The notes under the pieces: model-generated
Databases searched by the model: none
Told to the model about the DNA's origin: nothing
What the model saw: only the letters and a program-made list of their open reading frames with translations
Source of the DNA: Alphaproteobacteria bacterium
Lineage (GTDB): Bacteria; Pseudomonadota; Alphaproteobacteria; Reyranellales; Reyranellaceae
Assembly (NCBI GenBank): GCA_017308235.1
Contig: JAFKFL010000023.1
Location: 1 to 64,000, forward strand
Direction of reading: 5' to 3'
Length of the DNA stretch: 64,000 bases
Shown here: one piece after another, positions 1-64,000 of the stretch
How the letters are laid out: each line of letters begins with the position of its first letter
Position numbering within the stretch: position 1 is the stretch's first letter
Program-made: the position numbers and the translations under genes

Positions 1-1263
1 AAGGAGGCGACCGCCCTTGCAGACGCCGCCGACGCGGCACGTCGTTCCGGGTTTCCACTCGGGCCTCTTCACGGCCTGCCGATCGCCTACAAGGATCTGT
101 GCGACATCGCCGGCCGCATCGGCACCGGCGGCTCGAAGATGTACGCGACACGCAAGGCGACGGAGACGTCAAACACGGTCGAGCGTCTCACCGCCGCGGG
201 CATGGTGCCGCTCGGCAAGTTGCATATGGTCGAATTCGCATTCGGCGGCTGGGGCACCAATCCCCTGATGGGCGCCCCCTGGAATCCGTGGGACCTCAAA
301 ACCCATCGCGCGCCGGGCGGCTCCTCGAGCGGCACGGGTGTCGCCGTCGCCGCGCGTCTGGCGCCTGCGGGCATCGGCAGCGATACCGGTGGCTCGGTGC
401 GCATTCCCTCCGCCTTCAATGGTCTTGTGGGCCTAAAGGTCACCTTCGGCCGGATCGGCCTGTCTGGAACGATGCTCTTGAGCTGGACCCTCGATTCGAT
501 CGGCCCGCTCGCACGCTCGGTCGAGGATTGCGCGCTCTTGCTCAATGCGCTCGCCGTGCCCGATCCGCGGGATCCGACGACACTCGATCAGCCACTCGAG
601 GATTTCACGCTGTCGACCAGACCCGGCTCGATCAAGGGCATGCGCATCGCCCTGCCCGACGCCAGCCAGCTTCCAGGCTTCATGCATCCCGACGTGACCA
701 AAGCTTGGCAGGAGAGCGCACGAACGTTCGAGAGTCTGGGTGCGACTGTCGAAGTGGTGCGGTTGCCGGATTGGTATTTCGACCTGTCACGACCCGCGGG
801 CACGATCATCGCGTCGGAGGCTTTCTCACTTCACCGCGCCTATATTGAAGACGCGACCAAGCCGCTTGGCCCCGCGGTGCGTTCGCGCACCGTGGCAGCA
901 AAGGATCTAGCGCCGGGCGCATACGCCGAGGAGATCCGGGCCATGGCCGGTCGGCGACGCACCTTTACCGAATGGTGTCGGCCTTATGACGCGGTCTTGC
1001 TCCCCACGGTCGCTGTGCCTGCTATTCCTGTCGCCGAGGTCGAGGAAGCATCGCCCATCCCGGGCTACCTGACGCGGCCCGCGAACTATCTCGGCCTCTG
1101 CAGCCTTGCCATGCCGTCGGGCCAATCGAATGGCTTGCCGCTCGGAATCCAAATCGTCGGAAAGCCTTATGCCGAACGAGATGTGTTGCGTTTAGGCAAG
1201 GCTTTCCAGGACGCAACCGACTTCAACCGACGCGCCCCGGACCTGTCGTCGATCGGCCTTTAG
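1..1263 (+). CDS. Amidase signature family protein, 5' end outside the window
   Basis: The reading frame is open from base 1, so the true start lies upstream; 420 residues are visible. The amidase signature is clear: a Lys in YKDL (visible residue 31), the Gly/Ser-rich stretch GGSSSGTG with the likely cis-Ser near 109, and the nucleophile Ser near 132 in GSDTGGS. These form the Ser-cisSer-Lys triad that hydrolyses amide bonds. The family includes GatA, but no gatB or gatC is nearby, so a catabolic amidase is more likely than the tRNA-dependent enzyme. The substrate cannot be told. Its TAG stop shares four bases with the stop of the convergent prpB-like gene. Confidence 0.9.
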   Translation, partial: KEATALADAADAARRSGFPLGPLHGLPIAYKDLCDIAGRIGTGGSKMYATRKATETSNTVERLTAAGMVPLGKLHMVEFAFGGWGTNPLMGAPWNPWDLKTHRAPGGSSSGTGVAVAARLAPAGIGSDTGGSVRIPSAFNGLVGLKVTFGRIGLSGTMLLSWTLDSIGPLARSVEDCALLLNALAVPDPRDPTTLDQPLEDFTLSTRPGSIKGMRIALPDASQLPGFMHPDVTKAWQESARTFESLGATVEVVRLPDWYFDLSRPAGTIIASEAFSLHRAYIEDATKPLGPAVRSRTVAAKDLAPGAYAEEIRAMAGRRRTFTEWCRPYDAVLLPTVAVPAIPVAEVEEASPIPGYLTRPANYLGLCSLAMPSGQSNGLPLGIQIVGKPYAERDVLRLGKAFQDATDFNRRAPDLSSIGL

Positions 1264-2180
1264 CGCTGCGGCATGCCCTGCGGGATGACGGTCGCCACGA
1301 TCGAGGCGTCGAGCGCCTCGTATTCGTGGTAGCCGATCGTCTCGTAGAGTTCGGTGCGAGTCTGCATTCGGTCAACCATCTTCTGCGTGCCGCCGTCGCG
1401 CCGGATCGCGGCATAGAGCGCGGCCTGCGCCTTGTTGGCGACCCGGAAAGCGGAGACAGGCCAGATCACCATCCGATAGCCCATCGCCTCGAACTCGCTC
1501 GCGGTAAAAAACGGCGTCCGGCCGAACTCCGTCATATTGGCCAAGAGCTTCACACCCGGCATGGCCTTGGCGAAGGCACGGAACATCTCGGCATTGATCA
1601 GCGCCTCCGGAAAGATCGCGTCGGCGCCGGCCTCAAGATAGAGCCGTGCGCGCGCCACGGCACCATCGATGCCTTCGCTGGCTGCAGCATCGGTACGCGC
1701 AATCACCACGAGATCTCGCCGCGCCTTCCTTGCTGCCGCGACCTTGGCCGCCATGTCTCTCGGATCTGCCAGCTTCTTGTCGTTGAGATGGCCGCACTTC
1801 TTCGGCAGGAGCTGGTCTTCGATATGGACCGCAGCCGCGCCGGCTTCCTCGAAGGCGCGCACCATATGCATGACGTTCAGCGCCTCACCGTAGCCGGTAT
1901 CGCCGTCCGCCAGTACGGGCAAGCCGCTGGCACGGGCGACCTGGCGGATGAAGAAGCAGACTTCGTCCACGGTGATGACGCCAAGATCGGGCAGGCCCAT
2001 CGACGCCGACATGGCGCCGCCAGAAAGATAGAGAGCTTCGAAGCCCGCCGCCTTTGCCTGAAGGGCGGCGAGGCCATTGTGCGTACCGGGCATCTGCAGG
2101 ATGCTGGGCCGCTCCAACAGGGCACGAAAACGTGCGCCGGCAGCAAGGGCCGGCAAATCGGCGGAAACGAGATAAGGCAT
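1260..2180 (-). CDS. prpB: Methylisocitrate lyase/PEP mutase family (PrpB-like)
   Basis: The 306-residue protein belongs to the isocitrate lyase/phosphoenolpyruvate mutase superfamily, a TIM barrel that makes or breaks C-C or P-C bonds next to an oxyacid using Mg2+. The active-site loop KKCGH (Cys about 129) is typical of 2-methylisocitrate lyase, and the metal-binding DGDTGYG lies at 92-98. Canonical PrpB releases pyruvate and succinate in the methylcitrate cycle. No prpC or prpD lies nearby, so the substrate is inferred from the loop only; an oxaloacetate decarboxylase or carboxyphosphonoenolpyruvate-type lyase is possible. The gene ends four bases inside the amidase gene on the other strand. 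Confidence 0.8.
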   Translation of the reverse strand: MPYLVSADLPALAAGARFRALLERPSILQMPGTHNGLAALQAKAAGFEALYLSGGAMSASMGLPDLGVITVDEVCFFIRQVARASGLPVLADGDTGYGEALNVMHMVRAFEEAGAAAVHIEDQLLPKKCGHLNDKKLADPRDMAAKVAAARKARRDLVVIARTDAAASEGIDGAVARARLYLEAGADAIFPEALINAEMFRAFAKAMPGVKLLANMTEFGRTPFFTASEFEAMGYRMVIWPVSAFRVANKAQAALYAAIRRDGGTQKMVDRMQTRTELYETIGYHEYEALDASIVATVIPQGMPQR

Positions 2181-2190
2181 CGCCCTCCCC

Positions 2191-2841
2191 TTACGGCAGC
2201 TTGCAGGAGACCATGTCGGCTGCCACAGGCTGGCCGGGCACGAACTCGGATTTGTAGGTCGGGTGCTTGCCGAGCGAGCAGCCGGCCGGCACCTTGGCCT
2301 TGTCGACCTCCACGCGGATGAAATCCTCCGGATCGTAGGTCGTGATGGTGAGGACCTTCGTGGGCTGCGGTAGCGTCACTCGGATCGTATAGATCAGATT
2401 GCGCCGTTTCCCTGGCGCGGCCTTCGGCCCCGGCTTGGAAGGCGTGGCCTCCTTGTCGCCGGCATTCCTGTCCCAATCTGGCGGCGTGAAGGTCGCTGGA
2501 TCCTCGATGCGCGCATCGAAGGCCGCAGCCTTCGTCGGCTTGAAATCCTTTCCCCCTGTGTTGAGCCAGGTCATGAAGCCAGCCTGCTCGAGCGCTTGCA
2601 GCGTGTCCGTCATGAGGCGCTGGACTTCGGCAGGGGAAAAGCTGCCGTCCTTGTTTTCATCGATAACGGCGATTTCATTCTCGCTCGAGTCCGGGTCGAA
2701 CCGCCATTCGAGTTCGACCTGAGTGTAGGCGCCATCGCTCGCGATGGGCTTCACCTGTTGGAGCAGCCAGATGTGGGGATGCGCGAGGGCTGCGGACGGC
2801 AGCAGCACCGCCATCACCGCTAGAAGCGACGCCACTTTCAT
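2191..2841 (-). CDS. DUF1007 family exported protein with EF-hand-like loop
   Basis: The 216-residue protein has a Sec signal peptide (1-20, ending AALA) followed at once by HPHIW, the hallmark N-terminus of mature DUF1007 proteins, which suggests a metal-binding amino terminus. Residues 61-72 (DENKDGSFSPAE) match the spacing of an EF-hand calcium loop. A Pro/Lys-rich insert lies near 118-140. In many bacteria DUF1007 genes sit beside nickel/cobalt exporter genes; none is present here. The start overlaps the stop of the upstream yciA by four bases (ATGA), so translation is probably coupled. The function is unknown; a periplasmic metal-related role is an inference. Confidence 0.75.
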   Translation of the reverse strand: MKVASLLAVMAVLLPSAALAHPHIWLLQQVKPIASDGAYTQVELEWRFDPDSSENEIAVIDENKDGSFSPAEVQRLMTDTLQALEQAGFMTWLNTGGKDFKPTKAAAFDARIEDPATFTPPDWDRNAGDKEATPSKPGPKAAPGKRRNLIYTIRVTLPQPTKVLTITTYDPEDFIRVEVDKAKVPAGCSLGKHPTYKSEFVPGQPVAADMVSCKLP

Positions 2842-3212
2842 TTCGGCACCTCGCGCGGCTTGCCGTCGTCGTCAATCGCCACAAAGACGAAGGTGCCATG
2901 AGTGACTTGTATTTCTGCCGCATCGTGCCGGCGCTGCACCATGGTCTCGAGATCGATGGTGATCGAGGTGCGGCCGGTCTTGGCGACCTTGCCGTAGATC
3001 GACACCATGTCCCCCACCTTGATGGGCTGCACAAAGGTCATGGCTGTGATGGCCACGGTGGCCACCCGGCCCTTGGCGACCCGGGCTGCCAGAGATCCCC
3101 CGGCGATATCCATCTGTGACAGCACCCAGCCGCCGAAAATATCCCCATTGCCGTTCATGTCAGCCGGCTGCGGCACGGTCCGGACGATAGGATCGCGCAG
3201 ATTTTCGGGCAT
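2838..3212 (-). CDS. yciA: YciA-type acyl-CoA thioesterase
   Basis: This is a 124-residue single hot-dog protein of the YciA/acyl-CoA thioester hydrolase family, which releases free CoA from acyl-CoAs in the cytoplasm. The segment NGNGDIFGGWVLSQMD (about 19-34) is the diagnostic YciA stretch carrying the catalytic Asp. The start at 3212 is chosen because AGGA sits just upstream and the N-terminus then lines up with E. coli YciA; an in-frame ATG at 3257 lacks a good ribosome site. It is divergent from parE, with about 108 bases between the chosen starts, and is coupled by ATGA to the downstream DUF1007 gene. Confidence 0.85.
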   Translation of the reverse strand: MPENLRDPIVRTVPQPADMNGNGDIFGGWVLSQMDIAGGSLAARVAKGRVATVAITAMTFVQPIKVGDMVSIYGKVAKTGRTSITIDLETMVQRRHDAAEIQVTHGTFVFVAIDDDGKPREVPK

Positions 3213-3320
3213 TTGTTCCTGCTGGATGTTGTTGCTTTCCCGCGGTTTTCCTACCATATCGATATTGAAGCGGTCACTCGGCGATCCCCTCGCGCGACCG
3301 CAAAACGACAAGAAGCAAAC

Positions 3321-5336
3321 ATGGCGAAGAATGGCGATCTGTTCGAGCGCTCGGGCGGCAAGCGTGCCGCGACGGGCAAGGACTCCTCCTACACCGCCCG
3401 TGATATCGAGGTGCTGGAAGGACTTGAGCCCGTCCGCAAGCGCCCCGGCATGTATATCGGCGGCACGGATGAGCGAGCAATGCATCACCTCGCCGCCGAG
3501 GTCCTCGATAATGCAATGGACGAAGCCGTCGCGGGGCATGCCGACACGATCCATCTCGAACTGTTGCCCGGCAACAAGGTCCTGATCCGCGACAACGGCC
3601 GCGGCATGCCGGTCGATCCTCACCCCAAGTTCAAGAACAAATCGGCGCTGGAGGTCATCCTCACCACCCTGCATTCGGGCGGCAAGTTCAACAGCAAGGT
3701 CTATGCGACTTCAGGTGGTTTGCACGGCGTGGGCGTTTCCGTCGTCAATGCGCTGTCCGACGAGGTCACGGTCGAGGTTGCCCGCGATCGCCAGTCCTGG
3801 ACGCAAAGCTTCTCTCGCGGCAAGCCTACGTCGAAACTGAAAGCAAATGGCGCGGCGCCGAACCGGCGCGGTACGACGGTGACCTTCCATCCCGATCCCG
3901 AGATCTTTGGCAAGCAAGCGTTCGTGCCCGAGCGGCTCTACCGCATGGCGCGCTCCAAATCCTATCTCTTCCGCGGCGTCGAGATCCGCTGGAAGTGCGA
4001 CAAGAGTCTCCTGAAGGGCGGCACGATCCCCGAGGAGGAATCGTTCCATTTCGCCGGTGGCCTCAAGGATTACCTGGTCTCCGAGATCGGCGAGCGGCCG
4101 ACGGTCGTGCCCCAGCCGTTCGCCGGCGAGGCAAAGAGCGAGACCAATGGAACTGCGGGGGGCAAGGTTGAGTGGGCCGTCTGGTGGCCGAACGACGAGG
4201 AAGGCTTCGTCCGCTCCTATTGCAACACCGTGCCGACGTCTGATGGTGGCACGCACGAGTCGGGTTTCCGCAGCGCCCTGGTCCGCGGCCTGAAGCGTTA
4301 TGCCGAGCTTACGGGCAATCGCAAGGGATCGGTCATCACGGCCGACGATGTGATCGACGGCTCTGCCGGCCTCGTCTCGATCTTCATCGAGCAACCACAG
4401 TTTCAGGGCCAGACCAAGGAAAAGCTGGTGAGCGTCGAGGCGACCAAGCTCGTGGAGACGATCGTCGGCGACAACTTCGAGCATTGGCTGACGGGCGACA
4501 AGGAAGCCGGTAACGTGCTCCTCGAGCACGTAATCGCCAAGGCCGAGGAGCGGCTACGCCGCAAGCAGGACCGCGAGCAACAGCGCAAAACAGCAACGCG
4601 CAAGCTGCGCCTACCCGGCAAGCTCGCCGATTGCAGCAACACGGCGGCCGAGGGCACCGAGATCTTCCTGGTAGAAGGCGACTCGGCCGGCGGTTCGGCT
4701 AAGGCCGCGCGCAACCGCGAGACACAGGCGATCCTGCCCCTGCGCGGCAAGATCCTGAACGTGGCGAGCGCCAGCGCCGACAAGTTGCGCGAAAACCAGG
4801 AAGTGCAGGACCTGATCCAGGCGCTGGGCTGCGGTACTGGCGCCCACTACAACGACGATCGCTTGCGCTATGAGCGGGTCATTATCATGACCGACGCCGA
4901 CGTCGATGGTGCACACATCGCTTCCCTCCTGATGACGTTCTTTTACCGCGAGATGCCGAAGCTGATCGAGAACGGCCATCTCTTCCTTGCCCAGCCGCCG
5001 CTCTATCGTCTCAGCAAGGGAGGGCGCACCGAGTACGCGCGCGATGAAGCACACAAGGACGAGCTGGTGCGCGACGTGTTTGGTGGCGGCAAGATCGATA
5101 TCACCCGCTTCAAGGGCCTGGGTGAGATGCAATCCGTGCACCTGCGCGAAACGACCATGGACGTGAACAAGCGCGTTCTGCTCAAGGTCGATGTCCCGAC
5201 GTCGAGCGACGCGGATGAGCGACGGCTCGAGATGCAGACCCGGACCCTAGTGGAGGATCTGATGGGCCGAAAACCCGAAAAGCGCTTCGCTTTTATCCAG
5301 GAAAACGCGAAATTCGCCCGCGACCTCGACGTCTGA
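3321..5336 (+). CDS. parE: DNA topoisomerase IV subunit B
   Basis: The 671-residue protein is a complete type IIA topoisomerase ATPase subunit. The GHKL ATPase part shows the RKRPGMYIG box, the DNAMDEA Asn/Glu motif that binds Mg-ATP, DNGRGMP and GGLHGVGVSVVNALS. The TOPRIM part has EIFLVEGDSAGG with its catalytic Glu and DADVDGAHI with the metal Asp residues. The C-terminal KGLGEMQ is typical of ParE/GyrB. With ParC it decatenates sister chromosomes. The AFG-type features that distinguish GyrB insertions are absent and the length matches alphaproteobacterial ParE. The ATG at 3321 is preferred over an earlier in-frame ATG at 3213 because it begins the conserved ParE N-terminus. Confidence 0.96.
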   Translation: MAKNGDLFERSGGKRAATGKDSSYTARDIEVLEGLEPVRKRPGMYIGGTDERAMHHLAAEVLDNAMDEAVAGHADTIHLELLPGNKVLIRDNGRGMPVDPHPKFKNKSALEVILTTLHSGGKFNSKVYATSGGLHGVGVSVVNALSDEVTVEVARDRQSWTQSFSRGKPTSKLKANGAAPNRRGTTVTFHPDPEIFGKQAFVPERLYRMARSKSYLFRGVEIRWKCDKSLLKGGTIPEEESFHFAGGLKDYLVSEIGERPTVVPQPFAGEAKSETNGTAGGKVEWAVWWPNDEEGFVRSYCNTVPTSDGGTHESGFRSALVRGLKRYAELTGNRKGSVITADDVIDGSAGLVSIFIEQPQFQGQTKEKLVSVEATKLVETIVGDNFEHWLTGDKEAGNVLLEHVIAKAEERLRRKQDREQQRKTATRKLRLPGKLADCSNTAAEGTEIFLVEGDSAGGSAKAARNRETQAILPLRGKILNVASASADKLRENQEVQDLIQALGCGTGAHYNDDRLRYERVIIMTDADVDGAHIASLLMTFFYREMPKLIENGHLFLAQPPLYRLSKGGRTEYARDEAHKDELVRDVFGGGKIDITRFKGLGEMQSVHLRETTMDVNKRVLLKVDVPTSSDADERRLEMQTRTLVEDLMGRKPEKRFAFIQENAKFARDLDV

Positions 5337-5436
5337 GCGCTTACAGCCGCCTGACAAATGCCGCGCAACAATGTGACGTGAAAGACCAACGGCGCTGGCC
5401 TAGGATCATCGCTGAAGACTATGGAGGGCACTCCCC

Positions 5437-6003
5437 ATGCGTTCGATCTGGAAGATGGCCGCGGCGCTAGCTGCGGCGGTTGGCATCCCGGTCGTGACTC
5501 ACGCCGCAATATTGGGCGGCTCGTACTACGCCATCCAGTACGACTATCGCGAGTTCTACGCGATCTCGGACAACAAGCCTTTCCGGGTCGAATTGATCGG
5601 GAATCCTTACCCGAATCTGCCGATGGAAGAGGTGGCGCGGCGCCTCCTTCCAGTCATGCAGACCCAGAAGCCGCCGCCCAATCTCACCTTCACCTATGAT
5701 GCGCCGACCGAGCGGCCGCATCCCGACTACCGGCTGATGCTGGTGTTCAATCCAGCAAATGACCTGGGTTCCTATGCAGTGTGCAACGGCGCCAAGCGCT
5801 TCAAGCCAGCAACGCCGGGCCGAGTCTATGTGTTTGCCGTCTATTGCCGCAATGACCTTGCGCTATCCGAGGTTACTGGCTGGGTGGATTCGAGCGCTCC
5901 CGATGACGGGGGCGTGAGCGATCTCATGAAGGATCTTTTTAACGTTGTTTTCGACCGCTCGGGTTATGGCATGCGCCAGCATGGTCATGGCTCCATAAGG
6001 TGA
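5437..6003 (+). CDS. Secreted protein of unknown function
   Basis: The 188-residue product starts with a likely signal peptide (about 1-23, MRSIWKMAAALAAAVGIPVV then THA). The rest is soluble and has two Cys residues (in YAVCNGAK and VYCRNDLA) that could form a disulfide in the periplasm. A strong ribosome site (GGAGGG) lies about nine bases before the ATG. The middle region with RPHPDYRLMLVFNP and GRVYVFAVYC looks like a beta-rich fold, but I do not recognise a family. It lies alone between parE and pyrD on the same strand, 100 bases after parE. Confidence 0.75.
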   Translation: MRSIWKMAAALAAAVGIPVVTHAAILGGSYYAIQYDYREFYAISDNKPFRVELIGNPYPNLPMEEVARRLLPVMQTQKPPPNLTFTYDAPTERPHPDYRLMLVFNPANDLGSYAVCNGAKRFKPATPGRVYVFAVYCRNDLALSEVTGWVDSSAPDDGGVSDLMKDLFNVVFDRSGYGMRQHGHGSIR

Positions 6004-6041
6004 CAAAAGCGCTCCACAGCCAGGTCTGCTAACCAGACGGC

Positions 6042-7085
6042 ATGGCCGCCTGGTATTCACTCGCCGATTTCTTCCTGTCACGCCTGGATACCGAGGCGGC
6101 GCACCGTCTTGCAATCCGCGGGCTGAAAAGCGGCTGGGTGCCGCGAGACAGACAATCCGACCCACCTTCGCTAGGGGTTGAGGTCTGGCATCGTCGCCTG
6201 TCGAATCCCATCGGGCTTGCCGCGGGTTTCGACAAGAACGCCGAAGCGCCTGACGCCGCACTCCATATGGGTTTTGGCCTTGTCGAGATCGGCAGCGTGA
6301 CGCCGAGGCCCCAGCCCGGCAATCCTCGCCCGCGGCTCTTTCGCCTTCGCGAGGATCACGGCGTCATCAATCGCATGGGCTTCCCCGGCGAAGGCCTGGA
6401 CGTGATCCTGTCACGGTTGACGAAGAGGCCACGTACAGGCTTCGTCGGCATCAATGTCGGTGCCAACAAGGACAGCGTCGACCGGGCTGCCGACTATGCG
6501 ATCTGCAGCAAGGCGCTGGCGCCTCATGCTGACTATCTTGTTTGCAACGTCTCCTCACCGAACACGCCGGGCTTGCGCAACCTGCAGGGCCGCACGCAGC
6601 TTGCCGACCTGTTGAAGCGGGTGCAGGACGCGATTGCGGCGACACCAGTCCCTTTGGTGGTCAAGATCGCACCTGACGCAAGCGACGACGATCTCGATGA
6701 CATCGTCGCCGTCTGCCGCGAGCTTAGGGTCGATGGGATCATCATCGGAAACACGACCCTGTCGCGGCCACCTTCCCTCGTGTCGAGGAATCGGGGTGAA
6801 ACGGGCGGCCTGTCGGGCACGCCACTGATGGCCCTGTCAACCGAAGTCCTGCGCCGGACGGCACGTCGGGTCGAAAGACAGTTTCCCCTGGTCGGCTGCG
6901 GTGGTGTGGACTCCGGCGCCGCCGCCTATGCCAAGATCCGGGCTGGCGCCACGCTTGTGCAATTGTACTCGGCGCTGGTGTTCGAGGGGCCGACGTTGGT
7001 CCGACGCATCAAGAACGAACTTGCGGCGTTGCTGGCACGAGACGGCTTTTCGTCCGTTGCGCAAGCCATCGGGGTCGATCTTTGA
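6042..7085 (+). CDS. pyrD: Dihydroorotate dehydrogenase (quinone), class 2
   Basis: The 347-residue FMN enzyme oxidises dihydroorotate to orotate in pyrimidine synthesis and passes electrons to ubiquinone at the inner membrane. The N-terminal extension before the barrel (about 1-45) marks the class 2 membrane-associated type. Seen motifs are NPIGLAAGFDKNAEA, GSVTPRPQPGNPRPRLFRL, the loop NVSSPNTPGLR carrying the class 2 catalytic Ser, GNTTLSRP and the FMN-phosphate stretch LVGCGGVDSG. The length is usual for the family. A LysE-type exporter gene follows after 22 bases, probably in the same transcript. Confidence 0.95.
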   Translation: MAAWYSLADFFLSRLDTEAAHRLAIRGLKSGWVPRDRQSDPPSLGVEVWHRRLSNPIGLAAGFDKNAEAPDAALHMGFGLVEIGSVTPRPQPGNPRPRLFRLREDHGVINRMGFPGEGLDVILSRLTKRPRTGFVGINVGANKDSVDRAADYAICSKALAPHADYLVCNVSSPNTPGLRNLQGRTQLADLLKRVQDAIAATPVPLVVKIAPDASDDDLDDIVAVCRELRVDGIIIGNTTLSRPPSLVSRNRGETGGLSGTPLMALSTEVLRRTARRVERQFPLVGCGGVDSGAAAYAKIRAGATLVQLYSALVFEGPTLVRRIKNELAALLARDGFSSVAQAIGVDL

Positions 7086-7107
7086 TATTGAGGCCTTGGA
7101 GGGCTGT

Positions 7108-7719
7108 ATGAGCGCGGACTTCTTACTCACGACCTTGATCGTCGTGATCTCCCCTGGCACCGGTGTGCTCTATACACTGGCGGCCGGGCTCTCACGCGGA
7201 CCGCGCGCCAGCATCGTCGCGGCCTTCGGCTGTACGCTTGGCATTGTTCCACACATGGCCGCAGCCATCCTGGGTCTCGCGGCGTTGCTGCATACGAGCG
7301 CCCTTGCCTTCCAGACGCTGAAATATCTCGGCGTCGCCTATCTCCTTTACATGGCCTGGAACACGTTGCGGGAGCATGGCGCACTCAAGGTCGAGAACAA
7401 CGTCCAGGCCAAGTCGGGAATCCAGGTGATCGTCGAAGCGATCCTGCTCAATCTCCTCAATCCCAAGCTCTCGATTTTCTTCTTCGCCTTCCTGCCGCAG
7501 TTTGTGCAGGCGGACGAAGTGCACCCCCTGCCGCGCATGCTGCTCTTGAGCAGCATCTTCATGTTGGTCACCTTCGTTGTGTTCGTGGGCTACGGGCTGT
7601 TCGCGTCGGCCGTGCGCCGGCATATCATTTCCCGGCCGCGTATCCTGGCCTGGATGCGGCGGACCTTCGCGGCTGCTTTCGTGGCGTTAGGCGTCAAGCT
7701 CGCACTGGCTGAACGCTAG
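7108..7719 (+). CDS. LysE family amino-acid/metabolite exporter
   Basis: The 203-residue integral membrane protein has about six hydrophobic segments and the LysE/RhtB signature near the N-terminus (residues 8-25, PGTGVLYTLAAGLSRG), followed by LKYLGVAYLLYMAWNTLR and LLNLLNPKLSIFFFAFLPQF. Such proteins export amino acids or homoserine lactone using the proton gradient. The substrate is not deducible. The ATG at 7108 is chosen because GGAGGG lies seven bases upstream; an earlier in-frame start would lie inside pyrD. It sits 22 bases after pyrD. Confidence 0.87.
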   Translation: MSADFLLTTLIVVISPGTGVLYTLAAGLSRGPRASIVAAFGCTLGIVPHMAAAILGLAALLHTSALAFQTLKYLGVAYLLYMAWNTLREHGALKVENNVQAKSGIQVIVEAILLNLLNPKLSIFFFAFLPQFVQADEVHPLPRMLLLSSIFMLVTFVVFVGYGLFASAVRRHIISRPRILAWMRRTFAAAFVALGVKLALAER

Positions 7720-7740
7720 GACATCGAGGCGGTTTGCTTC

Positions 7741-8721
7741 CTATTCGACCTTCGCCCCCGACTGGCGAATGAGGTCAGCCCAGATAGGCGTTTCGCGCCT
7801 TAGCACAGCGGCCAGCTCGGCCGGCGTCGAGCCGACCGGCGTCTGCCCTTGTTGGATCAGCTTATCGGCAACGGAGGGATCGGCGACCGCCAATGTGATG
7901 TCGCCCTGCAGTCGGTCGATGATCATCTGAGGCGTACCGGCGGGCGCGTAGCAGCCGACGAAGAGGCTGAGATCGAAACCGGCGACGAGTTGCTCGGCGA
8001 AAGTACTGAGTTCGGGCATTGCGGCCGACCGTTTGGCGCCGGCCGCCGCAATGGCCTTTATCCGGCCCGAGGCGATTTGCGTCTTGGCGCTGACGGGACT
8101 TGCCCAGGTGAGATCGAGTGCGCCATTGGCGACGTCCTGCAGCGCCTGCACGTCGCCGCGATAAGGCACGTGGTTATAGAGGCCCCCGAGTGTCTTCTCC
8201 AGCATCAAGCCATAGAGATGGCCGCTCGACCCGATGCCCCAACTCCCATAGGTCGCCGGCCGCCCGAGCTCCTTGACCCAACGTGCCATGCTGCGGAGAT
8301 CACTGAACGGCGCATCGCTCTTCGCCGCGATCAGGATACTGCCAAGCGAGACCAGTGACACGGGAGCCAGGTCTTTGGCTGGATCGAACGGCAGCTTGGC
8401 GTAGAGCGCAGGGTTGTTGGTGTGTGTGGAATTGGTGGTGATGAGAAAAGTGTATCCGTCTGGCGCTGACTTGGCGACGATATCCGAGCCCAGGATCGTA
8501 TTGGCGCCGGGCTTGGGATCGACCAGCACCTGCTGGCCCAGGCGTTCTGTCAGCGCCTCGCCAACCACGCGGACAAGCGCATCGATGGCACCTCCGGGAT
8601 TAAACGGGACAACGATGCGCACCGGCCTGACGGGCCAGGTTTCCTCTGCGCGTGCGAGGAAGGGCGTGCTCAGCAGGGTCGCGAGGACGGCCCTCCTTCT
8701 CATCGGAGCACGCCAGACCAT
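7741..8721 (-). CDS. Tripartite tricarboxylate transporter binding protein (Bug/TctC family)
   Basis: This 326-residue periplasmic solute-binding protein has an N-terminal signal with an Arg-rich n-region (MRRRAVLATLL then FLARA). It shows the Bug-family hallmarks PVRIVVPFNPGGAIDALVR, a GQQVLVDPKPGANTILGSDIVAKSAPDGYT-type block and the NHVPYRGDVQALQDVANGALD region. The family binds carboxylates or small polar compounds; many members are orphans. No TctA or TctB membrane subunit is next to it. The ATG at 8721 begins two bases after the ilvD stop, so it is almost certainly co-transcribed with ilvD; an ATG at 8703 is an alternative start. Confidence 0.88.
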   Translation of the reverse strand: MVWRAPMRRRAVLATLLSTPFLARAEETWPVRPVRIVVPFNPGGAIDALVRVVGEALTERLGQQVLVDPKPGANTILGSDIVAKSAPDGYTFLITTNSTHTNNPALYAKLPFDPAKDLAPVSLVSLGSILIAAKSDAPFSDLRSMARWVKELGRPATYGSWGIGSSGHLYGLMLEKTLGGLYNHVPYRGDVQALQDVANGALDLTWASPVSAKTQIASGRIKAIAAAGAKRSAAMPELSTFAEQLVAGFDLSLFVGCYAPAGTPQMIIDRLQGDITLAVADPSVADKLIQQGQTPVGSTPAELAAVLRRETPIWADLIRQSGAKVE

Positions 8722-8723
8722 CG

Positions 8724-10472
8724 TCAGATATCCGCGAAGACGTGACTTTCCTTCTTCGCACCGGGATGAGTAACAGCGCCATCGACGGCCGGGCCTACCA
8801 GCTCTGCGTATTTCCAAAGCGCTCCCGACGTATAGCCGTTCTTCTTCGGCTTCCAGGCCTTGCGCCGCTTCTTCAGCTCCTTGTCGGAAAGATCGACCGA
8901 AAGCCGGCCCTTGACCGCGTCGATGGTGATCATGTCGCCATTCTTCAGCAGGCCGATCGGGCCGCCGACCTGGGCCTCGGGCCCGACATGGCCAACGCAG
9001 AAGCCGCGCGTGCCGCCGGAGAAGCGACCATCGGTGATCAGCGCCACCTTCTCGCCGACTCCCAAGCCGTAGAGTGCTGCGGTGGTCGAGAGCATTTCGC
9101 GCATACCGGGACCGCCCTTCGGCCCTTCGTATCGGATGATGATCACCTCGCCTTCCTTGAATTTGCCCTTCACGACGGCGTTGAAGGCCGCTTCTTCGGA
9201 GTCGAAGCAACGCGCGGGGCCGGTAAAGGTCAGCCGGTGCATGCCTGCCACCTTCACGATCGCGCCGTCGGGCGCGAGGTTGCCCTTGAGGCCAACCACA
9301 CCTCCTGTGGGCGTGATACAGTTCTTCACGCGATAGACGACATCCTGGTTCTCAGGAAATTTCACGTCCTTGTGGTTCTCGGCCAGCGTCTTGCCCGTCG
9401 CCGTCAGCACGTCACCATGCAGGAGCCCGGCATCAAGCAGCTCCTTGATCACGACGGGAATACCGCCGACTTGATAAAGATCGAATGCCACGTACTTTCC
9501 GCCCGGCTTGAGGTCGGCGATGTAGGGCGTCTTCTTGAAGATGCGCGCCACGTCGTGCAGATCGAATTTGATACCTGCCTCGTGCGCCATTGCCGGCAGG
9601 TGCAGGCCGGCATTGGTCGAGCCACCGGTCGCTGCGACGACAACGGCCGCATTCTCGAAAGCTTCTCGCGAACAGATGTCGCGCGGGCGGATGCCGAGCT
9701 TCAGGAGATTCATCGCCGCCTCGCCAGAGGCTTCGGCATACTTGTCGCGCGTCTCGTAGGGCGCCGGCGCGCCGGCCGAGCCGGGCAACGCAAGACCGAT
9801 CGCTTCCGAGACACAGGCCATGGTGTTTGCAGTGAACTGGCCGCCGCACGAGCCGGCCGACGGACAGGCCGCACATTCGAGTTCGAGCAGGTCAGCATCG
9901 GAGAATTTTCCGGCGGCATGCATGCCCACGCCTTCGAAGACGTCGACCACCGTGACGTCCTTGCCGCGGAACTTGCCGGGCAGGATCGACCCGCCATACA
10001 TGAAGACCGACGGCACGTTGAGGCGCAGCATCGCCATCATCATGCCCGGCAGGGACTTGTCGCAGCCCGCCAGGGTCACCATGGCGTCATAGCAGTGGCC
10101 GCGCATCGTGAGCTCGACTGAATCGGCAATCAGATCGCGCGATGCGAGCGACGACTTCATGCCCTGATGGCCCATGGCGATGCCGTCGGTCACCGTGATG
10201 GTGGTGAACTCCCGCGGCGTGCCGCCCCCACGATCGACGCCGATTTTCACCGCCTGGGCCTGGCGGTTGAGCGCGATGTTGCAGGGCGCGGCCTCGTTCC
10301 AGCAGGTCGCCACGCCCACAATCGGCTGGTTGATCTGCTTCTCGTTGAGCCCCATGGCATAAAGATACGAGCGGTGCGGTGCGCGCTCTGGCCCGACGGT
10401 CGTATGCCGGCTCGGCATCTTCGATTTGTCGAATGTCGGATTGGGATGCAGTTTGAGTTGCTTCTTCGCCAT
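8724..10472 (-). CDS. ilvD: Dihydroxy-acid dehydratase
   Basis: This 582-residue iron-sulfur enzyme catalyses the dehydration of 2,3-dihydroxy acids in isoleucine and valine synthesis. The three cluster Cys residues lie in [21 protein letters not shown] and SAGSCGGQF. Also visible are [30 protein letters not shown] and the C-terminal [21 protein letters not shown], all typical of true IlvD rather than sugar-acid dehydratases. The ATG at 10472 is chosen because the protein then starts at [13 protein letters not shown] with GGAGA upstream; an in-frame upstream extension is non-conserved. It is divergent from a DMT transporter gene, and a TctC-type gene follows directly. Confidence 0.95.
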
Positions 10473-10620
10473 CGCGCTCGGGTCTCCGCCCTTTTCAAGT
10501 GACAGTCGGGCGGACATTACTCGGGCCTTATCTGCCGGGAAAGAGGTCCGAGGCGCGAAAATCCGAAGGGCAGACGGACCCGCAAACAACCCATACACTG
10601 CGCGTCGAAAAGGGGGGAAA

Positions 10621-11526
10621 GTGCCGCTCTGGATACCGATCACCATCGCTGCTGCGCTGTTTCAGAACATCCGCACGACGATGCAGCAGAAGATTCGTCA
10701 CGTCCTGAGCGTCGATGGAGCGAACTTCGTCCGTTATCTCTACGGAGCGCCCCTGGCACTCGGCATGCTGGCGTTCCTGGTTTTTGCCACCGGCCGCGAG
10801 GTCCCGAAACTCTCGCTGACCTTTTTTGCTCTGGTGACCCTCGCCGGTGTTGCCCAGATTGTCGCCACATCGCTGATGATCCACGCGTTCTCCTTGCGCA
10901 ACTATGCCGTCGGCACGGTCTACTCGAAGACAGAGACGGTGTTCGTCGCCCTCTATGCGACTTTTATCGCCGCCGAGCCGCTGACGTTCGGTTCCTGGAT
11001 GGGCATCCTGGTTTGCCTTGGAGGCGTTGCCATCCTGAGCGTGCGCGGCTCATTCGCCAACATCCGCAATGTGCTCGCCGATCTCACACACAAGGGTGCG
11101 CTTTACGGCATCCTGTCGGGTCTCTTCTTCGCAATCGCGGCGGGCACCATCCGCGAGGCTTCCAAGCACGAGCATAGTGGCGACTTCATGGTGCGCGGTA
11201 TCACCGTGCTCGCCTGCATGAACACCATCCAGATCGTGATCATGGCCATCTACCTTGCCCTTCGCGACCGGCCGCAGCTCGCCAAGGTCTCGGTCAATTG
11301 GCGTTCCTCGATCTGGGTCGGCATCTTCAGTGTCCTGGGCTCGGCCGGCTGGGCTCTTGCCATGACGCTCGAAAACGCAGCCCTGGTGCGCGCGGTCGGC
11401 CAGATCGAGCTCGTCTTCACCTTCATCGCCTCACACCTTGTCCTGAAGGAGCGGCCATCCGTCGGCGAATGGATTGGCAGCCTCCTGGTCGTGGGCGGCG
11501 TCGTGCTTATTCTCATTGTCCGGTGA
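10621..11526 (+). CDS. EamA/DMT family transporter
   Basis: The 301-residue membrane protein has about ten hydrophobic helices in two EamA repeats, as in drug/metabolite transporters. The second repeat ends with the usual [30 protein letters not shown]-type block, where ERP marks the loop before the last helix. The start is taken as GTG at 10621 because AAGGGGGGAAA lies immediately before it; an earlier ATG in frame would run into the ilvD leader. It stands four bases before a CoA-transferase gene, so it may move the compound that the two downstream enzymes process. The substrate is unknown. Confidence 0.85.
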
Positions 11527-11530
11527 TCCC

Positions 11531-12697
11531 ATGACTGATCAAGCGCTACCCCGTCCCCTCACCGGCGTTCGCGTCCTCGACTTCTCGACCACCATCGCCG
11601 GGCCCCACTGTGCGCGCTTGATGGCCGACATGGGCGCCGACGTCATCAAGGTCGAATCGCCGGAAGGCGACCTGATGCGCAGCCGTCCGGTGCAGCGCGA
11701 CGGCGCGGGCACGATGTTCGGCCAGCTCAATGCCGGCAAGCGCTCGATCGTGCTCGACCTCAAGCGCCCTGAGGCGGTTGCGGCGGTGAAGAGGCTGGTA
11801 AAGGTCGTCGATATCGTTCTCGAGAACTATCGTCCGGGCGTGATGAAGCGGCTGGGGCTCGACTATGCCGAGCTCGCCAAGATCAACCCCCGGATCGTCT
11901 ATGGCGCGATCTCGGGCTACGGCCAGACCGGTCCCGCCGCCGGGCGGCCCGCTTATGCGCCAGTGATCCATGCCGCCACGGGCTACGACATGGCCCACCT
12001 CGGCTACCAGGGTGGCCGAGAGCGACCGGACAACTGCGGCATCTTCGTCGCCGACTATGCCAGCGGCGCCTATGCCCTGGGCGGTATCCTGGCGGCGCTC
12101 CACCAACGTCATGTCACCGGCAAGGGCCAGATGGTCGATGTCTCGATGTTCGAGAGCCTGGTCGGCATGCTGTTGGGCGAGGTCAATCGCGCACAGTTCG
12201 ATTTCGAGGTTCCGTCGCGGCCCATGTATGGCCCGATCGAGGCCAGGGACGGCTACGTGATGCTGGCGACAGCCAGTGAACGTACCTTCCAGGACATGGC
12301 GACCGCTGCCGGCCGGCGCGATTGGCTTACCGACCCTCGCTTCGAGAAATATGCCGACCGCCGAATGAATTGGGGTTTGTTTGTCGACGAGTTGGAGCAG
12401 TGGTCGAAGACTCTTTCCGTGAAGGAGGTCGTCGCCGCGTTCGAGAAGCACGGCGTACCGTGCTCGCCCTATCTCACGGTGACCGAGGCGTTGAAGGACC
12501 CGCAGGTCGAGCATCGCGGCTCGTTATGTACGATCGAGGATCGCGCCGGCGCCTACCAATCGCCGGCACCGCCTTTCCGCTTCTCGGGCTCGCCTTTGCA
12601 GAGCGGGCCAAAGGTGTCGTCGCTCGGCGAACATACCAAGAGCGTGCTCGCCGAGGCCGGCTTCAGTGCAGCCGAGATCGAGGCGTTGGTCAAATGA
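11531..12697 (+). CDS. CaiB/BaiF family CoA transferase (class III)
   Basis: The 388-residue protein belongs to class III CoA transferases, which move CoA between acids through a mixed-anhydride and Asp-thioester mechanism. N-terminal GVRVLDFSTTIAGPHCARLMADMGADVIKVE is the family signature, and the catalytic Asp is expected in RERPDNCGIFVADYASG (about residue 170). Later blocks GYVMLATASERTFQ and FEKHGVPCSPYLTV also fit. It lies four bases after the DMT transporter and overlaps the next gene by four bases (ATGA), so the three form a tight operon. The acid substrate cannot be told from sequence. Confidence 0.92.
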   Translation: MTDQALPRPLTGVRVLDFSTTIAGPHCARLMADMGADVIKVESPEGDLMRSRPVQRDGAGTMFGQLNAGKRSIVLDLKRPEAVAAVKRLVKVVDIVLENYRPGVMKRLGLDYAELAKINPRIVYGAISGYGQTGPAAGRPAYAPVIHAATGYDMAHLGYQGGRERPDNCGIFVADYASGAYALGGILAALHQRHVTGKGQMVDVSMFESLVGMLLGEVNRAQFDFEVPSRPMYGPIEARDGYVMLATASERTFQDMATAAGRRDWLTDPRFEKYADRRMNWGLFVDELEQWSKTLSVKEVVAAFEKHGVPCSPYLTVTEALKDPQVEHRGSLCTIEDRAGAYQSPAPPFRFSGSPLQSGPKVSSLGEHTKSVLAEAGFSAAEIEALVK

Positions 12698-14238
12698 TCG
12701 ACCCGCGCACGCCTGTCCTGATCGGCGGGGGCCAGATCACAGACATCACCGGCAAACCGTCGAGCGAGCGGTCGCGGGTGGCCTTTTGCGCGGAAGCCGC
12801 GCGCGCCGCTCTTGCCGATGCGAAATCGCCGATTGGCGCCAAGGCGCTGGGCCGCAAGGTCGATGCGTTGGCGGTGATGGAGTTCTTTAGCGACATCAGC
12901 CCACGCTTCGCCTCCCCGTTCGGCCGGTCCAGCAATCCGCCCTTGAGTGTCGCCAATCGGCTCGATGCGCGGCCGCGTCAACTCCTTTACAGCCATTCCG
13001 GCGGCAACATGCCCCAGTATCTCGTCAATCGCTTTGCCGAAGAGATCGCGCGAGGCGAGACGGAACTGGCTCTCGTCTGTGGTGCGGAGCTCCTGCGAAG
13101 CACCCAAAACGCCCGCAAGGCCGGCCTCGCGATCGACTGGAACGAGGATCCAGGCGGCGAGCCCGAGCGCATAGGCGACAGGCGCTTTGGCTTCAGCGAT
13201 GAGGAAGCGCGCCATGGCTTGCGTGCGGCCATCCACTTTTATCCTCTACTGGAGAACGCGATCCGCGGCAGCCTCAAGCGTGATGTGCCGGCCCACATGG
13301 CGGCGATGGGTAACTTGTTCGAACGGCTGGCAGCGGTCGCGAAAGACAATCCGCTGGCAACACGCCGCGAAGGCTACAGCGCCGAGCAGCTCGCCACGAT
13401 CTCTGATGATAACCGCTGGATTTGCTTCCCCTACCCGCGCTTGATGAACGCCAACGCGATCATCGACCAGGCGGCGGCGGTCCTGATCACATCGGTCGAG
13501 AAGGCCCGCGAGTGGGGTATTCCGCAGGACCGCTGGGTGTTCCTGCACGGCTGTGCCGACGGCACGGATACGTGGATCGTGTCCGAACGCCGGCAACTCG
13601 ATGCGTCCCCTGCCATCCGCGGCTGCTCGCGCCTCGCCTTGGAAATGGCGGGCAAGACGCCATCGGACGTGGCCGCCTTCGACCTCTACAGTTGCTTTCC
13701 ATCAGCCGTCGAAGTGGCGATGAAGGAGATCGGCCTTGGCGAGGATGACCGCCGCCCGATCAGCGTCACCGGTGGCCTGCCCTTCTTCGGTGGGCCCGGC
13801 AACAATTACGTCACCCACTCTATCGCCGAGATGATGAACGTGGTGCGCCGAAAGCCGGGCACCTTGGGCATGGTGACGGCCAACGGCAACTACCTCACCA
13901 AGCATTCGGCCGGCCTCTATTCCACTGAGCCGACGAAAGGCCCCTGGCGGCGGCAGGACCCAAAGGTCCTGCAAACGGCGCTCGATGCACGGTCAAAGCA
14001 GGCAGTGAACACAGCTCCGGCCGGTGCGGGTACGATTGAGACCTATTGTGTGGCCTACGGCAAGACGGCGCCTGAAGCGGCATACATCTTTGGCCGCCTG
14101 GACGGTTCGGGCGACCGGTTCGTGGCGCTGGCCGAAAACGACCCAGCCCTGCTAGCCGACATGCTGGCACGAGAGCAGCTCGGTCGCAAAGTGAATGTCC
14201 GCCAGCAGGATGGCCGCAACATCTTCCGTTTCGCCTAG
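12694..14238 (+). CDS. Thiolase-like protein lacking the usual nucleophilic Cys
   Basis: The 514-residue protein has the overall layout of an acetyl-CoA acetyltransferase-like (SCP2-thiolase) protein: a Rossmann-like N-terminus TPVLIGGGQITD, the central block LALVCGAEL and the distal SVTGGLPFFGGPGNNYVTHS. The position where thiolases carry the acyl-accepting Cys reads YSHSGGNMPQ (about residues 100-109), with no Cys. Such Cys-free relatives are known in this branch and their reaction is unclear. It starts in an ATGA overlap with the CoA-transferase gene, so a joint role on a CoA ester is likely. A C-terminal OB-like region follows after about residue 430. Confidence 0.8.
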   Translation: MIDPRTPVLIGGGQITDITGKPSSERSRVAFCAEAARAALADAKSPIGAKALGRKVDALAVMEFFSDISPRFASPFGRSSNPPLSVANRLDARPRQLLYSHSGGNMPQYLVNRFAEEIARGETELALVCGAELLRSTQNARKAGLAIDWNEDPGGEPERIGDRRFGFSDEEARHGLRAAIHFYPLLENAIRGSLKRDVPAHMAAMGNLFERLAAVAKDNPLATRREGYSAEQLATISDDNRWICFPYPRLMNANAIIDQAAAVLITSVEKAREWGIPQDRWVFLHGCADGTDTWIVSERRQLDASPAIRGCSRLALEMAGKTPSDVAAFDLYSCFPSAVEVAMKEIGLGEDDRRPISVTGGLPFFGGPGNNYVTHSIAEMMNVVRRKPGTLGMVTANGNYLTKHSAGLYSTEPTKGPWRRQDPKVLQTALDARSKQAVNTAPAGAGTIETYCVAYGKTAPEAAYIFGRLDGSGDRFVALAENDPALLADMLAREQLGRKVNVRQQDGRNIFRFA

Positions 14239-14366
14239 CCCTGTTCAGCTTCCCGACAGCAACTCGGCCACGACGTGCCAAAGCAAAGGTATTTTCGCGG
14301 CGGGGCAACTCGCCGGGCTGGACAACGTTTGGCCGGCACGGGGAGCGCTCATCAGGAGGACTTCAC

Positions 14367-14636
14367 ATGAAGCGCTTGGCTCTTTTGACGGCTATCTTTG
14401 TCGGCATGACCGGCGTTGCCTACGCTCAGTCGCCCGCAACTTCGACATCCACGCCCCACCCTTACTACCCGGAACAGGCGCAGCAGTACCAGTCGGACAG
14501 AGGCTGTGGGCATCAGGTCGCCATCACCGATGAATACGGTTTCAAGTACGACGGCATGGGCGATCGGCTCAATGCGCGGGGCTGTGTGATCAGCCCGCCG
14601 CAGACACCGCCCGGCGGTCGAGCGATCAAGGGTTAA
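14367..14636 (+). CDS. Small secreted protein of unknown function
   Basis: The 89-residue product has a clean signal peptide (1-20, ending VAYA, then QSP). The mature part of about 69 residues is rich in Pro, Tyr and Gln and carries two Cys residues (GCGHQ and RGCVIS), which could form one disulfide in the periplasm. A ribosome site AGGAGG lies about nine bases before the ATG. It stands between the thiolase-like gene (128 bases upstream) and a strong inverted repeat just downstream. I recognise no family. Confidence 0.7.
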   Translation: MKRLALLTAIFVGMTGVAYAQSPATSTSTPHPYYPEQAQQYQSDRGCGHQVAITDEYGFKYDGMGDRLNARGCVISPPQTPPGGRAIKG

Positions 14637-14644
14637 CGCGGCAC

Positions 14645-14673
14645 ATGCCTAGGAGGCCCCGCCTCCTAGGCAT
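14645..14673 (+). terminator. Perfect 13-bp hairpin, probable transcription terminator
   Basis: Bases 14645-14657 (ATGCCTAGGAGGC) pair perfectly with 14661-14673 across a three-base CCC loop. The stem is GC-rich and lies nine bases after the stop of the small secreted protein gene, where a terminator is expected. No T-run follows, so it is not a textbook intrinsic terminator; it may act with Rho or protect the RNA end. A small second hairpin (CCGGA-TTCC-TCCGG) follows at once. Confidence 0.55.
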
Positions 14674-14745
14674 CCGGATTCCTCCGGTCGATCCGCTCTT
14701 TACGGCGCAGGAGCGAAGGCTCAAGCTTGGCCAGACGGAGGAATC

Positions 14746-15579
14746 ATGCCCGATATGCTGAGTGCCGCGCAGGCGGCCGAGTTCGAGGAAAAAGGCTTCA
14801 CCTACGCGCGGGGGCTGTTTTCGGCCGACGAGGTGAAGTTGCTTACCGACGCGATGGAGAAGGACCCAGCGGTCCGCAGCTCCATCCTCGACCGCCGCGA
14901 CGGCGAAGGCCGCTCGACACGCATTGCGCTCTGGAATCGGGCCGGCGATTCAGTCTACGGGCTTGCGGCGCGCAGCGAGCGCATGGTCGACACCTCCGCA
15001 GCGTTGCTCGGCGGACCGATCTATCACTTCCAGTCCAAGCTCACGGCCAAGGAACCGGAAGTCGGTGGCGCCTGGGAATGGCATCAGGACTACGGCTACT
15101 GGTACTACAACGGTTGCCTGCGGCCGGATCTCCTGTCGGTGATGATTGCACTCGACAAGACCACGCGCGAGAACGGCTGTCTGCAGATCGCAACAGGATC
15201 GCACAAGCTCGGACGTATCGACCATACGCCGCTGTCGCCGACTCAGAACGAGGTCGATCCCAAGCGCATGCCCTATATCCTCGAGCAGTGCCCTATCGAA
15301 TACTGCGAGCTCGAGCCTGGCGACGCGTTGATCTTCCATTGCAACGCCATCCACCGCTCCGACGCCAATCGTTCGTCACGCCGCCGCTGGACCCTGCTGA
15401 TCTGCTACAACCGCGTCGATAACGATACGATCATCAAGACCGACGACCGCTACTTCGTGCCGCTCGACAAGGTCGATGATGGCGCGATCCGTCGTGCCGG
15501 CCTGCGGTTCGCCGGCAGCGACAACCAGGAGCATTTCACGTCGCGACCTTACGTGCCCGATCTGCGCCAGGCTTCCTGA
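14746..15579 (+). CDS. Phytanoyl-CoA dioxygenase (PhyH) family protein
   Basis: The 277-residue protein is a non-haem Fe(II)/2-oxoglutarate dioxygenase of the PhyH family. The iron-binding H-x-D lies in EWHQDYGYW (about 110-118), the distal His in CNAIHRSDAN (about 202-211), and the 2-oxoglutarate-binding Arg is expected among the RRRW residues shortly after. These proteins hydroxylate fatty acyl-CoAs, ectoine or many secondary compounds; the substrate here is not evident. An excellent ribosome site (GGAGGAATC) precedes the ATG at 14746. It converges on the ridA gene with only two bases between the stops. Confidence 0.88.
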   Translation: MPDMLSAAQAAEFEEKGFTYARGLFSADEVKLLTDAMEKDPAVRSSILDRRDGEGRSTRIALWNRAGDSVYGLAARSERMVDTSAALLGGPIYHFQSKLTAKEPEVGGAWEWHQDYGYWYYNGCLRPDLLSVMIALDKTTRENGCLQIATGSHKLGRIDHTPLSPTQNEVDPKRMPYILEQCPIEYCELEPGDALIFHCNAIHRSDANRSSRRRWTLLICYNRVDNDTIIKTDDRYFVPLDKVDDGAIRRAGLRFAGSDNQEHFTSRPYVPDLRQAS

Positions 15580-15581
15580 GA

Positions 15582-16082
15582 CTACGGCCGGACCGCCGTC
15601 ACCTCGATCTCGACCAGAAACCCAGGACCGGCGAGGCCGGCGACCTGCACGACCGAGCGCGATGGCAGGTTCGGCTGGGCGGCCGTACCAAAGAATTGGG
15701 TGTAGGCGGCCATGAAGCCGGAAAAGTCCATTCGGCCGCCCTTCGCCGGATCGCCGACCAGGAAGACCTGCATCTTGGCGACGTCGCCCATCTTCAGGCC
15801 GAGGTCGCCCAGCGTCTTGTCGATCGCCTTCAGGACGGATTCGGTCTGGGCCTTGGTGTCGCCGTAGGCCGCGATGGTGTTCTTGTCGGCGTTCTTGTCG
15901 AGGACCGACGGCACGACGCCGCTGAGATACACCGTGGTCTTGCCCGCAGGGACCTCGACTGCCAGGGAGATCGGGAAGTTGGAGTTCGGCAGCTTATGGC
16001 GAACCACGTCCTCGGCTCCCGCCTGCGTGGCCGCCAATAGGCCCACTGCTGCAAGCGCGCCTAAAGCGATGGGCGATTTCAT
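15582..16082 (-). CDS. Exported RidA family imine/enamine deaminase
   Basis: The 166-residue protein is a RidA/YjgF domain behind a cleavable signal peptide (1-24, MKSPIALGALAAVGLLAATQAGA). Two residues needed for RidA deaminase activity appear to be kept: Arg in LPSRSVVQV (equivalent to E. coli Arg105) and Glu in LVEIEVTAV (equivalent to Glu120). RidA proteins hydrolyse reactive imines and enamines, such as those released by amino-acid oxidases, to keto acids and ammonia. Most are cytoplasmic; export is unusual. The gene follows the cytochrome c gene after 30 bases, downstream of the amine oxidase, so the likely substrate is the imine made by that enzyme. Confidence 0.85.
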   Translation of the reverse strand: MKSPIALGALAAVGLLAATQAGAEDVVRHKLPNSNFPISLAVEVPAGKTTVYLSGVVPSVLDKNADKNTIAAYGDTKAQTESVLKAIDKTLGDLGLKMGDVAKMQVFLVGDPAKGGRMDFSGFMAAYTQFFGTAAQPNLPSRSVVQVAGLAGPGFLVEIEVTAVRP

Positions 16083-16112
16083 CACGGCGCTTTCCCTTCC
16101 ACTATTGAACGA

Positions 16113-16526
16113 TCATCGAGCATCTTTGACGTCTTGGGCGGTCACGGCGTCCGTGTAGTCATTGTCGAAATGAGTCCGGATGTAGTTGACCACAGCGGCC
16201 ACCTGATCGTCGCTCAGCATCCTGCCGAAAGGAGGCATCGCTTTATGTCCGCGCAGGACGAGGGAGACAGCGTAGCCGTTGGATTTCAGCGCTTCGTTCC
16301 GGACCAGCGACGGATAGTGCCCGGCACCGACAGCACCCTTCCCGTCACTCATGTGACAAGCCTGACAAAGATTGGTGTAAAGTGCCTCGCCGGTCTGCTC
16401 GCTGAATTGGCGTCCTGAGCTCAGTGTCGGGCCAGCGGAATCGGCTAGGGAACCTGAAACACTGCCAACTGCGGCAAGAAACGAGAAGAACGCGAAAAGG
16501 CCGAATAGCCGCAGTCTCTTAATCAT
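16113..16526 (-). CDS. Exported c-type cytochrome
   Basis: The 137-residue protein has a signal peptide (about 1-29) and one haem-binding CQACH motif (about 54-58). A Met in AMPPFGRML (about 96-104) is a fitting sixth ligand, so it is a small class I cytochrome c acting in the periplasm. The ATG at 16526 sits five bases after the stop of the amine-oxidase gene, with GGGGTG upstream; a GTG at 16535 that overlaps the stop is an alternative start. Its place between an exported flavin amine oxidase and an exported RidA suggests it takes electrons from the flavin. Confidence 0.88.
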   Translation of the reverse strand: MIKRLRLFGLFAFFSFLAAVGSVSGSLADSAGPTLSSGRQFSEQTGEALYTNLCQACHMSDGKGAVGAGHYPSLVRNEALKSNGYAVSLVLRGHKAMPPFGRMLSDDQVAAVVNYIRTHFDNDYTDAVTAQDVKDAR

Positions 16527-16531
16527 CGTCG

Positions 16532-18133
16532 TCACCCCTGCAGAACGCGCTTGTGCAAGCGACCGATCGCGTCGAGCGACGACAAGATCGCCCCTTCCTG
16601 CCAGGCCGGAATGTACGATGCATGCTCGCCGGCCAGGACGATGCGGCCATCGATCTGGCAGAGATTGTCGTAGTGTTCCTTTCTCGCCTCGTCCGTCCAG
16701 TCGCCGGCACATCCCAGCGTGAAGGGCGAGCGATGCCAGGCGACGGAGATGCCGTTCTCGAACTCCGTCTTGTACTGCGGATGGATCTGGGCGCCGTACT
16801 CGAGCGCGCGCTTCACCCGCTCCTCCGGCGCCATGGCCGTGAGCTCGTAGGAATTCGGCCCGTTCCAGGTATAGCAACCCAGCAGGACGCCCTTGCCGGT
16901 CGAGTTGTAGTCGGTGCTGGGATAGGAAATCTGCCTGATCGGCAGATCGGTGTAGCTGATGCCGCCGAAGATGACGTCGTCCTCCTCCCAGAACCGGCGC
17001 TTGAACTGCAGGCCGACCTTGACTGAGGAAGCATAGGGCACCGCACCGATCGCGGCCTTCATGGCATCGCCGACTTGAATATCGATCTGGCTCAGGATGG
17101 TGAGCGGAATGGTACATACGCACCAATCGGCAATTGCCTTCTGCACGATATCAGGGGTTTTCGCGTCCTCGTAAAAAACCGTCACGCCCTTGTCGTTCTG
17201 CTCGATCTTGGTGACCTTCGCATTGTAGGTGATGAGGTCACCGACCTGTTTGGCAAATGCCTCACCAATCTTTCCCATGCCCCCAATGGGCTGGAACATA
17301 GTGGTCTGGAATTCGTAAAGCGTGAATGAGGTCAAGCCGAGCCACAGGCGCGATTGCAGGATGTCCGACAGGCCGATGATCTGCCCTGCAACCGGCTCGG
17401 CACCGAGGCCGCCGCCAGGATCTTTTGCGTAACCGCGGAATTCCGCGGTCAAATCGCCCACCTTGTAGGCATAGTCCTTGTCGAGAGCGCCCCACGAGCG
17501 CAGCGCCTGGAGCAATACCTCCCGATCTTCCTTGGTGACGAGCTCATCCAGTTCGCCCTTTTTCACGGCCTTGGCCAGCAACTCCGATGTGTGGCCCTGG
17601 AAGTCAGTCTTGATCTCGCGAATGCGCTGCGGCTTGCCGCCAAAGGCTTTGGAGGAATGCAGGTACGCATTGTGGTTCAACTGCTGAAACGGCTCCAGCT
17701 TGACGCCAAGACGCTTGCAGTAATCGAGCAGACCGTTGTGGTGGAAGGGGATGCGCCACGGGCCGGGATTGAGATAGAGGCCGTCGTCGAATTCACATTT
17801 CTGCGTGGCACCACCGAGCTCGGTATAGGTGTCGCCGCCACGTAGTGACCAGTTGCGTCCGCCAGCGCGATTGTTGAACTCGAGGACTTTGACCTTGTAG
17901 CCAGCCTGCCGCAGTTCCAGCGCTGCAGTCAGGCCGGCCAAGCCAGCCCCCAGGATCAGCACCGACGCGCCTTTGGGATCGCCCTCCAGCTTGATGCGCC
18001 CCTTGTAACCTGACTCGGCCGCGTACCCCAGGCTGGTCATTGCCTGATACATCGCCGCACTGCCGGCGGTCAGACCAATCAGCTTCAGCATATCGCGCCG
18101 GCTCATACCGTCATCGGGTTCTTCCTGCAGCAT
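16532..18133 (-). CDS. Tat-exported flavin monoamine oxidase family enzyme
   Basis: The 533-residue protein has a twin-arginine signal (MSRRDMLKLIGLTAGSAA, residues 10-27) and a FAD-binding start at about 57 (VLILGAGLAGLTAALELRQ), followed by the LEFNNRAGGRNW block. The C-terminal part has GRIVLAGEHASYIPAWQEG, the usual FAD/substrate cap of monoamine and L-amino-acid oxidases. Export in folded form with FAD fits the Tat route. The ATG at 18133 has GGGGGA upstream. It heads an operon with a cytochrome c (overlap region) and RidA. By analogy with NicA2, which donates to cytochrome CycN, it may be a dehydrogenase rather than an O2-using oxidase. The amine substrate is unknown. Confidence 0.88.
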   Translation of the reverse strand: MLQEEPDDGMSRRDMLKLIGLTAGSAAMYQAMTSLGYAAESGYKGRIKLEGDPKGASVLILGAGLAGLTAALELRQAGYKVKVLEFNNRAGGRNWSLRGGDTYTELGGATQKCEFDDGLYLNPGPWRIPFHHNGLLDYCKRLGVKLEPFQQLNHNAYLHSSKAFGGKPQRIREIKTDFQGHTSELLAKAVKKGELDELVTKEDREVLLQALRSWGALDKDYAYKVGDLTAEFRGYAKDPGGGLGAEPVAGQIIGLSDILQSRLWLGLTSFTLYEFQTTMFQPIGGMGKIGEAFAKQVGDLITYNAKVTKIEQNDKGVTVFYEDAKTPDIVQKAIADWCVCTIPLTILSQIDIQVGDAMKAAIGAVPYASSVKVGLQFKRRFWEEDDVIFGGISYTDLPIRQISYPSTDYNSTGKGVLLGCYTWNGPNSYELTAMAPEERVKRALEYGAQIHPQYKTEFENGISVAWHRSPFTLGCAGDWTDEARKEHYDNLCQIDGRIVLAGEHASYIPAWQEGAILSSLDAIGRLHKRVLQG

Positions 18134-18224
18134 TACGCGTCCCCCTACTCGAAATAGGCAGCGACAATATCCAGAAGAATGCAACCGCTGCAGTCGGTCG
18201 AAAAGACGCCTTGGCGGCGGGCAG

Positions 18225-20918
18225 CTATGCTCCCAGGCGCCGGAGTGCCATGCAGAGCCGCTCTCGCGTCTGTTCGGCCTGAGCGCGGCGCTCGCGCTGT
18301 TCCTCGACCACTTCCTCGGGTGCTCGCGCGATGAACGCCGCATTACCGAGCTTGCTGTCGATCTTGGCGATCTCGTCAGTGAGCTTCTTGATCTCTTTCT
18401 GCAGACGCACGACCTCGGCTCTGAGATCGATCACCTCGCCCACGGGCAGCGCGAAAGCTGTCTCCCCGACCACGACCTGCAGCGAGGCTTTGGGGATCGT
18501 CGTTGCCGCCGCCTCGATGCCCTCGATCCGCGCCAGCCGTTCGATGGCGGCGCGGTGGGTGTCGAGCCGTCCGCGAGTCGTCTCGCTGGCACCGACGGCC
18601 AGGAGCTTGAGCTTGGCGCCAGGCGGCACATGCAGCTCGGCGCGGGCAGACCGGATGTCGGAGATCAGCGTCACCAGCCAACCGATCTCGGCATCCGCGG
18701 CCGCGTCGACGGATGTCGGCGCTGGCCAGGGTTGGCTGATCAGCATGCCGTGCATCGCCCGATGGCCGAGCTTGTCCCACAGTTCCTCGGTGATGAATGG
18801 CATCACGGGATGCAGGAGCTTCAGGGTCTCGCGCAAAACGAAGGCCGTCACGGCGCGCGTCTCGTTCTTCTCAGGCGCGTCGGGCTCCTGCAGGATCGGC
18901 TTGGTCAGCTCGACATACCAGTCACAGATGACACCCCAGATAAACTCGTAGAGAGCGTTCGCCGCGTCGTTCAACCGGAAATCGGTCAGCGCCTTGTCGA
19001 TGGCGGCGTTGGCGCGCGCCAACTCGCCCAGCATCCATTTGTTGACCGTATGCTCGACGGTTGAAGGATCGAAATCCTGTGGAAGAGCGACGCCATTCAT
19101 TTCGGCGAAGCGCGTCGCGTTCCAAAGCTTGGTAGCGAAATTGCGCGAACCTTCGACACGCGCCGGCGTGAACTTCAGCCGGCCAGCCGAGGCCGCTGCC
19201 AGCGACGCCATGGTGAAGCGCAGCGCGTCGGCGCCGTACTTGTCGATCAGGTCCAGGGGATCCGTCACGTTCCCCTTGGACTTCGACATCTTCTGGCCCT
19301 TCTCGTCCGTTACCAACCCATGCAGATAGACGGTGCGGAAGGGCACTTCGTTCATGAAGTGCATCCCCATCATCATCATGCGGGCGACCCAGAAGAACAG
19401 GATGTCCCAGCCGGTCACCAGGACGGATGTCGGATAGTACTTCTGTAAAGCGATCGTTTCGTCGGGCCAGCCCAAGGTCGAGAATGGCCAAAGCGCGGAG
19501 CTGAACCAGGTGTCGAGCACGTCGGGGTCGCGCTCGAGCGGCACGTCCTTGCCATAGTGCTTGCGTGCTTCGGCCCGTGCCTCGCCTTCGGACAAGGCGA
19601 CGAAGATCTTCCTGTCCGGGCCGTACCAGGCCGGAATCTGATGACCCCACCAGAGCTGGCGCGAGATGCACCAGGGCTCGGTCTTCTCCATCCAGCGGAA
19701 GAATTCTTCCCGGCCCCGTTCCGGGACGAAGGTCACGCGCCCATCGCGAGCCGCAGCAATTGGCGCCTCCGCGAGCTTCTTGGCGTCGGCGTACCACTGC
19801 TCGGTCAGGAACGGCTCGACCGGCACGCCGCCGCGGTCGCCGTAGGGCACGGTATGGGTGTGCGGCTCGATCTTTTCGACAAGGTCCAGAGCCTCGAGAT
19901 CGGCCACGACCCTCTTGCGTGCGTCGTACCGGTCGAGGCCGCGATATTTTTCCGGTGCGTTCTCGTTCACCCGCGCAAACTTGTCGAAGATCGAGATCGC
20001 TTCGAGCTTGTGCCGTCGGCCGACTTCAAAATCGTTGAAGTCGTGCGCCGGCGTGATCTTGACCGCACCCGAGCCCTTCTCGGGATCGGAGTAATCGTCG
20101 CCGACAATGGGAATGCGGCGCCCGACCAGCGGCAAGAGAGCGTGCTTGCCGATCAGATGCTTCCACTTCGGATCATCCGAATGCACCGCGATCGCAGTAT
20201 CGCCCAGCATCGTCTCTGGCCGCGTGGTGGCCACGACGATGTGCTCGTCGCTGCCCTCGATCGGATATCTAAAATACCAGAGATGTCCCTTCACCTCGCG
20301 CGATTCGACCTCGAGGTCGGAGATCGCGGTCAGCATCTTGGGGTCCCAGTTGACCAGACGGTTGTCCTTGTAGATCAGGCCTTGTCGGTAGAGATCGACG
20401 AATACCTTGAGGACAGCGCGGGAAAGCCCGTCGTCCATCGTGAAGCGCTCGCGGCTCCAGTCGCAGGAGGCGCCGAGCCGGCGCAACTGTCCGGTGATCG
20501 TGCCGCCTGAATAGGCTTTCCACTCCCAGACCTTGGCAAGGAACTCGTCGCGGCTCAGCAGCTTCCTGTTGCCGTCAGCGCCACCATTGCGCTCGTCAGC
20601 ACCTTCGACCGCAAGGCCGATCCCCTCCTGCTCGAGATTGCGCACCACGACCATTTGCGTGGCGATGCCGGCGTGGTCCGTCCCGGGTTGCCACAGCACG
20701 TCGTCGCCCTTCATGCGGCGCCAACGGATCAGAATGTCCTGGAGTGTATTGTCGAGCGCATGCCCCATATGCAGGCTGCCCGTGACGTTGGGCGGCGGGA
20801 TCACGATGCAGTACGGCGGCTTGGCCCCTTCCGGATGTGCCTTGAAGGCGCCGGACTGCTCCCATTCGGGGTAGCGGCGGGCTTCGATTTCCGCAGGGTC
20901 GTAGGTTTTGTCGAGCAT
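18225..20918 (-). CDS. valS: Valyl-tRNA synthetase
   Basis: The 897-residue class I synthetase charges tRNA-Val. The HIGH-type motif is HMGH in PPPNVTGSLHMGHALD (about 40-55) and the KMSKS motif is intact in KGQKMSKSKGN. The editing domain contains ATTRPETMLGDTA, and the C-terminus is a coiled coil (about 830-895) as in ValS. The start MLDKTYDP at 20918 is chosen: an upstream in-frame GTG lies inside the stem of the terminator of the preceding gene and cannot be used for a separate transcript. The downstream amine-oxidase gene begins 91 bases after the valS stop. Confidence 0.96.
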   Translation of the reverse strand: MLDKTYDPAEIEARRYPEWEQSGAFKAHPEGAKPPYCIVIPPPNVTGSLHMGHALDNTLQDILIRWRRMKGDDVLWQPGTDHAGIATQMVVVRNLEQEGIGLAVEGADERNGGADGNRKLLSRDEFLAKVWEWKAYSGGTITGQLRRLGASCDWSRERFTMDDGLSRAVLKVFVDLYRQGLIYKDNRLVNWDPKMLTAISDLEVESREVKGHLWYFRYPIEGSDEHIVVATTRPETMLGDTAIAVHSDDPKWKHLIGKHALLPLVGRRIPIVGDDYSDPEKGSGAVKITPAHDFNDFEVGRRHKLEAISIFDKFARVNENAPEKYRGLDRYDARKRVVADLEALDLVEKIEPHTHTVPYGDRGGVPVEPFLTEQWYADAKKLAEAPIAAARDGRVTFVPERGREEFFRWMEKTEPWCISRQLWWGHQIPAWYGPDRKIFVALSEGEARAEARKHYGKDVPLERDPDVLDTWFSSALWPFSTLGWPDETIALQKYYPTSVLVTGWDILFFWVARMMMMGMHFMNEVPFRTVYLHGLVTDEKGQKMSKSKGNVTDPLDLIDKYGADALRFTMASLAAASAGRLKFTPARVEGSRNFATKLWNATRFAEMNGVALPQDFDPSTVEHTVNKWMLGELARANAAIDKALTDFRLNDAANALYEFIWGVICDWYVELTKPILQEPDAPEKNETRAVTAFVLRETLKLLHPVMPFITEELWDKLGHRAMHGMLISQPWPAPTSVDAAADAEIGWLVTLISDIRSARAELHVPPGAKLKLLAVGASETTRGRLDTHRAAIERLARIEGIEAAATTIPKASLQVVVGETAFALPVGEVIDLRAEVVRLQKEIKKLTDEIAKIDSKLGNAAFIARAPEEVVEEQRERRAQAEQTRERLCMALRRLGA

Positions 20919-20934
20919 CGCTTGCCTTTTAACG

Positions 20935-20962
20935 AAAAACGCCACGGAGGGCCCCGTGGCGT
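20935..20962 (-). terminator. Intrinsic terminator after the popZ-like gene
   Basis: On the minus strand a 9-bp stem (ACGCCACGG with CCGTGGCGT) and a six-base loop are followed by a run of five T's. It lies 25 bases after the stop of the DUF2497 gene and ends just before the valS ribosome site, so it separates the two genes. It is the cleanest intrinsic terminator in the window. Confidence 0.85.
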
Positions 20963-20987
20963 TCGTTCGGTGGAGTGGCCCCGGGGA

Positions 20988-21566
20988 TCAGCGGCGGGTC
21001 AGCCGGACGATCTCGCGCTCGACGTACCGCTCGACAATCGGCGGCAAGTTGCGATCGAGCCAATCCTTCAGCATTGGCCTCAGCATTTCCTTGACCAGGT
21101 CTTCGATGGTCTTGCCGCCATGACCAACGGACGGTCCTGCTTCGGAAGCCCGGGGAGGCGGAACGCTGTCCTGAACCGCCTGATTCAGGCGCTCAAATGC
21201 GGAAGTCGTGGCACCGGCCACGCTGGAACCAAGCAGGGGTTCGGAGGATTCGTGCTGAGACTGGGGCATTTCTGGGGCACTCACAGGGTCGATACGAGAA
21301 AGTGGAATGGAAGTAGGCTGCGATGACGTAGGCTGCACTTCGGGCGTGACAGGGTCTTCGATCAAATCCGTTAGGAGCAGGACATCGTCACCTTTTGCCG
21401 GCTCCGTGGCAGCCGACGGCGGGACCGGCGATCCGGCGGTCGCATCGCGGCGAAGCGGCGGATCGCCAGTCTGCGAGCGCGCCTCGTCGTCAGAAATGAT
21501 CTTACGAATGGACGCCAGGATGTCGTCCATCGAAGGATCGTTATTCGGGCTACGGCCATCACTCAT
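20988..21566 (-). CDS. popZ: DUF2497/PopZ-type polar organising protein
   Basis: The 192-residue protein has the two conserved ends of the PopZ family: an N-terminal helix PSMDDILASIRKIISDDEA (about 11-29) and a C-terminal oligomerisation region TIEDLVKEMLRPMLKDWLDRN (about 151-171) continuing to the end. The middle (30-150) is a low-complexity Pro/Ser/Glu-rich linker. In Caulobacter, PopZ forms a polar matrix that anchors the ParB-bound centromere and recruits signalling proteins. Here it sits five bases after the TolC-family gene's neighbour region and before valS, an arrangement common in Alphaproteobacteria. The gene ends at a clear terminator. Confidence 0.88.
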   Translation of the reverse strand: MSDGRSPNNDPSMDDILASIRKIISDDEARSQTGDPPLRRDATAGSPVPPSAATEPAKGDDVLLLTDLIEDPVTPEVQPTSSQPTSIPLSRIDPVSAPEMPQSQHESSEPLLGSSVAGATTSAFERLNQAVQDSVPPPRASEAGPSVGHGGKTIEDLVKEMLRPMLKDWLDRNLPPIVERYVEREIVRLTRR

Positions 21567-21571
21567 TCGGA

Positions 21572-22963
21572 TTACTTCCCGGAATCACTGCTCCCATCAC
21601 CGATCCAGCGGGAGCCTACCTCCTTATAATACTTCTCCTCATCATAATATTCGACAGGCAATCCCAGCGAACGGGCCGTCAGACGCCCGATCCCCGAAAT
21701 GACACCATAGTAGCTCACCTGGGTGTCATGGCGTGCCTGGAGGAGGTTGACCTGCGAATTTAGCAGTTCTTGCTCGGCATTCAGGACGTCCAGGGTCGTT
21801 CTCGAGCCCACCAGGGCCTCCTGCCGGACCCCGTTCAGGGCCACTTCATTGGCCCGCACCTGCGCTTCGAAGGATAAAACGCGCGAACGCGCAGAATCGA
21901 GGCCGCGCCAGGCCCGAATAACGGTCTCGGCCGCTGACCGACGGGCGCTGTCGAGTTCGTTGCGCCGCTGGCCCACAAGCTGCTTGGCCTGCCGTATGGC
22001 GGACCATTCGCTGCCGTTCTGGTAAATCGGGATGGTTGCCTGAAGGCGTACCCCGTACTGATAGTACTGATCGCCTGGCACCTGCAGTTCGGACTGGTTC
22101 TGGATGAAGCCCACCAGGTTGATCTGCGGCAGCAGGCTGGATACAGCGCTATTCACACCGTAACTCGCCGCCGCGATGCGGTGTTGCGCACTCACCGCCC
22201 TGGGCCCGTTGTTCATCGCCAGATTGACACATTCGTCTTCGGTCGCCGGCAACGCGCCGATGAGTGGCAAATCAGCCAGTTTGCCCGGTTTCATGCCTAT
22301 CTGATGCTGAAAGGCCGCCTCATCGATGCGAACCTGCGCCTGGGCCTGCACAAGGTCGGCCTTCGCCTGCTCAAGCCGGGCTTCGGCCTGGGACACGTCG
22401 GTGATGGTGAGCTCGCCCACCCGGAAACGCTCGCGGGTCGCGTCGAGCTGTTCGACTAGAACCCGCACATTATTGCGACGTGCATCGACGATGCCAACAT
22501 CCTGCAGGAGGTCTGCATAGGACTGCACCGAGTTCAGGAGGACAGTCTGCTCGGTGTCGGCCAGCGAGGCCCGCTGTGCCTGGATATTAGCCCGGGCGGC
22601 CTTGGTGTCGGCGACCGTCTTGCCGCCTCGGAACAGGGGCTGTGTCACCGTCAAGAGGGTGGTTCGTCCGGTCAGGAAGTAGCTGGAGTTGGCCCTGACG
22701 ACTGGGTTCGAATCGGCTTGGATCTTGTTGTATTCGACAGATAACGAGACCTTCGGCCGCCAGTTGGCGACCGCCTGGGCTAGTGTTTCGTCGGTCTGTC
22801 GGAGGATCGCCCGTCCAGCCAGCAGATCAGGGTTGCTGTTGTAGGTGCTGGACAGGGCCTCGATCAGGCTTTGCGCTGAGGCAACACGACCCGTGCCGAG
22901 CCCGATCGCCAAGGCGCACACTACCGCGGCGCGGACGCGCTTCAAGGTCGGCCGGCTACGCAT
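21572..22963 (-). CDS. TolC family outer membrane efflux channel
   Basis: The 463-residue protein has a signal peptide (about 1-31, ending RVASAQ) and the TolC layout: SLIEALSSTYNSNPDLLAGRA at the mature N-terminus, two repeated coiled-coil and beta sections, and the Asn/Leu-rich second repeat ending with TLDVLNAEQELLNSQVNL. TolC trimers form the outer-membrane part of type I secretion systems and multidrug pumps. No ABC exporter or membrane-fusion gene is adjacent. The start at 22963 gives the best signal peptide; upstream in-frame starts overlap the pcm stop region. It lies between pcm and popZ, with popZ starting five bases after its stop on the far side. Confidence 0.9.
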   Translation of the reverse strand: MRSRPTLKRVRAAVVCALAIGLGTGRVASAQSLIEALSSTYNSNPDLLAGRAILRQTDETLAQAVANWRPKVSLSVEYNKIQADSNPVVRANSSYFLTGRTTLLTVTQPLFRGGKTVADTKAARANIQAQRASLADTEQTVLLNSVQSYADLLQDVGIVDARRNNVRVLVEQLDATRERFRVGELTITDVSQAEARLEQAKADLVQAQAQVRIDEAAFQHQIGMKPGKLADLPLIGALPATEDECVNLAMNNGPRAVSAQHRIAAASYGVNSAVSSLLPQINLVGFIQNQSELQVPGDQYYQYGVRLQATIPIYQNGSEWSAIRQAKQLVGQRRNELDSARRSAAETVIRAWRGLDSARSRVLSFEAQVRANEVALNGVRQEALVGSRTTLDVLNAEQELLNSQVNLLQARHDTQVSYYGVISGIGRLTARSLGLPVEYYDEEKYYKEVGSRWIGDGSSDSGK

Positions 22964-23048
22964 TGAAACAACCCCCAATCGCACAGCCAAGCCTAGCATC
23001 GTGGGTCTGCCCATTGATAGTGTTTCCGCGCCCTCGGCGACCTTCGGG

Positions 23049-23708
23049 TCAGAAGCTGAAGCGTGGTGGTGGAGCAAAACCGGGCAAGGCAGGCGTGCCG
23101 GCATCGAACAGTGGGCGTCCTGACGTGACACCTCCCTCTTTCAACACCAGCTGCGCGACCCCCAAGCCTCCATTAGGGCTGGCAACAACGGTGGCGAGCC
23201 GCCCGCCTTCGGCAAGCTGATCGAGAATCGCTTGTGGGATCTCCCGCACGGCACCCTCGATCAAGATGACGTCATAGGGCGCAGTCTCGGGCGCCCCCGC
23301 TTCCATTGGACCAACCACGTGCTGGACGTTTTCGATGCCCAATTCCTTCATGGTCTGCTGAGCAGAACTTGCCAGGGCGACAGCGCTTTCGAGGGCCGTC
23401 ACGCTCTTGACCAGCCGCGACAACAGAGCAGCTCCGTAGCCTCGGCCGGAGGCCACGACGAGTGCTTTGGTTTCCGCAGAAGGCTGGAGCGCCTGCGCCA
23501 GTCGCACCAAAACCATGGGCTCCATGAGGAACCGCCCACCGCCCAGGGGCACATCATCGTCGGCGTAGGCAACCGAGCTCAGGCCGTCGGGCAGGAACCG
23601 CTCGCGAGGCAGGTCGGCAACGGCCGTCAGCAGGGTAGCATTGGTCACCCGGTTGGGCCGGAGCTGGCCATCAATCATGTTGCGACGCGCAAGCGCGAAA
23701 TCCGTCAT
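23049..23708 (-). CDS. Protein-L-isoaspartate O-methyltransferase family protein, divergent
   Basis: The 219-residue protein has the Pcm N-terminal start RRNMIDGQLRPN and the RERFLPDG, LEPMV-like FLMEPMVLVRLAQAL blocks. The S-adenosylmethionine motif I, normally VLEIGTGSGY, here reads ALVVASGRGYGAA (about 88-100), and motif II is reduced to YDVILIEGAV. Canonical Pcm repairs damaged aspartyl residues, but this branch, often placed upstream of tolC in Alphaproteobacteria, may bind the cofactor differently or not at all. The ATG at 23708 is taken from the conserved MTDFALARR start. The tolC-type gene follows after 85 bases. Confidence 0.82.
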   Translation of the reverse strand: MTDFALARRNMIDGQLRPNRVTNATLLTAVADLPRERFLPDGLSSVAYADDDVPLGGGRFLMEPMVLVRLAQALQPSAETKALVVASGRGYGAALLSRLVKSVTALESAVALASSAQQTMKELGIENVQHVVGPMEAGAPETAPYDVILIEGAVREIPQAILDQLAEGGRLATVVASPNGGLGVAQLVLKEGGVTSGRPLFDAGTPALPGFAPPPRFSF

Positions 23709-23783
23709 CAGCGACCCCAAATGGTGCATTGTTTATAAGCGGCAGTCGGCAAAAGCGTCAAAGGGCGGCGCGTCGCGGCCCGC

Positions 23784-23813
23784 TTGACCACTCTCCCGGC
23801 CCATGCGTATAGC
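23784..23813 (+). promoter_or_regulatory. Probable promoter of the tRNA-Cys gene
   Basis: TTGACC at 23784-23789 and TATAGC at 23808-23813 are spaced by 18 bases and lie about 18 bases before the mature 5' end of tRNA-Cys, which fits a sigma-70 type promoter for the tRNA pair. The call rests on sequence resemblance only. Confidence 0.5.
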
Positions 23814-23831
23814 AGCGCCGTTTCTGCGGCC

Positions 23832-23905
23832 GGCCTGGTGGCAGAGTGGCTATGTAGCGGACTGCAAATCCGTCAATGCCGGTTCGATTCCGGCCCAGGC
23901 CTCCA
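23832..23905 (+). tRNA. tRNA-Cys (anticodon GCA)
   Basis: A 74-base cloverleaf with encoded CCA. The acceptor stem GGCCTGG (23832-23838) pairs with CCAGGCC (23895-23901), the discriminator is T (U73, the identity base for Cys), and the anticodon GCA is at 23864-23866 in the loop CTGCAAA. The T arm has GGTTCGATTCC. It stands 98 bases before tRNA-Asn. No integrase or repeat copy of its 3' end is visible nearby. Confidence 0.96.
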
Positions 23906-24003
23906 CGCCGCCCGCGCGGAATCGTCCCCCTTGCCTGCCAAGGAACACTCTGCCAAAAGTCCGCGCCTTCGCAGGCCGCTTACCGCCGGCCGCGACGAAT
24001 TTT

Positions 24004-24078
24004 TCCGGAGTAGCTCAGCGGTAGAGCAGGCGACTGTTAATCGCCGGGTCGCAGGTTCGAACCCTGCCTCCGGAGCCA
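24004..24078 (+). tRNA. tRNA-Asn (anticodon GTT)
   Basis: A 75-base cloverleaf with encoded CCA. TCCGGAG (24004-24010) pairs with CTCCGGA (24068-24074), the discriminator is G, and the anticodon GTT lies at 24036-24038 within CTGTTAA. The T arm GCAGGTTCGAACCCTGC is perfect. It is the second gene of a short tRNA-Cys and tRNA-Asn cluster and is followed by a strong hairpin. Confidence 0.96.
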
Positions 24079-24084
24079 TTCTTC

Positions 24085-24118
24085 CTACGGCGCGCCCGCT
24101 CTCTGCGGCGCGCCGTAG
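24085..24118 (+). terminator. 12-bp hairpin after tRNA-Asn, probable terminator
   Basis: CTACGGCGCGCC (24085-24096) pairs perfectly with GGCGCGCCGTAG (24107-24118) over a ten-base loop. It starts seven bases after the tRNA-Asn CCA end. Only a weak T-rich stretch (TCATTTC) follows, but the position and strength suit the end of the tRNA transcript. Confidence 0.65.
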
Positions 24119-24216
24119 TCATTTCGGGCCAGTCCACATTAGCACCCGTCGCTCGCCTTCAAGTCATCGTTGGGCTATCGAGCGGCTCCCCCTCCTATTG
24201 CCATGCGGAGTCGCCG

Positions 24217-24831
24217 ATGAACCAGCCCCAACTGCCGAATGAAACAGCTGAGCTGGTCCGGAAGGAGGTGGCCTTCCAGGGATACTTCAAAGTCGTTCGC
24301 TACTTCTTCCGCCATGGGCTGCACCAGGGCGGCCAGAGCAAGGTCATCAGCCGCGAAGTCTTCGAGCGCGGCCAGGCGGCCGCTGTCCTTCCCTATGATC
24401 CTGTTCGCGACGAGGTCGTGCTGATCCGCCAGTTCCGCGCTGGTTCCTACGTCGCGGGCCGCCATCCGTTCACGTGGGAGACTGTCGCCGGCATCATCGA
24501 GGCCGGGGAGACGGCGGAAGCGCTGGTGCACCGAGAGGCCGTTGAAGAGGCTGGCCTCACCGTGGGCGATCTCATGCCCATGCAGAACGTGATGCTCACG
24601 CCCGGCGCCTGCTCGGAATCCTGCAACATCTTCCTTGGCCGAGCCGATACCGCCAAGGCCGGCGGCATCTTCGGTCTCGAATCCGAAGGTGAAAACATCC
24701 TCGTCAAAGCGATGCCGTTCTCCGAGGCCTGCGCCCTGGTCGACCGCGGGGAAGTCGACAACGCAGTCACCGTCATTGCGCTGCAATGGCTCGCTCTACA
24801 CCGCGACGAGGTGCGCCAGCGCTGGCGCTAG
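24217..24831 (+). CDS. nudF: Nudix hydrolase, ADP-ribose pyrophosphatase type
   Basis: The 204-residue protein has a perfect Nudix box, GIIEAGETAEALVHREAVEEAGL (about residues 92-114, matching Gx5Ex7REUxEExGU), which coordinates Mg2+ for hydrolysis of nucleoside diphosphates linked to another group. The flanking VLIRQFRAG and PGACSESCNIFLG blocks resemble ADP-ribose/ADP-sugar pyrophosphatases of the NudF family. It makes AMP and ribose 5-phosphate from ADP-ribose in the known family members. It may be the first gene of the long plus-strand operon, but 74 bases separate it from the next gene, so a separate promoter is possible. Confidence 0.85.
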   Translation: MNQPQLPNETAELVRKEVAFQGYFKVVRYFFRHGLHQGGQSKVISREVFERGQAAAVLPYDPVRDEVVLIRQFRAGSYVAGRHPFTWETVAGIIEAGETAEALVHREAVEEAGLTVGDLMPMQNVMLTPGACSESCNIFLGRADTAKAGGIFGLESEGENILVKAMPFSEACALVDRGEVDNAVTVIALQWLALHRDEVRQRWR

Positions 24832-24905
24832 CGGTTGCCTTCGCCCCCTGTCCCTGTCTACGGTCCATCAGGGAGCGAGCGCAGGGCTAGAAAGCGAGTG
24901 GCATT

Positions 24906-25907
24906 ATGAACGTCCGGTCGGGTTTCATCGAAAGCATCGGCAACACGCCGCTGATCAAGCTGCGGGCGGCGTCGGAAGCCACCGGATGCGACATCTACGG
25001 CAAGGCCGAATTCCTCAACCCAGGTGGATCAATCAAGGACCGTGCAGCGCTCGCCATCATCCAGGATGCCGAGAAGCGTGGCCAGCTCAGGCCCGGCGGT
25101 GTCATCGTCGAAGGCACCGCCGGCAACACCGGGATCGGCATCGCGCTGGTTGCCAATGCGCGCGGTTATCGGTCTGTCATCGTAATGCCCGAGACGCAGA
25201 GCCAGGAAAAGAAGGACATGCTGAAGCTCTGCGGCGCAGAATTGATCCTCGTCCCGGCTGTTCCCTACGCCAATCCCGGCAACTACGTGCGCTATTCCGG
25301 TCGCCTCGCCGAGGAGATGGCCGCAAAGGAACCGAACGGTGCGATCTGGGCCAACCAGTTCGACAACGTCGCCAATCGTGACGGCCATTATCGCACGACC
25401 GGCCCGGAGATCTGGGACCAGACGGACGGCAAGGTCGACGGCTTCACCTGCTCGGTCGGCAGCGGCGGCACGCTTGCTGGCGTCGCCCTGGCGTTGAAGG
25501 AACGCAGTTCCAACGTGAAGATCGCCGCCAGCGATCCGATGGGCTCCGCCATTTATAGCTGGTTCGCCAAGGGCGAACTGAAGTCGGAAGGCAACTCGAT
25601 CACAGAAGGCATCGGTCAAGGACGCGTGACCAAGAATCTCGAAGGCGCCCCCGTCGATCTGGCCTATCAGATCACTGACGAGGAGGCCCTGCCCGTTTTG
25701 TTCGACTTGATCGAGCATGAGGGGTTGGTGCTAGGCGGCTCGACCGCCATTAATATCGTGGGAGCGATCCGCCTGGCGCGCGAGCTCGGGCCGGGTAAGA
25801 CCATCGTCACCATTCTTGCCGACGGCGGCCAGCGCTATCAATCGAAGCTCTTCAATCCCGCTTTCCTGCGCGAAAAGAAGTTGCCAATCCCGCCCTGGAT
25901 GAAGTGA
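24906..25907 (+). CDS. Cysteine synthase/CBS family PLP enzyme with TAGNTG loop
   Basis: The 333-residue protein is a fold type II PLP enzyme. The Schiff-base Lys lies in NPGGSIKDRAA (about residue 44), and the phosphate-binding loop is SVGSGGTLAG (about 184-193). The substrate carboxylate loop reads EGTAGNTGIG (about 68-77), where O-acetylserine sulfhydrylases usually have PTSGNTG; the Ser to Ala change puts it in a CysK-like side branch, some members of which degrade cysteine. It could synthesise cysteine, form cystathionine or release sulfide. The neighbours SseA and MetC support a role in sulfur amino-acid metabolism. The next gene overlaps its stop. Confidence 0.85.
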   Translation: MNVRSGFIESIGNTPLIKLRAASEATGCDIYGKAEFLNPGGSIKDRAALAIIQDAEKRGQLRPGGVIVEGTAGNTGIGIALVANARGYRSVIVMPETQSQEKKDMLKLCGAELILVPAVPYANPGNYVRYSGRLAEEMAAKEPNGAIWANQFDNVANRDGHYRTTGPEIWDQTDGKVDGFTCSVGSGGTLAGVALALKERSSNVKIAASDPMGSAIYSWFAKGELKSEGNSITEGIGQGRVTKNLEGAPVDLAYQITDEEALPVLFDLIEHEGLVLGGSTAINIVGAIRLARELGPGKTIVTILADGGQRYQSKLFNPAFLREKKLPIPPWMK

Positions 25908-26830
25908 CCCGCGCCATGGGGCGGGTGATCGTCTGCGGAAGCCTCAACATGGATGTCGTCGTGCAGAGCGTGCGGCGACCGAAGCCGGGCGAAACGCTCC
26001 TGGGGGCGGAGGTCGCCTTCCTGCCCGGCGGCAAAGGACTCAATCAGGCCGTTGCTGCGGCTCGGCTCGGCGTTCCGACGTCGATGTTCGGAGCAGTTGG
26101 CGACGATGCATTCGGCGAGCGGCTGCGCGCCTTCCTTGCCGACAGCGACGTCGACACGCTCGGCCTCCAGGTGGTGCCCGGACAAGCTTCCGGGTTGGCG
26201 CTCATCCAGGTGGCTGAGGGTGACAACGCGATCACCGTCGCCTCCGGCGCTAACAGCTGTTTCAACGAGAGCATGGTGAGCGCGGCACCAACTCGTGACG
26301 CGGTCTGGGTCGCGCAGTTCGAGACGCCGCTCCAGGCGACAGACGCCATCATGCGCGCGGCGCACCAGGCCGGTGCTCGTACTGTTCTCAACCTGGCGCC
26401 CTTCCAGCCCTGCCCGGCGGCACTCCTGGCGTCGATCGACGTTGCGGTGCTGAACGAGATCGAACTTGCCCAGGCGACCGGTACTGAGATCGCCGCGACA
26501 AGTCCTGTCTCGGCCGTCGTTGAGGCATGCCGCAAGCTTCGCGTCCAGGGAGCTGGCGCAGTGGTCGCGACGCTCGGGCGCCGCGGCGCTGTCGTCGTGA
26601 CGGCCGACGATGCCGTTGCGGTTCCGAGTATCGAAGCCCGCGTGGTCGATACCACAGGCGCAGGTGACTGCTTCGTCGGTGCCTTTGCTGCCCGGCTGGC
26701 CGACGGTGCCTCGCCGGTCGAAGCTGCACGGTATGCCAATGTCGCCGCCGCCTGTTCCGTCGAGCGGCTGGGCGCCGCACCCTCCATGCCGGCCGCCGCG
26801 GAAGTTGCGATGCGTCTGAGGAGCGCCTAA
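25904..26830 (+). CDS. PfkB family sugar kinase, ribokinase-like
   Basis: The 308-residue protein is a PfkB kinase. The N-terminal VIVCGSLNMDVVVQ and PGGKGLNQAVAAARLG (about 43-58) are close to ribokinase, and the C-terminal VDTTGAGDCFVGAFAARLADG (about 249-269) holds the catalytic Asp and anion hole. Ribose is the likely substrate, but nucleosides or other sugars are possible. The start is uncertain: GTG at 25904 overlaps the upstream stop (GTGA), while ATG at 25916 is the other option. It is tightly packed between the CysK-like and AlaX genes, with no ribose transporter in sight. Confidence 0.85.
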   Translation: MTRAMGRVIVCGSLNMDVVVQSVRRPKPGETLLGAEVAFLPGGKGLNQAVAAARLGVPTSMFGAVGDDAFGERLRAFLADSDVDTLGLQVVPGQASGLALIQVAEGDNAITVASGANSCFNESMVSAAPTRDAVWVAQFETPLQATDAIMRAAHQAGARTVLNLAPFQPCPAALLASIDVAVLNEIELAQATGTEIAATSPVSAVVEACRKLRVQGAGAVVATLGRRGAVVVTADDAVAVPSIEARVVDTTGAGDCFVGAFAARLADGASPVEAARYANVAAACSVERLGAAPSMPAAAEVAMRLRSA

Positions 26831-26839
26831 ATCCTTTGC

Positions 26840-27541
26840 ATGGTTGAAGAACTCTTTCGTCAGGACGCTTATCTCAAGGAGGCCGATGCCGTCGTGACCG
26901 CGGTCGAGGATCGTGGCGTGCGGCTCGACCGTTCGATCTTCTATCCCACCGGCGGTGGGCAGCCCGGAGACACGGGCGTGCTGCGCTGGGATGGTGGCGA
27001 AGCGAAGGTCGTCGATAGCATCAAGGCCGATGGTGGCGACGTGTTGCATGTCCTCGCAACCGATGCGCCACGCCCTTCTGTCGGCATAGCGATCCATACG
27101 GCAATCGACTGGGATCGGCGCTATCGCCACATGCGGATGCACACGGCGCTTCATGTCATGTCGGCGGTGATCAAGGGCAACGTTACCGGCGGCCAGGTCG
27201 GAGCCGACAAGAGCCGCCTCGACTTCAACCTCGACGGCGAAGTGCCCACCAAGGAATGGGTGACCGAGGAGATCAACAAGCTGCTTGCCGCCGACCGCCC
27301 TGTCGTTGCGCAATGGATCACTGACGAAGAACTCACCGCGCGCCCCGAGCTGGTGAAGACCATGAGCGTGCGCCCACCAATGGGCGCCGGCCGCGTACGC
27401 CTCTTGTCGATCGACGGTGTCGATCTGCAGGCCTGCGGCGGCACCCATGTCGCGCAGACGGCGGAGATTGGCCGGGTCGAGTGCGTCAAGATCGAGAACA
27501 AGGGCAAGATGAACCGCCGGTTCATCATCTCCCTCCCCTGA
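26840..27541 (+). CDS. AlaX-type alanyl-tRNA editing protein
   Basis: The 233-residue protein is a free-standing editing domain related to AlaRS. It carries both zinc-binding motifs of the family, HTALH (about residues 101-105) and CGGTH (about 196-200), and the N-terminal YPTGGGQPGDTG stretch. AlaX proteins hydrolyse Ser or Gly wrongly attached to tRNA-Ala, in trans. It lacks the AlaRS catalytic domain, so it cannot charge tRNA. It lies nine bases after the kinase gene and four bases before sseA. Its place in a cysteine/serine-related operon may reflect a need to clear mischarged Ser. Confidence 0.9.
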   Translation: MVEELFRQDAYLKEADAVVTAVEDRGVRLDRSIFYPTGGGQPGDTGVLRWDGGEAKVVDSIKADGGDVLHVLATDAPRPSVGIAIHTAIDWDRRYRHMRMHTALHVMSAVIKGNVTGGQVGADKSRLDFNLDGEVPTKEWVTEEINKLLAADRPVVAQWITDEELTARPELVKTMSVRPPMGAGRVRLLSIDGVDLQACGGTHVAQTAEIGRVECVKIENKGKMNRRFIISLP

Positions 27542-27545
27542 GGAA

Positions 27546-28409
27546 ATGCCGATGACCTATGCAAGACCGGATGCCCTTGTCAGTACCGAGTGGCTGGCCG
27601 ACCATCTCGATGCACCTGACGTCCGCATCGTTGACGGCTCATTCTATCTACCGGCTCAGAAGCGTAATCCGCGGAGCGAATACGAGAGCCAGCACATTCC
27701 CGGCGCGGTGTTCTTCGATATCGACGAGATCGCGGACACGACCAGTTCCTTGCCGCATATGCTGCCCTCACCGGAGAAATTTTCCTCGCGCGTACGCAAG
27801 CTGGGTCTTGGCGATGGCAACAAGATCGTGATCTACGACACCACACCGATGACCGGGGCGGCACGGGTCTGGTGGATGTTCCGTGCCATGGGCCACAAGG
27901 ATGTGTCGATCCTCGACGGCGGCCTGCCCAAGTGGATGGCGGAAGGACGGCCCGTTACGGACGATCCGCCCCTGCCGCGCGATCGTCACTTCACGGCGCG
28001 ACTCGACAACACGCTGGTACGCTCGATCGACGACGTGAGGGAATTGATCGACAGCAAACGTGAGCAGATTATCGATGCCCGGGCGGCGGCGCGTTTTCGT
28101 GGCGAGGCGCCCGAGCCACGCGCCGGATTGCGCAGCGGGCATATGCCCAGTGCCTTCAATCTTCCCTACAACGACCTGATCGATCCAAAAACCGGAACGA
28201 TGCTTTCAAGCGGAGAGATCGCCGCGCGCATCGCGGCTTCAGGCATCGACCCGGCGAAGAAGGTAACAGCAAGCTGCGGTTCCGGTGTCACCGCTTGCGT
28301 GGTGGCGCTTGGCCTCTATCTGATCGGTGCGCCGCACGCTGCGGTCTACGACGGATCCTGGACCGAATGGGGCGGGCGTGAGGACACGCCGATCGTCACT
28401 GGCGCCTGA
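27546..28409 (+). CDS. sseA: 3-mercaptopyruvate sulfurtransferase
   Basis: The 287-residue protein has two rhodanese domains. The active loop in the second domain is CGSGVTA (about residues 239-245), the mercaptopyruvate-type loop, in contrast to the CRKGVT-type loop of thiosulfate sulfurtransferases. The N-terminal domain has the VSTEWLADHL start and the FDIDEIAD block typical of SseA. It transfers sulfur from 3-mercaptopyruvate, derived from cysteine, to acceptors such as thioredoxin. A second in-frame ATG at 27552 is an alternative start. The gene overlaps the following GNAT gene and fits the sulfur theme of the operon. Confidence 0.92.
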   Translation: MPMTYARPDALVSTEWLADHLDAPDVRIVDGSFYLPAQKRNPRSEYESQHIPGAVFFDIDEIADTTSSLPHMLPSPEKFSSRVRKLGLGDGNKIVIYDTTPMTGAARVWWMFRAMGHKDVSILDGGLPKWMAEGRPVTDDPPLPRDRHFTARLDNTLVRSIDDVRELIDSKREQIIDARAAARFRGEAPEPRAGLRSGHMPSAFNLPYNDLIDPKTGTMLSSGEIAARIAASGIDPAKKVTASCGSGVTACVVALGLYLIGAPHAAVYDGSWTEWGGREDTPIVTGA

Positions 28410-28977
28410 ACTTTTCTCCCACCAGCCGCCGCCACGCCCGGACGGCCGGCTCGAGGTCACGATCAGTTATCTCGAGCTTGCAGCTGGCGACTGGACGCGG
28501 CGTGCCGCGCCGCCTGCACTGAAGATCGACATCACGCGCGAGATTTCGCCGAGCGTCGCGCTCTACCGCGAGCTCTACGATCGCGTGGGTCGCCCGTGGC
28601 TGTGGTATGAGCGGCGGCTTCTCTCCGATGAGGCGCTGGGCGCACTGCTCAATCAGCCTGGGCATGAACTCCATGTTGCGCGATCGGGCAACGATCTGAT
28701 CGGCTACTTCGAGCTGGACGGCGACGAACTGGTTTTCTTCGGCCTCACGCTGAACCACATCGGTCAGCGGATCGGCCCCTGGTTGCTCGATCGGGCCATC
28801 GAGCGTGGACTTGCACGCGGTTCGCAGCGGCTGAGCCTCAACACAAATACGGTCGACCATCCGCGGGCGCTCGCGACCTACCTCAAGGCGGGATTTCGCA
28901 TCGTGCGGCGCGAAACAAAGGTTCTGCAGGACCCGCGCACGCTGTGGCCGGAGCTCTATCGCTGGCCGCCGGCTTGA
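28378..28977 (+). CDS. GNAT family N-acetyltransferase
   Basis: The 199-residue protein has a GNAT core: a beta strand GYFELDGDELVFFGL, the acetyl-CoA-binding helix following HIGQRIGPWLLDRAI (about 130-144), and the late NTNTVDHPRALATYLKAGFRIVRRE block. No ATG exists near the N-terminus, so a GTG at 28378, inside the 3' end of sseA, is the best start; the overlap would be 32 bases. Its substrate is unknown, but genes of this kind are found beside sulfur-metabolism genes. The metC gene follows after 22 bases. Confidence 0.78.
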   Translation: MRTRRSSLAPELFSHQPPPRPDGRLEVTISYLELAAGDWTRRAAPPALKIDITREISPSVALYRELYDRVGRPWLWYERRLLSDEALGALLNQPGHELHVARSGNDLIGYFELDGDELVFFGLTLNHIGQRIGPWLLDRAIERGLARGSQRLSLNTNTVDHPRALATYLKAGFRIVRRETKVLQDPRTLWPELYRWPPA

Positions 28978-28999
28978 GCCCTGTGCCATAGTGAGTTTC

Positions 29000-30193
29000 A
29001 TGACCGCGAAGAAAACTTATACCAGGCCCGATACTGTCTTGGCCGTCGCCGGCCGCGATCCCGACAATAATTTCGGCATCGTCAATCCGCCCGTCTACCA
29101 CGCCTCGACCATTCTCCAGCCGACCATGGAGAAGTTCGAGAACCGAATCCCGTTCGAAGGCTTTGGCTATGGCCGCAACGGCACACCGACACAGAAGGCG
29201 CTAGAGGATGCGGTGGCGGCGATTGAAGGCGCACATCGCTCGATTGCCGTGCAGTCGGGTCTTGCCGCTGTCACCGGTGCGATCGTTGGTTTCCTCAAGA
29301 CAGGCGACCACCTGCTGCTCACCGACAATGCCTATGGTCCAGCGCGGCGTTTTGCCAACACCACGCTCAAGAATTTTGGCGTCGAGACGACTTTCTTTGA
29401 TCCCATGATCGGGGCCGGCATCGAGAAGCTGATCCGGCCAAACACCAAGGTCGTCTACCTCGAGGCACCTGGCTCGCAGACCTTCGAAGTGCAGGACGTC
29501 GATGCGATCGCGTCTGTCGCCAAGAAGCGTGGCGCGACGGTCATGATCGACAATACCTGGGCAACGCCGCTTTACTTCAAGCCGTTCGATCACGGCTGTG
29601 ACCTCTCCATCCATGCCGGCACGAAGTACATCGTCGGTCATTCGGATGCGATGATGGGCATCATCTCCTGCGCGTCGCGCCAGGCGTTCGAAACAGCGAA
29701 GACGGCTTGCCAGAACTTTGGCTTCCATGCCGCGCCCGACGATTGCTACCTCGCGCTGCGCGGCCTGCGCACCATGGCAGTGCGGTTGCGTCATCACGAG
29801 AAGAGCGGCATTCACATCGCCAACTGGCTGAAGGCTCGGCCTGAAGTCGACAAGGTGCTGCACCCCGCCCTGCCCGACTGCCCCGGCCACGAGAACTGGA
29901 AGAAACAGTTCAAGGGCGCGTCGGGCTTGTTCTCCTTCACCCTCCGCGACGGGTACAGCCGAAACGCTCTCGCAGCCATGCTGGATGGCATGGATATCTT
30001 CGGCATGGGAGCGAGCTGGGGTGGCTACGAAAGCCTGATGATCCCCGCCCATCCGGATCACTATCGGACCGCCGTGCCTTGGCCTGCCGGCAAGCATCTT
30101 CTGCGCGTCCATATTGGACTCGAGGATGTCGAGGACCTGAAGACAGATCTCGCCGAGGGTTTTGAGCGGCTGAACCGCGCGCACAACGCCTGA
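29000..30193 (+). CDS. metC: Cystathionine beta-lyase
   Basis: The 397-residue PLP enzyme belongs to the Cys/Met metabolism family. The PLP Lys lies in SIHAGTKYIVGHSD (about 208-221), and Tyr residues of the partner-subunit loop are in GFGYGRNGTPTQ (about 54-65). The ordered blocks EAPGSQTFEVQD, MIDNTWATPLYFKPF and the C-terminal LLRVHIGLEDVEDL fit MetC, and the length matches E. coli MetC. It splits cystathionine to homocysteine, pyruvate and ammonia, and such enzymes also release sulfide from cysteine. ATG 29000 is preferred over GTG 28991. It follows the GNAT gene and precedes the tartrate-dehydratase-like gene. Confidence 0.92.
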   Translation: MTAKKTYTRPDTVLAVAGRDPDNNFGIVNPPVYHASTILQPTMEKFENRIPFEGFGYGRNGTPTQKALEDAVAAIEGAHRSIAVQSGLAAVTGAIVGFLKTGDHLLLTDNAYGPARRFANTTLKNFGVETTFFDPMIGAGIEKLIRPNTKVVYLEAPGSQTFEVQDVDAIASVAKKRGATVMIDNTWATPLYFKPFDHGCDLSIHAGTKYIVGHSDAMMGIISCASRQAFETAKTACQNFGFHAAPDDCYLALRGLRTMAVRLRHHEKSGIHIANWLKARPEVDKVLHPALPDCPGHENWKKQFKGASGLFSFTLRDGYSRNALAAMLDGMDIFGMGASWGGYESLMIPAHPDHYRTAVPWPAGKHLLRVHIGLEDVEDLKTDLAEGFERLNRAHNA

Positions 30194-30208
30194 GCCTCGG
30201 CTAACACC

Positions 30209-31339
30209 GTGCGCATCGTCGACGTTCGCGAACGCACGGTTGAAATCTCGCGCTACAGCGACCCTGCCGTACCGTCGGGTGGGCTCACCACCAGCATCGT
30301 GGCACTGACGACCGATGTTGTGCGCCACGGTCGTTCCGTCGTCGGCTTCGGCTTTTCCTCTTTTGGCCGGTTCGGCCAGGGTGGTTTGATTCGGGAAAGG
30401 TTCGCGCCTCGTCTGACCGCCGCCGGCGAGATCGATCCGCTCAAGGGGTGGGCGGCAATGATGAAGGGCGAGAAACCGGGTGGACATGGCGAGCGCTGCG
30501 TCGCAGTGGGTACGCTCGACATGGCACTCTGGGATGCCGCGGCCAAGATCGCCGACCTGCCATTGCAGACGCTCCTACGACAACGCTTCGGCGATCGCGG
30601 CAACGCGGTAGCGGTTCCAGTCTATGCGAGTGGCGGTTATCCCTATCCTGCGGACGACTTTGCGCGGTTGAAAGACGAACTGCGCCGCTTTCATGACACC
30701 GGCTATCTGCGCGCCAAGGTCAAGATCGGTACCCTGCCTCTCCCTCGGGATATCGAACGCGTCAGCGTGGCGGCTGAGGTTTTTGCCGTGCCGCAGTCGC
30801 TTGCGGTCGATGCCATGAACAGTTATGCGCCTGAAGCAGCTGTCACTACGGCGAAAGCGCTACGGCTCCATCAGCTGATGTGGCTCGAAGATGTGTGCGA
30901 TCCGCTCGACTTCGAGGGGCAATCGACAGTGACGGCGGCATATGAACCACCGATCGCCGCTGGCGAACCGCTCTTTTCCGCCGCCGAGGCAAAGTTGCTG
31001 GATCGTCACGGTGGCCTGCGCCGCGACCGCGATATCCTGCTTTTCGATCCCGTCCATTGCTACGGGCTGCCGGGATATCTGCAAATCGTGGAAACTTTGG
31101 AGGCGCGTGGCTGGAAACGCTCGGCGTTCTGGCCGCACGGCGGTCATCTCTTCAGCCTGCATGTCGCAAGTGCGCTTGGCCTTGGCGGAACCGAGGTCAA
31201 CCCGTCCAGTTTCCCGCCTTTCGGCGGTCTGGCAGATAACGACACTCCGTCGGAAGGGTGTGCGTCACCGCCTGAACGTCCCGGCATCGGCTTCGAGAGC
31301 CAACAGGCGCTGGATCGCCTCTTCCGCAGCTTGCTTTAG
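30209..31339 (+). CDS. Enolase-superfamily dehydratase, D-tartrate dehydratase-like
   Basis: The 376-residue protein resembles the D-tartrate dehydratase TarD of Bradyrhizobium. The shared blocks are [38 protein letters not shown] and PGIGFES. A catalytic Lys is expected in AKVKIG (about 171-176); the metal ligands appear as Asp in LAVDAMNS, Glu in WLEDVCD, Glu in AAGEPLF, and the partner His in WPHGGHLF. The stretch after the metal Asp (MNSY) departs from the usual NGRF, so the acid-sugar substrate may differ. It ends the sulfur-amino-acid operon, five bases from the convergent zur stop. Its link to that pathway is unclear. Confidence 0.8.
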
Positions 31340-31344
31340 CGCGT

Positions 31345-31830
31345 TCAGGCCGACCGGCGGCAATCGGCGCAGGTACCCGTGACCTCGAGCGTCATGTCGC
31401 GGGCGATGAAGCCGCGGCGGCTTGCGCTGGCGGCGATCGTGTCGGCGACGCCCTCGCTTTGCAGCTCTTCGGCGTTGCCGCATTCACCGCAGATCAGGAA
31501 GAAGCCTCGATGGCTCTCGCCTGGGTGGCTGCAGCCGACAAAGGCGTTCATGCGTTCGATGCGATGGATCAGTCCGTTTTCGATCAGGAAGTCCAGCGCG
31601 CGATAGATCGTGGGCGGGGCCGATCCCAGCTCTTCATTGCGCAATTCGTCGAGCAACGCATAAGCGCCGACCGGCTTGTGGCTCGACCATACGAGCTCGA
31701 GGACGCGGCGGCGAAGTGGCGTGAACCGCAGCCCCTTGGTCGCGCACAACTTTTCAGCCGCAACGACGGCATCCTCAATGCAATGGTTATGGTCGTGGCC
31801 TTGCGGAGAAGCTTTGGTTGGCTTTTTCAA
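31345..31830 (-). CDS. zur: Zinc uptake regulator Zur (Fur family)
   Basis: The 161-residue Fur-family repressor aligns best with Zur: [41 protein letters not shown] and CGECG followed by CADC near the C-terminus, the structural zinc site. Zur represses zinc uptake genes when zinc is plentiful. No ATG fits the N-terminus; a TTG at 31830 preceded by a GAG-type ribosome site and a TATAAT box 40 bases upstream is the best start. An N-terminal HDHNH stretch (about 12-16) adds metal-binding potential. The gene is divergent from hisI and its stop lies five bases from the convergent tartrate-dehydratase-like gene. Confidence 0.88.
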
Positions 31831-31863
31831 CGCGGTCTCGATTTGCCAAGCGAGAATGGCGCG

Positions 31864-31893
31864 ATTATACGCCCCGTTCCCCTCCAAGGCCAA
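31864..31893 (-). promoter_or_regulatory. Probable zur promoter in the zur/hisI intergenic region
   Basis: On the minus strand a perfect TATAAT (31864-31869) lies 34 bases before the TTG start of zur. TTGGCC (31888-31893), 18 bases further upstream, is a weak -35. This element lies right against the hisI start at 31897. I do not see a convincing Zur-box palindrome here, so regulation by zinc is not shown. Confidence 0.5.
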
Positions 31894-31896
31894 GGC

Positions 31897-32322
31897 ATGC
31901 CCATGTCCGCTGTCCCAACGACCTATCCGCAGCCTGCGATCGACAAGATGATCGCGGCCATCCAATTCAATGCGCAAGGGCTCGTGGCGGCCATTGCTCA
32001 GCAACACGGGACCGGTGAAGTGTTGATGATGGCCTGGATGGACCGTGATGCGGTCACCGAGACCATGCGCACGGGTCGGGTCTGCTACTGGTCGCGATCG
32101 CGCCAGGCGCTTTGGCGCAAGGGCGAGACTTCCGGACATGTGCAGAAACTGGTCGATCTCAGGGTCGACTGCGACGGCGATACGCTGCTGGTCGAGGTCG
32201 AGCAAACAGGTGTCGCCTGTCATACCGGCCGGCACAACTGCTTCTTTCGCGCGATCCGCGGCGAGGAGCTGAAGGTCATCGCGCCAGTCGAAGTCGATAT
32301 GGCCACGAATGCAAAGGAGTGA
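31897..32322 (+). CDS. hisI: Phosphoribosyl-AMP cyclohydrolase
   Basis: The 141-residue protein is a complete HisI, which opens the purine ring of PR-AMP in histidine synthesis. The Mg2+-binding DxDxD-type stretch and a zinc Cys lie in VDCDGD (about 95-100), and two further zinc Cys residues are in [11 protein letters not shown] (about 112-122). The [16 protein letters not shown] block is also typical. It is a single-domain form, not the HisIE fusion. Two starts (31897 and 31903) are possible. The gene is divergent from zur and overlaps or abuts the lipoprotein gene downstream, a setting that suggests, but does not prove, a zinc-responsive hisI copy. Confidence 0.93.
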
Positions 32323-32324
32323 GC

Positions 32325-32825
32325 TTGACCGAGCGTAGTCTTCCGCGGCGCGCATTGTTTGCCGCCGCTTTTGTCCTCCCTCTCAGCGCTTGCTCGAAGT
32401 CCGGTTGGAACAGTCCGTTTGGTGGTGGGAGCTATAAGCCCTTCACGCTGTCGGCCCGCGGCGATCGCATGGTGCGCTGGCTCCATAACCAGGGGCACGA
32501 TGTCATGATGGCACCCGAGGCCTTCCAGGTGATGGGTCTCTATCGCGACGGTCGCGACATTCCGGTGAAGCAGATGGCCATGGACGGCCGCGACGGCCGC
32601 TATGTCATCAGCCTGGTGAATATCCGCAAAATCCACGAGTTCGTGATGCATCGACGTCAGGGCGACGTGCTGACGTTCCATCATTGCGACACGGCCTTTC
32701 GGCGCGAGAGTTCAGTTCGCTACCCACGCAACGGCAAGCCCACGCTCATCCTCGATACGGCTGTGGCCGAAGCCGACTTCCAGCAGCAGACAGCCTTTTG
32801 GTTCGCGGAGATGCCGGGACGGTAG
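32325..32825 (+). CDS. His-rich lipoprotein of unknown function
   Basis: The 166-residue product has a lipoprotein signal: an Arg-containing start, a hydrophobic run ALFAAAFVLP and the lipobox LSAC (Cys about 23). The start is TTG at 32325, three bases after the hisI stop, with AGGAG six bases upstream. The mature part holds a cluster of potential metal ligands: HNQGHDVMM, HEFVMHRR and TFHHCDTAF (about 110-130). I recognise no family. Its coupling to hisI and its proximity to zur make a periplasmic or envelope zinc-binding role a fair guess. The MFS gene follows after 15 bases. Confidence 0.72.
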   Translation: MTERSLPRRALFAAAFVLPLSACSKSGWNSPFGGGSYKPFTLSARGDRMVRWLHNQGHDVMMAPEAFQVMGLYRDGRDIPVKQMAMDGRDGRYVISLVNIRKIHEFVMHRRQGDVLTFHHCDTAFRRESSVRYPRNGKPTLILDTAVAEADFQQQTAFWFAEMPGR

Positions 32826-32840
32826 TATTGTTACGGTGAT

Positions 32841-34016
32841 ATGACAGTCACCGCGGCCCCGCTCTCCCCTAGAAAGACTCTCACCGTGTGCGGCGGCGCC
32901 CATGCGCTGCATGACGGGTTTTCCGACCTTCTCAACGTCCTCTATCCGCTGCTGCAAGCGCAGTTCGGCTTGAGCTATGCCGCTGTCGGTGCGCTGAAGA
33001 CAGTCTATTCGGCCGGGATGGCAAGCGGCCAGATTCCGTCAGGGCGATTGGCCCATCGCCTGGGCAACGTAAACGTGCTGGCGTTCGGCACGGCACTCGT
33101 TGCCCTCGGCTATGGCCTCGCGGGCCTTACCGGCTCTCTCTACGGTGTCATCGCTGGGCTGCTGCTGGCAGGGCTTGGCGGAAGCACCCAGCATCCCATC
33201 GCTTCGACCCTGGTGTCCGACGCCTTCCCGGGCCTCCGCTCCCGCGGCGCGTTGGGCACCTACAACTTCACCGGCGACGTGGGCAAGGTCGCGTTGCCTT
33301 CGCTGTTTGCGCTGATCGCCGCCTCGTTCGGCTGGCGCGACGCGATGCTGGTGACCGCCGCGATCGCCGTGGCGGGCGCCGGCGTCATCCTGGCGACGCT
33401 CCCCTCCCACAACGCGTCCGCGACAAGGAGTAAGACCGAAGCTAAGTCAGTCGAAGGCCATGACCGGCCGTGGGCGTTCTGGCTTTTGTTCTTCATCCAT
33501 ATCGCGGACAGCTCCGTGCGCACCGGTTTTCTGATTTTCCTGCCCTTCCTGCTACGGGCGAAGGGGGCCGACCTGCCGACCATCGGCCTCTGCCTGTCAC
33601 TGCTGTTTGCCGGCGGCGCCGCGGGCAAGCTGGTGATGGGCTGGGTTGGCGCGCGACTTGGTGTGGCCACATCGGTCGTGCTGACCGAGGTGGCGACGAC
33701 GGCGCTAATCCTTGCAATCCTGCCGCTGTCTCTTACGGCGTCTCTGGCGCTGGCTCCGTTGCTCGGGTTGATGCTGAACGGCACATCGTCGGTGCTCTAT
33801 GGCACCGTCCCCGAGTTCGTGACTGCCGAGCGGCGCACCCACGCCTTCGCGGTATTCTACACGGGCGGCTCGGTCGCCGGGGCCAGCAGTCCTTTCCTGT
33901 TCGGCCTGCTCGGCGACAGGATCGGCCTCGATCCCGCCATGGCGAGCGTCGCGGGCCTCGCGCTGATTACCGTCCCGCTCGTCATCGCGTTGCGCCCTGC
34001 CTTCCGCACAGGCTAA
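32841..34016 (+). CDS. MFS transporter, fosmidomycin-resistance (Fsr) type
   Basis: The 391-residue membrane protein has about twelve transmembrane segments and an N-terminal HALHDGFSDLLNVLYPLLQAQFGLSY block like Fsr efflux proteins. Between helices 6 and 7 there is a charged loop (about 190-215). Members pump out small compounds by proton antiport; the name does not establish the substrate here. It follows the lipoprotein gene by 15 bases, so hisI, lipoprotein and transporter may share a transcript. Its TAA stop overlaps the convergent M81 peptidase stop by four bases. Confidence 0.83.
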   Translation: MTVTAAPLSPRKTLTVCGGAHALHDGFSDLLNVLYPLLQAQFGLSYAAVGALKTVYSAGMASGQIPSGRLAHRLGNVNVLAFGTALVALGYGLAGLTGSLYGVIAGLLLAGLGGSTQHPIASTLVSDAFPGLRSRGALGTYNFTGDVGKVALPSLFALIAASFGWRDAMLVTAAIAVAGAGVILATLPSHNASATRSKTEAKSVEGHDRPWAFWLLFFIHIADSSVRTGFLIFLPFLLRAKGADLPTIGLCLSLLFAGGAAGKLVMGWVGARLGVATSVVLTEVATTALILAILPLSLTASLALAPLLGLMLNGTSSVLYGTVPEFVTAERRTHAFAVFYTGGSVAGASSPFLFGLLGDRIGLDPAMASVAGLALITVPLVIALRPAFRTG

Positions 34017-35539
34017 GCGCCGTTCCAGACGGGCCCCATCGGCCGGAGCCTCATGCCCTTGCGCAGGTGCTTGTAGGGCATCTCGACCGGATCGGTGATG
34101 TGGGCGCCGGGTGATTGGACGACAATGATCGTCTCCGCGATCGGCTGGAAGTCAGCGCGGAAATGGACGGTCGATTTCAGCCCCAGGATCGGCACCTTCG
34201 ACGGCTCGACACCGACGTGGCGGAACATCTCCTGGTCAGCCGCCTGGACACGCCTGCAGGCCAGCACTGCCGACACACCGCTCGCCTCGTCTGTCACCAG
34301 CGCCATCGGTCCGATCTGGAAGTGCGCTCCGCCGTAGAACGGTCCCGTGCCAGTGAACTTGCCGTCGCCCAGCTTGACCACGCGCCAGTCGGCCTCGACC
34401 GGTTTTTCGCCGGCATAACCCACCGCAGCACCGATGCCGCGCCGCATGACCTTGCCTTCGCCGGTCTCCAGTGCCGCGCGTGCCGCTTCTTCGTCGACGA
34501 TCATGCCGATCACGGCACCTTTCGCCTTGTGGCGCATGAGTGCTGCCAGCAAACCGATCGTATCTGACGTGCCGCCGGCACCCGGATTGTCCTGTACGTC
34601 GGCGAGCACGATCGGCTTCGTTGCTTTCTTCAAGAGCTCTATCGCGCGCAAAGCGGCCGCGTCCGGATCGAGCAACTCGCCGTCGAAGGCCTTTTCCTGC
34701 ACCTTGACGGCCTGGGCAAGCCTGTCGGCCGCGGCTTCGACTGTCTCCTTGTCGTGGCCGTAGACCACCAGCGCCGGCCCGCACTGGGCGATGTCGGCCG
34801 GTGGAAAGCCCGGCGTATGTGTCACGCTCACGATGCCTTGGTTGTGGCTCTTGCCGCCGGTCTCGATCTCGCCCACCAGATCGAAGATGCTTTTGGCCGG
34901 CTCGATAAAGGTCGATTGCCAGACCAGCGGGATCAGGAAGTCGAGCTGGCGATAGGCGCGATAGACTGGCCGCTTGTCTTTCAGCAGCCGATCCAGGAGT
35001 TCGACAGCGCGCCGCCCCGTAACTGCCATGTCGATGTGCGGATAGGTGCGGTAGCCAACCAGTGCAGTCGCGAGCCGCGCCATATCCGGAGTCAAATTGG
35101 CGTGATAGTCGAGGCTGGCAACGATCGGCAATTCGTTACCGACGACGCTTCTTATGCGGCGCAACCATTCGCCTTCGCCATCCTCGGTATGCTCGGCCAC
35201 CATGGCGCCGTGCAAATCGAGATAGATCGCATCGAACGGTCCCTGATTGCGAAGGTCGGGTTCGAACAGGGCCCACATGCGCTCGTAGGCGTCTTTGGTG
35301 ACATAGGACGCCGGCGGTGCCGATGCCCAGGCCAATGGCACGACGTCGTGACCGAGCTCGGCCAACCGTTTCACGGCGCCGGCAATCGGAATATTGAATC
35401 CCTCGACGCCGCCAATCAGCGGCTTGCCATGTAGCAACGGCGGCCAGGCATCGGCGCGCTCGAAGTCGGCCCAGGTCGCTTGTTGCGGTGCAAACGTATT
35501 GGTCTCGTGTTGAAAGCCACCAACGGCGATACGCGCCAT
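34013..35539 (-). CDS. M81 family metallopeptidase (MlrC-like)
   Basis: The 508-residue protein belongs to the M81/DUF1485 family named for MlrC of microcystin-degrading bacteria. It begins ARIAVGGFQHETNTFAP and contains the likely metal residues in YLDLHGAMVAE (about 105-115), SLDYHANLTPDM (about 143-154) and the conserved NPGAGGTSDTIGLLAAL block (about 320-336). Its physiological substrate in non-microcystin degraders is unknown. A strong ribosome site (AAGGGGAGAG) precedes the ATG at 35539. It converges on the MFS gene with a four-base stop overlap and is divergent from a lipoprotein gene. Confidence 0.87.
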   Translation of the reverse strand: MARIAVGGFQHETNTFAPQQATWADFERADAWPPLLHGKPLIGGVEGFNIPIAGAVKRLAELGHDVVPLAWASAPPASYVTKDAYERMWALFEPDLRNQGPFDAIYLDLHGAMVAEHTEDGEGEWLRRIRSVVGNELPIVASLDYHANLTPDMARLATALVGYRTYPHIDMAVTGRRAVELLDRLLKDKRPVYRAYRQLDFLIPLVWQSTFIEPAKSIFDLVGEIETGGKSHNQGIVSVTHTPGFPPADIAQCGPALVVYGHDKETVEAAADRLAQAVKVQEKAFDGELLDPDAAALRAIELLKKATKPIVLADVQDNPGAGGTSDTIGLLAALMRHKAKGAVIGMIVDEEAARAALETGEGKVMRRGIGAAVGYAGEKPVEADWRVVKLGDGKFTGTGPFYGGAHFQIGPMALVTDEASGVSAVLACRRVQAADQEMFRHVGVEPSKVPILGLKSTVHFRADFQPIAETIIVVQSPGAHITDPVEMPYKHLRKGMRLRPMGPVWNGA

Positions 35540-35585
35540 GAACTCTCCCCTTTCATATCCAAGCGAAGGCGACCATATCATCCGC

Positions 35586-35963
35586 ATGCGCGGAATCCCG
35601 CCTCTTCTGCTGCTACTTGCGGTCTCGGGCTGCTCCTTCCCGGAGACGCGGTGGGAGAAGGCCGGGGCAGATGACAACGCAATGAAGAGTGATCTGTTGA
35701 CCTGTCGCCAGGCAGCACAACAGGAGACTTTCATTACGTCGCCCTACTACGGCTACGGGTTCGGTTTTGGCCCACCCTTCTGGCGCTACCGCTACTGGCC
35801 TTCCTTCTACTATGACAACCGTTTCTATACGGAAGGTCGGCTCACCGACTTCTGCATGCGCAACAAGGGCTATCAACTTGTGACCGTCCAGCCGCCACAG
35901 ACGAGGCTGCCGACACAGGCGCCTGCCGTGCCGCCGGCAACGACTGACAAGACCGACAAGTAG
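35586..35963 (+). CDS. Aromatic-rich lipoprotein of unknown function
   Basis: The 125-residue protein has a short lipoprotein signal with lipobox VSGC (Cys about 15). The mature part has a conserved-looking segment TCRQAAQQETF, then a Tyr/Phe/Trp/Gly-rich stretch YYGYGFGFGPPFWRYRYWP (about 59-77), a CMRNKGYQLV tail motif and a Pro/Thr-rich C-terminus. Cys residues near 44 and 92 could pair. Small lipoproteins ending in a MRNKGY-type motif are common in Proteobacteria but have no fixed function. It is divergent from the M81 gene and ends three bases before the convergent dehydrogenase stop. Confidence 0.7.
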   Translation: MRGIPPLLLLLAVSGCSFPETRWEKAGADDNAMKSDLLTCRQAAQQETFITSPYYGYGFGFGPPFWRYRYWPSFYYDNRFYTEGRLTDFCMRNKGYQLVTVQPPQTRLPTQAPAVPPATTDKTDK

Positions 35964-35966
35964 AGA

Positions 35967-36860
35967 TCAGGTCTTTTTCTGCCCCTTTGCGTCTTCGATC
36001 GCCTTGATCAAGACCGGCCAGTATTCCTTGTCGTAGCCAAGCTCCCTGGCACGTTCCATCAACTCGCGAGCGACGTCGGCGCCCAGAGCCGGCACGCCAC
36101 GCTCCTCCGCCATCTCGATCGCATAAGAGAGATCCTTGAGCGCGTAGACCGTCGAGAAGGCGCGTTCGGGAAAGGCACCCGGCAGCATGGCCTTCATGCC
36201 GTGGTTGCGCAGCGCGAAGGAATCGGCCGATCCTTTCGTCAAGGTCTCGAACAGGATATTGCCGTCGACGCCATACGCACGGGCGATGGTCAGCGCCTCG
36301 GCGAGCGCGACGCCGGTCTGGAACAGGATCATGTTGTTCAGGATCTTGACCGCCTGGCCCGCACCCGCTTCGCCGCAGTGCGTGATCTCGCTCGCCATGT
36401 GACCGAGCAAAGGCTTGATCCGCTCGAACGTCTCGGCCGTGCCGCCGACCATGATCGAGAGCGTGCCGTCGATCGCCGCCTGACGCGTACGCGCGACCGG
36501 CGCGTCGGCAAAAGCGCAGGCCCGAGCCTCGAACTCGGCGTAGAGCCTGCGGGCGAGCGAGATCGGCGCAGTGCTGAGGTCGACTACGGTACGACCGAGC
36601 GGCACCTTCGCCACCAGCCCGCCGGTACCGAGACAGACCTCCTCGACCTCCTTGCCGCCAGGCAGAGAGAGGAAGATGGTCCTGCATTCGGCGATGATCG
36701 CGTCGATCGATGCCGTCTTCACGCCGTCGCCTGACAGCCGTTCCAATGGCGCCTTGTCTCGGTCAGCGGCCCATACGGTCATTCCGCTTTTGCGGGCGAG
36801 GTTGCGGCACATCGGTTCACCCATGGTGCCGACGCCAATGAATCCAATGCAGTCGTTCAT
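35967..36860 (-). CDS. 3-hydroxyisobutyrate dehydrogenase family NAD(P) enzyme
   Basis: The 297-residue beta-hydroxyacid dehydrogenase has the Rossmann motif GFIGVGTMGEPMCRN (about 5-19), the substrate-binding block FADAPVARTRQAAIDGTLSIMVGG (about 113-136) and the catalytic Lys in GAGQAVKILNNM (about 165-176). The family acts on 3-hydroxyisobutyrate, tartronate semialdehyde, 2-(hydroxymethyl)glutarate and similar acids. The Val and Thr residues in place of the usual DAPVSGG Gly residues suggest a non-canonical substrate. The start at 36860 lies one base after the stop of the cupin gene upstream. Confidence 0.88.
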   Translation of the reverse strand: MNDCIGFIGVGTMGEPMCRNLARKSGMTVWAADRDKAPLERLSGDGVKTASIDAIIAECRTIFLSLPGGKEVEEVCLGTGGLVAKVPLGRTVVDLSTAPISLARRLYAEFEARACAFADAPVARTRQAAIDGTLSIMVGGTAETFERIKPLLGHMASEITHCGEAGAGQAVKILNNMILFQTGVALAEALTIARAYGVDGNILFETLTKGSADSFALRNHGMKAMLPGAFPERAFSTVYALKDLSYAIEMAEERGVPALGADVARELMERARELGYDKEYWPVLIKAIEDAKGQKKT

Positions 36861-36861
36861 G

Positions 36862-37191
36862 TCAGTCCACGATGAAAAGCTTGGCGCCAACGTCGGTGCG
36901 CGAGCGGTGGGCAAGATCGCCGTCGGCCACCTGATAGCTCTGCCCAGGTTTCAAGACGACGGTACGGCCATCGGCCAGCTCGGTGTGGAGCTCTCCGTCC
37001 AGAACCAGCAGCACGTGCCCCTTTTGGCACCAGTGGTCGGCGAGGTAGCCTGGCGTGTACTCGACCATGCGCACCCGGATATTGTTGAAGTTACGCGTGC
37101 GCCAGTAAGCCTTGCCGGTCTCGCCGGGATGCTCCGTGCGCTCCACGTCGCCCCAGTCGGTCGTGCCGAACGGTATGTCGAACATCAGCAT
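36862..37191 (-). CDS. DHCW-type small cupin protein
   Basis: The 109-residue single-domain cupin matches the family known for a D-H-x-C stretch: here YLADHWCQKGHVLLVLDGEL (about 50-69). The His residues of DHWC and KGH form part of the expected metal site, with a later His in LAHRS. Its N-terminus IPFGTTDWGDVERTEHPGE is also typical. The enzymatic role of this family is not established. It sits between a HAD phosphatase gene upstream and the dehydrogenase gene one base downstream, all on the minus strand, which makes co-transcription very likely. An ATG at 37185 is a second possible start. Confidence 0.85.
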   Translation of the reverse strand: MLMFDIPFGTTDWGDVERTEHPGETGKAYWRTRNFNNIRVRMVEYTPGYLADHWCQKGHVLLVLDGELHTELADGRTVVLKPGQSYQVADGDLAHRSRTDVGAKLFIVD

Positions 37192-37228
37192 CGATCGGTT
37201 CCCCTTCGACACTCGTGTAGCACGAAAC

Positions 37229-37852
37229 TCACCCCCACTGAGCCAGCGCCTTGGTAAGGCTTTCCGGTCCGCGATAGAGCATGGCCCGCCAGCCGCACAT
37301 GCGTGCGCCATCAACATTGGCGGCCTTGTCGTCAACGAACAGGATCGATTGTGCGGCTGCCACGCCCATACGCACCTGAGCGTTGGTGAAGAACACACGG
37401 TCGGGCTTGCAGACTCCGAGCGCCGCCGAATAGACCATTTCGTCGAAATGCTCTCCAAGCCCGACGGTGTCGCGCAAATAGGCGAGACGGTGGTGCTCCT
37501 GGTTGGTCGCGGCGAAGCAGCGCCCTCCCGTGCGTTGCCGCCAGGCATCGGCCATGGCCAGTACCTCGCGGTCGATAGCTGCATCCTTCTCGAACCAGTA
37601 AGCGACAAACTCCTCCAGCCGATCACCCAGCCCCTTGGAGTCGAGATAGGGCTGAAGGGCGGCATAAAGATCGAGTCGGCCGCGCAGCACCGCGTCGAAT
37701 TCAGGCGTCAGGAAAAACTCCGGCGCCAGCTCCTCATCGTGGCTGAGGCCCCAGTCTTCCTTCAGGGACGCATACCACGGCGCAGGAGCACCAGGCTGAG
37801 CAAGCGAAACGACGCCGTCGATATCTAGGACAAGAACGGGGCTGGCACTCAT
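37229..37852 (-). CDS. HAD family hydrolase
   Basis: The 207-residue HAD superfamily protein has all four motifs: nucleophile LDIDGVVS (about residues 9-16), motif II Thr in AATNQEH, motif III Lys in GVCKPDRVFF and motif IV FVDDKAANV. An alpha-helical cap (about 20-90) places it in subclass I, which includes small-molecule phosphatases and haloacid dehalogenases. The substrate is not evident. It is divergent from a GNAT gene and lies 37 bases upstream of the cupin gene. Confidence 0.86.
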   Translation of the reverse strand: MSASPVLVLDIDGVVSLAQPGAPAPWYASLKEDWGLSHDEELAPEFFLTPEFDAVLRGRLDLYAALQPYLDSKGLGDRLEEFVAYWFEKDAAIDREVLAMADAWRQRTGGRCFAATNQEHHRLAYLRDTVGLGEHFDEMVYSAALGVCKPDRVFFTNAQVRMGVAAAQSILFVDDKAANVDGARMCGWRAMLYRGPESLTKALAQWG

Positions 37853-37877
37853 GTGAGGTCATGCTACAGCAAATCGC

Positions 37878-38429
37878 ATGGAGTTGGTCGTCCCCTCGTT
37901 TGCCTATCTCGACGCCTACGCTGACGCCCTGCGGCGCGGTTGGTCGGCCGATAACATCCGGCTTGAGGTCGCGACCCGTGAAGAGTTGGCAAAGATCGCG
38001 GCTGATCCCCGGGCTTTCGTGGCTTCGCTCGACGACCGGGAGGCCAGGGGTGGTCCGATCACGCTGCCCGATGGTTCTAAGGTCGCGCGTCTTCCCGGAT
38101 TCCGTCGCTGGATGTGGGATGGCGAATTCTGCGGCTCTATCGGGTTCCGCTGGCAACCTGGCACTAGTGCCCTGCCATCCCACGTACTGGGGCACATCGG
38201 CTACGCCGTCGTGCCCTGGAAGCGCGGTCGAGGATATGCCACGCGCGCCCTTGCGCTGATGCTCGACGAGGCGCGCCGCGAGGGCCTCGACTACGTCGAA
38301 TTGACGACCGATCCGAACAACGAGCCGTCGCAGAAAGTGATCCTTGCCAACAGCGGTGCTCTCGTTGAGCGCTTCTGGTCGCCCTCCTACGGCAAGGAAG
38401 AACTGCGCTTCCGCATTCCGCTCGCCTAG
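37878..38429 (+). CDS. GNAT family N-acetyltransferase
   Basis: The 183-residue acetyltransferase has a full GNAT core: GEFCGSIGFRW, the IGYAVVPWKRGRGYATRALALMLDEAR block (about 112-138) that binds acetyl-CoA through the R-G-x-G-x-A pattern, and VELTTDPNNEPSQKVILANSGAL, which is typical of the RimJ/RimL-like and DUF-type GNATs. The acceptor is unknown. Its start lies 25 bases from that of the divergent HAD gene. The TAG stop overlaps that of the convergent tetR-type gene by four bases. Confidence 0.85.
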   Translation: MELVVPSFAYLDAYADALRRGWSADNIRLEVATREELAKIAADPRAFVASLDDREARGGPITLPDGSKVARLPGFRRWMWDGEFCGSIGFRWQPGTSALPSHVLGHIGYAVVPWKRGRGYATRALALMLDEARREGLDYVELTTDPNNEPSQKVILANSGALVERFWSPSYGKEELRFRIPLA

Positions 38430-39046
38430 GGGTCGCCTCCGGCCCGTACCACCGTCTCGACCATGGCCGCGAGCATGGCGAGCCCCCGCGCCTTGAGTGC
38501 ACGAGGCGAATCCTCGTCGCCGATCTGGCCTTCCAGCACCAGGGTGATGAAGCCATGGATCGACGCCCAGGCGAAATCGACCATGCGCTGCTTCACTTCA
38601 AGCGGTGCCTTTGGAATGACGCCTTCCACCGCCACGACGTGGAGGTGATAGGCGCTCTTCGCCGCAGCAGCGAGGCCCGGCGTCTCGAACCGATTGGCTT
38701 CGCGGCCGAACATGAGTTGGAACAGCACCGGATGGGCTGCAGCGAACGCCATATAGCCCACGCCTTGCGCCACCAGTCGTGCTGCCGGCGTCGCTGCACG
38801 CCTCGCCTCGGCTTCCATGGCAGCCGTAAGTTCCTGATACCCTCGGGTAGCAATCTCGGCCAGCAGGTCGTCGATCGAGGCGAAATGGTGGGCGGGAGCG
38901 GCGTGGGACACGGACGCGCGGCGGGCGCACTCCCGCAGGGTGAAGCCGCGGATGCCCCTTTCTTCCAGGAGCTTGCGCCCGGCACTTACCAGCGCCTCGC
39001 GCAGTTCGCCGTGATGATAGGGCTTGGAGGATGGCGCCCGGGTCAT
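38426..39046 (-). CDS. TetR family transcriptional regulator
   Basis: The 206-residue regulator has an N-terminal helix-turn-helix: REALVSAGRKLLEERGIRGFTLRECARRASVSHAAPAHHFASIDDLLAEIATRGY (about 15-69, read in parts). The C-terminal domain matches TetR_C_33-type regulators (VAQGVGYMAFAAAHPVLFQLMFG). Such proteins usually repress a neighbouring gene and release DNA on binding a small ligand. Upstream lies an 11-bp perfect inverted repeat over its own -10 box, consistent with autoregulation. The likely target on the other strand, an SDR gene, has decayed. A GTG at 39061 is an alternative start. Confidence 0.87.
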   Translation of the reverse strand: MTRAPSSKPYHHGELREALVSAGRKLLEERGIRGFTLRECARRASVSHAAPAHHFASIDDLLAEIATRGYQELTAAMEAEARRAATPAARLVAQGVGYMAFAAAHPVLFQLMFGREANRFETPGLAAAAKSAYHLHVVAVEGVIPKAPLEVKQRMVDFAWASIHGFITLVLEGQIGDEDSPRALKARGLAMLAAMVETVVRAGGDP

Positions 39047-39084
39047 AGCTCCATCCGCCACGCACCAGGTGTTATGTCAAGAAT

Positions 39085-39143
39085 TCAAGATACTTGTCAT
39101 TGTCTAGATTATATGCATGTCTATCTAGACAATATCAAGATAG
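39085..39143. promoter_or_regulatory. Probable TetR operator and promoter
   Basis: ATTGTCTAGAT (39099-39109) and ATCTAGACAAT (39123-39133) form a perfect 11-bp inverted repeat with a 13-base spacer. The octamer TCAAGATA flanks it on both sides as a direct repeat (39085-39092 and 39135-39142). On the minus strand a perfect TATAAT (39108-39113) overlaps the left arm and TTGATA lies 19 bases upstream, so binding would block transcription of the tetR-type gene. The call is by sequence and position. Confidence 0.7.
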
Positions 39144-39145
39144 CC

Positions 39146-39495
39146 ACCCAAGAGAAGCGCTTTCCCTATACGGCGAGCAAGCGCGGGCTGGTCGGCCTGA
39201 TCCAGGCAGCGGCGCTCGACTACGCCTAGCAGGGCATTCGCGTGAACGCCTTGATTCCCGGCACCTACCGACACCGAATTCCTGCGCAAGGCCGCCGGCG
39301 CAGAGAACATGCCGGACGCCGTTCTGGCGCGTCGGGCTCAATCAATGGGTCAAAAGCAACGTGCCGGGGATCAGGCGCCTCGCGACAGCCGAGAAAGTCG
39401 CTGCCTTCGCCCTCACCCTCGCCTCTGACGAGCATCCCTTCATGACCGGCACGCAGATGGTGCTCGACGGCGGCAAGACGGCACGAGCCGGCTGA
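39146..39495 (+). pseudogene. Decayed short-chain dehydrogenase/reductase, C-terminal remnant
   Basis: Translation gives the C-terminal half of an SDR in three frames. The first keeps the catalytic YTASK stretch (from 39167) and LVGLIQAAALDYA, then hits an in-frame TAG at 39227 and continues QGIRVNALIPGT. A frame shift near 39267 gives TDTEFLRKAAGAENMPDAVL, and a second near 39350 gives RRLATAEKVAAFALTLASDEHP and MVLDGG. The N-terminal NAD-binding half is absent; the remnant is joined to the operator region of the tetR-type gene. It is therefore a pseudogene with a deletion, a nonsense codon and two frameshifts. Confidence 0.82.
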
Positions 39496-39507
39496 CCGCT
39501 CAGCCGG

Positions 39508-40443
39508 TCAACGAGACCGACGCGCGGCGTGCGGGGGCTTCTTTCCAATCACCTGTATCAGCTCAGCGCGCAGCCAGCGATTGCCGGGGTCGGCATCCAT
39601 TGCCTCATGCCAATAGAGGCAGACGTCGAGCGGTGGCACGTCGACCGGCATGCCGAAGACGTGCACCGATCTTCCAGTACTCAGCAGGGCCACATAGCGT
39701 CGGGGCATGGTGAGCACGAAATCGGTCTGCTCGACGATCCTGAACGCGGCGGCGTAGCTGCGGCAACGCAACCGCACGCGGCGGTGCTTGCCCAGCTGTC
39801 CAAGCGTCAAATCCTCTGGAGCCGGTCCCTGCCGCCGAGACGTCACCATGACATGCTGCAGGCCGAGATATGAAGCCAGGGTCAGACGCCCAGGCAAACC
39901 GGGATGGCCACGCCGAACGACCACGACGAAACCGCCACCTCCCACGTTCTGCCGACGCACGCGATCCGACAACGGCAGGGGCACGTCGATCGCGGCATCA
40001 ATCGTCCCGTCAGCCAGGGCGGCCTCGAGCGTGCGTCGTCGCACTTGAGTGGAGCGCAATTCGACTTGAGGGGCGGATGTCGCAAGCCTGCGGGCCAGGG
40101 CCGGCAGCACGACTTGTTCCATGGGTTCGCGCATTGCGAGGGTGAAATGGACCGGCATCTCCCGGGGATCGAAGCGCCCGCCCGAGGCGACGACGGAGGA
40201 CATGGCATTAAGCGCACTGCGCAGTGGATCGGCGAGGCTGCGCGTCAGAGGTGTCGGGACAAGTGTCCGGCCGCGACGCACGAACAACGGATCGCCGAAC
40301 ACGTCGCGCAACCGCGCCAGCGCGTGGCTGATGGTGGGCTGGGTCAGATTGAGCTTGGCAGCAGCACGCCCCACCCCGCCTTCGGCAAGAATTGTCTCAA
40401 GCACGACGAGCAGATTGAGATCGATGCGCGACAGATTGATCAT
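39508..40443 (-). CDS. LysR family transcriptional regulator
   Basis: The 311-residue regulator has a classical LysR helix-turn-helix ([42 protein letters not shown], about 6-48, in parts) and a NodD-like effector domain with [21 protein letters not shown]. It is divergent from an acyl-CoA dehydrogenase gene across 81 bases that hold a tandem repeat, so it most likely controls that gene. The effector is unknown. The C-terminus is basic ([11 protein letters not shown]). Confidence 0.88.
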
Positions 40444-40454
40444 ATCGATGGATT

Positions 40455-40472
40455 ATCATTCAAATCATTCAA
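40455..40472. repeat. Tandem 9-bp repeat in LysR/acyl-CoA dehydrogenase intergenic region
   Basis: ATCATTCAA occurs twice head to tail (40455-40463 and 40464-40472), 12 bases before the lysR start and about 53 bases before the acyl-CoA dehydrogenase start. LysR proteins often bind AT-rich sites in such divergent promoters, so it may be a binding site; that is inference. Confidence 0.55.
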
Positions 40473-40524
40473 TTCTCCAATGCCCGTGGAGTGTCTATCT
40501 CCTCCTCAATCGAGGAGCCAACCG

Positions 40525-41730
40525 ATGTACTTCGCGCCGAACGCCAAAGTCACCGCCCTGCAGGAGAAGCTTCAGGCCTTCATGGATCAGCACATTTATC
40601 CCAATGAGGGGCGCTTCGCCGAGGAGGTCGAAGCGGGCGATCGCTGGCAGCCGACTGCCGTAATGGAAGAATTGAAGGACAAGGCGCGTGCTGCGGGTCT
40701 GTGGAACCTCTTCCTCGCCCATTCCAAGCACGGCGCCGGTCTCACCAATCTCGAATACGCGCCGCTTTGTGAGATCATGGGCCGGTCACTCACGGCGCCG
40801 GAAGCCTTCAACTGCTCGGCACCCGACACCGGCAATATGGAGACGATCGATCTCTACGGCACCGAGGCGCAGAAGGAACAGTGGCTGAAGCCCCTGCTCG
40901 AGGGCCGCATCCGCTCCTGCTTCGCCATGACCGAACCGGCCGTCGCCTCCTCCGACGCCACGAACATCCAAAGCACGATCGTTCGGGACGGTGATCACTA
41001 CATCATCAACGGCCGCAAGTGGTGGACGACTGGTGCGCTTGATCCACGCTGCAAGATCGCGATCTTCATGGGCAAAACCGATCCCCATAATCCCGATCGC
41101 CATCGCCAGCAGTCAATGGTGCTGGTGCCGATGGACACGCCCGGCGTGAAGGTGCTGCGGCCCCTCACCGTGTTCGGCTACGACGACGCGCCACACGGCC
41201 ATGCCGAGGTGCTATTCGAGAACGTGCGCCTGCCACAGTCCAACATCCTGCTGGGCGAAGGCCGTGGTTTCGAGATCGCCCAGGGCCGGCTCGGTCCGGG
41301 CCGCATCCATCATTGCATGCGAGCGATCGGAATGGCCGAGCGCGCACTTGAGGATATGTGCCGGCGCGTGAAGAGCCGCACCGCCTTCGGCAAGCCACTC
41401 GCCGAGCAAGGTGTCACGCTGGAGCGCATTGCCGAAGCGCGCATCATGATCGAACAGGCGCGCCTTTTGGTCCTGAAAGCCGCTCATATGATGGATACGG
41501 TCGGCAACAAGGTGGCTCGGGCCGAGATAGCGATGATCAAAGTGGCGGTTCCGAACATGCTGAGCCGGGTCGTCGACATGGCGATGCAAGCCCACGGCGC
41601 CGCGGGCGTGTCGGGCGATTTCGGCCTAGCCAGGCTCTATGCCGGCGCGCGGACGCTGCGCATCGTCGACGGGCCCGACGAGGTCCACCGCGACCAGATC
41701 GGCCGGTTGGAGCTGCGCAAATACAACTAA
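40525..41730 (+). CDS. Acyl-CoA dehydrogenase (ACAD10/11-like)
   Basis: The 401-residue flavoprotein is an acyl-CoA dehydrogenase. FAD and substrate blocks include [18 protein letters not shown] (about 132-149), the WWTTGA region (about 167-172) and [22 protein letters not shown]. The end [20 protein letters not shown] places Asp where medium-chain enzymes have the catalytic Glu, a feature of the ACAD10/11-like branch and often linked to hydroxylated or long-chain acyl-CoAs. The ribosome site GAGGAG is held in a short hairpin just upstream. It is divergent from lysR and ends one base before the convergent exbD stop. Confidence 0.92.
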
Positions 41731-41731
41731 G

Positions 41732-42148
41732 CTATTTCACGGGCTCACTGACGAAAGCGACCTTGCTGAGGCCTGCTTTCGAAGCATCGGCAAGCATCTC
41801 GGCAACGTAGCGGTAGGGCACGTTCTGGTCGGCGCGCAGATAGATCTCCGGTTGCGGCCGCTTCTTGCCTTCATCGGCGAAGCGCTGCGCCGCCTCCTCG
41901 CGAGAGAGCCTTTCGCCGTTCCAGAACAGCGAGCCTGTTCCGTCGATCGCGAATTCGACCTTGTCGGGTTTTTGGACGTCGGCATTGGAGGTGGCCTTGG
42001 GCAGGTCAAGCTTCACGGCATTGGTCAGAAGCGGCGCCGTGACGATGAAGATGACAAGCAGGACCAGCACGACGTCGATCAACGGCACCATGTTGATCTC
42101 GGCCATCGGCTGGGAACCCGATTTGCGATCGAAACTGCCGAATGCCAT
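41732..42148 (-). CDS. exbD: Biopolymer transport protein ExbD
   Basis: The 138-residue inner-membrane protein has one N-terminal transmembrane segment with the proton-pathway Asp in MVPLIDVVLVLLVIFIV (about residues 20-36) and a periplasmic domain with the ExbD/TolR pattern (YLRADQNVPYRYVAEMLADA). With ExbB it uses the proton gradient to energise TonB. It is the last gene of the iron-uptake operon, 14 bases after exbB. Its stop is one base from the convergent acyl-CoA dehydrogenase stop. Confidence 0.93.
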   Translation of the reverse strand: MAFGSFDRKSGSQPMAEINMVPLIDVVLVLLVIFIVTAPLLTNAVKLDLPKATSNADVQKPDKVEFAIDGTGSLFWNGERLSREEAAQRFADEGKKRPQPEIYLRADQNVPYRYVAEMLADASKAGLSKVAFVSEPVK

Positions 42149-42162
42149 GACGATCTCCTTGC

Positions 42163-42903
42163 CTACTTGACAGCCGAGAGCGACACGCTGCCCGCCTTGG
42201 GAACCCGGCCTTGCGCCTGGAGCGTGCGGCCCATCGACAGGAAGGTGAGCAATTCGAAGGCGAAGGCGTCAAGCTTGGCGGTCAGCACGCGATTGGAGCG
42301 GGTGAGCCAGTTGTAACCCATCACCGCCGGCAGGGCGACCGCAAGGCCAATGCCGGTCATGATCAGTGCCTCGCCGACGGGGCCAGCGACCTTGTCCAGC
42401 ATGCCCGAGCCGCTCATGCCGATCGCGACCAGTGCGTGATAGACGCCCCACACCGTGCCGAACAGTCCCACGAAAGGCGCCGTCGCGCCGATCGTCGCGA
42501 GCACCGTGAGCCCGTTCTCGAGCGCCGTCGTCTCCTCGTCGAGCACCTTTTTGATGGTGCGAGTCAGGAACTCCTGCTGGCTGCCTGCCTCTTCGAGCTT
42601 GGCCGCGCCGAACTTCTCGTGATGCACCTGGGCGTGCAGAGAGTGCGCGGTGAGATGGCCGAACGGTTCGTGCACGCCATGCACAGTGAGTTCGTTCTGC
42701 ACTGCCTCGAGCGAGGTGGCGCTCCAGAAGAAGTTCAGGAACTTCCGGCTCCGGTTCGTGCGTACGACCTGGCTGATGCCTTTCATGACGATCAGGTACC
42801 AGGAGATCGCCGACATCACGACCAGGATCACGAGCAAGACCCGGATCACCAGGTCCGACTGCATGAGAAAATGGGCGAAGCCCAAGGCCTGTGTGTCACC
42901 CAT
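42163..42903 (-). CDS. exbB: Biopolymer transport protein ExbB
   Basis: The 246-residue protein belongs to the MotA/TolQ/ExbB family. It has three transmembrane segments: about 15-38, then after a long cytoplasmic loop the TLATIGATAPFVGLFGTVWGVYHAL segment (about 138-162), and VGEALIMTGIGLAVALPAVMGYN (about 181-203). The second and third hold the conserved Thr and small residues of the proton channel. ExbB forms a pentamer around ExbD. The gene lies 12 bases after tonB and 14 before exbD. Confidence 0.93.
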   Translation of the reverse strand: MGDTQALGFAHFLMQSDLVIRVLLVILVVMSAISWYLIVMKGISQVVRTNRSRKFLNFFWSATSLEAVQNELTVHGVHEPFGHLTAHSLHAQVHHEKFGAAKLEEAGSQQEFLTRTIKKVLDEETTALENGLTVLATIGATAPFVGLFGTVWGVYHALVAIGMSGSGMLDKVAGPVGEALIMTGIGLAVALPAVMGYNWLTRSNRVLTAKLDAFAFELLTFLSMGRTLQAQGRVPKAGSVSLSAVK

Positions 42904-42915
42904 ACGCCAACTCCT

Positions 42916-43662
42916 CTACTGCAAAACGAATTTGATCGGCACGTTGACCGATATCGCATGTGGTACGCCGCCCTCGACGAAGGGTCGGAACTGCGCGGCG
43001 CGGACCGCACTCAGCGCCGACTCGTCGAGCGCCTGAGAGCCGGAAGACGCCGCCAACGACACCTGGCTCGGCCGGCCAGCTGCATCGACCAGGACATGCA
43101 CCATCACCACACCCTGCTCGTTGTTGCGGCGCGAACGTGCCGGGTAGATCGGACTGGGGCGCACGAGGAAGCTCACCTGCGACGCGTCGACCATCTTCGG
43201 TACCGACGACGACTGCACCGGCGGTCCCGGCGGTTGCGGCGGCGCTAGTGATGGCGTCGCCTGCTGCGGATGAGGCTTCGGAGGCGGCGGCTTGGGCTTT
43301 GGTGGTGGCGGAGGCGGTGCCTGAACTGGAAAGGCCGGCGGCGGCAGATCCGGTGGCGGCGGCTGGATCATCGATTCGAGTTCCGGCTCCGGGGGTGGCG
43401 TGTCCTCGGGAACGGGAACGTCGATCTGTGGCTCTGGCGGCGTTTCGGTCGCGACCATCCGGACTTCCATCGGCGGCGCCTCGCCTACGGTGATCGCCGG
43501 TGGCTCGATCATGGTTAGCGCCCAGCCACAACCCACATGGAAGAAAATAACGAGCGCCAGCACGCCGGCCTTTATCGCCGGCGAGAGTGGTTCCGACCGG
43601 TCGGGTGCACCGGTCGGGTTAACCTTTGACGGCCCAAGGGAAGCGGGTGACGCCGGGATCAT
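42916..43662 (-). CDS. tonB: TonB energy transducer
   Basis: The 248-residue protein has a single N-terminal membrane anchor (about 29-49, AIKAGVLALVIFFHVGCGWAL), a long Pro-rich periplasm-spanning linker with PPPEPE and PPPPPPKPKPPPPKP stretches (about 75-150), and a C-terminal TonB domain with YPARSRRNNEQGVVMVHVLVDAAG. It carries energy from ExbBD to outer-membrane receptors. It lies ten bases after the PepSY gene and 12 before exbB. Repetitive proline codons give this gene a locally extreme GC content. Confidence 0.92.
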   Translation of the reverse strand: MIPASPASLGPSKVNPTGAPDRSEPLSPAIKAGVLALVIFFHVGCGWALTMIEPPAITVGEAPPMEVRMVATETPPEPQIDVPVPEDTPPPEPELESMIQPPPPDLPPPAFPVQAPPPPPPKPKPPPPKPHPQQATPSLAPPQPPGPPVQSSSVPKMVDASQVSFLVRPSPIYPARSRRNNEQGVVMVHVLVDAAGRPSQVSLAASSGSQALDESALSAVRAAQFRPFVEGGVPHAISVNVPIKFVLQ

Positions 43663-43672
43663 TGGTCGTGGA

Positions 43673-44377
43673 TCAGGATTGTAACGGCCAGAGCGCGAGG
43701 CCGACCGTCACCATCACTGACACGCCGAAGATGGCGATGCCAAGACGGCGGCGACGATTCGTCTCCCACCACAGGATAAGGCCGCTCAGCGAGAGGAAGA
43801 GCAGGCTCCCGGCCAGGGTATCGACCAGCAGTATCCAGGGGACCGGCATGCCGACTCCCTTGTGCAGGTTGGTCAGCGTGGCGAAGAAGCCATTCTCGAC
43901 GGTCCGCACGCTGACCGACTTGTTGCCTGCCCAGTACTCGACCTGAATGACGCGATCGGGACCACCGAAAGCAAAATTCCAGCGTTCAGGCTGCATCAGC
44001 GGCCGCTGGCCGCCCTCGCCGACGGCAGTCTTGTCGCCCGCGCTTTTTTCCGCCCACGGCACCGGCCGAGCGCGCTCGGTGCGCACGTTGATCGCCGGAC
44101 GGTCGAGCTTCAGTGCCTCCTGAAGCCAGCTCGCCATCGCCGCTTGCGTCTCGGGGCGCGGATCAGGCAATGCAAGCTGTGCATTGAGCGTCGTTTGGGC
44201 CGGCTGCAGCTTCAGCACTGCGCGATGGTTCAACCAAACGCCGCTTGCCCCAAAGATGAGACCGAGCAAGGCGCCCCATAGACCGAACCAGCCATGCGTG
44301 CGGCGCACCCAACGCACGAAAGCAAGCCGTCGATTGACCCGCGTCCTCGCGGCAGCGGCGATGGTGGTATCCGCCAT
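43673..44377 (-). CDS. PepSY-associated membrane protein
   Basis: The 234-residue protein has an N-terminal transmembrane segment after WVRRTHGWFGLWGALLGLIFGASG (about 20-43), a periplasmic region, and two C-terminal segments (VPWILLVDTLAGSLLFLSLSGLILWW and LGIAIFGVSVMVTVGLAL). The RxxHxWxGL-type start is typical of PepSY-TM proteins, which include ferric-siderophore reductase-like members and often sit in iron uptake operons. Its start overlaps the piuC stop by one base (TGATG), so translation is coupled. A role in iron reduction or regulation at the inner membrane is an inference. Confidence 0.82.
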   Translation of the reverse strand: MADTTIAAAARTRVNRRLAFVRWVRRTHGWFGLWGALLGLIFGASGVWLNHRAVLKLQPAQTTLNAQLALPDPRPETQAAMASWLQEALKLDRPAINVRTERARPVPWAEKSAGDKTAVGEGGQRPLMQPERWNFAFGGPDRVIQVEYWAGNKSVSVRTVENGFFATLTNLHKGVGMPVPWILLVDTLAGSLLFLSLSGLILWWETNRRRRLGIAIFGVSVMVTVGLALWPLQS

Positions 44378-45063
44378 CAGGTCTCGCTCCATTCACGCAC
44401 GAGGTTGTGATAGCAGCCGATCAGCGATCGCCGAGCGACTTCATCGGCGTTCGTCTGATTCAGGCGCTGGATCGCGCCATCCATCTCGTAGAGCATCGCC
44501 CGCTGCGCATCGTCGCGGATCAGGCTTTGCACCCAGAAGAAACAGGACGTCCGGATGCCACGAGTGATCGGCGCCACCTGATGAAGGCTGGTGGCCGGAT
44601 AGACAACCATGTCGCCTGCCGGCAGCTTGATGCTGTGGCGGCCGTAAGTGTCCTCGATCTGCAGCTCGCCGCCGTCGTAGTCTCCGGGATTGGTGAGGAA
44701 CAGCGTGGCCGAGACATCGGTTCTCAGCTTGCGTCCATCATGAGGATGAATGCGCACGCTGCCGTCGACATGGGCACCAAATTTCATTCCTTCGCCATAG
44801 CGATTGAACATTGGCGGATAGACCATGTTCGGCAGGACGGCGCTGATGAACATCGGATTGCGCTCGATCGCCGAGACGATGATGCGCTGGCAGGCCAGCG
44901 CCACATCCGAGCGCTCGTCGATCTGCTGGTTGAACTTCACCGGCGCGCCCTGGTAGCCCGCCGTCACGCGTCCGTCGACCCACGCCTCCGCCGCACGGTC
45001 GAGCCGCTCGCGCAGACTCACGATCTGCGCGGCGTCGAGGACGTTGGGAATGCAGACAAGCAT
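44377..45063 (-). CDS. piuC: PiuC/YbiX-type PKHD iron-uptake hydroxylase
   Basis: The 228-residue protein is an Fe(II)/2-oxoglutarate dioxygenase of the PKHD type. The H-x-D pair is HVDGSVRIHPHDG (about residues 96-108; His 96 and Asp 98), the distal His in SLHQVAPITRG (about 159-169) and the 2OG Arg in the same block. Length matches E. coli YbiX. Genes of this kind sit next to Fiu/PiuA-type receptors and are induced by iron shortage; their exact substrate is not settled. The ATG at 45063 is 25 bases after the receptor gene, in the same operon. Confidence 0.92.
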   Translation of the reverse strand: MLVCIPNVLDAAQIVSLRERLDRAAEAWVDGRVTAGYQGAPVKFNQQIDERSDVALACQRIIVSAIERNPMFISAVLPNMVYPPMFNRYGEGMKFGAHVDGSVRIHPHDGRKLRTDVSATLFLTNPGDYDGGELQIEDTYGRHSIKLPAGDMVVYPATSLHQVAPITRGIRTSCFFWVQSLIRDDAQRAMLYEMDGAIQRLNQTNADEVARRSLIGCYHNLVREWSET

Positions 45064-45088
45064 GGCGACGGCCGGCGTCCCTCGCCTA

Positions 45089-47365
45089 CTACAGACGCGC
45101 TGAGTAAGTGAGCATCGCGGTGAAGCCGGTATATGGGACTGTGCGTCCACCATCCGACGCCATCGCCTGCTCGTAATAGAGCGAGTTTGTCAGGTTGAAG
45201 AGATTCAAGCGCAGAGTGCTCTTCTCCATTTTGTAGGCGGCCGTGGCATCCATGTGGTAACCCGCAGGCACGGCCGTCGTGTCGGTATTGTTGGCAAAGC
45301 GCACGCCGGTATAGGTGACGCCGCCGCCGATCTCATATTTCTTGGCGAAAGTGTAGGTGGTCCACACCGAAGCCGAGTCGGTCGGGGTGTTCTGCGGAAT
45401 CATGTTCTGCGTGCCGGCGCCGATGCCGTTGATGATTCGCGCATCGAGGTAGGTGTAGCCGCCGAACACTTGCCATTCAGGGGTGATACTACCGGCGACC
45501 CCTGTCCGGACACCCCTTACCCTGATCGTACCCGCCGAACTGAAGGTGCCGTCCCCGTTGTTCGTACGTGCATTATTCTGGGTGATCTGGAAAACAGCCG
45601 CCGTCAGCGACAGATTTTCCTTGAACAGGTCGTACTTCACGCCGGCCTCATAGGCCGTGTTGTTCTGCGGCGGAAGGCTCTGATTGCCCGTCGTCGATGT
45701 GAGCTGCTCCAGCGACGGGTTGAACGACGTGCTGGTCGAGACGTAGTAAGTCTGCTGCTTGGTCGGCTGGAAGAGGAGGCCGGCACGGTAGCTCAGGAAG
45801 GTATCCGTCTGGGCGAGGTACGGCACAGCCGTGCTGCCAGCCGTGTTGACGCTGTTGATCGAGTTGCCGATCTGCGAATAGTAGACGTCATAGCGCAGCC
45901 CCGCGACGAGCTTGACCTCCGGGATCAACTGGATCGTGTCGTTGGCATAGGCGCCGAATGCATACGCGTAGCCCATAGCCAGATTGCCGGCGACCTCCGG
46001 CAGCAGCGGGCCGTTGCCGCTCGGAGCGGTCAGCGACGTGCAGCCGACATAGCCGGTCGTGGCGTTCGCAGCGTTCAATGGCTGGCCGTTACAGCTCCCG
46101 TTTCGCGAATAGGCCTGATTGCGATAGCTCTCGTATCCCAGGTCGATGCCGGCGAGCAGCGTATGGCCGACCGAGGCTGTGTTGAATTTGGCCTCGAGCT
46201 CGGTCTGATTGTTGAGCGTGAGGTCGTCGATAATGCGGTCGTGGCTTTGCTGGCGGACAAAGAGATTATAGCCCGCGCCCTGTATCGTGCTTCCCGTCAA
46301 CGCCGTGAACGTGCCGTTCGCGGAGACCGTGCCGACCGACTGCGGCGCCGTCTCGATCACGTTGGTGTTGACGTAGTTGAACTGAGTCTGGCTGCGGAGC
46401 TTGAGGCCAGCGTTGAACTTGTGCTCGACGGTGGCCCCCGCCATGGCGATGAACTGGTCGGTTCGATCGGACGGGAAGCCGTAGGCAAGATTTGGGCTGA
46501 CGTTCGCGGGATAGCGGTTCAGCGCCGGCAGGCCGTAGTCGACGTGATCGTGGTTATACTGCAGGAGGCCGTACAGAGTGACCTCCGTCGGCGTGCCGAT
46601 TCCGAACTTGTACGACGGCGCGATGCCGAAATCCTGCACTTGAGTCTGCTGGCGCGTCGACACACTGCCGTCCTGGAACATCAGGTTGACTCGCGCCGCC
46701 GAGCTTTCGCCCGTGGGGTAATTGATGTCAGCCGTGCCGCGGCCAAAGACGTTGGTCGTACCGGAGACAGAGAGCTCGGTCGACTTTTGAAGGTGGGGCT
46801 TCTTCAGCTCCTGGTTGATGACACCACCGGTCGAACCGCGACCAAACAGCATCGATGACGGCCCCATCAGGACCTCGATCTGCTCGAGAGCGAAGGTGTC
46901 GCGATAGTATTGGCCGGGATCGCGCATGCCGTCGAGGTAAAGGTCCGTCCGGGCGTTGAAGCCGTTCAGGTAAATGTTGTTGCCGATCGTGCCACCTTCC
47001 GCGGCGCCAAGCGTCACGCCAGGAACGTTGCGCACTGCACTCTGCAGCGACGTGACGCCCTGCGACTGCATCAGCGGTTTGTTGATGATCACGATCGACT
47101 GCGGGATATCCTGCACATCATTGCCAAGCCGGTTGAGACTGGGAGCTGGCGGCGCAAAATCGTCGCTCGGACGCGTACCAGTCACGGTGGTTGTCTGCAT
47201 TGTGACGGGAGCGCTGTTGGGGTCAGCCGGCTTGGTTTCCGTCGCGGATGGCGGTGCGGGTGTGGGTGGTGTCGTCTGCTGTTGGGCGGCCGCGTCTTGC
47301 GACAGGGCCACGGGTGTAACCAGCAAACCGACCAACGCGGTCCTGACCGGAAAATGACGCTTCAC
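45089..47365 (-). CDS. TonB-dependent catecholate siderophore receptor (Fiu/PiuA-like)
   Basis: The 758-residue outer-membrane receptor has a signal peptide (about 1-28), a TonB box in QTTTVTGTR (about 59-67), a plug with DVQDIPQSIVIINK, SLQSAVRNVPGV and GGTIGNNIYLNGFNARTDLYLDGMRDPGQYYRDTFAL (read in parts), and a C-terminal barrel ending in an aromatic-flanked YSARL. The plug is very close to Fiu. The start is GTG at 47365 with GGGGGAG six bases upstream. It heads the operon with piuC, pepSY, tonB, exbB and exbD. Iron-responsive control is expected; a candidate palindrome lies 50 bases upstream. Confidence 0.93.
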   Translation of the reverse strand: MKRHFPVRTALVGLLVTPVALSQDAAAQQQTTPPTPAPPSATETKPADPNSAPVTMQTTTVTGTRPSDDFAPPAPSLNRLGNDVQDIPQSIVIINKPLMQSQGVTSLQSAVRNVPGVTLGAAEGGTIGNNIYLNGFNARTDLYLDGMRDPGQYYRDTFALEQIEVLMGPSSMLFGRGSTGGVINQELKKPHLQKSTELSVSGTTNVFGRGTADINYPTGESSAARVNLMFQDGSVSTRQQTQVQDFGIAPSYKFGIGTPTEVTLYGLLQYNHDHVDYGLPALNRYPANVSPNLAYGFPSDRTDQFIAMAGATVEHKFNAGLKLRSQTQFNYVNTNVIETAPQSVGTVSANGTFTALTGSTIQGAGYNLFVRQQSHDRIIDDLTLNNQTELEAKFNTASVGHTLLAGIDLGYESYRNQAYSRNGSCNGQPLNAANATTGYVGCTSLTAPSGNGPLLPEVAGNLAMGYAYAFGAYANDTIQLIPEVKLVAGLRYDVYYSQIGNSINSVNTAGSTAVPYLAQTDTFLSYRAGLLFQPTKQQTYYVSTSTSFNPSLEQLTSTTGNQSLPPQNNTAYEAGVKYDLFKENLSLTAAVFQITQNNARTNNGDGTFSSAGTIRVRGVRTGVAGSITPEWQVFGGYTYLDARIINGIGAGTQNMIPQNTPTDSASVWTTYTFAKKYEIGGGVTYTGVRFANNTDTTAVPAGYHMDATAAYKMEKSTLRLNLFNLTNSLYYEQAMASDGGRTVPYTGFTAMLTYSARL

Positions 47366-47414
47366 TTGAACTCCCCCAAAGTAACTGCAACTCATTAGCA
47401 CCTAACTAACCTAG

Positions 47415-47431
47415 ATGCGAATGCCTCGCAT
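47415..47431. promoter_or_regulatory. Candidate iron-responsive operator
   Basis: ATGCGA (47415-47420) and TCGCAT (47426-47431) form an inverted repeat with a five-base spacer, within an AT-rich stretch 50 bases upstream of the receptor start. The TGC...GCA pattern resembles sites of alphaproteobacterial Fur-type regulators. It is one of few palindromes in this 107-base gap. Confidence 0.4.
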
Positions 47432-47472
47432 TTACTTTTTGAGGGTCAGCTCTGCATTTTTGATGAATCTGG

Positions 47473-48462
47473 TCAGCCGCGCCGTCTCAACTGTCTCGCT
47501 GCCGAGAACAAAGAGGCCGCCCCCATCACCGCCAGCACCAGACCAACGCCCAGTGCCACCTCGATCTGCCACGGCCGTTCCGGCGGATCATCGACCACCA
47601 CAGGCCGCATTCCGCGTCCACCCTCCTGATAGCGGATGCGCGCCTGATGCACGGTCAATTCGCCATTCCGTGTGATCGTGGCCCAATAATGCTCGCTGAC
47701 GGGAACGGGACCGACATGGTGCACGCCGCCTTGGGCGTCCTTCCAGGACAGTCGCAAGGCATGCGTCGTCCCTCCCCCGGCCGCCGGCACTGTCAATGCC
47801 GATGCGATCTCTGCCGTTGTCTCCGTTCCGCCTGCACTGTCGGGGGCCATATCCTCTATCGACCAGACCCGCAGCGTCAGTACCGCGCCGAGGATCAGGG
47901 CCACGAAACCGAACAAGATCCGCCGCAACGGAAATGCGGCCGTCATCTGACCGGCAACGCCCGCGCCGCCACGCCCTATCCAGAAGGCCGACAGGCCGAA
48001 ACCGATCCAGGCCGCCGCTGCGATAAAGGCCGAGGTCCGCGTCCATTCCTGTAGCGAGCGCAGCCGCGCATTGGCGTCAGCCGTGATCACGGGAACGGCG
48101 TACGGGTCGTCCATCACCTTGGCCGGCACCACCGCCAGCCGGACCTGATCGCCCTCAACGATGGTGTGGGCAAAATCATCGGTGACGGGGACCTTTTCGA
48201 AGGCGTGCGGTTTGCCGTCCTTACCGTTCCATTTGAGGTTGACCGACAGGCCCTGCTCGACGAACCGGGGTCGCCAGCCGTCAAAGGCGAACGGCGCGAG
48301 GCGCTGGTTTTGGGCGCCGGTGATCTCGATAACGGTCGAATAGCCATCATCGAGCACATGCTGCAGGGTACGGCGGCTGTCCCAACAACCTGCGACAACG
48401 ATCGTCGCGAAGATCGCGATCAATAGCAGGAGATTGCGAACCCTCGCGGCGCGCATCGACAT
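47473..48462 (-). CDS. Membrane protein of unknown function (DUF3592-like)
   Basis: The 329-residue protein has an N-terminal membrane segment with a Cys (LLLLIAIFATIVVAGCW, about 10-26), then a soluble part with repeat-like sections DGYSTVIEITGAQNQR and, later, GGTTHALRLSWKDAQGG. Three further hydrophobic segments lie near 150-170, 180-205 and 295-315. The twice-repeated small beta domain next to transmembrane helices resembles DUF3592 proteins, but this is a weak call. GGAGAAAG precedes the ATG at 48462. It lies between tRNA-Arg and the TonB receptor gene on the minus strand. Confidence 0.65.
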   Translation of the reverse strand: MSMRAARVRNLLLLIAIFATIVVAGCWDSRRTLQHVLDDGYSTVIEITGAQNQRLAPFAFDGWRPRFVEQGLSVNLKWNGKDGKPHAFEKVPVTDDFAHTIVEGDQVRLAVVPAKVMDDPYAVPVITADANARLRSLQEWTRTSAFIAAAAWIGFGLSAFWIGRGGAGVAGQMTAAFPLRRILFGFVALILGAVLTLRVWSIEDMAPDSAGGTETTAEIASALTVPAAGGGTTHALRLSWKDAQGGVHHVGPVPVSEHYWATITRNGELTVHQARIRYQEGGRGMRPVVVDDPPERPWQIEVALGVGLVLAVMGAASLFSAARQLRRRG

Positions 48463-48487
48463 CGTTCTTTCTCCGCTCGGCGATAGT

Positions 48488-48564
48488 TGGCGACCCCGGC
48501 GTGACTCGAACACGCAACATCCTGCTTAGAAGGCAGGTGCTCTATCCTGTTGAGCTACGGGGTC
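48488..48564 (-). tRNA. tRNA-Arg (anticodon TCT)
   Basis: A 77-base cloverleaf on the minus strand with encoded CCA. The acceptor stem GACCCCG pairs with CGGGGTC, the anticodon TCT lies in loop CTTCTAA (plus-strand 48528-48530), and the T arm has GTTCGAGTC. It decodes AGA codons, which are rare in this GC-rich genome. The DUF3592-like gene begins 25 bases downstream. Confidence 0.95.
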
Positions 48565-48624
48565 GTACTGGAAGAATAGCACGAGAATGCAGGCGCCCCC
48601 GCAACAGCTCGGCTCAAGGCGCCG

Positions 48625-48927
48625 TCAATGGGTCCAGCGACCCACTCTGGTGTAGGCGAAATTGTCGGCATAGGCCTTCGGACGAACCGCCGGAGCATGC
48701 GGCGTCTCCACGGTATATTGCCATCCGTTTCGCTCGGCATGCGCCTTGGCCTCATCGAGGGTCGGGAACCAGAGCTGAACCTGCTGCATGGTGTCGCGCG
48801 AGCTGGTCCACCCCATCAAGGGATCGACGCCCTTCGGCAAAGGTTCGCTCTCCAGCACCCATTCCTTGGTATTCGCCCGGCCCGACTGCATGGCGGTCTT
48901 GGCTGGCCTCAGAATGCGAACCTTCAT
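48625..48927 (-). CDS. NADH dehydrogenase accessory subunit, NDUFS4 family
   Basis: The 100-residue protein matches the ETC complex I subunit conserved region (NDUFS4/18 kDa): WVLESEPLPKGVDPLMGWTSSRD (about 22-44) and EAKAHAERNGWQYTV (about 59-73), ending in YADNFAYTRVGRWTH. In mitochondria this supernumerary subunit stabilises the NADH-oxidising arm of complex I, and only Alphaproteobacteria among bacteria commonly have it. The ATG at 48927 has GAGGA upstream; an upstream extension would run through tRNA-Pro. It lies 37 bases after the tRNA-Pro gene. Confidence 0.93.
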   Translation of the reverse strand: MKVRILRPAKTAMQSGRANTKEWVLESEPLPKGVDPLMGWTSSRDTMQQVQLWFPTLDEAKAHAERNGWQYTVETPHAPAVRPKAYADNFAYTRVGRWTH

Positions 48928-48964
48928 GGATCCTCGTCTCCTCGCCGTTCCCGTTGCAAGCCCG

Positions 48965-49041
48965 TGGTCGGGGCGGCCGGATTTGAACCGACGACCTTCT
49001 GCGCCCAAGGCAGACGCGCTACCAGACTGCGCTACGCCCCG
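48965..49041 (-). tRNA. tRNA-Pro (anticodon TGG)
   Basis: A 77-base cloverleaf on the minus strand with encoded CCA. CGGGGCG pairs with CGCCCCG, the discriminator is A, and the anticodon TGG is in the loop CTTGGGC. The C1-G72 pair is the unusual first pair expected of bacterial tRNA-Pro. It is followed on the same strand by the NDUFS4-type gene and is divergent from the DUF2237 gene. Confidence 0.95.
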
Positions 49042-49125
49042 CGCCACAAGCTTTTGACGGCGCGGCGCTTTTTATCAGCGGTCGGGACGGGTCGAAAGCG
49101 TAATTTCCGGGTGGTAAGGTGGGCC

Positions 49126-49533
49126 ATGTTCGACCAGACACCGGAAAATGGCGGCCACGGCCGGGCCCCGTCGCTCAACGTTCTCGGCGGACCATTGCTG
49201 CCCTGCTCGGCCGCACCGCTGACCGGCTTCTATCGCGATGGCTGCTGCAACACTGGCCGCGAGGACGTGGGGTTGCACACCGTTTGCGCGGTCATGACGA
49301 CGGAGTTCCTGGCCTTCTCGAAGGCGCGCGGCAACGATCTCAGCACTCCGATGCCGGAGTATGGGTTTGCCGGACTGAAGCCCGGCGACCGTTGGTGCCT
49401 TTGCGCTGCCCGCTGGAAGGAAGCCCTCGACGCCGGCAGTGCCCCTCAGGTCGTGCTCGAGGCCACGCACGCCGTGACGCTGCAGGTCGTCTCCCTCGAG
49501 GATTTGAAGAAGTACGCCGTCAGGCTTCAATGA
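49126..49533 (+). CDS. DUF2237 family protein
   Basis: The 135-residue protein carries the whole DUF2237 signature: NVLGGPLLPCS (about 18-28), TGFYRDGCCNTGREDVGLHTVCAVMT (about 33-58, read in parts), FSKARGNDLSTP and GLKPGDRWCLCA. At least six Cys residues are conserved, which suggests metal binding or disulfides. The function is unknown; the protein lacks a signal peptide. AAGGTG precedes the ATG. Its 3' end overlaps the convergent SnoaL-like gene by 14 bases. Confidence 0.88.
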   Translation: MFDQTPENGGHGRAPSLNVLGGPLLPCSAAPLTGFYRDGCCNTGREDVGLHTVCAVMTTEFLAFSKARGNDLSTPMPEYGFAGLKPGDRWCLCAARWKEALDAGSAPQVVLEATHAVTLQVVSLEDLKKYAVRLQ

Positions 49534-49885
49534 ACTGGTAGCCGGTGCGGATGCGCCCATCCTCGCCCAGCACCAGGAAATCAAAGCCGATCGAGATCAC
49601 ATCGCCGCCCTCAGCCGGAAGCATTTCCCAGCGCAGCTTGATCGTGTCGTGGTGGCCGTCGACGCCATCACGCAGGCGAAAGACGTTGCCTTTTTCCTTC
49701 ACCCATTTCTGGTAGGCGTTGGCGACGCGCGTCTCGATGCCGGCGTGGCCCACGGCCTCGATGCTGCGGGCAAGGTGACTTGCCTCCTCCTGCCATAGTG
49801 ACCTGACGGCCTGTCGCCGGGCGTCGGCGTCCGGCTCGTTCCAGATGCTGATGTAACGTTCGACGAAGGTGTCGATGTCGATCAC
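49520..49885 (-). CDS. SnoaL-like/NTF2-fold protein
   Basis: The 121-residue protein has the NTF2-like pattern: FVERYISIWNEPDADARRQAVRSLW at the start, then the HAGIETRVANAYQKW helix and the final beta strands DFLVLGEDGRIRTGYQFIE. Members include polyketide cyclases, isomerases and non-enzymatic binding proteins. The function here is not deducible. A good AAGGAGGA ribosome site lies seven bases before the ATG, partly shared with a hairpin. It lies downstream of fhs, 84 bases away. Confidence 0.78.
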   Translation of the reverse strand: MIDIDTFVERYISIWNEPDADARRQAVRSLWQEEASHLARSIEAVGHAGIETRVANAYQKWVKEKGNVFRLRDGVDGHHDTIKLRWEMLPAEGGDVISIGFDFLVLGEDGRIRTGYQFIEA

Positions 49886-49895
49886 GGGCGTCCTC

Positions 49896-49927
49896 CTTGG
49901 CGGTCATCTCTCGGAGATGCCGCCAAG
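49896..49927 (-). terminator. Hairpin between fhs and the SnoaL-like gene
   Basis: CTTGGCGG...CATCTC pairs with GAGATG...CCGCCAAG to give 14 pairs with one bulged base and a TCG-type loop. It lies 42 bases after the fhs stop on the minus strand and its 3' arm runs into the AAGGAGGA ribosome site of the next gene. It may end the fhs transcript or tune translation of the SnoaL-like gene. No T-run follows. Confidence 0.5.
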
Positions 49928-49969
49928 TCCGGCGCTCAGCGATGACATCCAAGGTAATTGCTTGCCTGG

Positions 49970-51637
49970 CTAGGAAAGTCCGTCGATCTCGCCGTTAGCG
50001 GTGAGGCCGATATGCTCGGCCGCCGGCACCCGCGGCAGGCCCGGCATGCTGAGGATCTCGCCCGCCATCGCCACGACAAAGCCGGCTCCTGCCGATAGGC
50101 GCACCTCGCGGATGGGTAGCGTGTGGCCGGTCGGTGCACCGCGCAGCGCCGGGTCGGCCGAAAAGCTGTACTGGGTCTTGGCGATGCAAACCGGCAGCCG
50201 GCCGTAGCCGGCCTTGTCGAGAGCGGCGAGGCGTCGCCTGGCCGGCTCGGCAATCGCGACGCCGGCCGCTCGATAGATCTCCTTCGCAATGGTCTCGATC
50301 TTGGCGGCGAGCGGCAGATCGTCGGCGTAGATCGGCTTGAACCGGGCCTCGCTTTTATCGAGGGTCGAAACCACTGCTTTGGCCAGGGCCACGGCCCCCT
50401 CGCCGCCGCGGCTCCAATGGTCACAAAGGAAGGCGCTGGTGCCGGCAATTGCGCACTTGTCCTCGACCATCTTCAACTCGGCCGGCGTGTCGCTCAGGAA
50501 GCGGTTGACGCCGACCAGCACCGGTAAGCCGTACTTGGAGAGATTCTCGACATGACGCAGCAGGTTCGGCAAGCCACGCGCGACCGCATCGACATCTTCC
50601 TTGTCGAGGGTCTTCTCGTCGGCGCCGCCATGCAGTTTTAGCGCCCGCACCGTCGCGACAACCACGGCAAGCCCCGGCTGGAGGCCCGCCTGCCGGCACT
50701 TGATGTCCAGGAACTTCTCCGCCCCGAGATCGGCACCGAACCCCGCTTCGGTCACGACGTAGTCGCTCAACGCGAGAGCCGCTCGCGTTGCAATCACCGA
50801 GTTGCAGCCATGGGCGATGTTGGCGAACGGGCCACCATGGATCAGCACGGGATTGTTTTCGAGCGTCTGCACGAGGTTGGGTTTGACTGCGTCCTTGAGC
50901 ACTGCCGCCATGGCTGACGACGCCTTGAGATCACCGGCGGTGATGGCCTTGCCCTCCCGGGTCTCGGCCACGACGATCCGTGACAGGCGCTGCTCAAGAT
51001 CGTCGAGGTCTCGCGCCAGGCAGAGGATCGCCATGACTTCCGAAGCCGTGGTGATGTCGAACCGAGTCTGGCGCGGGAAGCCGTTTGCGACACCTCCCAG
51101 ACTCAAGACGGTGTCGCGCAAGGCCCGGTCGTTCATGTCGAGCACGCGAGGCCAGAAAACGCGGCGACTGTCGATGCCGAGCGCATTGCCCCAGTAGACG
51201 TGATTGTCTAGCATCGCAGCGAGCAGATTGTGCGCCGTGGTGATTGCGTGGAAGTCACCGGTGAAATGAAGGTTGATGTCGTCCATCGGTACGACCTGGG
51301 CCTTCCCGCCGCCGGTCGCACCGCCCTTCTGCCCGAAACATGGACCAAGGCTCGGCTCACGCAGGACGATCGCTGTCTTCTTGCCCAAGAGGTTGAGCGC
51401 GTCGCCCAGCCCGACGGTCGTCGTCGTTTTGCCCTCGCCCGCCTTGGTCGGATTGATCGCCGTGACCAGGATGAGCTTGCCGGGCTTGCGGCTTTCGAGC
51501 GACTTCACGAACGCCGCATCGAGCTTGGCCTTGTCGCGACCGTACGGCTCGAGGGCTTCCTCCGGGATATCCAGCCGTCGGGCGACTTCTGGAATAGGCT
51601 TCTTGATTGCACGCCGCGCGATCTCGATATCCGACAT
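49970..51637 (-). CDS. fhs: Formate-tetrahydrofolate ligase
   Basis: The 555-residue enzyme makes 10-formyltetrahydrofolate from formate, ATP and tetrahydrofolate. The P-loop-like [15 protein letters not shown] (about 63-77) and the diagnostic [20 protein letters not shown] (about 93-112) are intact, as are [13 protein letters not shown] and the C-terminal [15 protein letters not shown] block. The length is normal for the family. The gene is divergent from the O-methyltransferase gene; no other folate gene is adjacent. Confidence 0.95.
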
Positions 51638-51705
51638 TACGCCCTCACGCACTTCGGGAGCGGCGACCGTAGCGGCAGCAGCCCATCGCGCCAACTGGAG
51701 AGACG

Positions 51706-52365
51706 ATGAAAAATTGGTCAAATATCCGTGGCGCCCTCGCCGATTACGTGGACAACAACTGGTTGCGCGAGAGCACCCTGAAACGCCGATTGCGCGAGGA
51801 GACAGCCGGGATGCCGCGCTCGGGCATGCAAATCTCCGCGCATCAGGGCCAGCAGATCGGTCTGCTGGCCCACGCCGTTGGTGCGCGCCGTGCCGTCGAG
51901 GTTGGCACCTTCACGGGCTACTCCTCGCTGTGCATCGCGGAGGCATTACCGGCAGACGGCAAGCTCTGGTGCTGCGACGTGAGCTTGGAATGGACCGCCA
52001 TCGCCCGCCGCTACTGGAAGGAAGCGGGTCTCGACAAGCGCATCGAGCTCACCGTCGGTCCCGCCCTCAAGACGCTCGACTGGCTCCTGGCGCAAGGATT
52101 GGCCGACCAGATCGACCTCACCTTCATCGATGCCAACAAGGACGACTACGATGCCTACTATGAACGCTGCCTGAAGCTGGTGCGGCGCGGTGGCCTTATC
52201 CTGATCGACAACGTGCTGTGGGGCGGCTCCGTCGCCAACCTCGCCGACAAAGACGGGGACACCCAGGCCATTCGTGCGCTCAATGCCAAGCTGAGGACAG
52301 ACGAAAGAGTCGATCTCGCTCTCTTCGCCGTAGGCGATGGCATGACCTGCGCGTTGAAGCGGTAG
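51706..52365 (+). CDS. Class I SAM O-methyltransferase (family 3)
   Basis: The 219-residue enzyme belongs to the caffeoyl-CoA/catechol O-methyltransferase family. The SAM motif reads [13 protein letters not shown] (about 64-76); [10 protein letters not shown] follows, and the metal/SAM site is in [16 protein letters not shown] (about 138-153) and [11 protein letters not shown] (about 164-174). It methylates hydroxyl groups, usually of catechols, in a metal-dependent way; the substrate is unknown. ATG 51706 is the start, 68 bases from the divergent fhs start. The DCC-family gene follows after two bases. Confidence 0.92.
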
Positions 52366-52367
52366 AC

Positions 52368-52820
52368 GTGGGACGCGAAGCGTTCAGCTACCGGCATGAT
52401 CCGTCGGTTCCACGTTTTCCCGACGACCGCCCCGTCTTTATCTTCGATGGCCACTGCGTGCTGTGCTCGGGCTTCGCAAAATTCATCCTGCGTCACGACC
52501 ATCGCCATCTGTTCCGGCTGACGGCCGCCCAGACACTGCTGGGTATAGCTCTTTACAAGCACTACGGGCTCGACCCGGTGGATTACCAAACCAATATTCT
52601 GCTTGAGGACGGCCGCGCTTGGCTGAAGTCGGAAAGCTCAATTCGCGTTTTCGAACGGCTGGGCTTTCCCTGGTCGCTAGCTGCAATCGCACGGATCATT
52701 CCCATGCCGTTGCTTGATCGCCTCTACGCGATCATCGCCCGCAACCGCCTGCGCTGGTTCGGCCGAAGGTCCACCTGCTATCTCCCCGAGCCGTCGGATG
52801 GCGATCGGTTCATCAATTGA
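52368..52820 (+). CDS. DCC family thiol-disulfide oxidoreductase-like protein
   Basis: The 150-residue protein has the DUF393/DCC signature: VFIFDGHCVLCSGFAKFILRHD (about 23-44, in parts), with DxxCxxC and a predicted thioredoxin-like fold, and the late WFGRRSTCYLP. The two Cys residues of CVLC may be redox-active. The start is GTG at 52368, two bases after the O-methyltransferase gene, so the two genes are probably co-transcribed. Its role is unknown. It ends six bases before the convergent DUF192 gene. Confidence 0.85.
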   Translation: MGREAFSYRHDPSVPRFPDDRPVFIFDGHCVLCSGFAKFILRHDHRHLFRLTAAQTLLGIALYKHYGLDPVDYQTNILLEDGRAWLKSESSIRVFERLGFPWSLAAIARIIPMPLLDRLYAIIARNRLRWFGRRSTCYLPEPSDGDRFIN

Positions 52821-52826
52821 GTCCCG

Positions 52827-53315
52827 TCAGGCATCGCCGAAGATCTGATGTTTGACCTTGTCGCCTGGCTTGATGCCGAGCAGGCCGGCCGTTCCACCAT
52901 TGATCTCCAGAACCGCGCGAACGGGATATTCACTGGGAATCGTGTCGGTCGACAGAGGCTTGGCATTGGCATGGACGTGCCGGATGGTGCCGTCGCCGGC
53001 GATGAAGACCATGTCGAGGGGGATCAGCGTGTTTTTCATCCAGAAACTCACCGGCTGCTCGCGGTAGAAATCGAACAGCATCCCCTCGTAGGGTCCGAGC
53101 GACTTGCGGAACATCAGGCCGTGCTCGCGCTGCGGCTCGGTGAGCGCCATCTCGATATCGAATTTTATCTCGCGCGCAGCAGTGACGATGACCAGCGACG
53201 AGCGATCGTACTTGATCTCGCTATCCTGAGCGCCGGCAGCCGTCGCCGCCAGCAAGACAGGCGCACCGAGAAAGAAACGCCGGCCAAGCCGGATCGGACG
53301 GGAACAAAACACCAT
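52827..53315 (-). CDS. DUF192 family exported protein
   Basis: The 162-residue protein has a signal peptide with a GRRFFLGAPVLLAATAAGA stretch (about 11-29) and the DUF192 core: EMALTEPQREHGLMFRKSL, FWMKNTLIPLDMVFIAGDG and the C-terminal EINGGTAGLLGIKPGDKV. Family members are small periplasmic or secreted proteins of unknown role. It lies 31 bases after the cold-shock gene on the same strand, a pairing seen in other Alphaproteobacteria, so the two are probably co-transcribed. Confidence 0.88.
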   Translation of the reverse strand: MVFCSRPIRLGRRFFLGAPVLLAATAAGAQDSEIKYDRSSLVIVTAAREIKFDIEMALTEPQREHGLMFRKSLGPYEGMLFDFYREQPVSFWMKNTLIPLDMVFIAGDGTIRHVHANAKPLSTDTIPSEYPVRAVLEINGGTAGLLGIKPGDKVKHQIFGDA

Positions 53316-53346
53316 GCCGCTTTAGTGCGCGGCACGGCGGCCGTGG

Positions 53347-53865
53347 TCAAGCTGCCCGGATCTCGACGACCTGCAGCCCTTTCTGCCCCTCGGCGATTCG
53401 AATCATGACCTTCTGGCCCGGCGTCAGGGACTCCATGCCGTGACGACGCAGGACTGCAGCATGAACGAAGATGTCACCATCTTCCGCTTCGCGTGTCACG
53501 AAGCCGTAACCGCGTTCGTTATTGTACCATTTGACGAGGGCGGCGATGTAGTCGCCCATCGCCACACCATCGGGGACGGCCGGCGGTTTGGGTGTGACGG
53601 CGACCGCTGTCGATTGGTCGACGTCGAGGACTCGCATGACCTGCCAGCCCTTCGGGCCGCGCACGCCAGCGCATACGACCGTCGCGCCGGGCTTGAGATC
53701 CTCATGCCCGGATTGGCGCAATGTCGTCACATGCAGGAACGCGTCGCTGTTGTCGCCTTCAAGGGCCAGAAAGCCGTATCCCTTGACAGCGTTGAACCAC
53801 TTTACCTTACCACGCAGCTCAACCGAACCGACGTCCCCGCTTACTTCTCCCTGTTGGGTCGTCAT
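53347..53865 (-). CDS. Two-domain cold-shock protein
   Basis: The 172-residue protein has two cold-shock domains joined by an Ala/Pro-rich linker. Domain 1 (about 17-85) has KWFNAVKGYGFLAL as RNP1 with HVTTL as RNP2; domain 2 (about 106-170) has KWYNNERGYGFVTRE and FVHAAVLRR. Such proteins bind single-stranded RNA or DNA and act as RNA chaperones; two-domain forms are typical of Alphaproteobacteria such as Caulobacter. The leader of about 250 bases up to the Rieske gene could hold a cold-shock type 5' region. It is upstream of the DUF192 gene. Confidence 0.94.
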   Translation of the reverse strand: MTTQQGEVSGDVGSVELRGKVKWFNAVKGYGFLALEGDNSDAFLHVTTLRQSGHEDLKPGATVVCAGVRGPKGWQVMRVLDVDQSTAVAVTPKPPAVPDGVAMGDYIAALVKWYNNERGYGFVTREAEDGDIFVHAAVLRRHGMESLTPGQKVMIRIAEGQKGLQVVEIRAA

Positions 53866-54121
53866 ACAACGATCCCTTGTTGTTATGGGGAAATCCTAGC
53901 AGCCCGGCGAAGGGGTGCAACAGCCGTTGTGCCGGTCCAGCGCCTCTCGTAACGACATAACCACTGAAGCAAGGGCCGGGCGGGCGGTTTCAGACCAGAT
54001 TTACCTCAAAGAGAGAGCCTTCTGACGACCGGCAGCAGCCCCGTCCCGGCGGACGAGAGGGGCATGTAGAATTGAGCGCGGATTGGGGGACCGAGAATAC
54101 CAACTGCAGACGTTGTCCGGA
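53866..54121. other. 256-base gap upstream of the cold-shock gene
   Basis: This is the longest gap without a gene in this half. On the minus strand it lies between the Rieske oxygenase stop and the cold-shock gene, so it must hold the end of the one and the promoter and leader of the other. I see no strong hairpin with a T-run, and no open frame that looks coding. A cold-shock type structured 5' leader is possible but cannot be shown from sequence alone. Confidence 0.5.
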
Positions 54122-55240
54122 TCAACCAAGCGCGTCCGACAGAGTACGATGAAAGTGAGCGATCGCACTTTCAAAGCGGCCGAAGGTGAAGACGTCGTTG
54201 GCCCCGCTCGCGAGCCCTCGTTGAATCGCCTGCACGACCGCCCGGTCTTCCTGGGCCCCGGTCGTGCCAACGAACTCGGCATCTCGTTTGGCTTCGGCCA
54301 GGGCTTCAGGATCGTCGCCGCCGCCGTTGGTCAGGGTATAGGTGAACTGCCGCGTCTTATCGATCGCCAGCGGCTCGAGCACGACCACGTTGGTATGCCG
54401 CGAAAGGACGGTGATCAGGACGTTGGGAAACAGGTGATAGACATAGGTCAGAAGCCCTTCGACTCGCCGTTCCGACGACGGCACCTTGGCAAGCTTAGAG
54501 ATGCGCCGGAACGGATAGGTCACCCGGCTGTGCTGTCCGAAGATGTCGATCACGTTCAGATTGTCGAAGCCGTAGGGCAGGAAGCTCTCGGGGTGCGTCG
54601 ACTTTATGTGGTAGCCCTCGATGAAGCCCTCGAGAAAGATCTTCCAGTTGACGTCGAAATCGCGTTCAGCCGTTGCGAACAGTCGCCGATCCGGTCCGAT
54701 CAGCCGGTCGAGACCATCGAGCGACGCGTCGATCGCCGGAGGTCCGTCCTGAGCGATGAAGACCAGCCCCAGTTTCTCCGTGACCGTGACGGGCACAAGC
54801 GGATGCTGCTCCTTGTCGAAGCCGGGAAAGCCGTCCTCGTGCGGTATGTGACGCAGTTTGCCTTCGAGATTGTAGGTCCAGCCATGGTACTGGCAAACGA
54901 AGGCCCGGGTGCAGCCAGTACCGCTGGCCACCTGCATGCCGCGATGGCGACAGGCATTGCGAAATGCCCGGACTTTCCCGTCCGTACCCCGCACCGCCAC
55001 GATCGGGATGCCGGCAGCCTCGCGGGCTACAAAGGAACCGGCGTCTGGAAGTGCAGCCGACGGGCAGAAAGGCGTCGGCCTGCGACGAAGCACACGCTCG
55101 ATCTCCGACTGCAGTCTCTCCGATGATCGATAGTTGGCCACCGGCTCGCGCCAGACGCCCTCGCCCGTGTCGGTCGTGCCATTCGCGATATGGTCGAGGA
55201 CACGTTGTGCTACCGATTGGTCATCCATTCGGGTCGTCAT
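54122..55240 (-). CDS. Rieske aromatic ring-hydroxylating oxygenase, large subunit type
   Basis: The 372-residue protein has a Rieske [2Fe-2S] site, CRHRGMQVASG ... CQYHGWTYNLEG (about 92-120), and the catalytic domain with the mononuclear iron ligands in EGFIEGYHIKSTHPESF (about 209-225): two His and a later Asp. Such enzymes hydroxylate or N-demethylate aromatic rings and quaternary amines and need a separate reductase, which is not adjacent. Carnitine, choline or stachydrine oxygenases have similar form. A LysR gene lies just upstream on the same strand, 88 bases away. The substrate is unknown. Confidence 0.9.
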   Translation of the reverse strand: MTTRMDDQSVAQRVLDHIANGTTDTGEGVWREPVANYRSSERLQSEIERVLRRRPTPFCPSAALPDAGSFVAREAAGIPIVAVRGTDGKVRAFRNACRHRGMQVASGTGCTRAFVCQYHGWTYNLEGKLRHIPHEDGFPGFDKEQHPLVPVTVTEKLGLVFIAQDGPPAIDASLDGLDRLIGPDRRLFATAERDFDVNWKIFLEGFIEGYHIKSTHPESFLPYGFDNLNVIDIFGQHSRVTYPFRRISKLAKVPSSERRVEGLLTYVYHLFPNVLITVLSRHTNVVVLEPLAIDKTRQFTYTLTNGGGDDPEALAEAKRDAEFVGTTGAQEDRAVVQAIQRGLASGANDVFTFGRFESAIAHFHRTLSDALG

Positions 55241-55328
55241 GCTGCGTCTCCTACGTACAATCTGCCCAAGTTACGCCCGATCGATCGACGCCTGGGAAGA
55301 AAGCCAAGGGCTGCCAATTGAAAGAGGT

Positions 55329-56282
55329 TCAATCGTCCTTGCCGAGCTCGCCCAGCATCCAACGTCGGAAGACGCGTAACGCCACGTTGCCCTGCTCTTC
55401 CGTACGGTGCAGCAGCCAGTAGGCGCCGGTCGGATAACTTTGCGGAAACGGCCGCCGCAAATTCCCGGCCGCTTCGCGCGCCGCGAACAGTGGCCCCAGC
55501 CCCAATGCGATCCCTGCTCCTTGCTCCGCGAGCTGCAGCGATGCCTCGAAGCTATCCACCCAGACGGTCTGGCTCGGTTTAACCGCACCAGCTCCCGCCT
55601 GTCGCAGCCAGAGCGGCCATGCCAACGGAAAGGTCGTGACATGTATCATCGGCGCCCGTGCAACGTCGGCGGGCTTTTGCAGCCTGAGCTTGCGAAAGAC
55701 GGCAGGCGTGCAGACCGGCGTCGTGTAGAGATCCATCAGATGATGGGCGATCAGGCCCGGCCATTGGCCGTCGCCGACGCGGACCGCGGCATGGAATGCA
55801 TCGTTCTCGAAGTCGAGACGAAGGCTCGAGCTCTCGATGACCAACTCGACCTCGGGATGCACCGTCATAAAAGTCGGCACTCTCGGCATGAGCCAGGCCG
55901 AAGCGAACGATGTTGAGATGTTGAGACGCAGCCGCTGATTTGCTCGCGTTCCTGCCAGTGGCTCCGTGGCCCGCATGAGATCGGCAAAGGCCCGGCCTGT
56001 CGCCGCAGACAGTTGCCGACCCGCCGGCGTGGGTTCGACAGCACGATGCGTCCGCACGAAAAGCGCATGACCCATGGACTGTTCGAGATTGCGGATGCGA
56101 TGGCTGATGGCCGAAGGCGTCAGATGCAGGGCCTCGGCCGCTGCCTTGAAGCTGTTCAAGCGAACGGCGGTATCAAATGCCTGCAGCGACAGAAGCAGCG
56201 TGGGTTTCAAACGGCTGGCGGCGGGCAAAGGTTCGACCGCCTGTAGCAGGCGTGGTGGGGAAGCAATGGGGCGACCGACCAT
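55329..56282 (-). CDS. LysR family regulator, GcvA-like
   Basis: The 317-residue regulator has a helix-turn-helix near LLSLQAFDTAVRLNSFKAAAEALHLTPSAISHRIRNLE (about 31-68, in parts) and a GcvA-like effector domain (LRLNISTSFASAWLMPRVPTFMTVHP). The first 25 residues extend beyond the usual LysR N-terminus, so the start may lie further in. It is divergent from an enoyl-CoA hydratase gene and shares strand with the Rieske oxygenase gene downstream, either of which it may control. Confidence 0.85.
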   Translation of the reverse strand: MVGRPIASPPRLLQAVEPLPAASRLKPTLLLSLQAFDTAVRLNSFKAAAEALHLTPSAISHRIRNLEQSMGHALFVRTHRAVEPTPAGRQLSAATGRAFADLMRATEPLAGTRANQRLRLNISTSFASAWLMPRVPTFMTVHPEVELVIESSSLRLDFENDAFHAAVRVGDGQWPGLIAHHLMDLYTTPVCTPAVFRKLRLQKPADVARAPMIHVTTFPLAWPLWLRQAGAGAVKPSQTVWVDSFEASLQLAEQGAGIALGLGPLFAAREAAGNLRRPFPQSYPTGAYWLLHRTEEQGNVALRVFRRWMLGELGKDD

Positions 56283-56405
56283 GAGGAATTGTGAAGTTTC
56301 ATGACGTATGTGTCACGCCGCTTCCTGTCGACAAATGAACTCGGTTCACCCGTGCACGACGCCAATTCTTTTGCCTCGATATTGATGCGCGGTGATCCTT
56401 TGCGG

Positions 56406-57197
56406 ATGTCGAACGATCCTGAACTTGTGAGCTACGAAAGCGATGGGCCGGTGTCGGTCGTGACAATCAATCGACCCAGAGCCCGCAACGCAGTCAACGT
56501 TCCGACGGCAGCTGCGCTAGCGGCAGCTTTCCGTCGGTTCGATGCCGACCCAAATGCAGCTGTTGCCGTCCTGACCGGTTCAGGCGGCTTCTTCTGCGCC
56601 GGCTACGACTTGAAGCAGACGGCAACCGGCCATCGGGCACATCGCGTCGAGAATGGTGACGGTCCGATGGGACCGACGCGCCTCAAGCTTTCCAAGCCCG
56701 TGATCGCTGCTGTCGAGGGGCCGGCGGTAGCCGGTGGTCTCGAGCTTGCGCTCTGGTGCGATCTGCGTGTTGCTGCTCGCAATGCAGTGTTCGGAGTCTA
56801 CTGCCGCCGCTTCGGCGTCCCCCTCATGGACCTCGGCACGATCCGCTTGCCTCGCTTGATCGGACACAGTCGTGCAATGGATATGATCCTCACCGGCCGC
56901 GGCGTCTCCGGCGACGAAGCTGAGCGCATTGGGCTTGCCAATCGTCTCGTCGAACCAGGTCAGGCTTTGATCGAAGCACGAGCCTTGGCACACCATCTCG
57001 CTCGACTCCCACAAGCTGCGTTACGCAGCGATAGACAATCTGCGATCGAACAGTGGGATCTTGATTGGAACACGGCGACGTTGAACGAGTTCCGGCACGG
57101 CATCGCAACTGTGGCGACCGGCGAGACAGAAGCCGGTGCTCGACAGTTCGCCGATGGCGCCGGACGACATGGCAAAGCCACAATTGGTACAAATTGA
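56406..57197 (+). CDS. Enoyl-CoA hydratase/isomerase family protein
   Basis: The 263-residue crotonase-fold protein has the oxyanion-hole stretch GGFFCAGYDLKQ (about 59-70) and AAVEGPAVAGGLELALWCDLRV (about 102-123). The first Glu-bearing region is replaced by FGVYCRRFGVPLMDLGTI (about 130-147); only an Asp is seen where hydratases place one of the two catalytic Glu residues, so hydratase activity is uncertain. The start 56406 is the best of three in-frame ATGs. It is divergent from the LysR gene; four bases separate it from the next gene's frame. Confidence 0.85.
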   Translation: MSNDPELVSYESDGPVSVVTINRPRARNAVNVPTAAALAAAFRRFDADPNAAVAVLTGSGGFFCAGYDLKQTATGHRAHRVENGDGPMGPTRLKLSKPVIAAVEGPAVAGGLELALWCDLRVAARNAVFGVYCRRFGVPLMDLGTIRLPRLIGHSRAMDMILTGRGVSGDEAERIGLANRLVEPGQALIEARALAHHLARLPQAALRSDRQSAIEQWDLDWNTATLNEFRHGIATVATGETEAGARQFADGAGRHGKATIGTN

Positions 57198-57200
57198 AGT

Positions 57201-57935
57201 GTGTCTTTTGCGCATCACCGACTGGGAATCGCTCGTGCGCGCTCACTGAAGCCGCCGGTGGCGCCTCATTTGAGCCAAACTGTCGTGGTGATTTGGGGTC
57301 ACAAGTTCACAGGTTCGGGACGAGCTTTTCTCGTGTGGTTCAGCGACAAGTCGTTCTGGCAGGTGGTGCGGGGCTCCAGAGCACCGCGCCTTGTCATGCT
57401 GTTTGCGGTGGCGCTCGCTAGCCTCGGCGGCGTTGCGGCAGCGCAGACCGTTCGCCAGTGGAACGGAACCTCGGCGCTCAATCGGCAGCCGGCGCAGGTT
57501 TTCGCCAACACGATGGCGGAGTGGCGGAGCCTTTGGAGCCGGGTCGGTCAAGTTGCACCAGACCTGTTTGAACCTGGTCGGACGAGTGCCGTTGGAATTT
57601 TTCTCGGACAGCGCTCAGGGCCTGGGTACTCGGTGAATATTCTGTCGGCGGGTCGGCGGCGCGATCGATTCATGCTGGTCTTCGAGGAGCGCGCACCCGA
57701 CGATGTCATGATGGCCGAGCGCACCCCCTCGGCGCCCCGTCCCGTTGCGGCCAATCCCGCTTTTGCGCCCGGAGGAGCTGCCTCTTTCGTTCCTCAGTCG
57801 GCTACTCCACCGTCGGTCGCCAGTCTTCCGCCAATTCCATCACGTCCAACAGGGCCGCCGACGTCGCCTTGGGCGATTGTCCTGATCGACCGAGTCGATC
57901 TGCCGATCACTGTCGAACAACGCCTCTTCCGCTAG
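57201..57935 (+). CDS. PrcB_C-like exported protein, start uncertain
   Basis: The open frame from 57201 encodes 244 residues, but only the part from about residue 63 onward looks like a protein with a signal (VMLFAVALASLGGVAAAQ). The true start may be a GTG at 57364 or an ATG near 57396. The mature part has WRSLWSRVGQ, the GIFLGQRSGPGYSVNIL block (about 131-147), a Pro/Ala-rich linker and SPWAIVLIDRVDLPITVEQ at the end, as in PrcB C-terminal domains. Function is unknown. It follows the enoyl-CoA hydratase gene and converges on the dehydratase gene. Confidence 0.6.
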   Translation: MSFAHHRLGIARARSLKPPVAPHLSQTVVVIWGHKFTGSGRAFLVWFSDKSFWQVVRGSRAPRLVMLFAVALASLGGVAAAQTVRQWNGTSALNRQPAQVFANTMAEWRSLWSRVGQVAPDLFEPGRTSAVGIFLGQRSGPGYSVNILSAGRRRDRFMLVFEERAPDDVMMAERTPSAPRPVAANPAFAPGGAASFVPQSATPPSVASLPPIPSRPTGPPTSPWAIVLIDRVDLPITVEQRLFR

Positions 57936-57963
57936 AAAATTGCAACATGCCGACGCCTCTCCG

Positions 57964-59760
57964 CTAGTGTGAGTGGCGCGGCACGCCCTTGGTCTGTGCG
58001 ATCCGCTGGAAGTCGACGGCAAAATCGAGACATGCACCGCTCGCAAGTTGACCAACGAATTTGCGCTGCAGTTCCTGCCACGGCGTCTGGCTTTCCTTGA
58101 TGTTTGGTTTCCACGCCGCCTTGCGCTTCGAAAGCTCTGCCTCACTGATCTTGATATTGGCCGTGCGCTTGCCGATGTCGATACGGACCTTGTCGCCGGT
58201 CTTGAGGAGCGCCAAACCGCCACCGACTGCTGCCTCAGGCGAAGCATTCAGAATCGACGGGCTGGCCGATGTCCCGCTTTGCCGGCCATCGCCGACACAC
58301 GGCAGCAGGAGCACGCCGCCCTTCACCAGTCGATCCGGCGGCAGCATGTTCACGACCTCGGCAGCACCCGGATAGCCGACCGGGCCGGTGTTACGAATGA
58401 ACAGAATGCTGTTCTCGTCGATCGGCAGCTTGGGATCATTGATGCGGTGGTGATAGTCCTCCGGGCCATCGAAGACGATCGCAGTGCCTTCGAACGCATC
58501 CTTGTCGCCGGCCCGCTCGAGATACTTCTTGCGGAACTCGGGTGATATCACCGAGGTCTTCATGATCGCCGAATCGAAGAGGTTGCCTGTGAGTACGGCG
58601 AATCCTGCGTGGTTGAGCATCGGCTTGTCGTAAGACTTGATCACCTCACCGTCGACTGCCGCCACACCTTTGACGTTTTCGGCCATGGTCTTGCCGGTGA
58701 CGGTCAAGGCATCACCATGGATTTTCTTCTTGCGCAGCAGCTCAGCCATCACCGACGGCACGCCGCCCGCGCGATGAAATGCCTCGCCGAGATATTTCCC
58801 GGCAGGCATGCAGTTCACCAGCAGCGGGATGTCGTAACCGATACGATCCCAGTCCTCGTTCACAAGCTTCACGCCGACATGGCGCGCGATTGCGTTCAAA
58901 TGTGGCGGACAGTTCGTCGAGGCCCCGAGTGCGCTCGCGGCGACAATGGCGTTCTCGAACGCCTTGCGGGTCAGGATGTCCGACGGCTTCAGGTCTTCCC
59001 AGACCATGTCGACGATGCGCTTGCCGGTCTCGTAGGCAATCTGGCCGCGCTCACGGTAGGGGCCGGGGATCGCAGCGCAGCCTGGAAGCGACATGCCGAG
59101 CGCTTCCGCCATGCTGTTCATGGAAAGCGCGGTGCCCATGGTGTTGCAGTGCCCCGCACTTGGGGCGCTGGAGGCAATCCATTCGAGAAATTTCTGCAGA
59201 TCGATGCGCCCCGCGGCAAGCTCCTGCCGGGCATACCAGACGATGGTGCCCGAGCCCGCGAGCCCGCCGGCAAAATGCCCGTCGAGCATCGGTCCACCAG
59301 AGAGCACGATGGCCGGGATATTGACGGTCGCGGCGCCCATGATCATCGCGGGCGTGGTCTTGTCGCAGCCGGTCGTCAGCACGACGCCATCGAAAAAGTA
59401 GCCATAGAGACACTCGACGAGGCTGAGATAAGCCAAATTTCGGTCAAGGGCCGCCGTCGGCCGCTTGCCGGTTTCCTGGATGGGATGGACCGGGAATTCG
59501 ATCGGGATACCGCCCGCATCTCGAATGCCGTCACGCACACGTTTGGCGAGCTCGATATGATGGCGATTGCAGGGGGACAGATCGCTGCCGGTCTGCGCAA
59601 TGCCGATGATCGGCCGACCACTGTGTAGCTCGGCCAACGTCAGGCCGAAGTTCATGTACCGCTCGAGGTAAAGCGCCGCCATCGTCGGATCGCCTGGCGC
59701 GTCGAACCATTCGCGGCTGCGCAGGTGGAGCTTCCCGTTGTTCTTCTTGCTCGCGGCCAT
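57964..59760 (-). CDS. IlvD/Edd family sugar-acid dehydratase
   Basis: The 598-residue iron-sulfur dehydratase differs from the ilvD at 8.7 kb: it starts [26 protein letters not shown] and has cluster Cys residues in [21 protein letters not shown] and [11 protein letters not shown]. These features fit the branch that acts on sugar acids such as L-arabonate, D-xylonate or D-galactonate to give 2-keto-3-deoxy acids. GGAGGGAAG precedes the ATG at 59760. It lies 51 bases after the AIFM3-like reductase gene, and a KDG kinase and KDPG aldolase are nearby, which supports sugar-acid breakdown. Confidence 0.9.
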
Positions 59761-59811
59761 CACTTCCCTCCGATTCTGATCGATCGAGCGTGCGAGATCG
59801 GCGGCCAGAGA

Positions 59812-61353
59812 TCAAGCAGGCGCAACCGGCCCGCTGCGTTCCAGCGAAACTTCCTCCTGCAAGCTCGCGACATCGCGATAGATCGAAGCGGCGGCCAGCG
59901 TGCGGCCTCTCGACTTGTAGCGCACCAGGCAGTCCTTGGCGGCAATGTCGCCTTCCACCACGAGTTCGTCCCACCGCTCGGCGTGGCCCACGTAGTTGAT
60001 CGGAAGGTCGTAGTGCTGGCTCCAGAAGAACGGCACGGCAGCGAAAGGCTCGCGATGGCCAAGCATGTTCAGGGCCGCCGCCTGGCCCTGTCGTTGAGCC
60101 ACCACCCAGTGCTCGACGCGAATAGATTGCCCGCTGTGAGGATCAGGCCATCGCGCGATATCGCCGGCGGCGAAAATCCCCGGCGCGCTTGCCTCCAGGA
60201 AAGCGTTGGCGATGACCCCACGATCAATCGCAAGCCCTGCCCTCTCCGCCAGCTCGATCCTCGGACGAACGCCAACGCCCATTACCACGAGATCGGCTTC
60301 GAGCAGCACGCCACTTGCCAGTCTGACCCGTTTGTCTTCGATCGCTGCCGGCGTGTCTTCGAGGTGGAAGACAACACCGTGTTCCTCATGAAGACGACGC
60401 ACCAGATCGCCCATGTCCGGCCCCAGGATCCGCTCCATAGGCCGCTTCTCCGGAGCCACGACATGGACCTCGATCTCGCGCGCCCGCAGGGAAGCAGCGA
60501 CCTCCAGTCCGATGAAGCTCGCGCCGATCACGACTGCGCGGCGCGCACCCTTGGCGCGCTCGATGACGGCGCGGCTGTCGGCAAGGGAGCGCAGTGTATG
60601 GACGTGTGCGTTCGTTGCCCCTGGAATTGTGAGACGGATCGGCTCAGCACCCGTCGCCAGGAGCAGGCGATCGTATGGGACACTACCTCCATCTGACAGC
60701 CGCACTTCTTGAGAACGCGGATCGATGCTCGTTACGTTCGTCTTGAGCCGAAGTTCGATGCCATTCTCGGTGTAAAAATCGTCCGGTCGCAACGGCACCC
60801 ATTCTTCGGGCGCATTGCCTGCGAGATAGTCCTTGGAGAGGTTCGGCCTATCGACAGGTGCAGCATCATCGTTGCTCAGCATGGTGATGCTGCCTTGATA
60901 GTCCTGCCGCCTCAGCATTTCGGCAGCAGCGAAGCCCGCGGCACCGCCACCGACGATGACGACCCGCTCGGGCGGAGCGGCGGCTGGTCTCGCGCGGGTT
61001 GCCGCTTGAACCTCCTTCTTACCGGTCACGAAGACCTTGCCGTCCCGCCGTTCGGTCGACCAGCAATCAAGCGGCGACAGGGCTGGCGGACGCACTGGTT
61101 CTCCAGTACGCAAGCTGAAGCAGGCGTGATGCCAGGGGCACCGCACCATGCCGTCGACCAGAAGCCCCTCTGCAAGAGGGCCATGGTAGTGCGTACAGTG
61201 GGCGCTCACCGCAAAGACATCGTCGCCTTGCCGTGCCAGCAGGACTTCGTCGTCACCGACATGTCCGACGAGCATCGCGCCGTCGGCAAGGTCAGCGACA
61301 GGGATACCCTGTGTCAGATCCGGCCCTGCGGGTTTGGCTTGGTCTTCCGCCAT
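59812..61353 (-). CDS. AIFM3-like Rieske/FAD-NAD(P) oxidoreductase fusion
   Basis: The 513-residue protein joins an N-terminal Rieske domain (CTHYHGPLAEG at about 52 and CPWHHACF at about 72) to a pyridine-nucleotide-disulfide reductase domain (VVIVGGGAAGFAAAEMLRRQ, about 134-153, then RAVVIGASFIGLEVAASL and FAAGDIARW) and a C-terminal reductase-C region. This order is that of apoptosis-inducing factor-like AIFM3 proteins. It should move electrons between NAD(P)H, FAD and a 2Fe-2S centre. It is upstream of the sugar-acid dehydratase and divergent from the KDG kinase gene. Its partner is unknown. Confidence 0.9.
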   Translation of the reverse strand: MAEDQAKPAGPDLTQGIPVADLADGAMLVGHVGDDEVLLARQGDDVFAVSAHCTHYHGPLAEGLLVDGMVRCPWHHACFSLRTGEPVRPPALSPLDCWSTERRDGKVFVTGKKEVQAATRARPAAAPPERVVIVGGGAAGFAAAEMLRRQDYQGSITMLSNDDAAPVDRPNLSKDYLAGNAPEEWVPLRPDDFYTENGIELRLKTNVTSIDPRSQEVRLSDGGSVPYDRLLLATGAEPIRLTIPGATNAHVHTLRSLADSRAVIERAKGARRAVVIGASFIGLEVAASLRAREIEVHVVAPEKRPMERILGPDMGDLVRRLHEEHGVVFHLEDTPAAIEDKRVRLASGVLLEADLVVMGVGVRPRIELAERAGLAIDRGVIANAFLEASAPGIFAAGDIARWPDPHSGQSIRVEHWVVAQRQGQAAALNMLGHREPFAAVPFFWSQHYDLPINYVGHAERWDELVVEGDIAAKDCLVRYKSRGRTLAAASIYRDVASLQEEVSLERSGPVAPA

Positions 61354-61428
61354 AGTGCCCTCCCTGTCGATCGCATCTGAGTTAACGCCCTTGAGTACCG
61401 TCCGGCGACATGGGAAACGTCGCACCTC

Positions 61429-62370
61429 ATGTCCACGGCGCCTTCCATTGTCTGTCTCGGCGAGCCCCTGATCGAGTTCAATCGTCCGCGAGAGGGCGAT
61501 GGCCGGACCTGGCTGCAGGGTTTCGGCGGCGATTCCCAGAACGTTGCGATCGCCGCGGCACGCCAGGGCGCCTCGGCGGGCTATGTCACCAGTCTCGGCC
61601 AGGATTGGATGGGCGATGCCTTTCTCGATCTTTGGAAGGCGGAAGACGTGGACTCCTCCAAAGTGAGCCGCCATCCCACTGCGCCGACCGGCGTGAGCTT
61701 CGTCACCCACACGGAGGCGGGCCACAAATTCGATTATCTGCGCAAGAATTCGGCGGCGTCATTGATGCAACCGGAGGATTTGCCTCTCGACTACATCGCC
61801 GGTGCCCGCTTCCTCCACGTGTCGGCAATCAGCCAGGCGATCAGCGACAGTGCCCGCGCCACTTGCGATGCCGCCATCACCGCCGCTCACGCTGCCGGCG
61901 TAAAGGTTTCCTACGACACCAATCTGCGCCTGCGGCTATGGGATCTCGACGCGGCTCGCCACACTATCAATGCCACGATCGCGCGTTGCGACATTGCGCT
62001 GCCGAGCCTCGACGATTCGCAGCAACTCACCAGCCTGACATCGCCCGACGACATCGCCGACTTCTATCTCACCTTGGGGGCGCCGATCGTGGCTCTGAAG
62101 ATGTCGGCCGACGGCTGCCTGATCGCCACGGCGAAAGAACGCTTACGTATGCCGCCGCATCCCGTGACACTCGTCGACGCCACTGGCGCCGGCGACACGT
62201 TCGACGGCAGCTTTTTGGCGCGGCTCCTTGCCGGCGACGACCTGCAGAGCGCGGCTCGCTACGCCAATGTCGCGGCGGCGCTTTCGACGCAGGGCTACGG
62301 AGCCGTCACGCCCATCCCTCGGCGCGCCGACGTCCTCGCCGTGCTCAAGGGTGTGGCGAATTCCGTTTGA
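61429..62370 (+). CDS. kdgK: 2-keto-3-deoxygluconate kinase
   Basis: The 313-residue PfkB kinase has IVCLGEPLIEFNRPREGDG at the start, a GGDSQNVAIAAARQGA block (about 33-48) and VTLVDATGAGDTFDGSFLARLL (about 246-267) with the catalytic Asp. These resemble KdgK, which phosphorylates 2-keto-3-deoxy sugar acids. Together with Eda it would feed sugar acids into pyruvate and glyceraldehyde 3-phosphate. Its 3' end overlaps the convergent eda gene by 26 bases. It is divergent from the AIFM3-like gene. Confidence 0.87.
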   Translation: MSTAPSIVCLGEPLIEFNRPREGDGRTWLQGFGGDSQNVAIAAARQGASAGYVTSLGQDWMGDAFLDLWKAEDVDSSKVSRHPTAPTGVSFVTHTEAGHKFDYLRKNSAASLMQPEDLPLDYIAGARFLHVSAISQAISDSARATCDAAITAAHAAGVKVSYDTNLRLRLWDLDAARHTINATIARCDIALPSLDDSQQLTSLTSPDDIADFYLTLGAPIVALKMSADGCLIATAKERLRMPPHPVTLVDATGAGDTFDGSFLARLLAGDDLQSAARYANVAAALSTQGYGAVTPIPRRADVLAVLKGVANSV

Positions 62371-62983
62371 GTTGAGCAGCCGCAGCCGCCAGCTTCTCGA
62401 TCTCGGCCCATCGCCCCGCCGCTACGGTGGCACGAGGCGCCACCCAGGATCCGCCGATGCAGACCACATTCGGCAAGCCGAGATAGCTCGGCGCATTCTC
62501 CTGGTTGATGCCGCCGGTTGGACAGAACTGTATCTCCGGCAATGGTGCCGAGATGGCCCTGAGCCAAGCCGGTCCGCCAGACGTGTCGGCCGGGAAGAAT
62601 TTCAGTAAACGGAACCCCCGTTCCGCAAGCGCCAACGCCTCCGATACGGTCTGCACGCCGGGCAGGAACGGCATGCCCGACTTCTCGATCGCGAGCGCCA
62701 GAGCCGGCGTGCAGCCTGGACTGACGCCGAAGCGAGCACCTGCCCGCTGAGCCTGATCGAGTTGTGCTTCATTCAAGACGGTGCCCGCGCCCACGACCGC
62801 ATCGGGTACGTCGGCGGCGATCGCCTTCAGCGCGTCGATCGCCGCTCGCGTACGCAAGGTGATTTCGAGGACGGGCAATCCGCCTTTCACGAGGGCTCGC
62901 GCCAAGGGCACGGCGTCGGCTGTCTTTTCGATCGTCAGCACCGGAATGACCGGAGCGAGTGCCGCCACGGCCGCGATGTCCAT
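62345..62983 (-). CDS. eda: 2-keto-3-deoxy-6-phosphogluconate aldolase
   Basis: The 212-residue class I aldolase has the Glu and Arg of LEITLRTRAA (about 39-48), the GAGTVLN block, the Schiff-base Lys in LLKFFPAD (about 127-134) and PTGGINQENAPSYLGLPNVVCIGGSWVAP (about 155-183, read in parts). All residues needed for KDPG cleavage to pyruvate and glyceraldehyde 3-phosphate are present. It lies two bases after the SDR gene on the same strand and overlaps kdgK convergently by 26 bases. Confidence 0.94.
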   Translation of the reverse strand: MDIAAVAALAPVIPVLTIEKTADAVPLARALVKGGLPVLEITLRTRAAIDALKAIAADVPDAVVGAGTVLNEAQLDQAQRAGARFGVSPGCTPALALAIEKSGMPFLPGVQTVSEALALAERGFRLLKFFPADTSGGPAWLRAISAPLPEIQFCPTGGINQENAPSYLGLPNVVCIGGSWVAPRATVAAGRWAEIEKLAAAAAQLKRNSPHP

Positions 62984-62985
62984 CG

Positions 62986-63723
<738 letters not shown>

Positions 63724-63733
63724 TCACTCCGCT

Positions 63734-64000
63734 TCAGTTGATCAAGCCTTTTTCCTTATAGAACCTTTCCGCACCGCCATGCAGCGGAATGGAAATGCCG
63801 ACAAGCGCTGTATCCATTTGGATATCACGTGCCTTTGCCGGCCCGGAGTCCAGCAGCTTGCGGGTCGCCGGGCTCCAGAGCGCCATCGTGATCCTGTAGA
63901 TCAGATCATCCGGCTGCTTGCTCGAAGTGATCCAGAGCGCATGCACGCCGATCGTCGTGACGCCGCCGATACCCTTGTAGGCCCCAGCCGGGATCTCATC
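63734..64000 (-). CDS. TAXI family TRAP transporter solute-binding protein, cut by window end
   Basis: Only the C-terminal 88 residues are visible; the frame stays open to base 64000 on the minus strand. The stretch beginning EIPAGAYKGIGGVTTIGVHA and continuing ITSSKQPDDLIYRITMALWS, then the conserved final PLHGGAERFYKEKGLIN, are typical of TAXI proteins, which bind solutes in the periplasm for TRAP-type uptake. The SDR gene follows after 13 bases, so the transporter and the enzymes SDR and Eda probably form one operon. The solute is likely an organic or sugar acid by context. Confidence 0.9.
   Translation of the reverse strand, partial: DEIPAGAYKGIGGVTTIGVHALWITSSKQPDDLIYRITMALWSPATRKLLDSGPAKARDIQMDTALVGISIPLHGGAERFYKEKGLIN

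Follow-up and report, generated by a model that had tools for sequence, protein, structure and literature searches.

Predicted export of a Rid3-type imine deaminase encoded with a Tat-type L-amino-acid oxidase and a cytochrome c

The lao, cytochrome c, and rid gene set

The window analyzed here (the whole 64,000-nucleotide stretch at the start of contig JAFKFL010000023.1, from an alphaproteobacterium of the Reyranellaceae) contains a compact set of three genes on the minus strand, lao (18133-16532), a cytochrome c gene (16526-16113), and, in last place, rid (16082-15582). The cytochrome c gene begins 5 nt past the lao stop, and 30 nt separate it from the rid ATG. The lao product, a predicted FAD L-amino-acid oxidase/dehydrogenase of 533 aa (16532-18133; PF01593, E = 1.7e-55), has the Rhodococcus L-amino acid oxidase 2jae as its best PDB match (E = 5.9e-85). 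Its Tat-type N-terminus (18020-18133, minus strand) includes MSRRDMLKLIGLTAGSAAMYQAMTSLGYA, with the twin-arginine-type stretch MSRRDMLKLIGLTAGSAAMYQAM near the start of the protein. The second gene encodes a c-type cytochrome of 137 aa (16113-16526) with a Sec-type N-terminus and the heme motif CQACH at residues 54-58 (16353-16367, minus strand). The sequence-only reading had placed an exported oxidase directly beside rid; the direct neighbor is in fact the cytochrome c gene, and the oxidase, which does have a Tat-type N-terminus, lies one gene further upstream. Elsewhere in the window, a gene at 20988-21566 (minus strand), beside valS, encodes a PopZ-family protein that scores over the curated cut-off.

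Three residues of the Rhodococcus enzyme, an Arg, a Tyr, and a Trp, are retained in the LAOs that neighbor the Rid genes (130/131 with one gap, 131/131, and 131/131, respectively). We take all three to be substrate-binding, the Arg presumably being the one that holds the amino-acid carboxylate. The window LAO combines these residues with the PF01593 match, the combination by which we recognized L-amino-acid oxidases, and differs from the Rhodococcus enzyme at two pocket positions (F275 and A476). It also pairs a Tat signal with an adjoining gene for a Sec-type cytochrome c, the arrangement that characterizes NicA2-type genes (PMC12224317).

The rid gene (15582-16082, minus strand) is predicted to encode a Rid3-type imine deaminase of 166 aa counted from the ATG. 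A GTG at 16085, one codon 5' of the ATG, is an equally possible start, and a Shine-Dalgarno-like GGAAGG (16095-16100) lies 9 nt 5' of the GTG and 12 nt 5' of the ATG. The protein matches the Pfam family Ribonuc_L-PSP (PF01042; E = 2.8e-18, 66.5 bits versus a curated cut-off of 27.3), one of 17 such matches in the whole genome, which include tandem pairs on contigs C32 and C20. The NCBIfam names TIGR00004, RutC, and enamine/imine deaminase were not adopted for the window protein because all scored under their own cut-offs. The closest solved structures are PFL_1385 (9bkc, 1.4e-36) and PSPTO_3006 (9bka, 3.3e-33), which share 45-46% identity with the window Rid. Foldseek searches with its AlphaFold model, of moderate quality (pLDDT 64) and used for fold recognition only, returned 9bka and 9bkc on top, followed by RutC and TdcF, indicating a Rid fold.

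PFL_1385 and PSPTO_3006 have been put in subfamily Rid3 (PMC5619798), the pattern of which is a retained Arg and Glu with replacement of Tyr17 by Ile (PMC4433059). The window Rid has the same pattern, namely Arg142 (codon 15657-15659; the equivalent of RidA Arg105, linked to imine hydrolysis), Glu158 (15609-15611; the equivalent of TdcF Glu120), and Ile38 (15969-15971; the equivalent of TdcF Tyr17). Residue numbers are counted from the ATG, and Arg142 and Glu158 become 143 and 159 when counted from the GTG. In the alignment, the Arg and the Glu are present in 155/155 sequences each and the Ile in 149/155, which bears out the earlier claim that the Arg and Glu tied to deaminase activity are retained.

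A Sec-type signal on the Rid protein

The Rid N-terminus reads MKSPIALGALAAVGLLAATQAGA, followed past the predicted cleavage site by ED, and combines a basic n-region, an uncharged h-region, and an A-X-A site. The predicted Sec signal peptide (16014-16082, minus strand) has 23 aa, ends in AGA, and scores 11.06 under the home-made simple Sec rule (pass at 8 or above), not SignalP, by which all signals were called. The sequence-only reading had described a 24-residue signal, a length that holds only from the GTG. Its main point, a typical Sec-type signal with an AGA site, is upheld by the relatives: in our close-relative set, the best 80 of at least 511 confirmed matches in genome contigs, 79/80 pass the rule with a median score of 10.02, and the sole failure (L057) has no basic residue. 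Homologs that start past the hydrophobic segment, named beforehand as the observation that would count against a signal, occur only in signal-less groups such as the Pseudomonas clade described below.

Two controls were applied to the rule: 10% of shuffled versions of the relatives' N-termini pass, as do 22/5530 internal starts. Within its own genome, the window Rid is the only one of 17 Rid genes to pass; the other 16 score 7.83 or less, so that the margin of the rule is not wide. In a sample of 397 genomes from the phylum, 25/28 Rid genes score at least 7.5 and 23/28 at least 8, those below 7.5 being G646, G698, and the truncated G668.

A lipobox pattern flagged 11 Rid loci. Six of these appear lipoprotein-like by eye (L152, L153, L165, L166, L179, and L181), and all six pass the Sec rule too; L074 was retained beside them. 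Four others (L026, L034, L055, and L088) were set aside because the Cys lies within the h-region, ahead of the AXA site. At L005:1486-1995 (a G032 contig), a Rid of another lineage with 33% identity has a strong Sec-like N-terminus (score 13.55) and is possibly an independent exported Rid.

We considered that the hydrophobic N-terminus might be an uncleaved anchor, or that translation begins past it, leaving the protein in the cytoplasm. The cytoplasm is the usual location of Rid proteins, and an in-frame GTG stands at codon 27 (GTG numbering), just past the hydrophobic segment. However, the called cleavage sites have Ala at -1 in 130/131 and Ala or Val at -3 in 114/131 cases, residues that the score itself favors, and the pattern is kept in nearly all of the close relatives (79/80 of the best 80 of at least 511). 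Comparison of the signal segment with that of an 89% identical relative (L011) revealed 3, 5, and 11 differences at codon positions 1, 2, and 3, respectively; with 11/19 changes at third positions, the segment displays the pattern expected of translated sequence. Together with the lipoprotein-like variants and the joint absence of the Rid signal and the LAO Tat signal (see below), these observations make both an uncleaved anchor and a start past the segment very improbable.

Conservation and co-occurrence of the gene set

The lao gene lies upstream of rid on the same strand in 73 of the 80 close loci (best 80 of at least 511). Within these 73, the oxidase has a twin-Arg motif in 72, the exception (L063) being cut by a contig end, and an ORF with a CxxCH motif is located between lao and rid in 71; the two loci without it (L042 and L045) are both cyanobacterial. 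Seven signal-bearing Rids of the 80 (L044, L046, L047, L072, L081, L082, and L086) have no lao within 5 kb. At L057 and L076, the lao frame beside rid is interrupted by a stop well ahead of the usual end. Two CxxCH motifs occur between oxidase and Rid at L157, L158, and L169, where a diheme cytochrome may replace the monoheme one, and a region of ~10 kb at L170 (G365), with genes on both strands, contains a pair of oxidases and a pair of signal-bearing Rids.

The 397-genome sample, apparently the same draw for both scans, was searched for Rid at E ≤ 1e-20 and for the oxidase at E ≤ 1e-60. Rid was detected in 27 genomes and the oxidase in 29: both were found in 26 genomes, the oxidase only in 3, Rid only in 1 (a truncated Rid), and neither in 367 (Fisher p 2.5e-36, with genomes counted without regard to descent). 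Among the 22 adjacent lao-rid pairs of this set, 16 are separated by 300-900 nt, and a CxxCH motif is present in 16/16 of those gaps; the other 6/22 are too close for a cytochrome.

A Rid of this type is present in 3/61 genomes of the window's genus. Six longer regions around the valS-phyH site were obtained from Rid-less genomes; the cluster is absent in five of them, and the sixth is that of G023, where a Tat oxidase and a cytochrome (L271:5478-7438) occupy the site without Rid and the next gene (4796-5434) is macro-domain-like by eye. A Tat-type lao with a nearby cytochrome but without Rid was found in G506, G556, and G678 as well as in G023, so that Rid, though often present, is a dispensable partner of the oxidase and cytochrome.

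The seven signal-bearing Rids (best 80 of at least 511) with no lao within 5 kb could point to a wider role for the exported protein in the envelope, on imines from other sources, with lao as no more than frequent company. This explanation appears quite unlikely, given that lao is found in 26/27 genomes of the phylum sample that bear Rid and that Rids lack the signal where LAO is no longer exported.

Joint absence of both export signals in Pseudomonas

In the genus of G646, taken to be Pseudomonas, 40/149 genomes contain a match, and two kinds of cluster occur side by side. In the first kind, Rid has a signal and an uncharged stretch follows the twin Arg of the oxidase. In the second, PSPTO_3006-like kind, most Rids have a signal-less start near MSDSIQRTSVGDFPIS; the oxidases read RREALSSIAAVGGEKAVKDALAVLG or near it, where the twin Arg is a relic and charges interrupt the hydrophobic stretch.

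A Rid tree, midpoint-rooted and built with the signal left out, comprised 154/156 rows (L174 and L253, shorter than 100 aa, were dropped). All 18 signal-less Rids group in a single clade (support 85), and lao is adjacent in 17 of these loci (L171, L172, L226, L230, L235, L237-L244, L246-L248, and L250). It lies within a larger clade of 38 members (support 97), in which its immediate sister is placed with weak support (36). Counting from the first RR, 2-4 charges follow the twin Arg in 16/16 readable oxidases of the signal-less clade (L244 and L249 were not readable), whereas the oxidases that accompany the 19 signal-bearing Rids elsewhere in the 38-member clade, all of them Tat-like, have at most 1 charge there. 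Among 123 scored Rid/oxidase pairs, both signals are present in 104, neither in 16, and the two disagree in 3. All three discordant pairs are doubtful: L034 has an intact motif, L180 has two Arg within a start that is otherwise Tat-like, and the start of L224 is hydrophobic without a basic residue. Because the joint absence is confined to a single clade, it represents one evolutionary event (2 independent pairs). The fact that both signals are absent together ties the location of Rid to that of the oxidase, and both enzymes of the signal-less clade have apparently moved to the cytoplasm.

The Pseudomonas pairs also bear on the role of the cytochrome, since 37/38 are too close for a cytochrome gene and 20/38 of their Rids have a signal. 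Judging from the sequences, predicted Rid export goes with that of the oxidase rather than with the cytochrome. These pairs, together with the two cyanobacterial loci, favor an explanation in which LAO is a periplasmic O2-using oxidase that yields H2O2, Rid clears the imines, and the cytochrome serves something else; the Tat enzymes without a cytochrome in PMC12224317 were mostly oxidases. In the window, however, the cytochrome gene begins only 5 nt past lao, and a cytochrome is present in 71/73 close lao-rid loci (best 80 of at least 511), so that we regard this explanation as doubtful for the window enzyme.

Comparison with known systems

The same three genes in a row are known from Gluconacetobacter diazotrophicus as lao-cccA-ridA (GDI2456-2454), a cluster described in 2016 as needed for auxin formation (PMC5053998). 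In the lao mutant, the three transcripts fall together and indole-3-acetic acid is abolished, and conservation of the cluster was noted in Caulobacter and Xanthomonas (PMC5053998). As in the window, the G. diazotrophicus LAO has a Tat signal; the available part of that account uses "signal peptide" for methods and for LAO, not for RidA (PMC5053998). The ridA forward primer, at nucleotide 142, encodes ASTIYLS at codon 48, where the window Rid has KTTVYLS (ATG numbering; PMC5053998, Table 1), which indicates an equally long N-terminal extension on the G. diazotrophicus Rid.

Of the two structurally characterized relatives, PFL_1385 has a signal-like N-terminus like the window Rid, whereas PSPTO_3006-like proteins lack a signal. 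The words "signal" and "periplasm" are absent from the main text of the Rid3 paper (PMC5619798). In complementation of Salmonella ridA, 4/6 plasmids worked, and the two failures are unnamed in the available text (PMC5619798); for that reason, this result was not used as a sign of PFL_1385 export. RidA or sometimes Rid3 genes have been reported to cluster with FAD amine oxidases (PMC4433059).

The flavoenzyme and cytochrome of the window resemble NicA2/Pnao/CycN and other cytochrome c-using flavin amine dehydrogenases, in which a Tat flavoenzyme is encoded beside a Sec cytochrome c (PMC12224317). In contrast to the NicA2 type, the window has an LAAO-like enzyme with the carboxylate Arg and a third gene, rid; the terms "amino acid oxidase" and "Rid" are absent from the main text of PMC12224317.

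The closest parallel for an extracytoplasmic LAAO with a RidA partner is Chlamydomonas, where LAO1 and LAO2(RIDA) have been placed in the periplasm (PMC10805672), a precedent overlooked by the earlier premise that Rid proteins act in the cytoplasm or mitochondria. Unlike the window system, that of Chlamydomonas is eukaryotic and has an H2O2-forming oxidase, and the available part of its description gives no cytochrome c partner (PMC10805672). The RidA of a chitin pathway was dropped as a further periplasmic case because it is discussed among cytoplasmic steps (PMC9537276).

The Chlamydomonas periplasmic complex of an LAAO with a RidA-type subunit (the non-catalytic M-beta, according to PMC5053998) suggests that the exported Rid might be a stable subunit or protector of LAO and not mainly an imine hydrolase, and the tight lao/rid co-occurrence agrees with such a role. 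Yet the catalytic Arg and Glu are invariant (155/155), Rid3 proteins act on snake-LAAO imines (PMC5619798), and some lao-cytochrome pairs exist without Rid; a mainly structural role is thus unlikely.

Proposed function of the gene set

Flavin amino-acid oxidases release imino acids. From the gene order, signal-like sequences, catalytic residues, synteny, co-occurrence, and joint absence of signals described above, we infer the export, the electron acceptor, the imine substrate, and the benefit in the following scheme, a periplasmic module for amino-acid oxidation that we consider the probable function of the gene set. The Tat-exported flavoenzyme would oxidize an L-amino acid to the 2-imino acid, and its electrons would probably pass to the Sec-exported cytochrome c, making it a dehydrogenase and not an O2-using oxidase. 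Once released, the imino acid would be hydrolyzed by the Sec-exported Rid3, giving the 2-oxo acid plus ammonium; Rid3 would thereby speed this step and prevent the reactive imine from persisting in the envelope. Given spontaneous hydrolysis of imines, Rid could contribute only marginally.

Two published observations bear on this scheme. PFL_1385 and PSPTO_3006 compete in vitro for the imines formed by snake LAAO from Leu, Gln, Phe, Met, and His (PMC5619798). Among NicA2-related enzymes, a Tat signal together with a neighboring cytochrome c predicted dehydrogenases that use the cytochrome, and most Tat enzymes without a cytochrome were fast with O2 (PMC12224317). Taken together, the activity of Rid3 proteins on LAAO imines and the Tat/cytochrome rule make a periplasmic L-amino-acid dehydrogenase with its cytochrome and an imine hydrolase the likeliest function. 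The proposal of the sequence-only reading that an exported Rid serves the imines of an exported oxidase gains support from the gene order, the co-occurrence (26/397 genomes), the conserved signal, and the joint absence of signals.

In the open-licence literature searched, we found no statement on the export of the cluster's bacterial Rid or on the linkage of Rid and LAO signals. Since the cluster itself has been published, those two points are what the present analysis adds. More broadly, we lean toward dedicated extracytoplasmic imine hydrolysis as part of a widespread respiratory module, in which Rid would be exported by a Sec or lipoprotein signal and its location would evolve with that of the flavoenzyme.

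In 2015, the substrates of Rid1-3 in vivo were described as unknown (PMC4433059), and the Rid literature that we found treats cytoplasmic functions. Export of a Rid whose constant neighbor makes imines would name both a compartment and a source of the imine, and Pseudomonas, which has the predicted exported as well as the non-exported version, offers a ready comparison. The analysis further suggests that a set of "L-amino acid oxidases", that of an auxin-forming bacterium among them, are probably dehydrogenases linked to cytochrome c.
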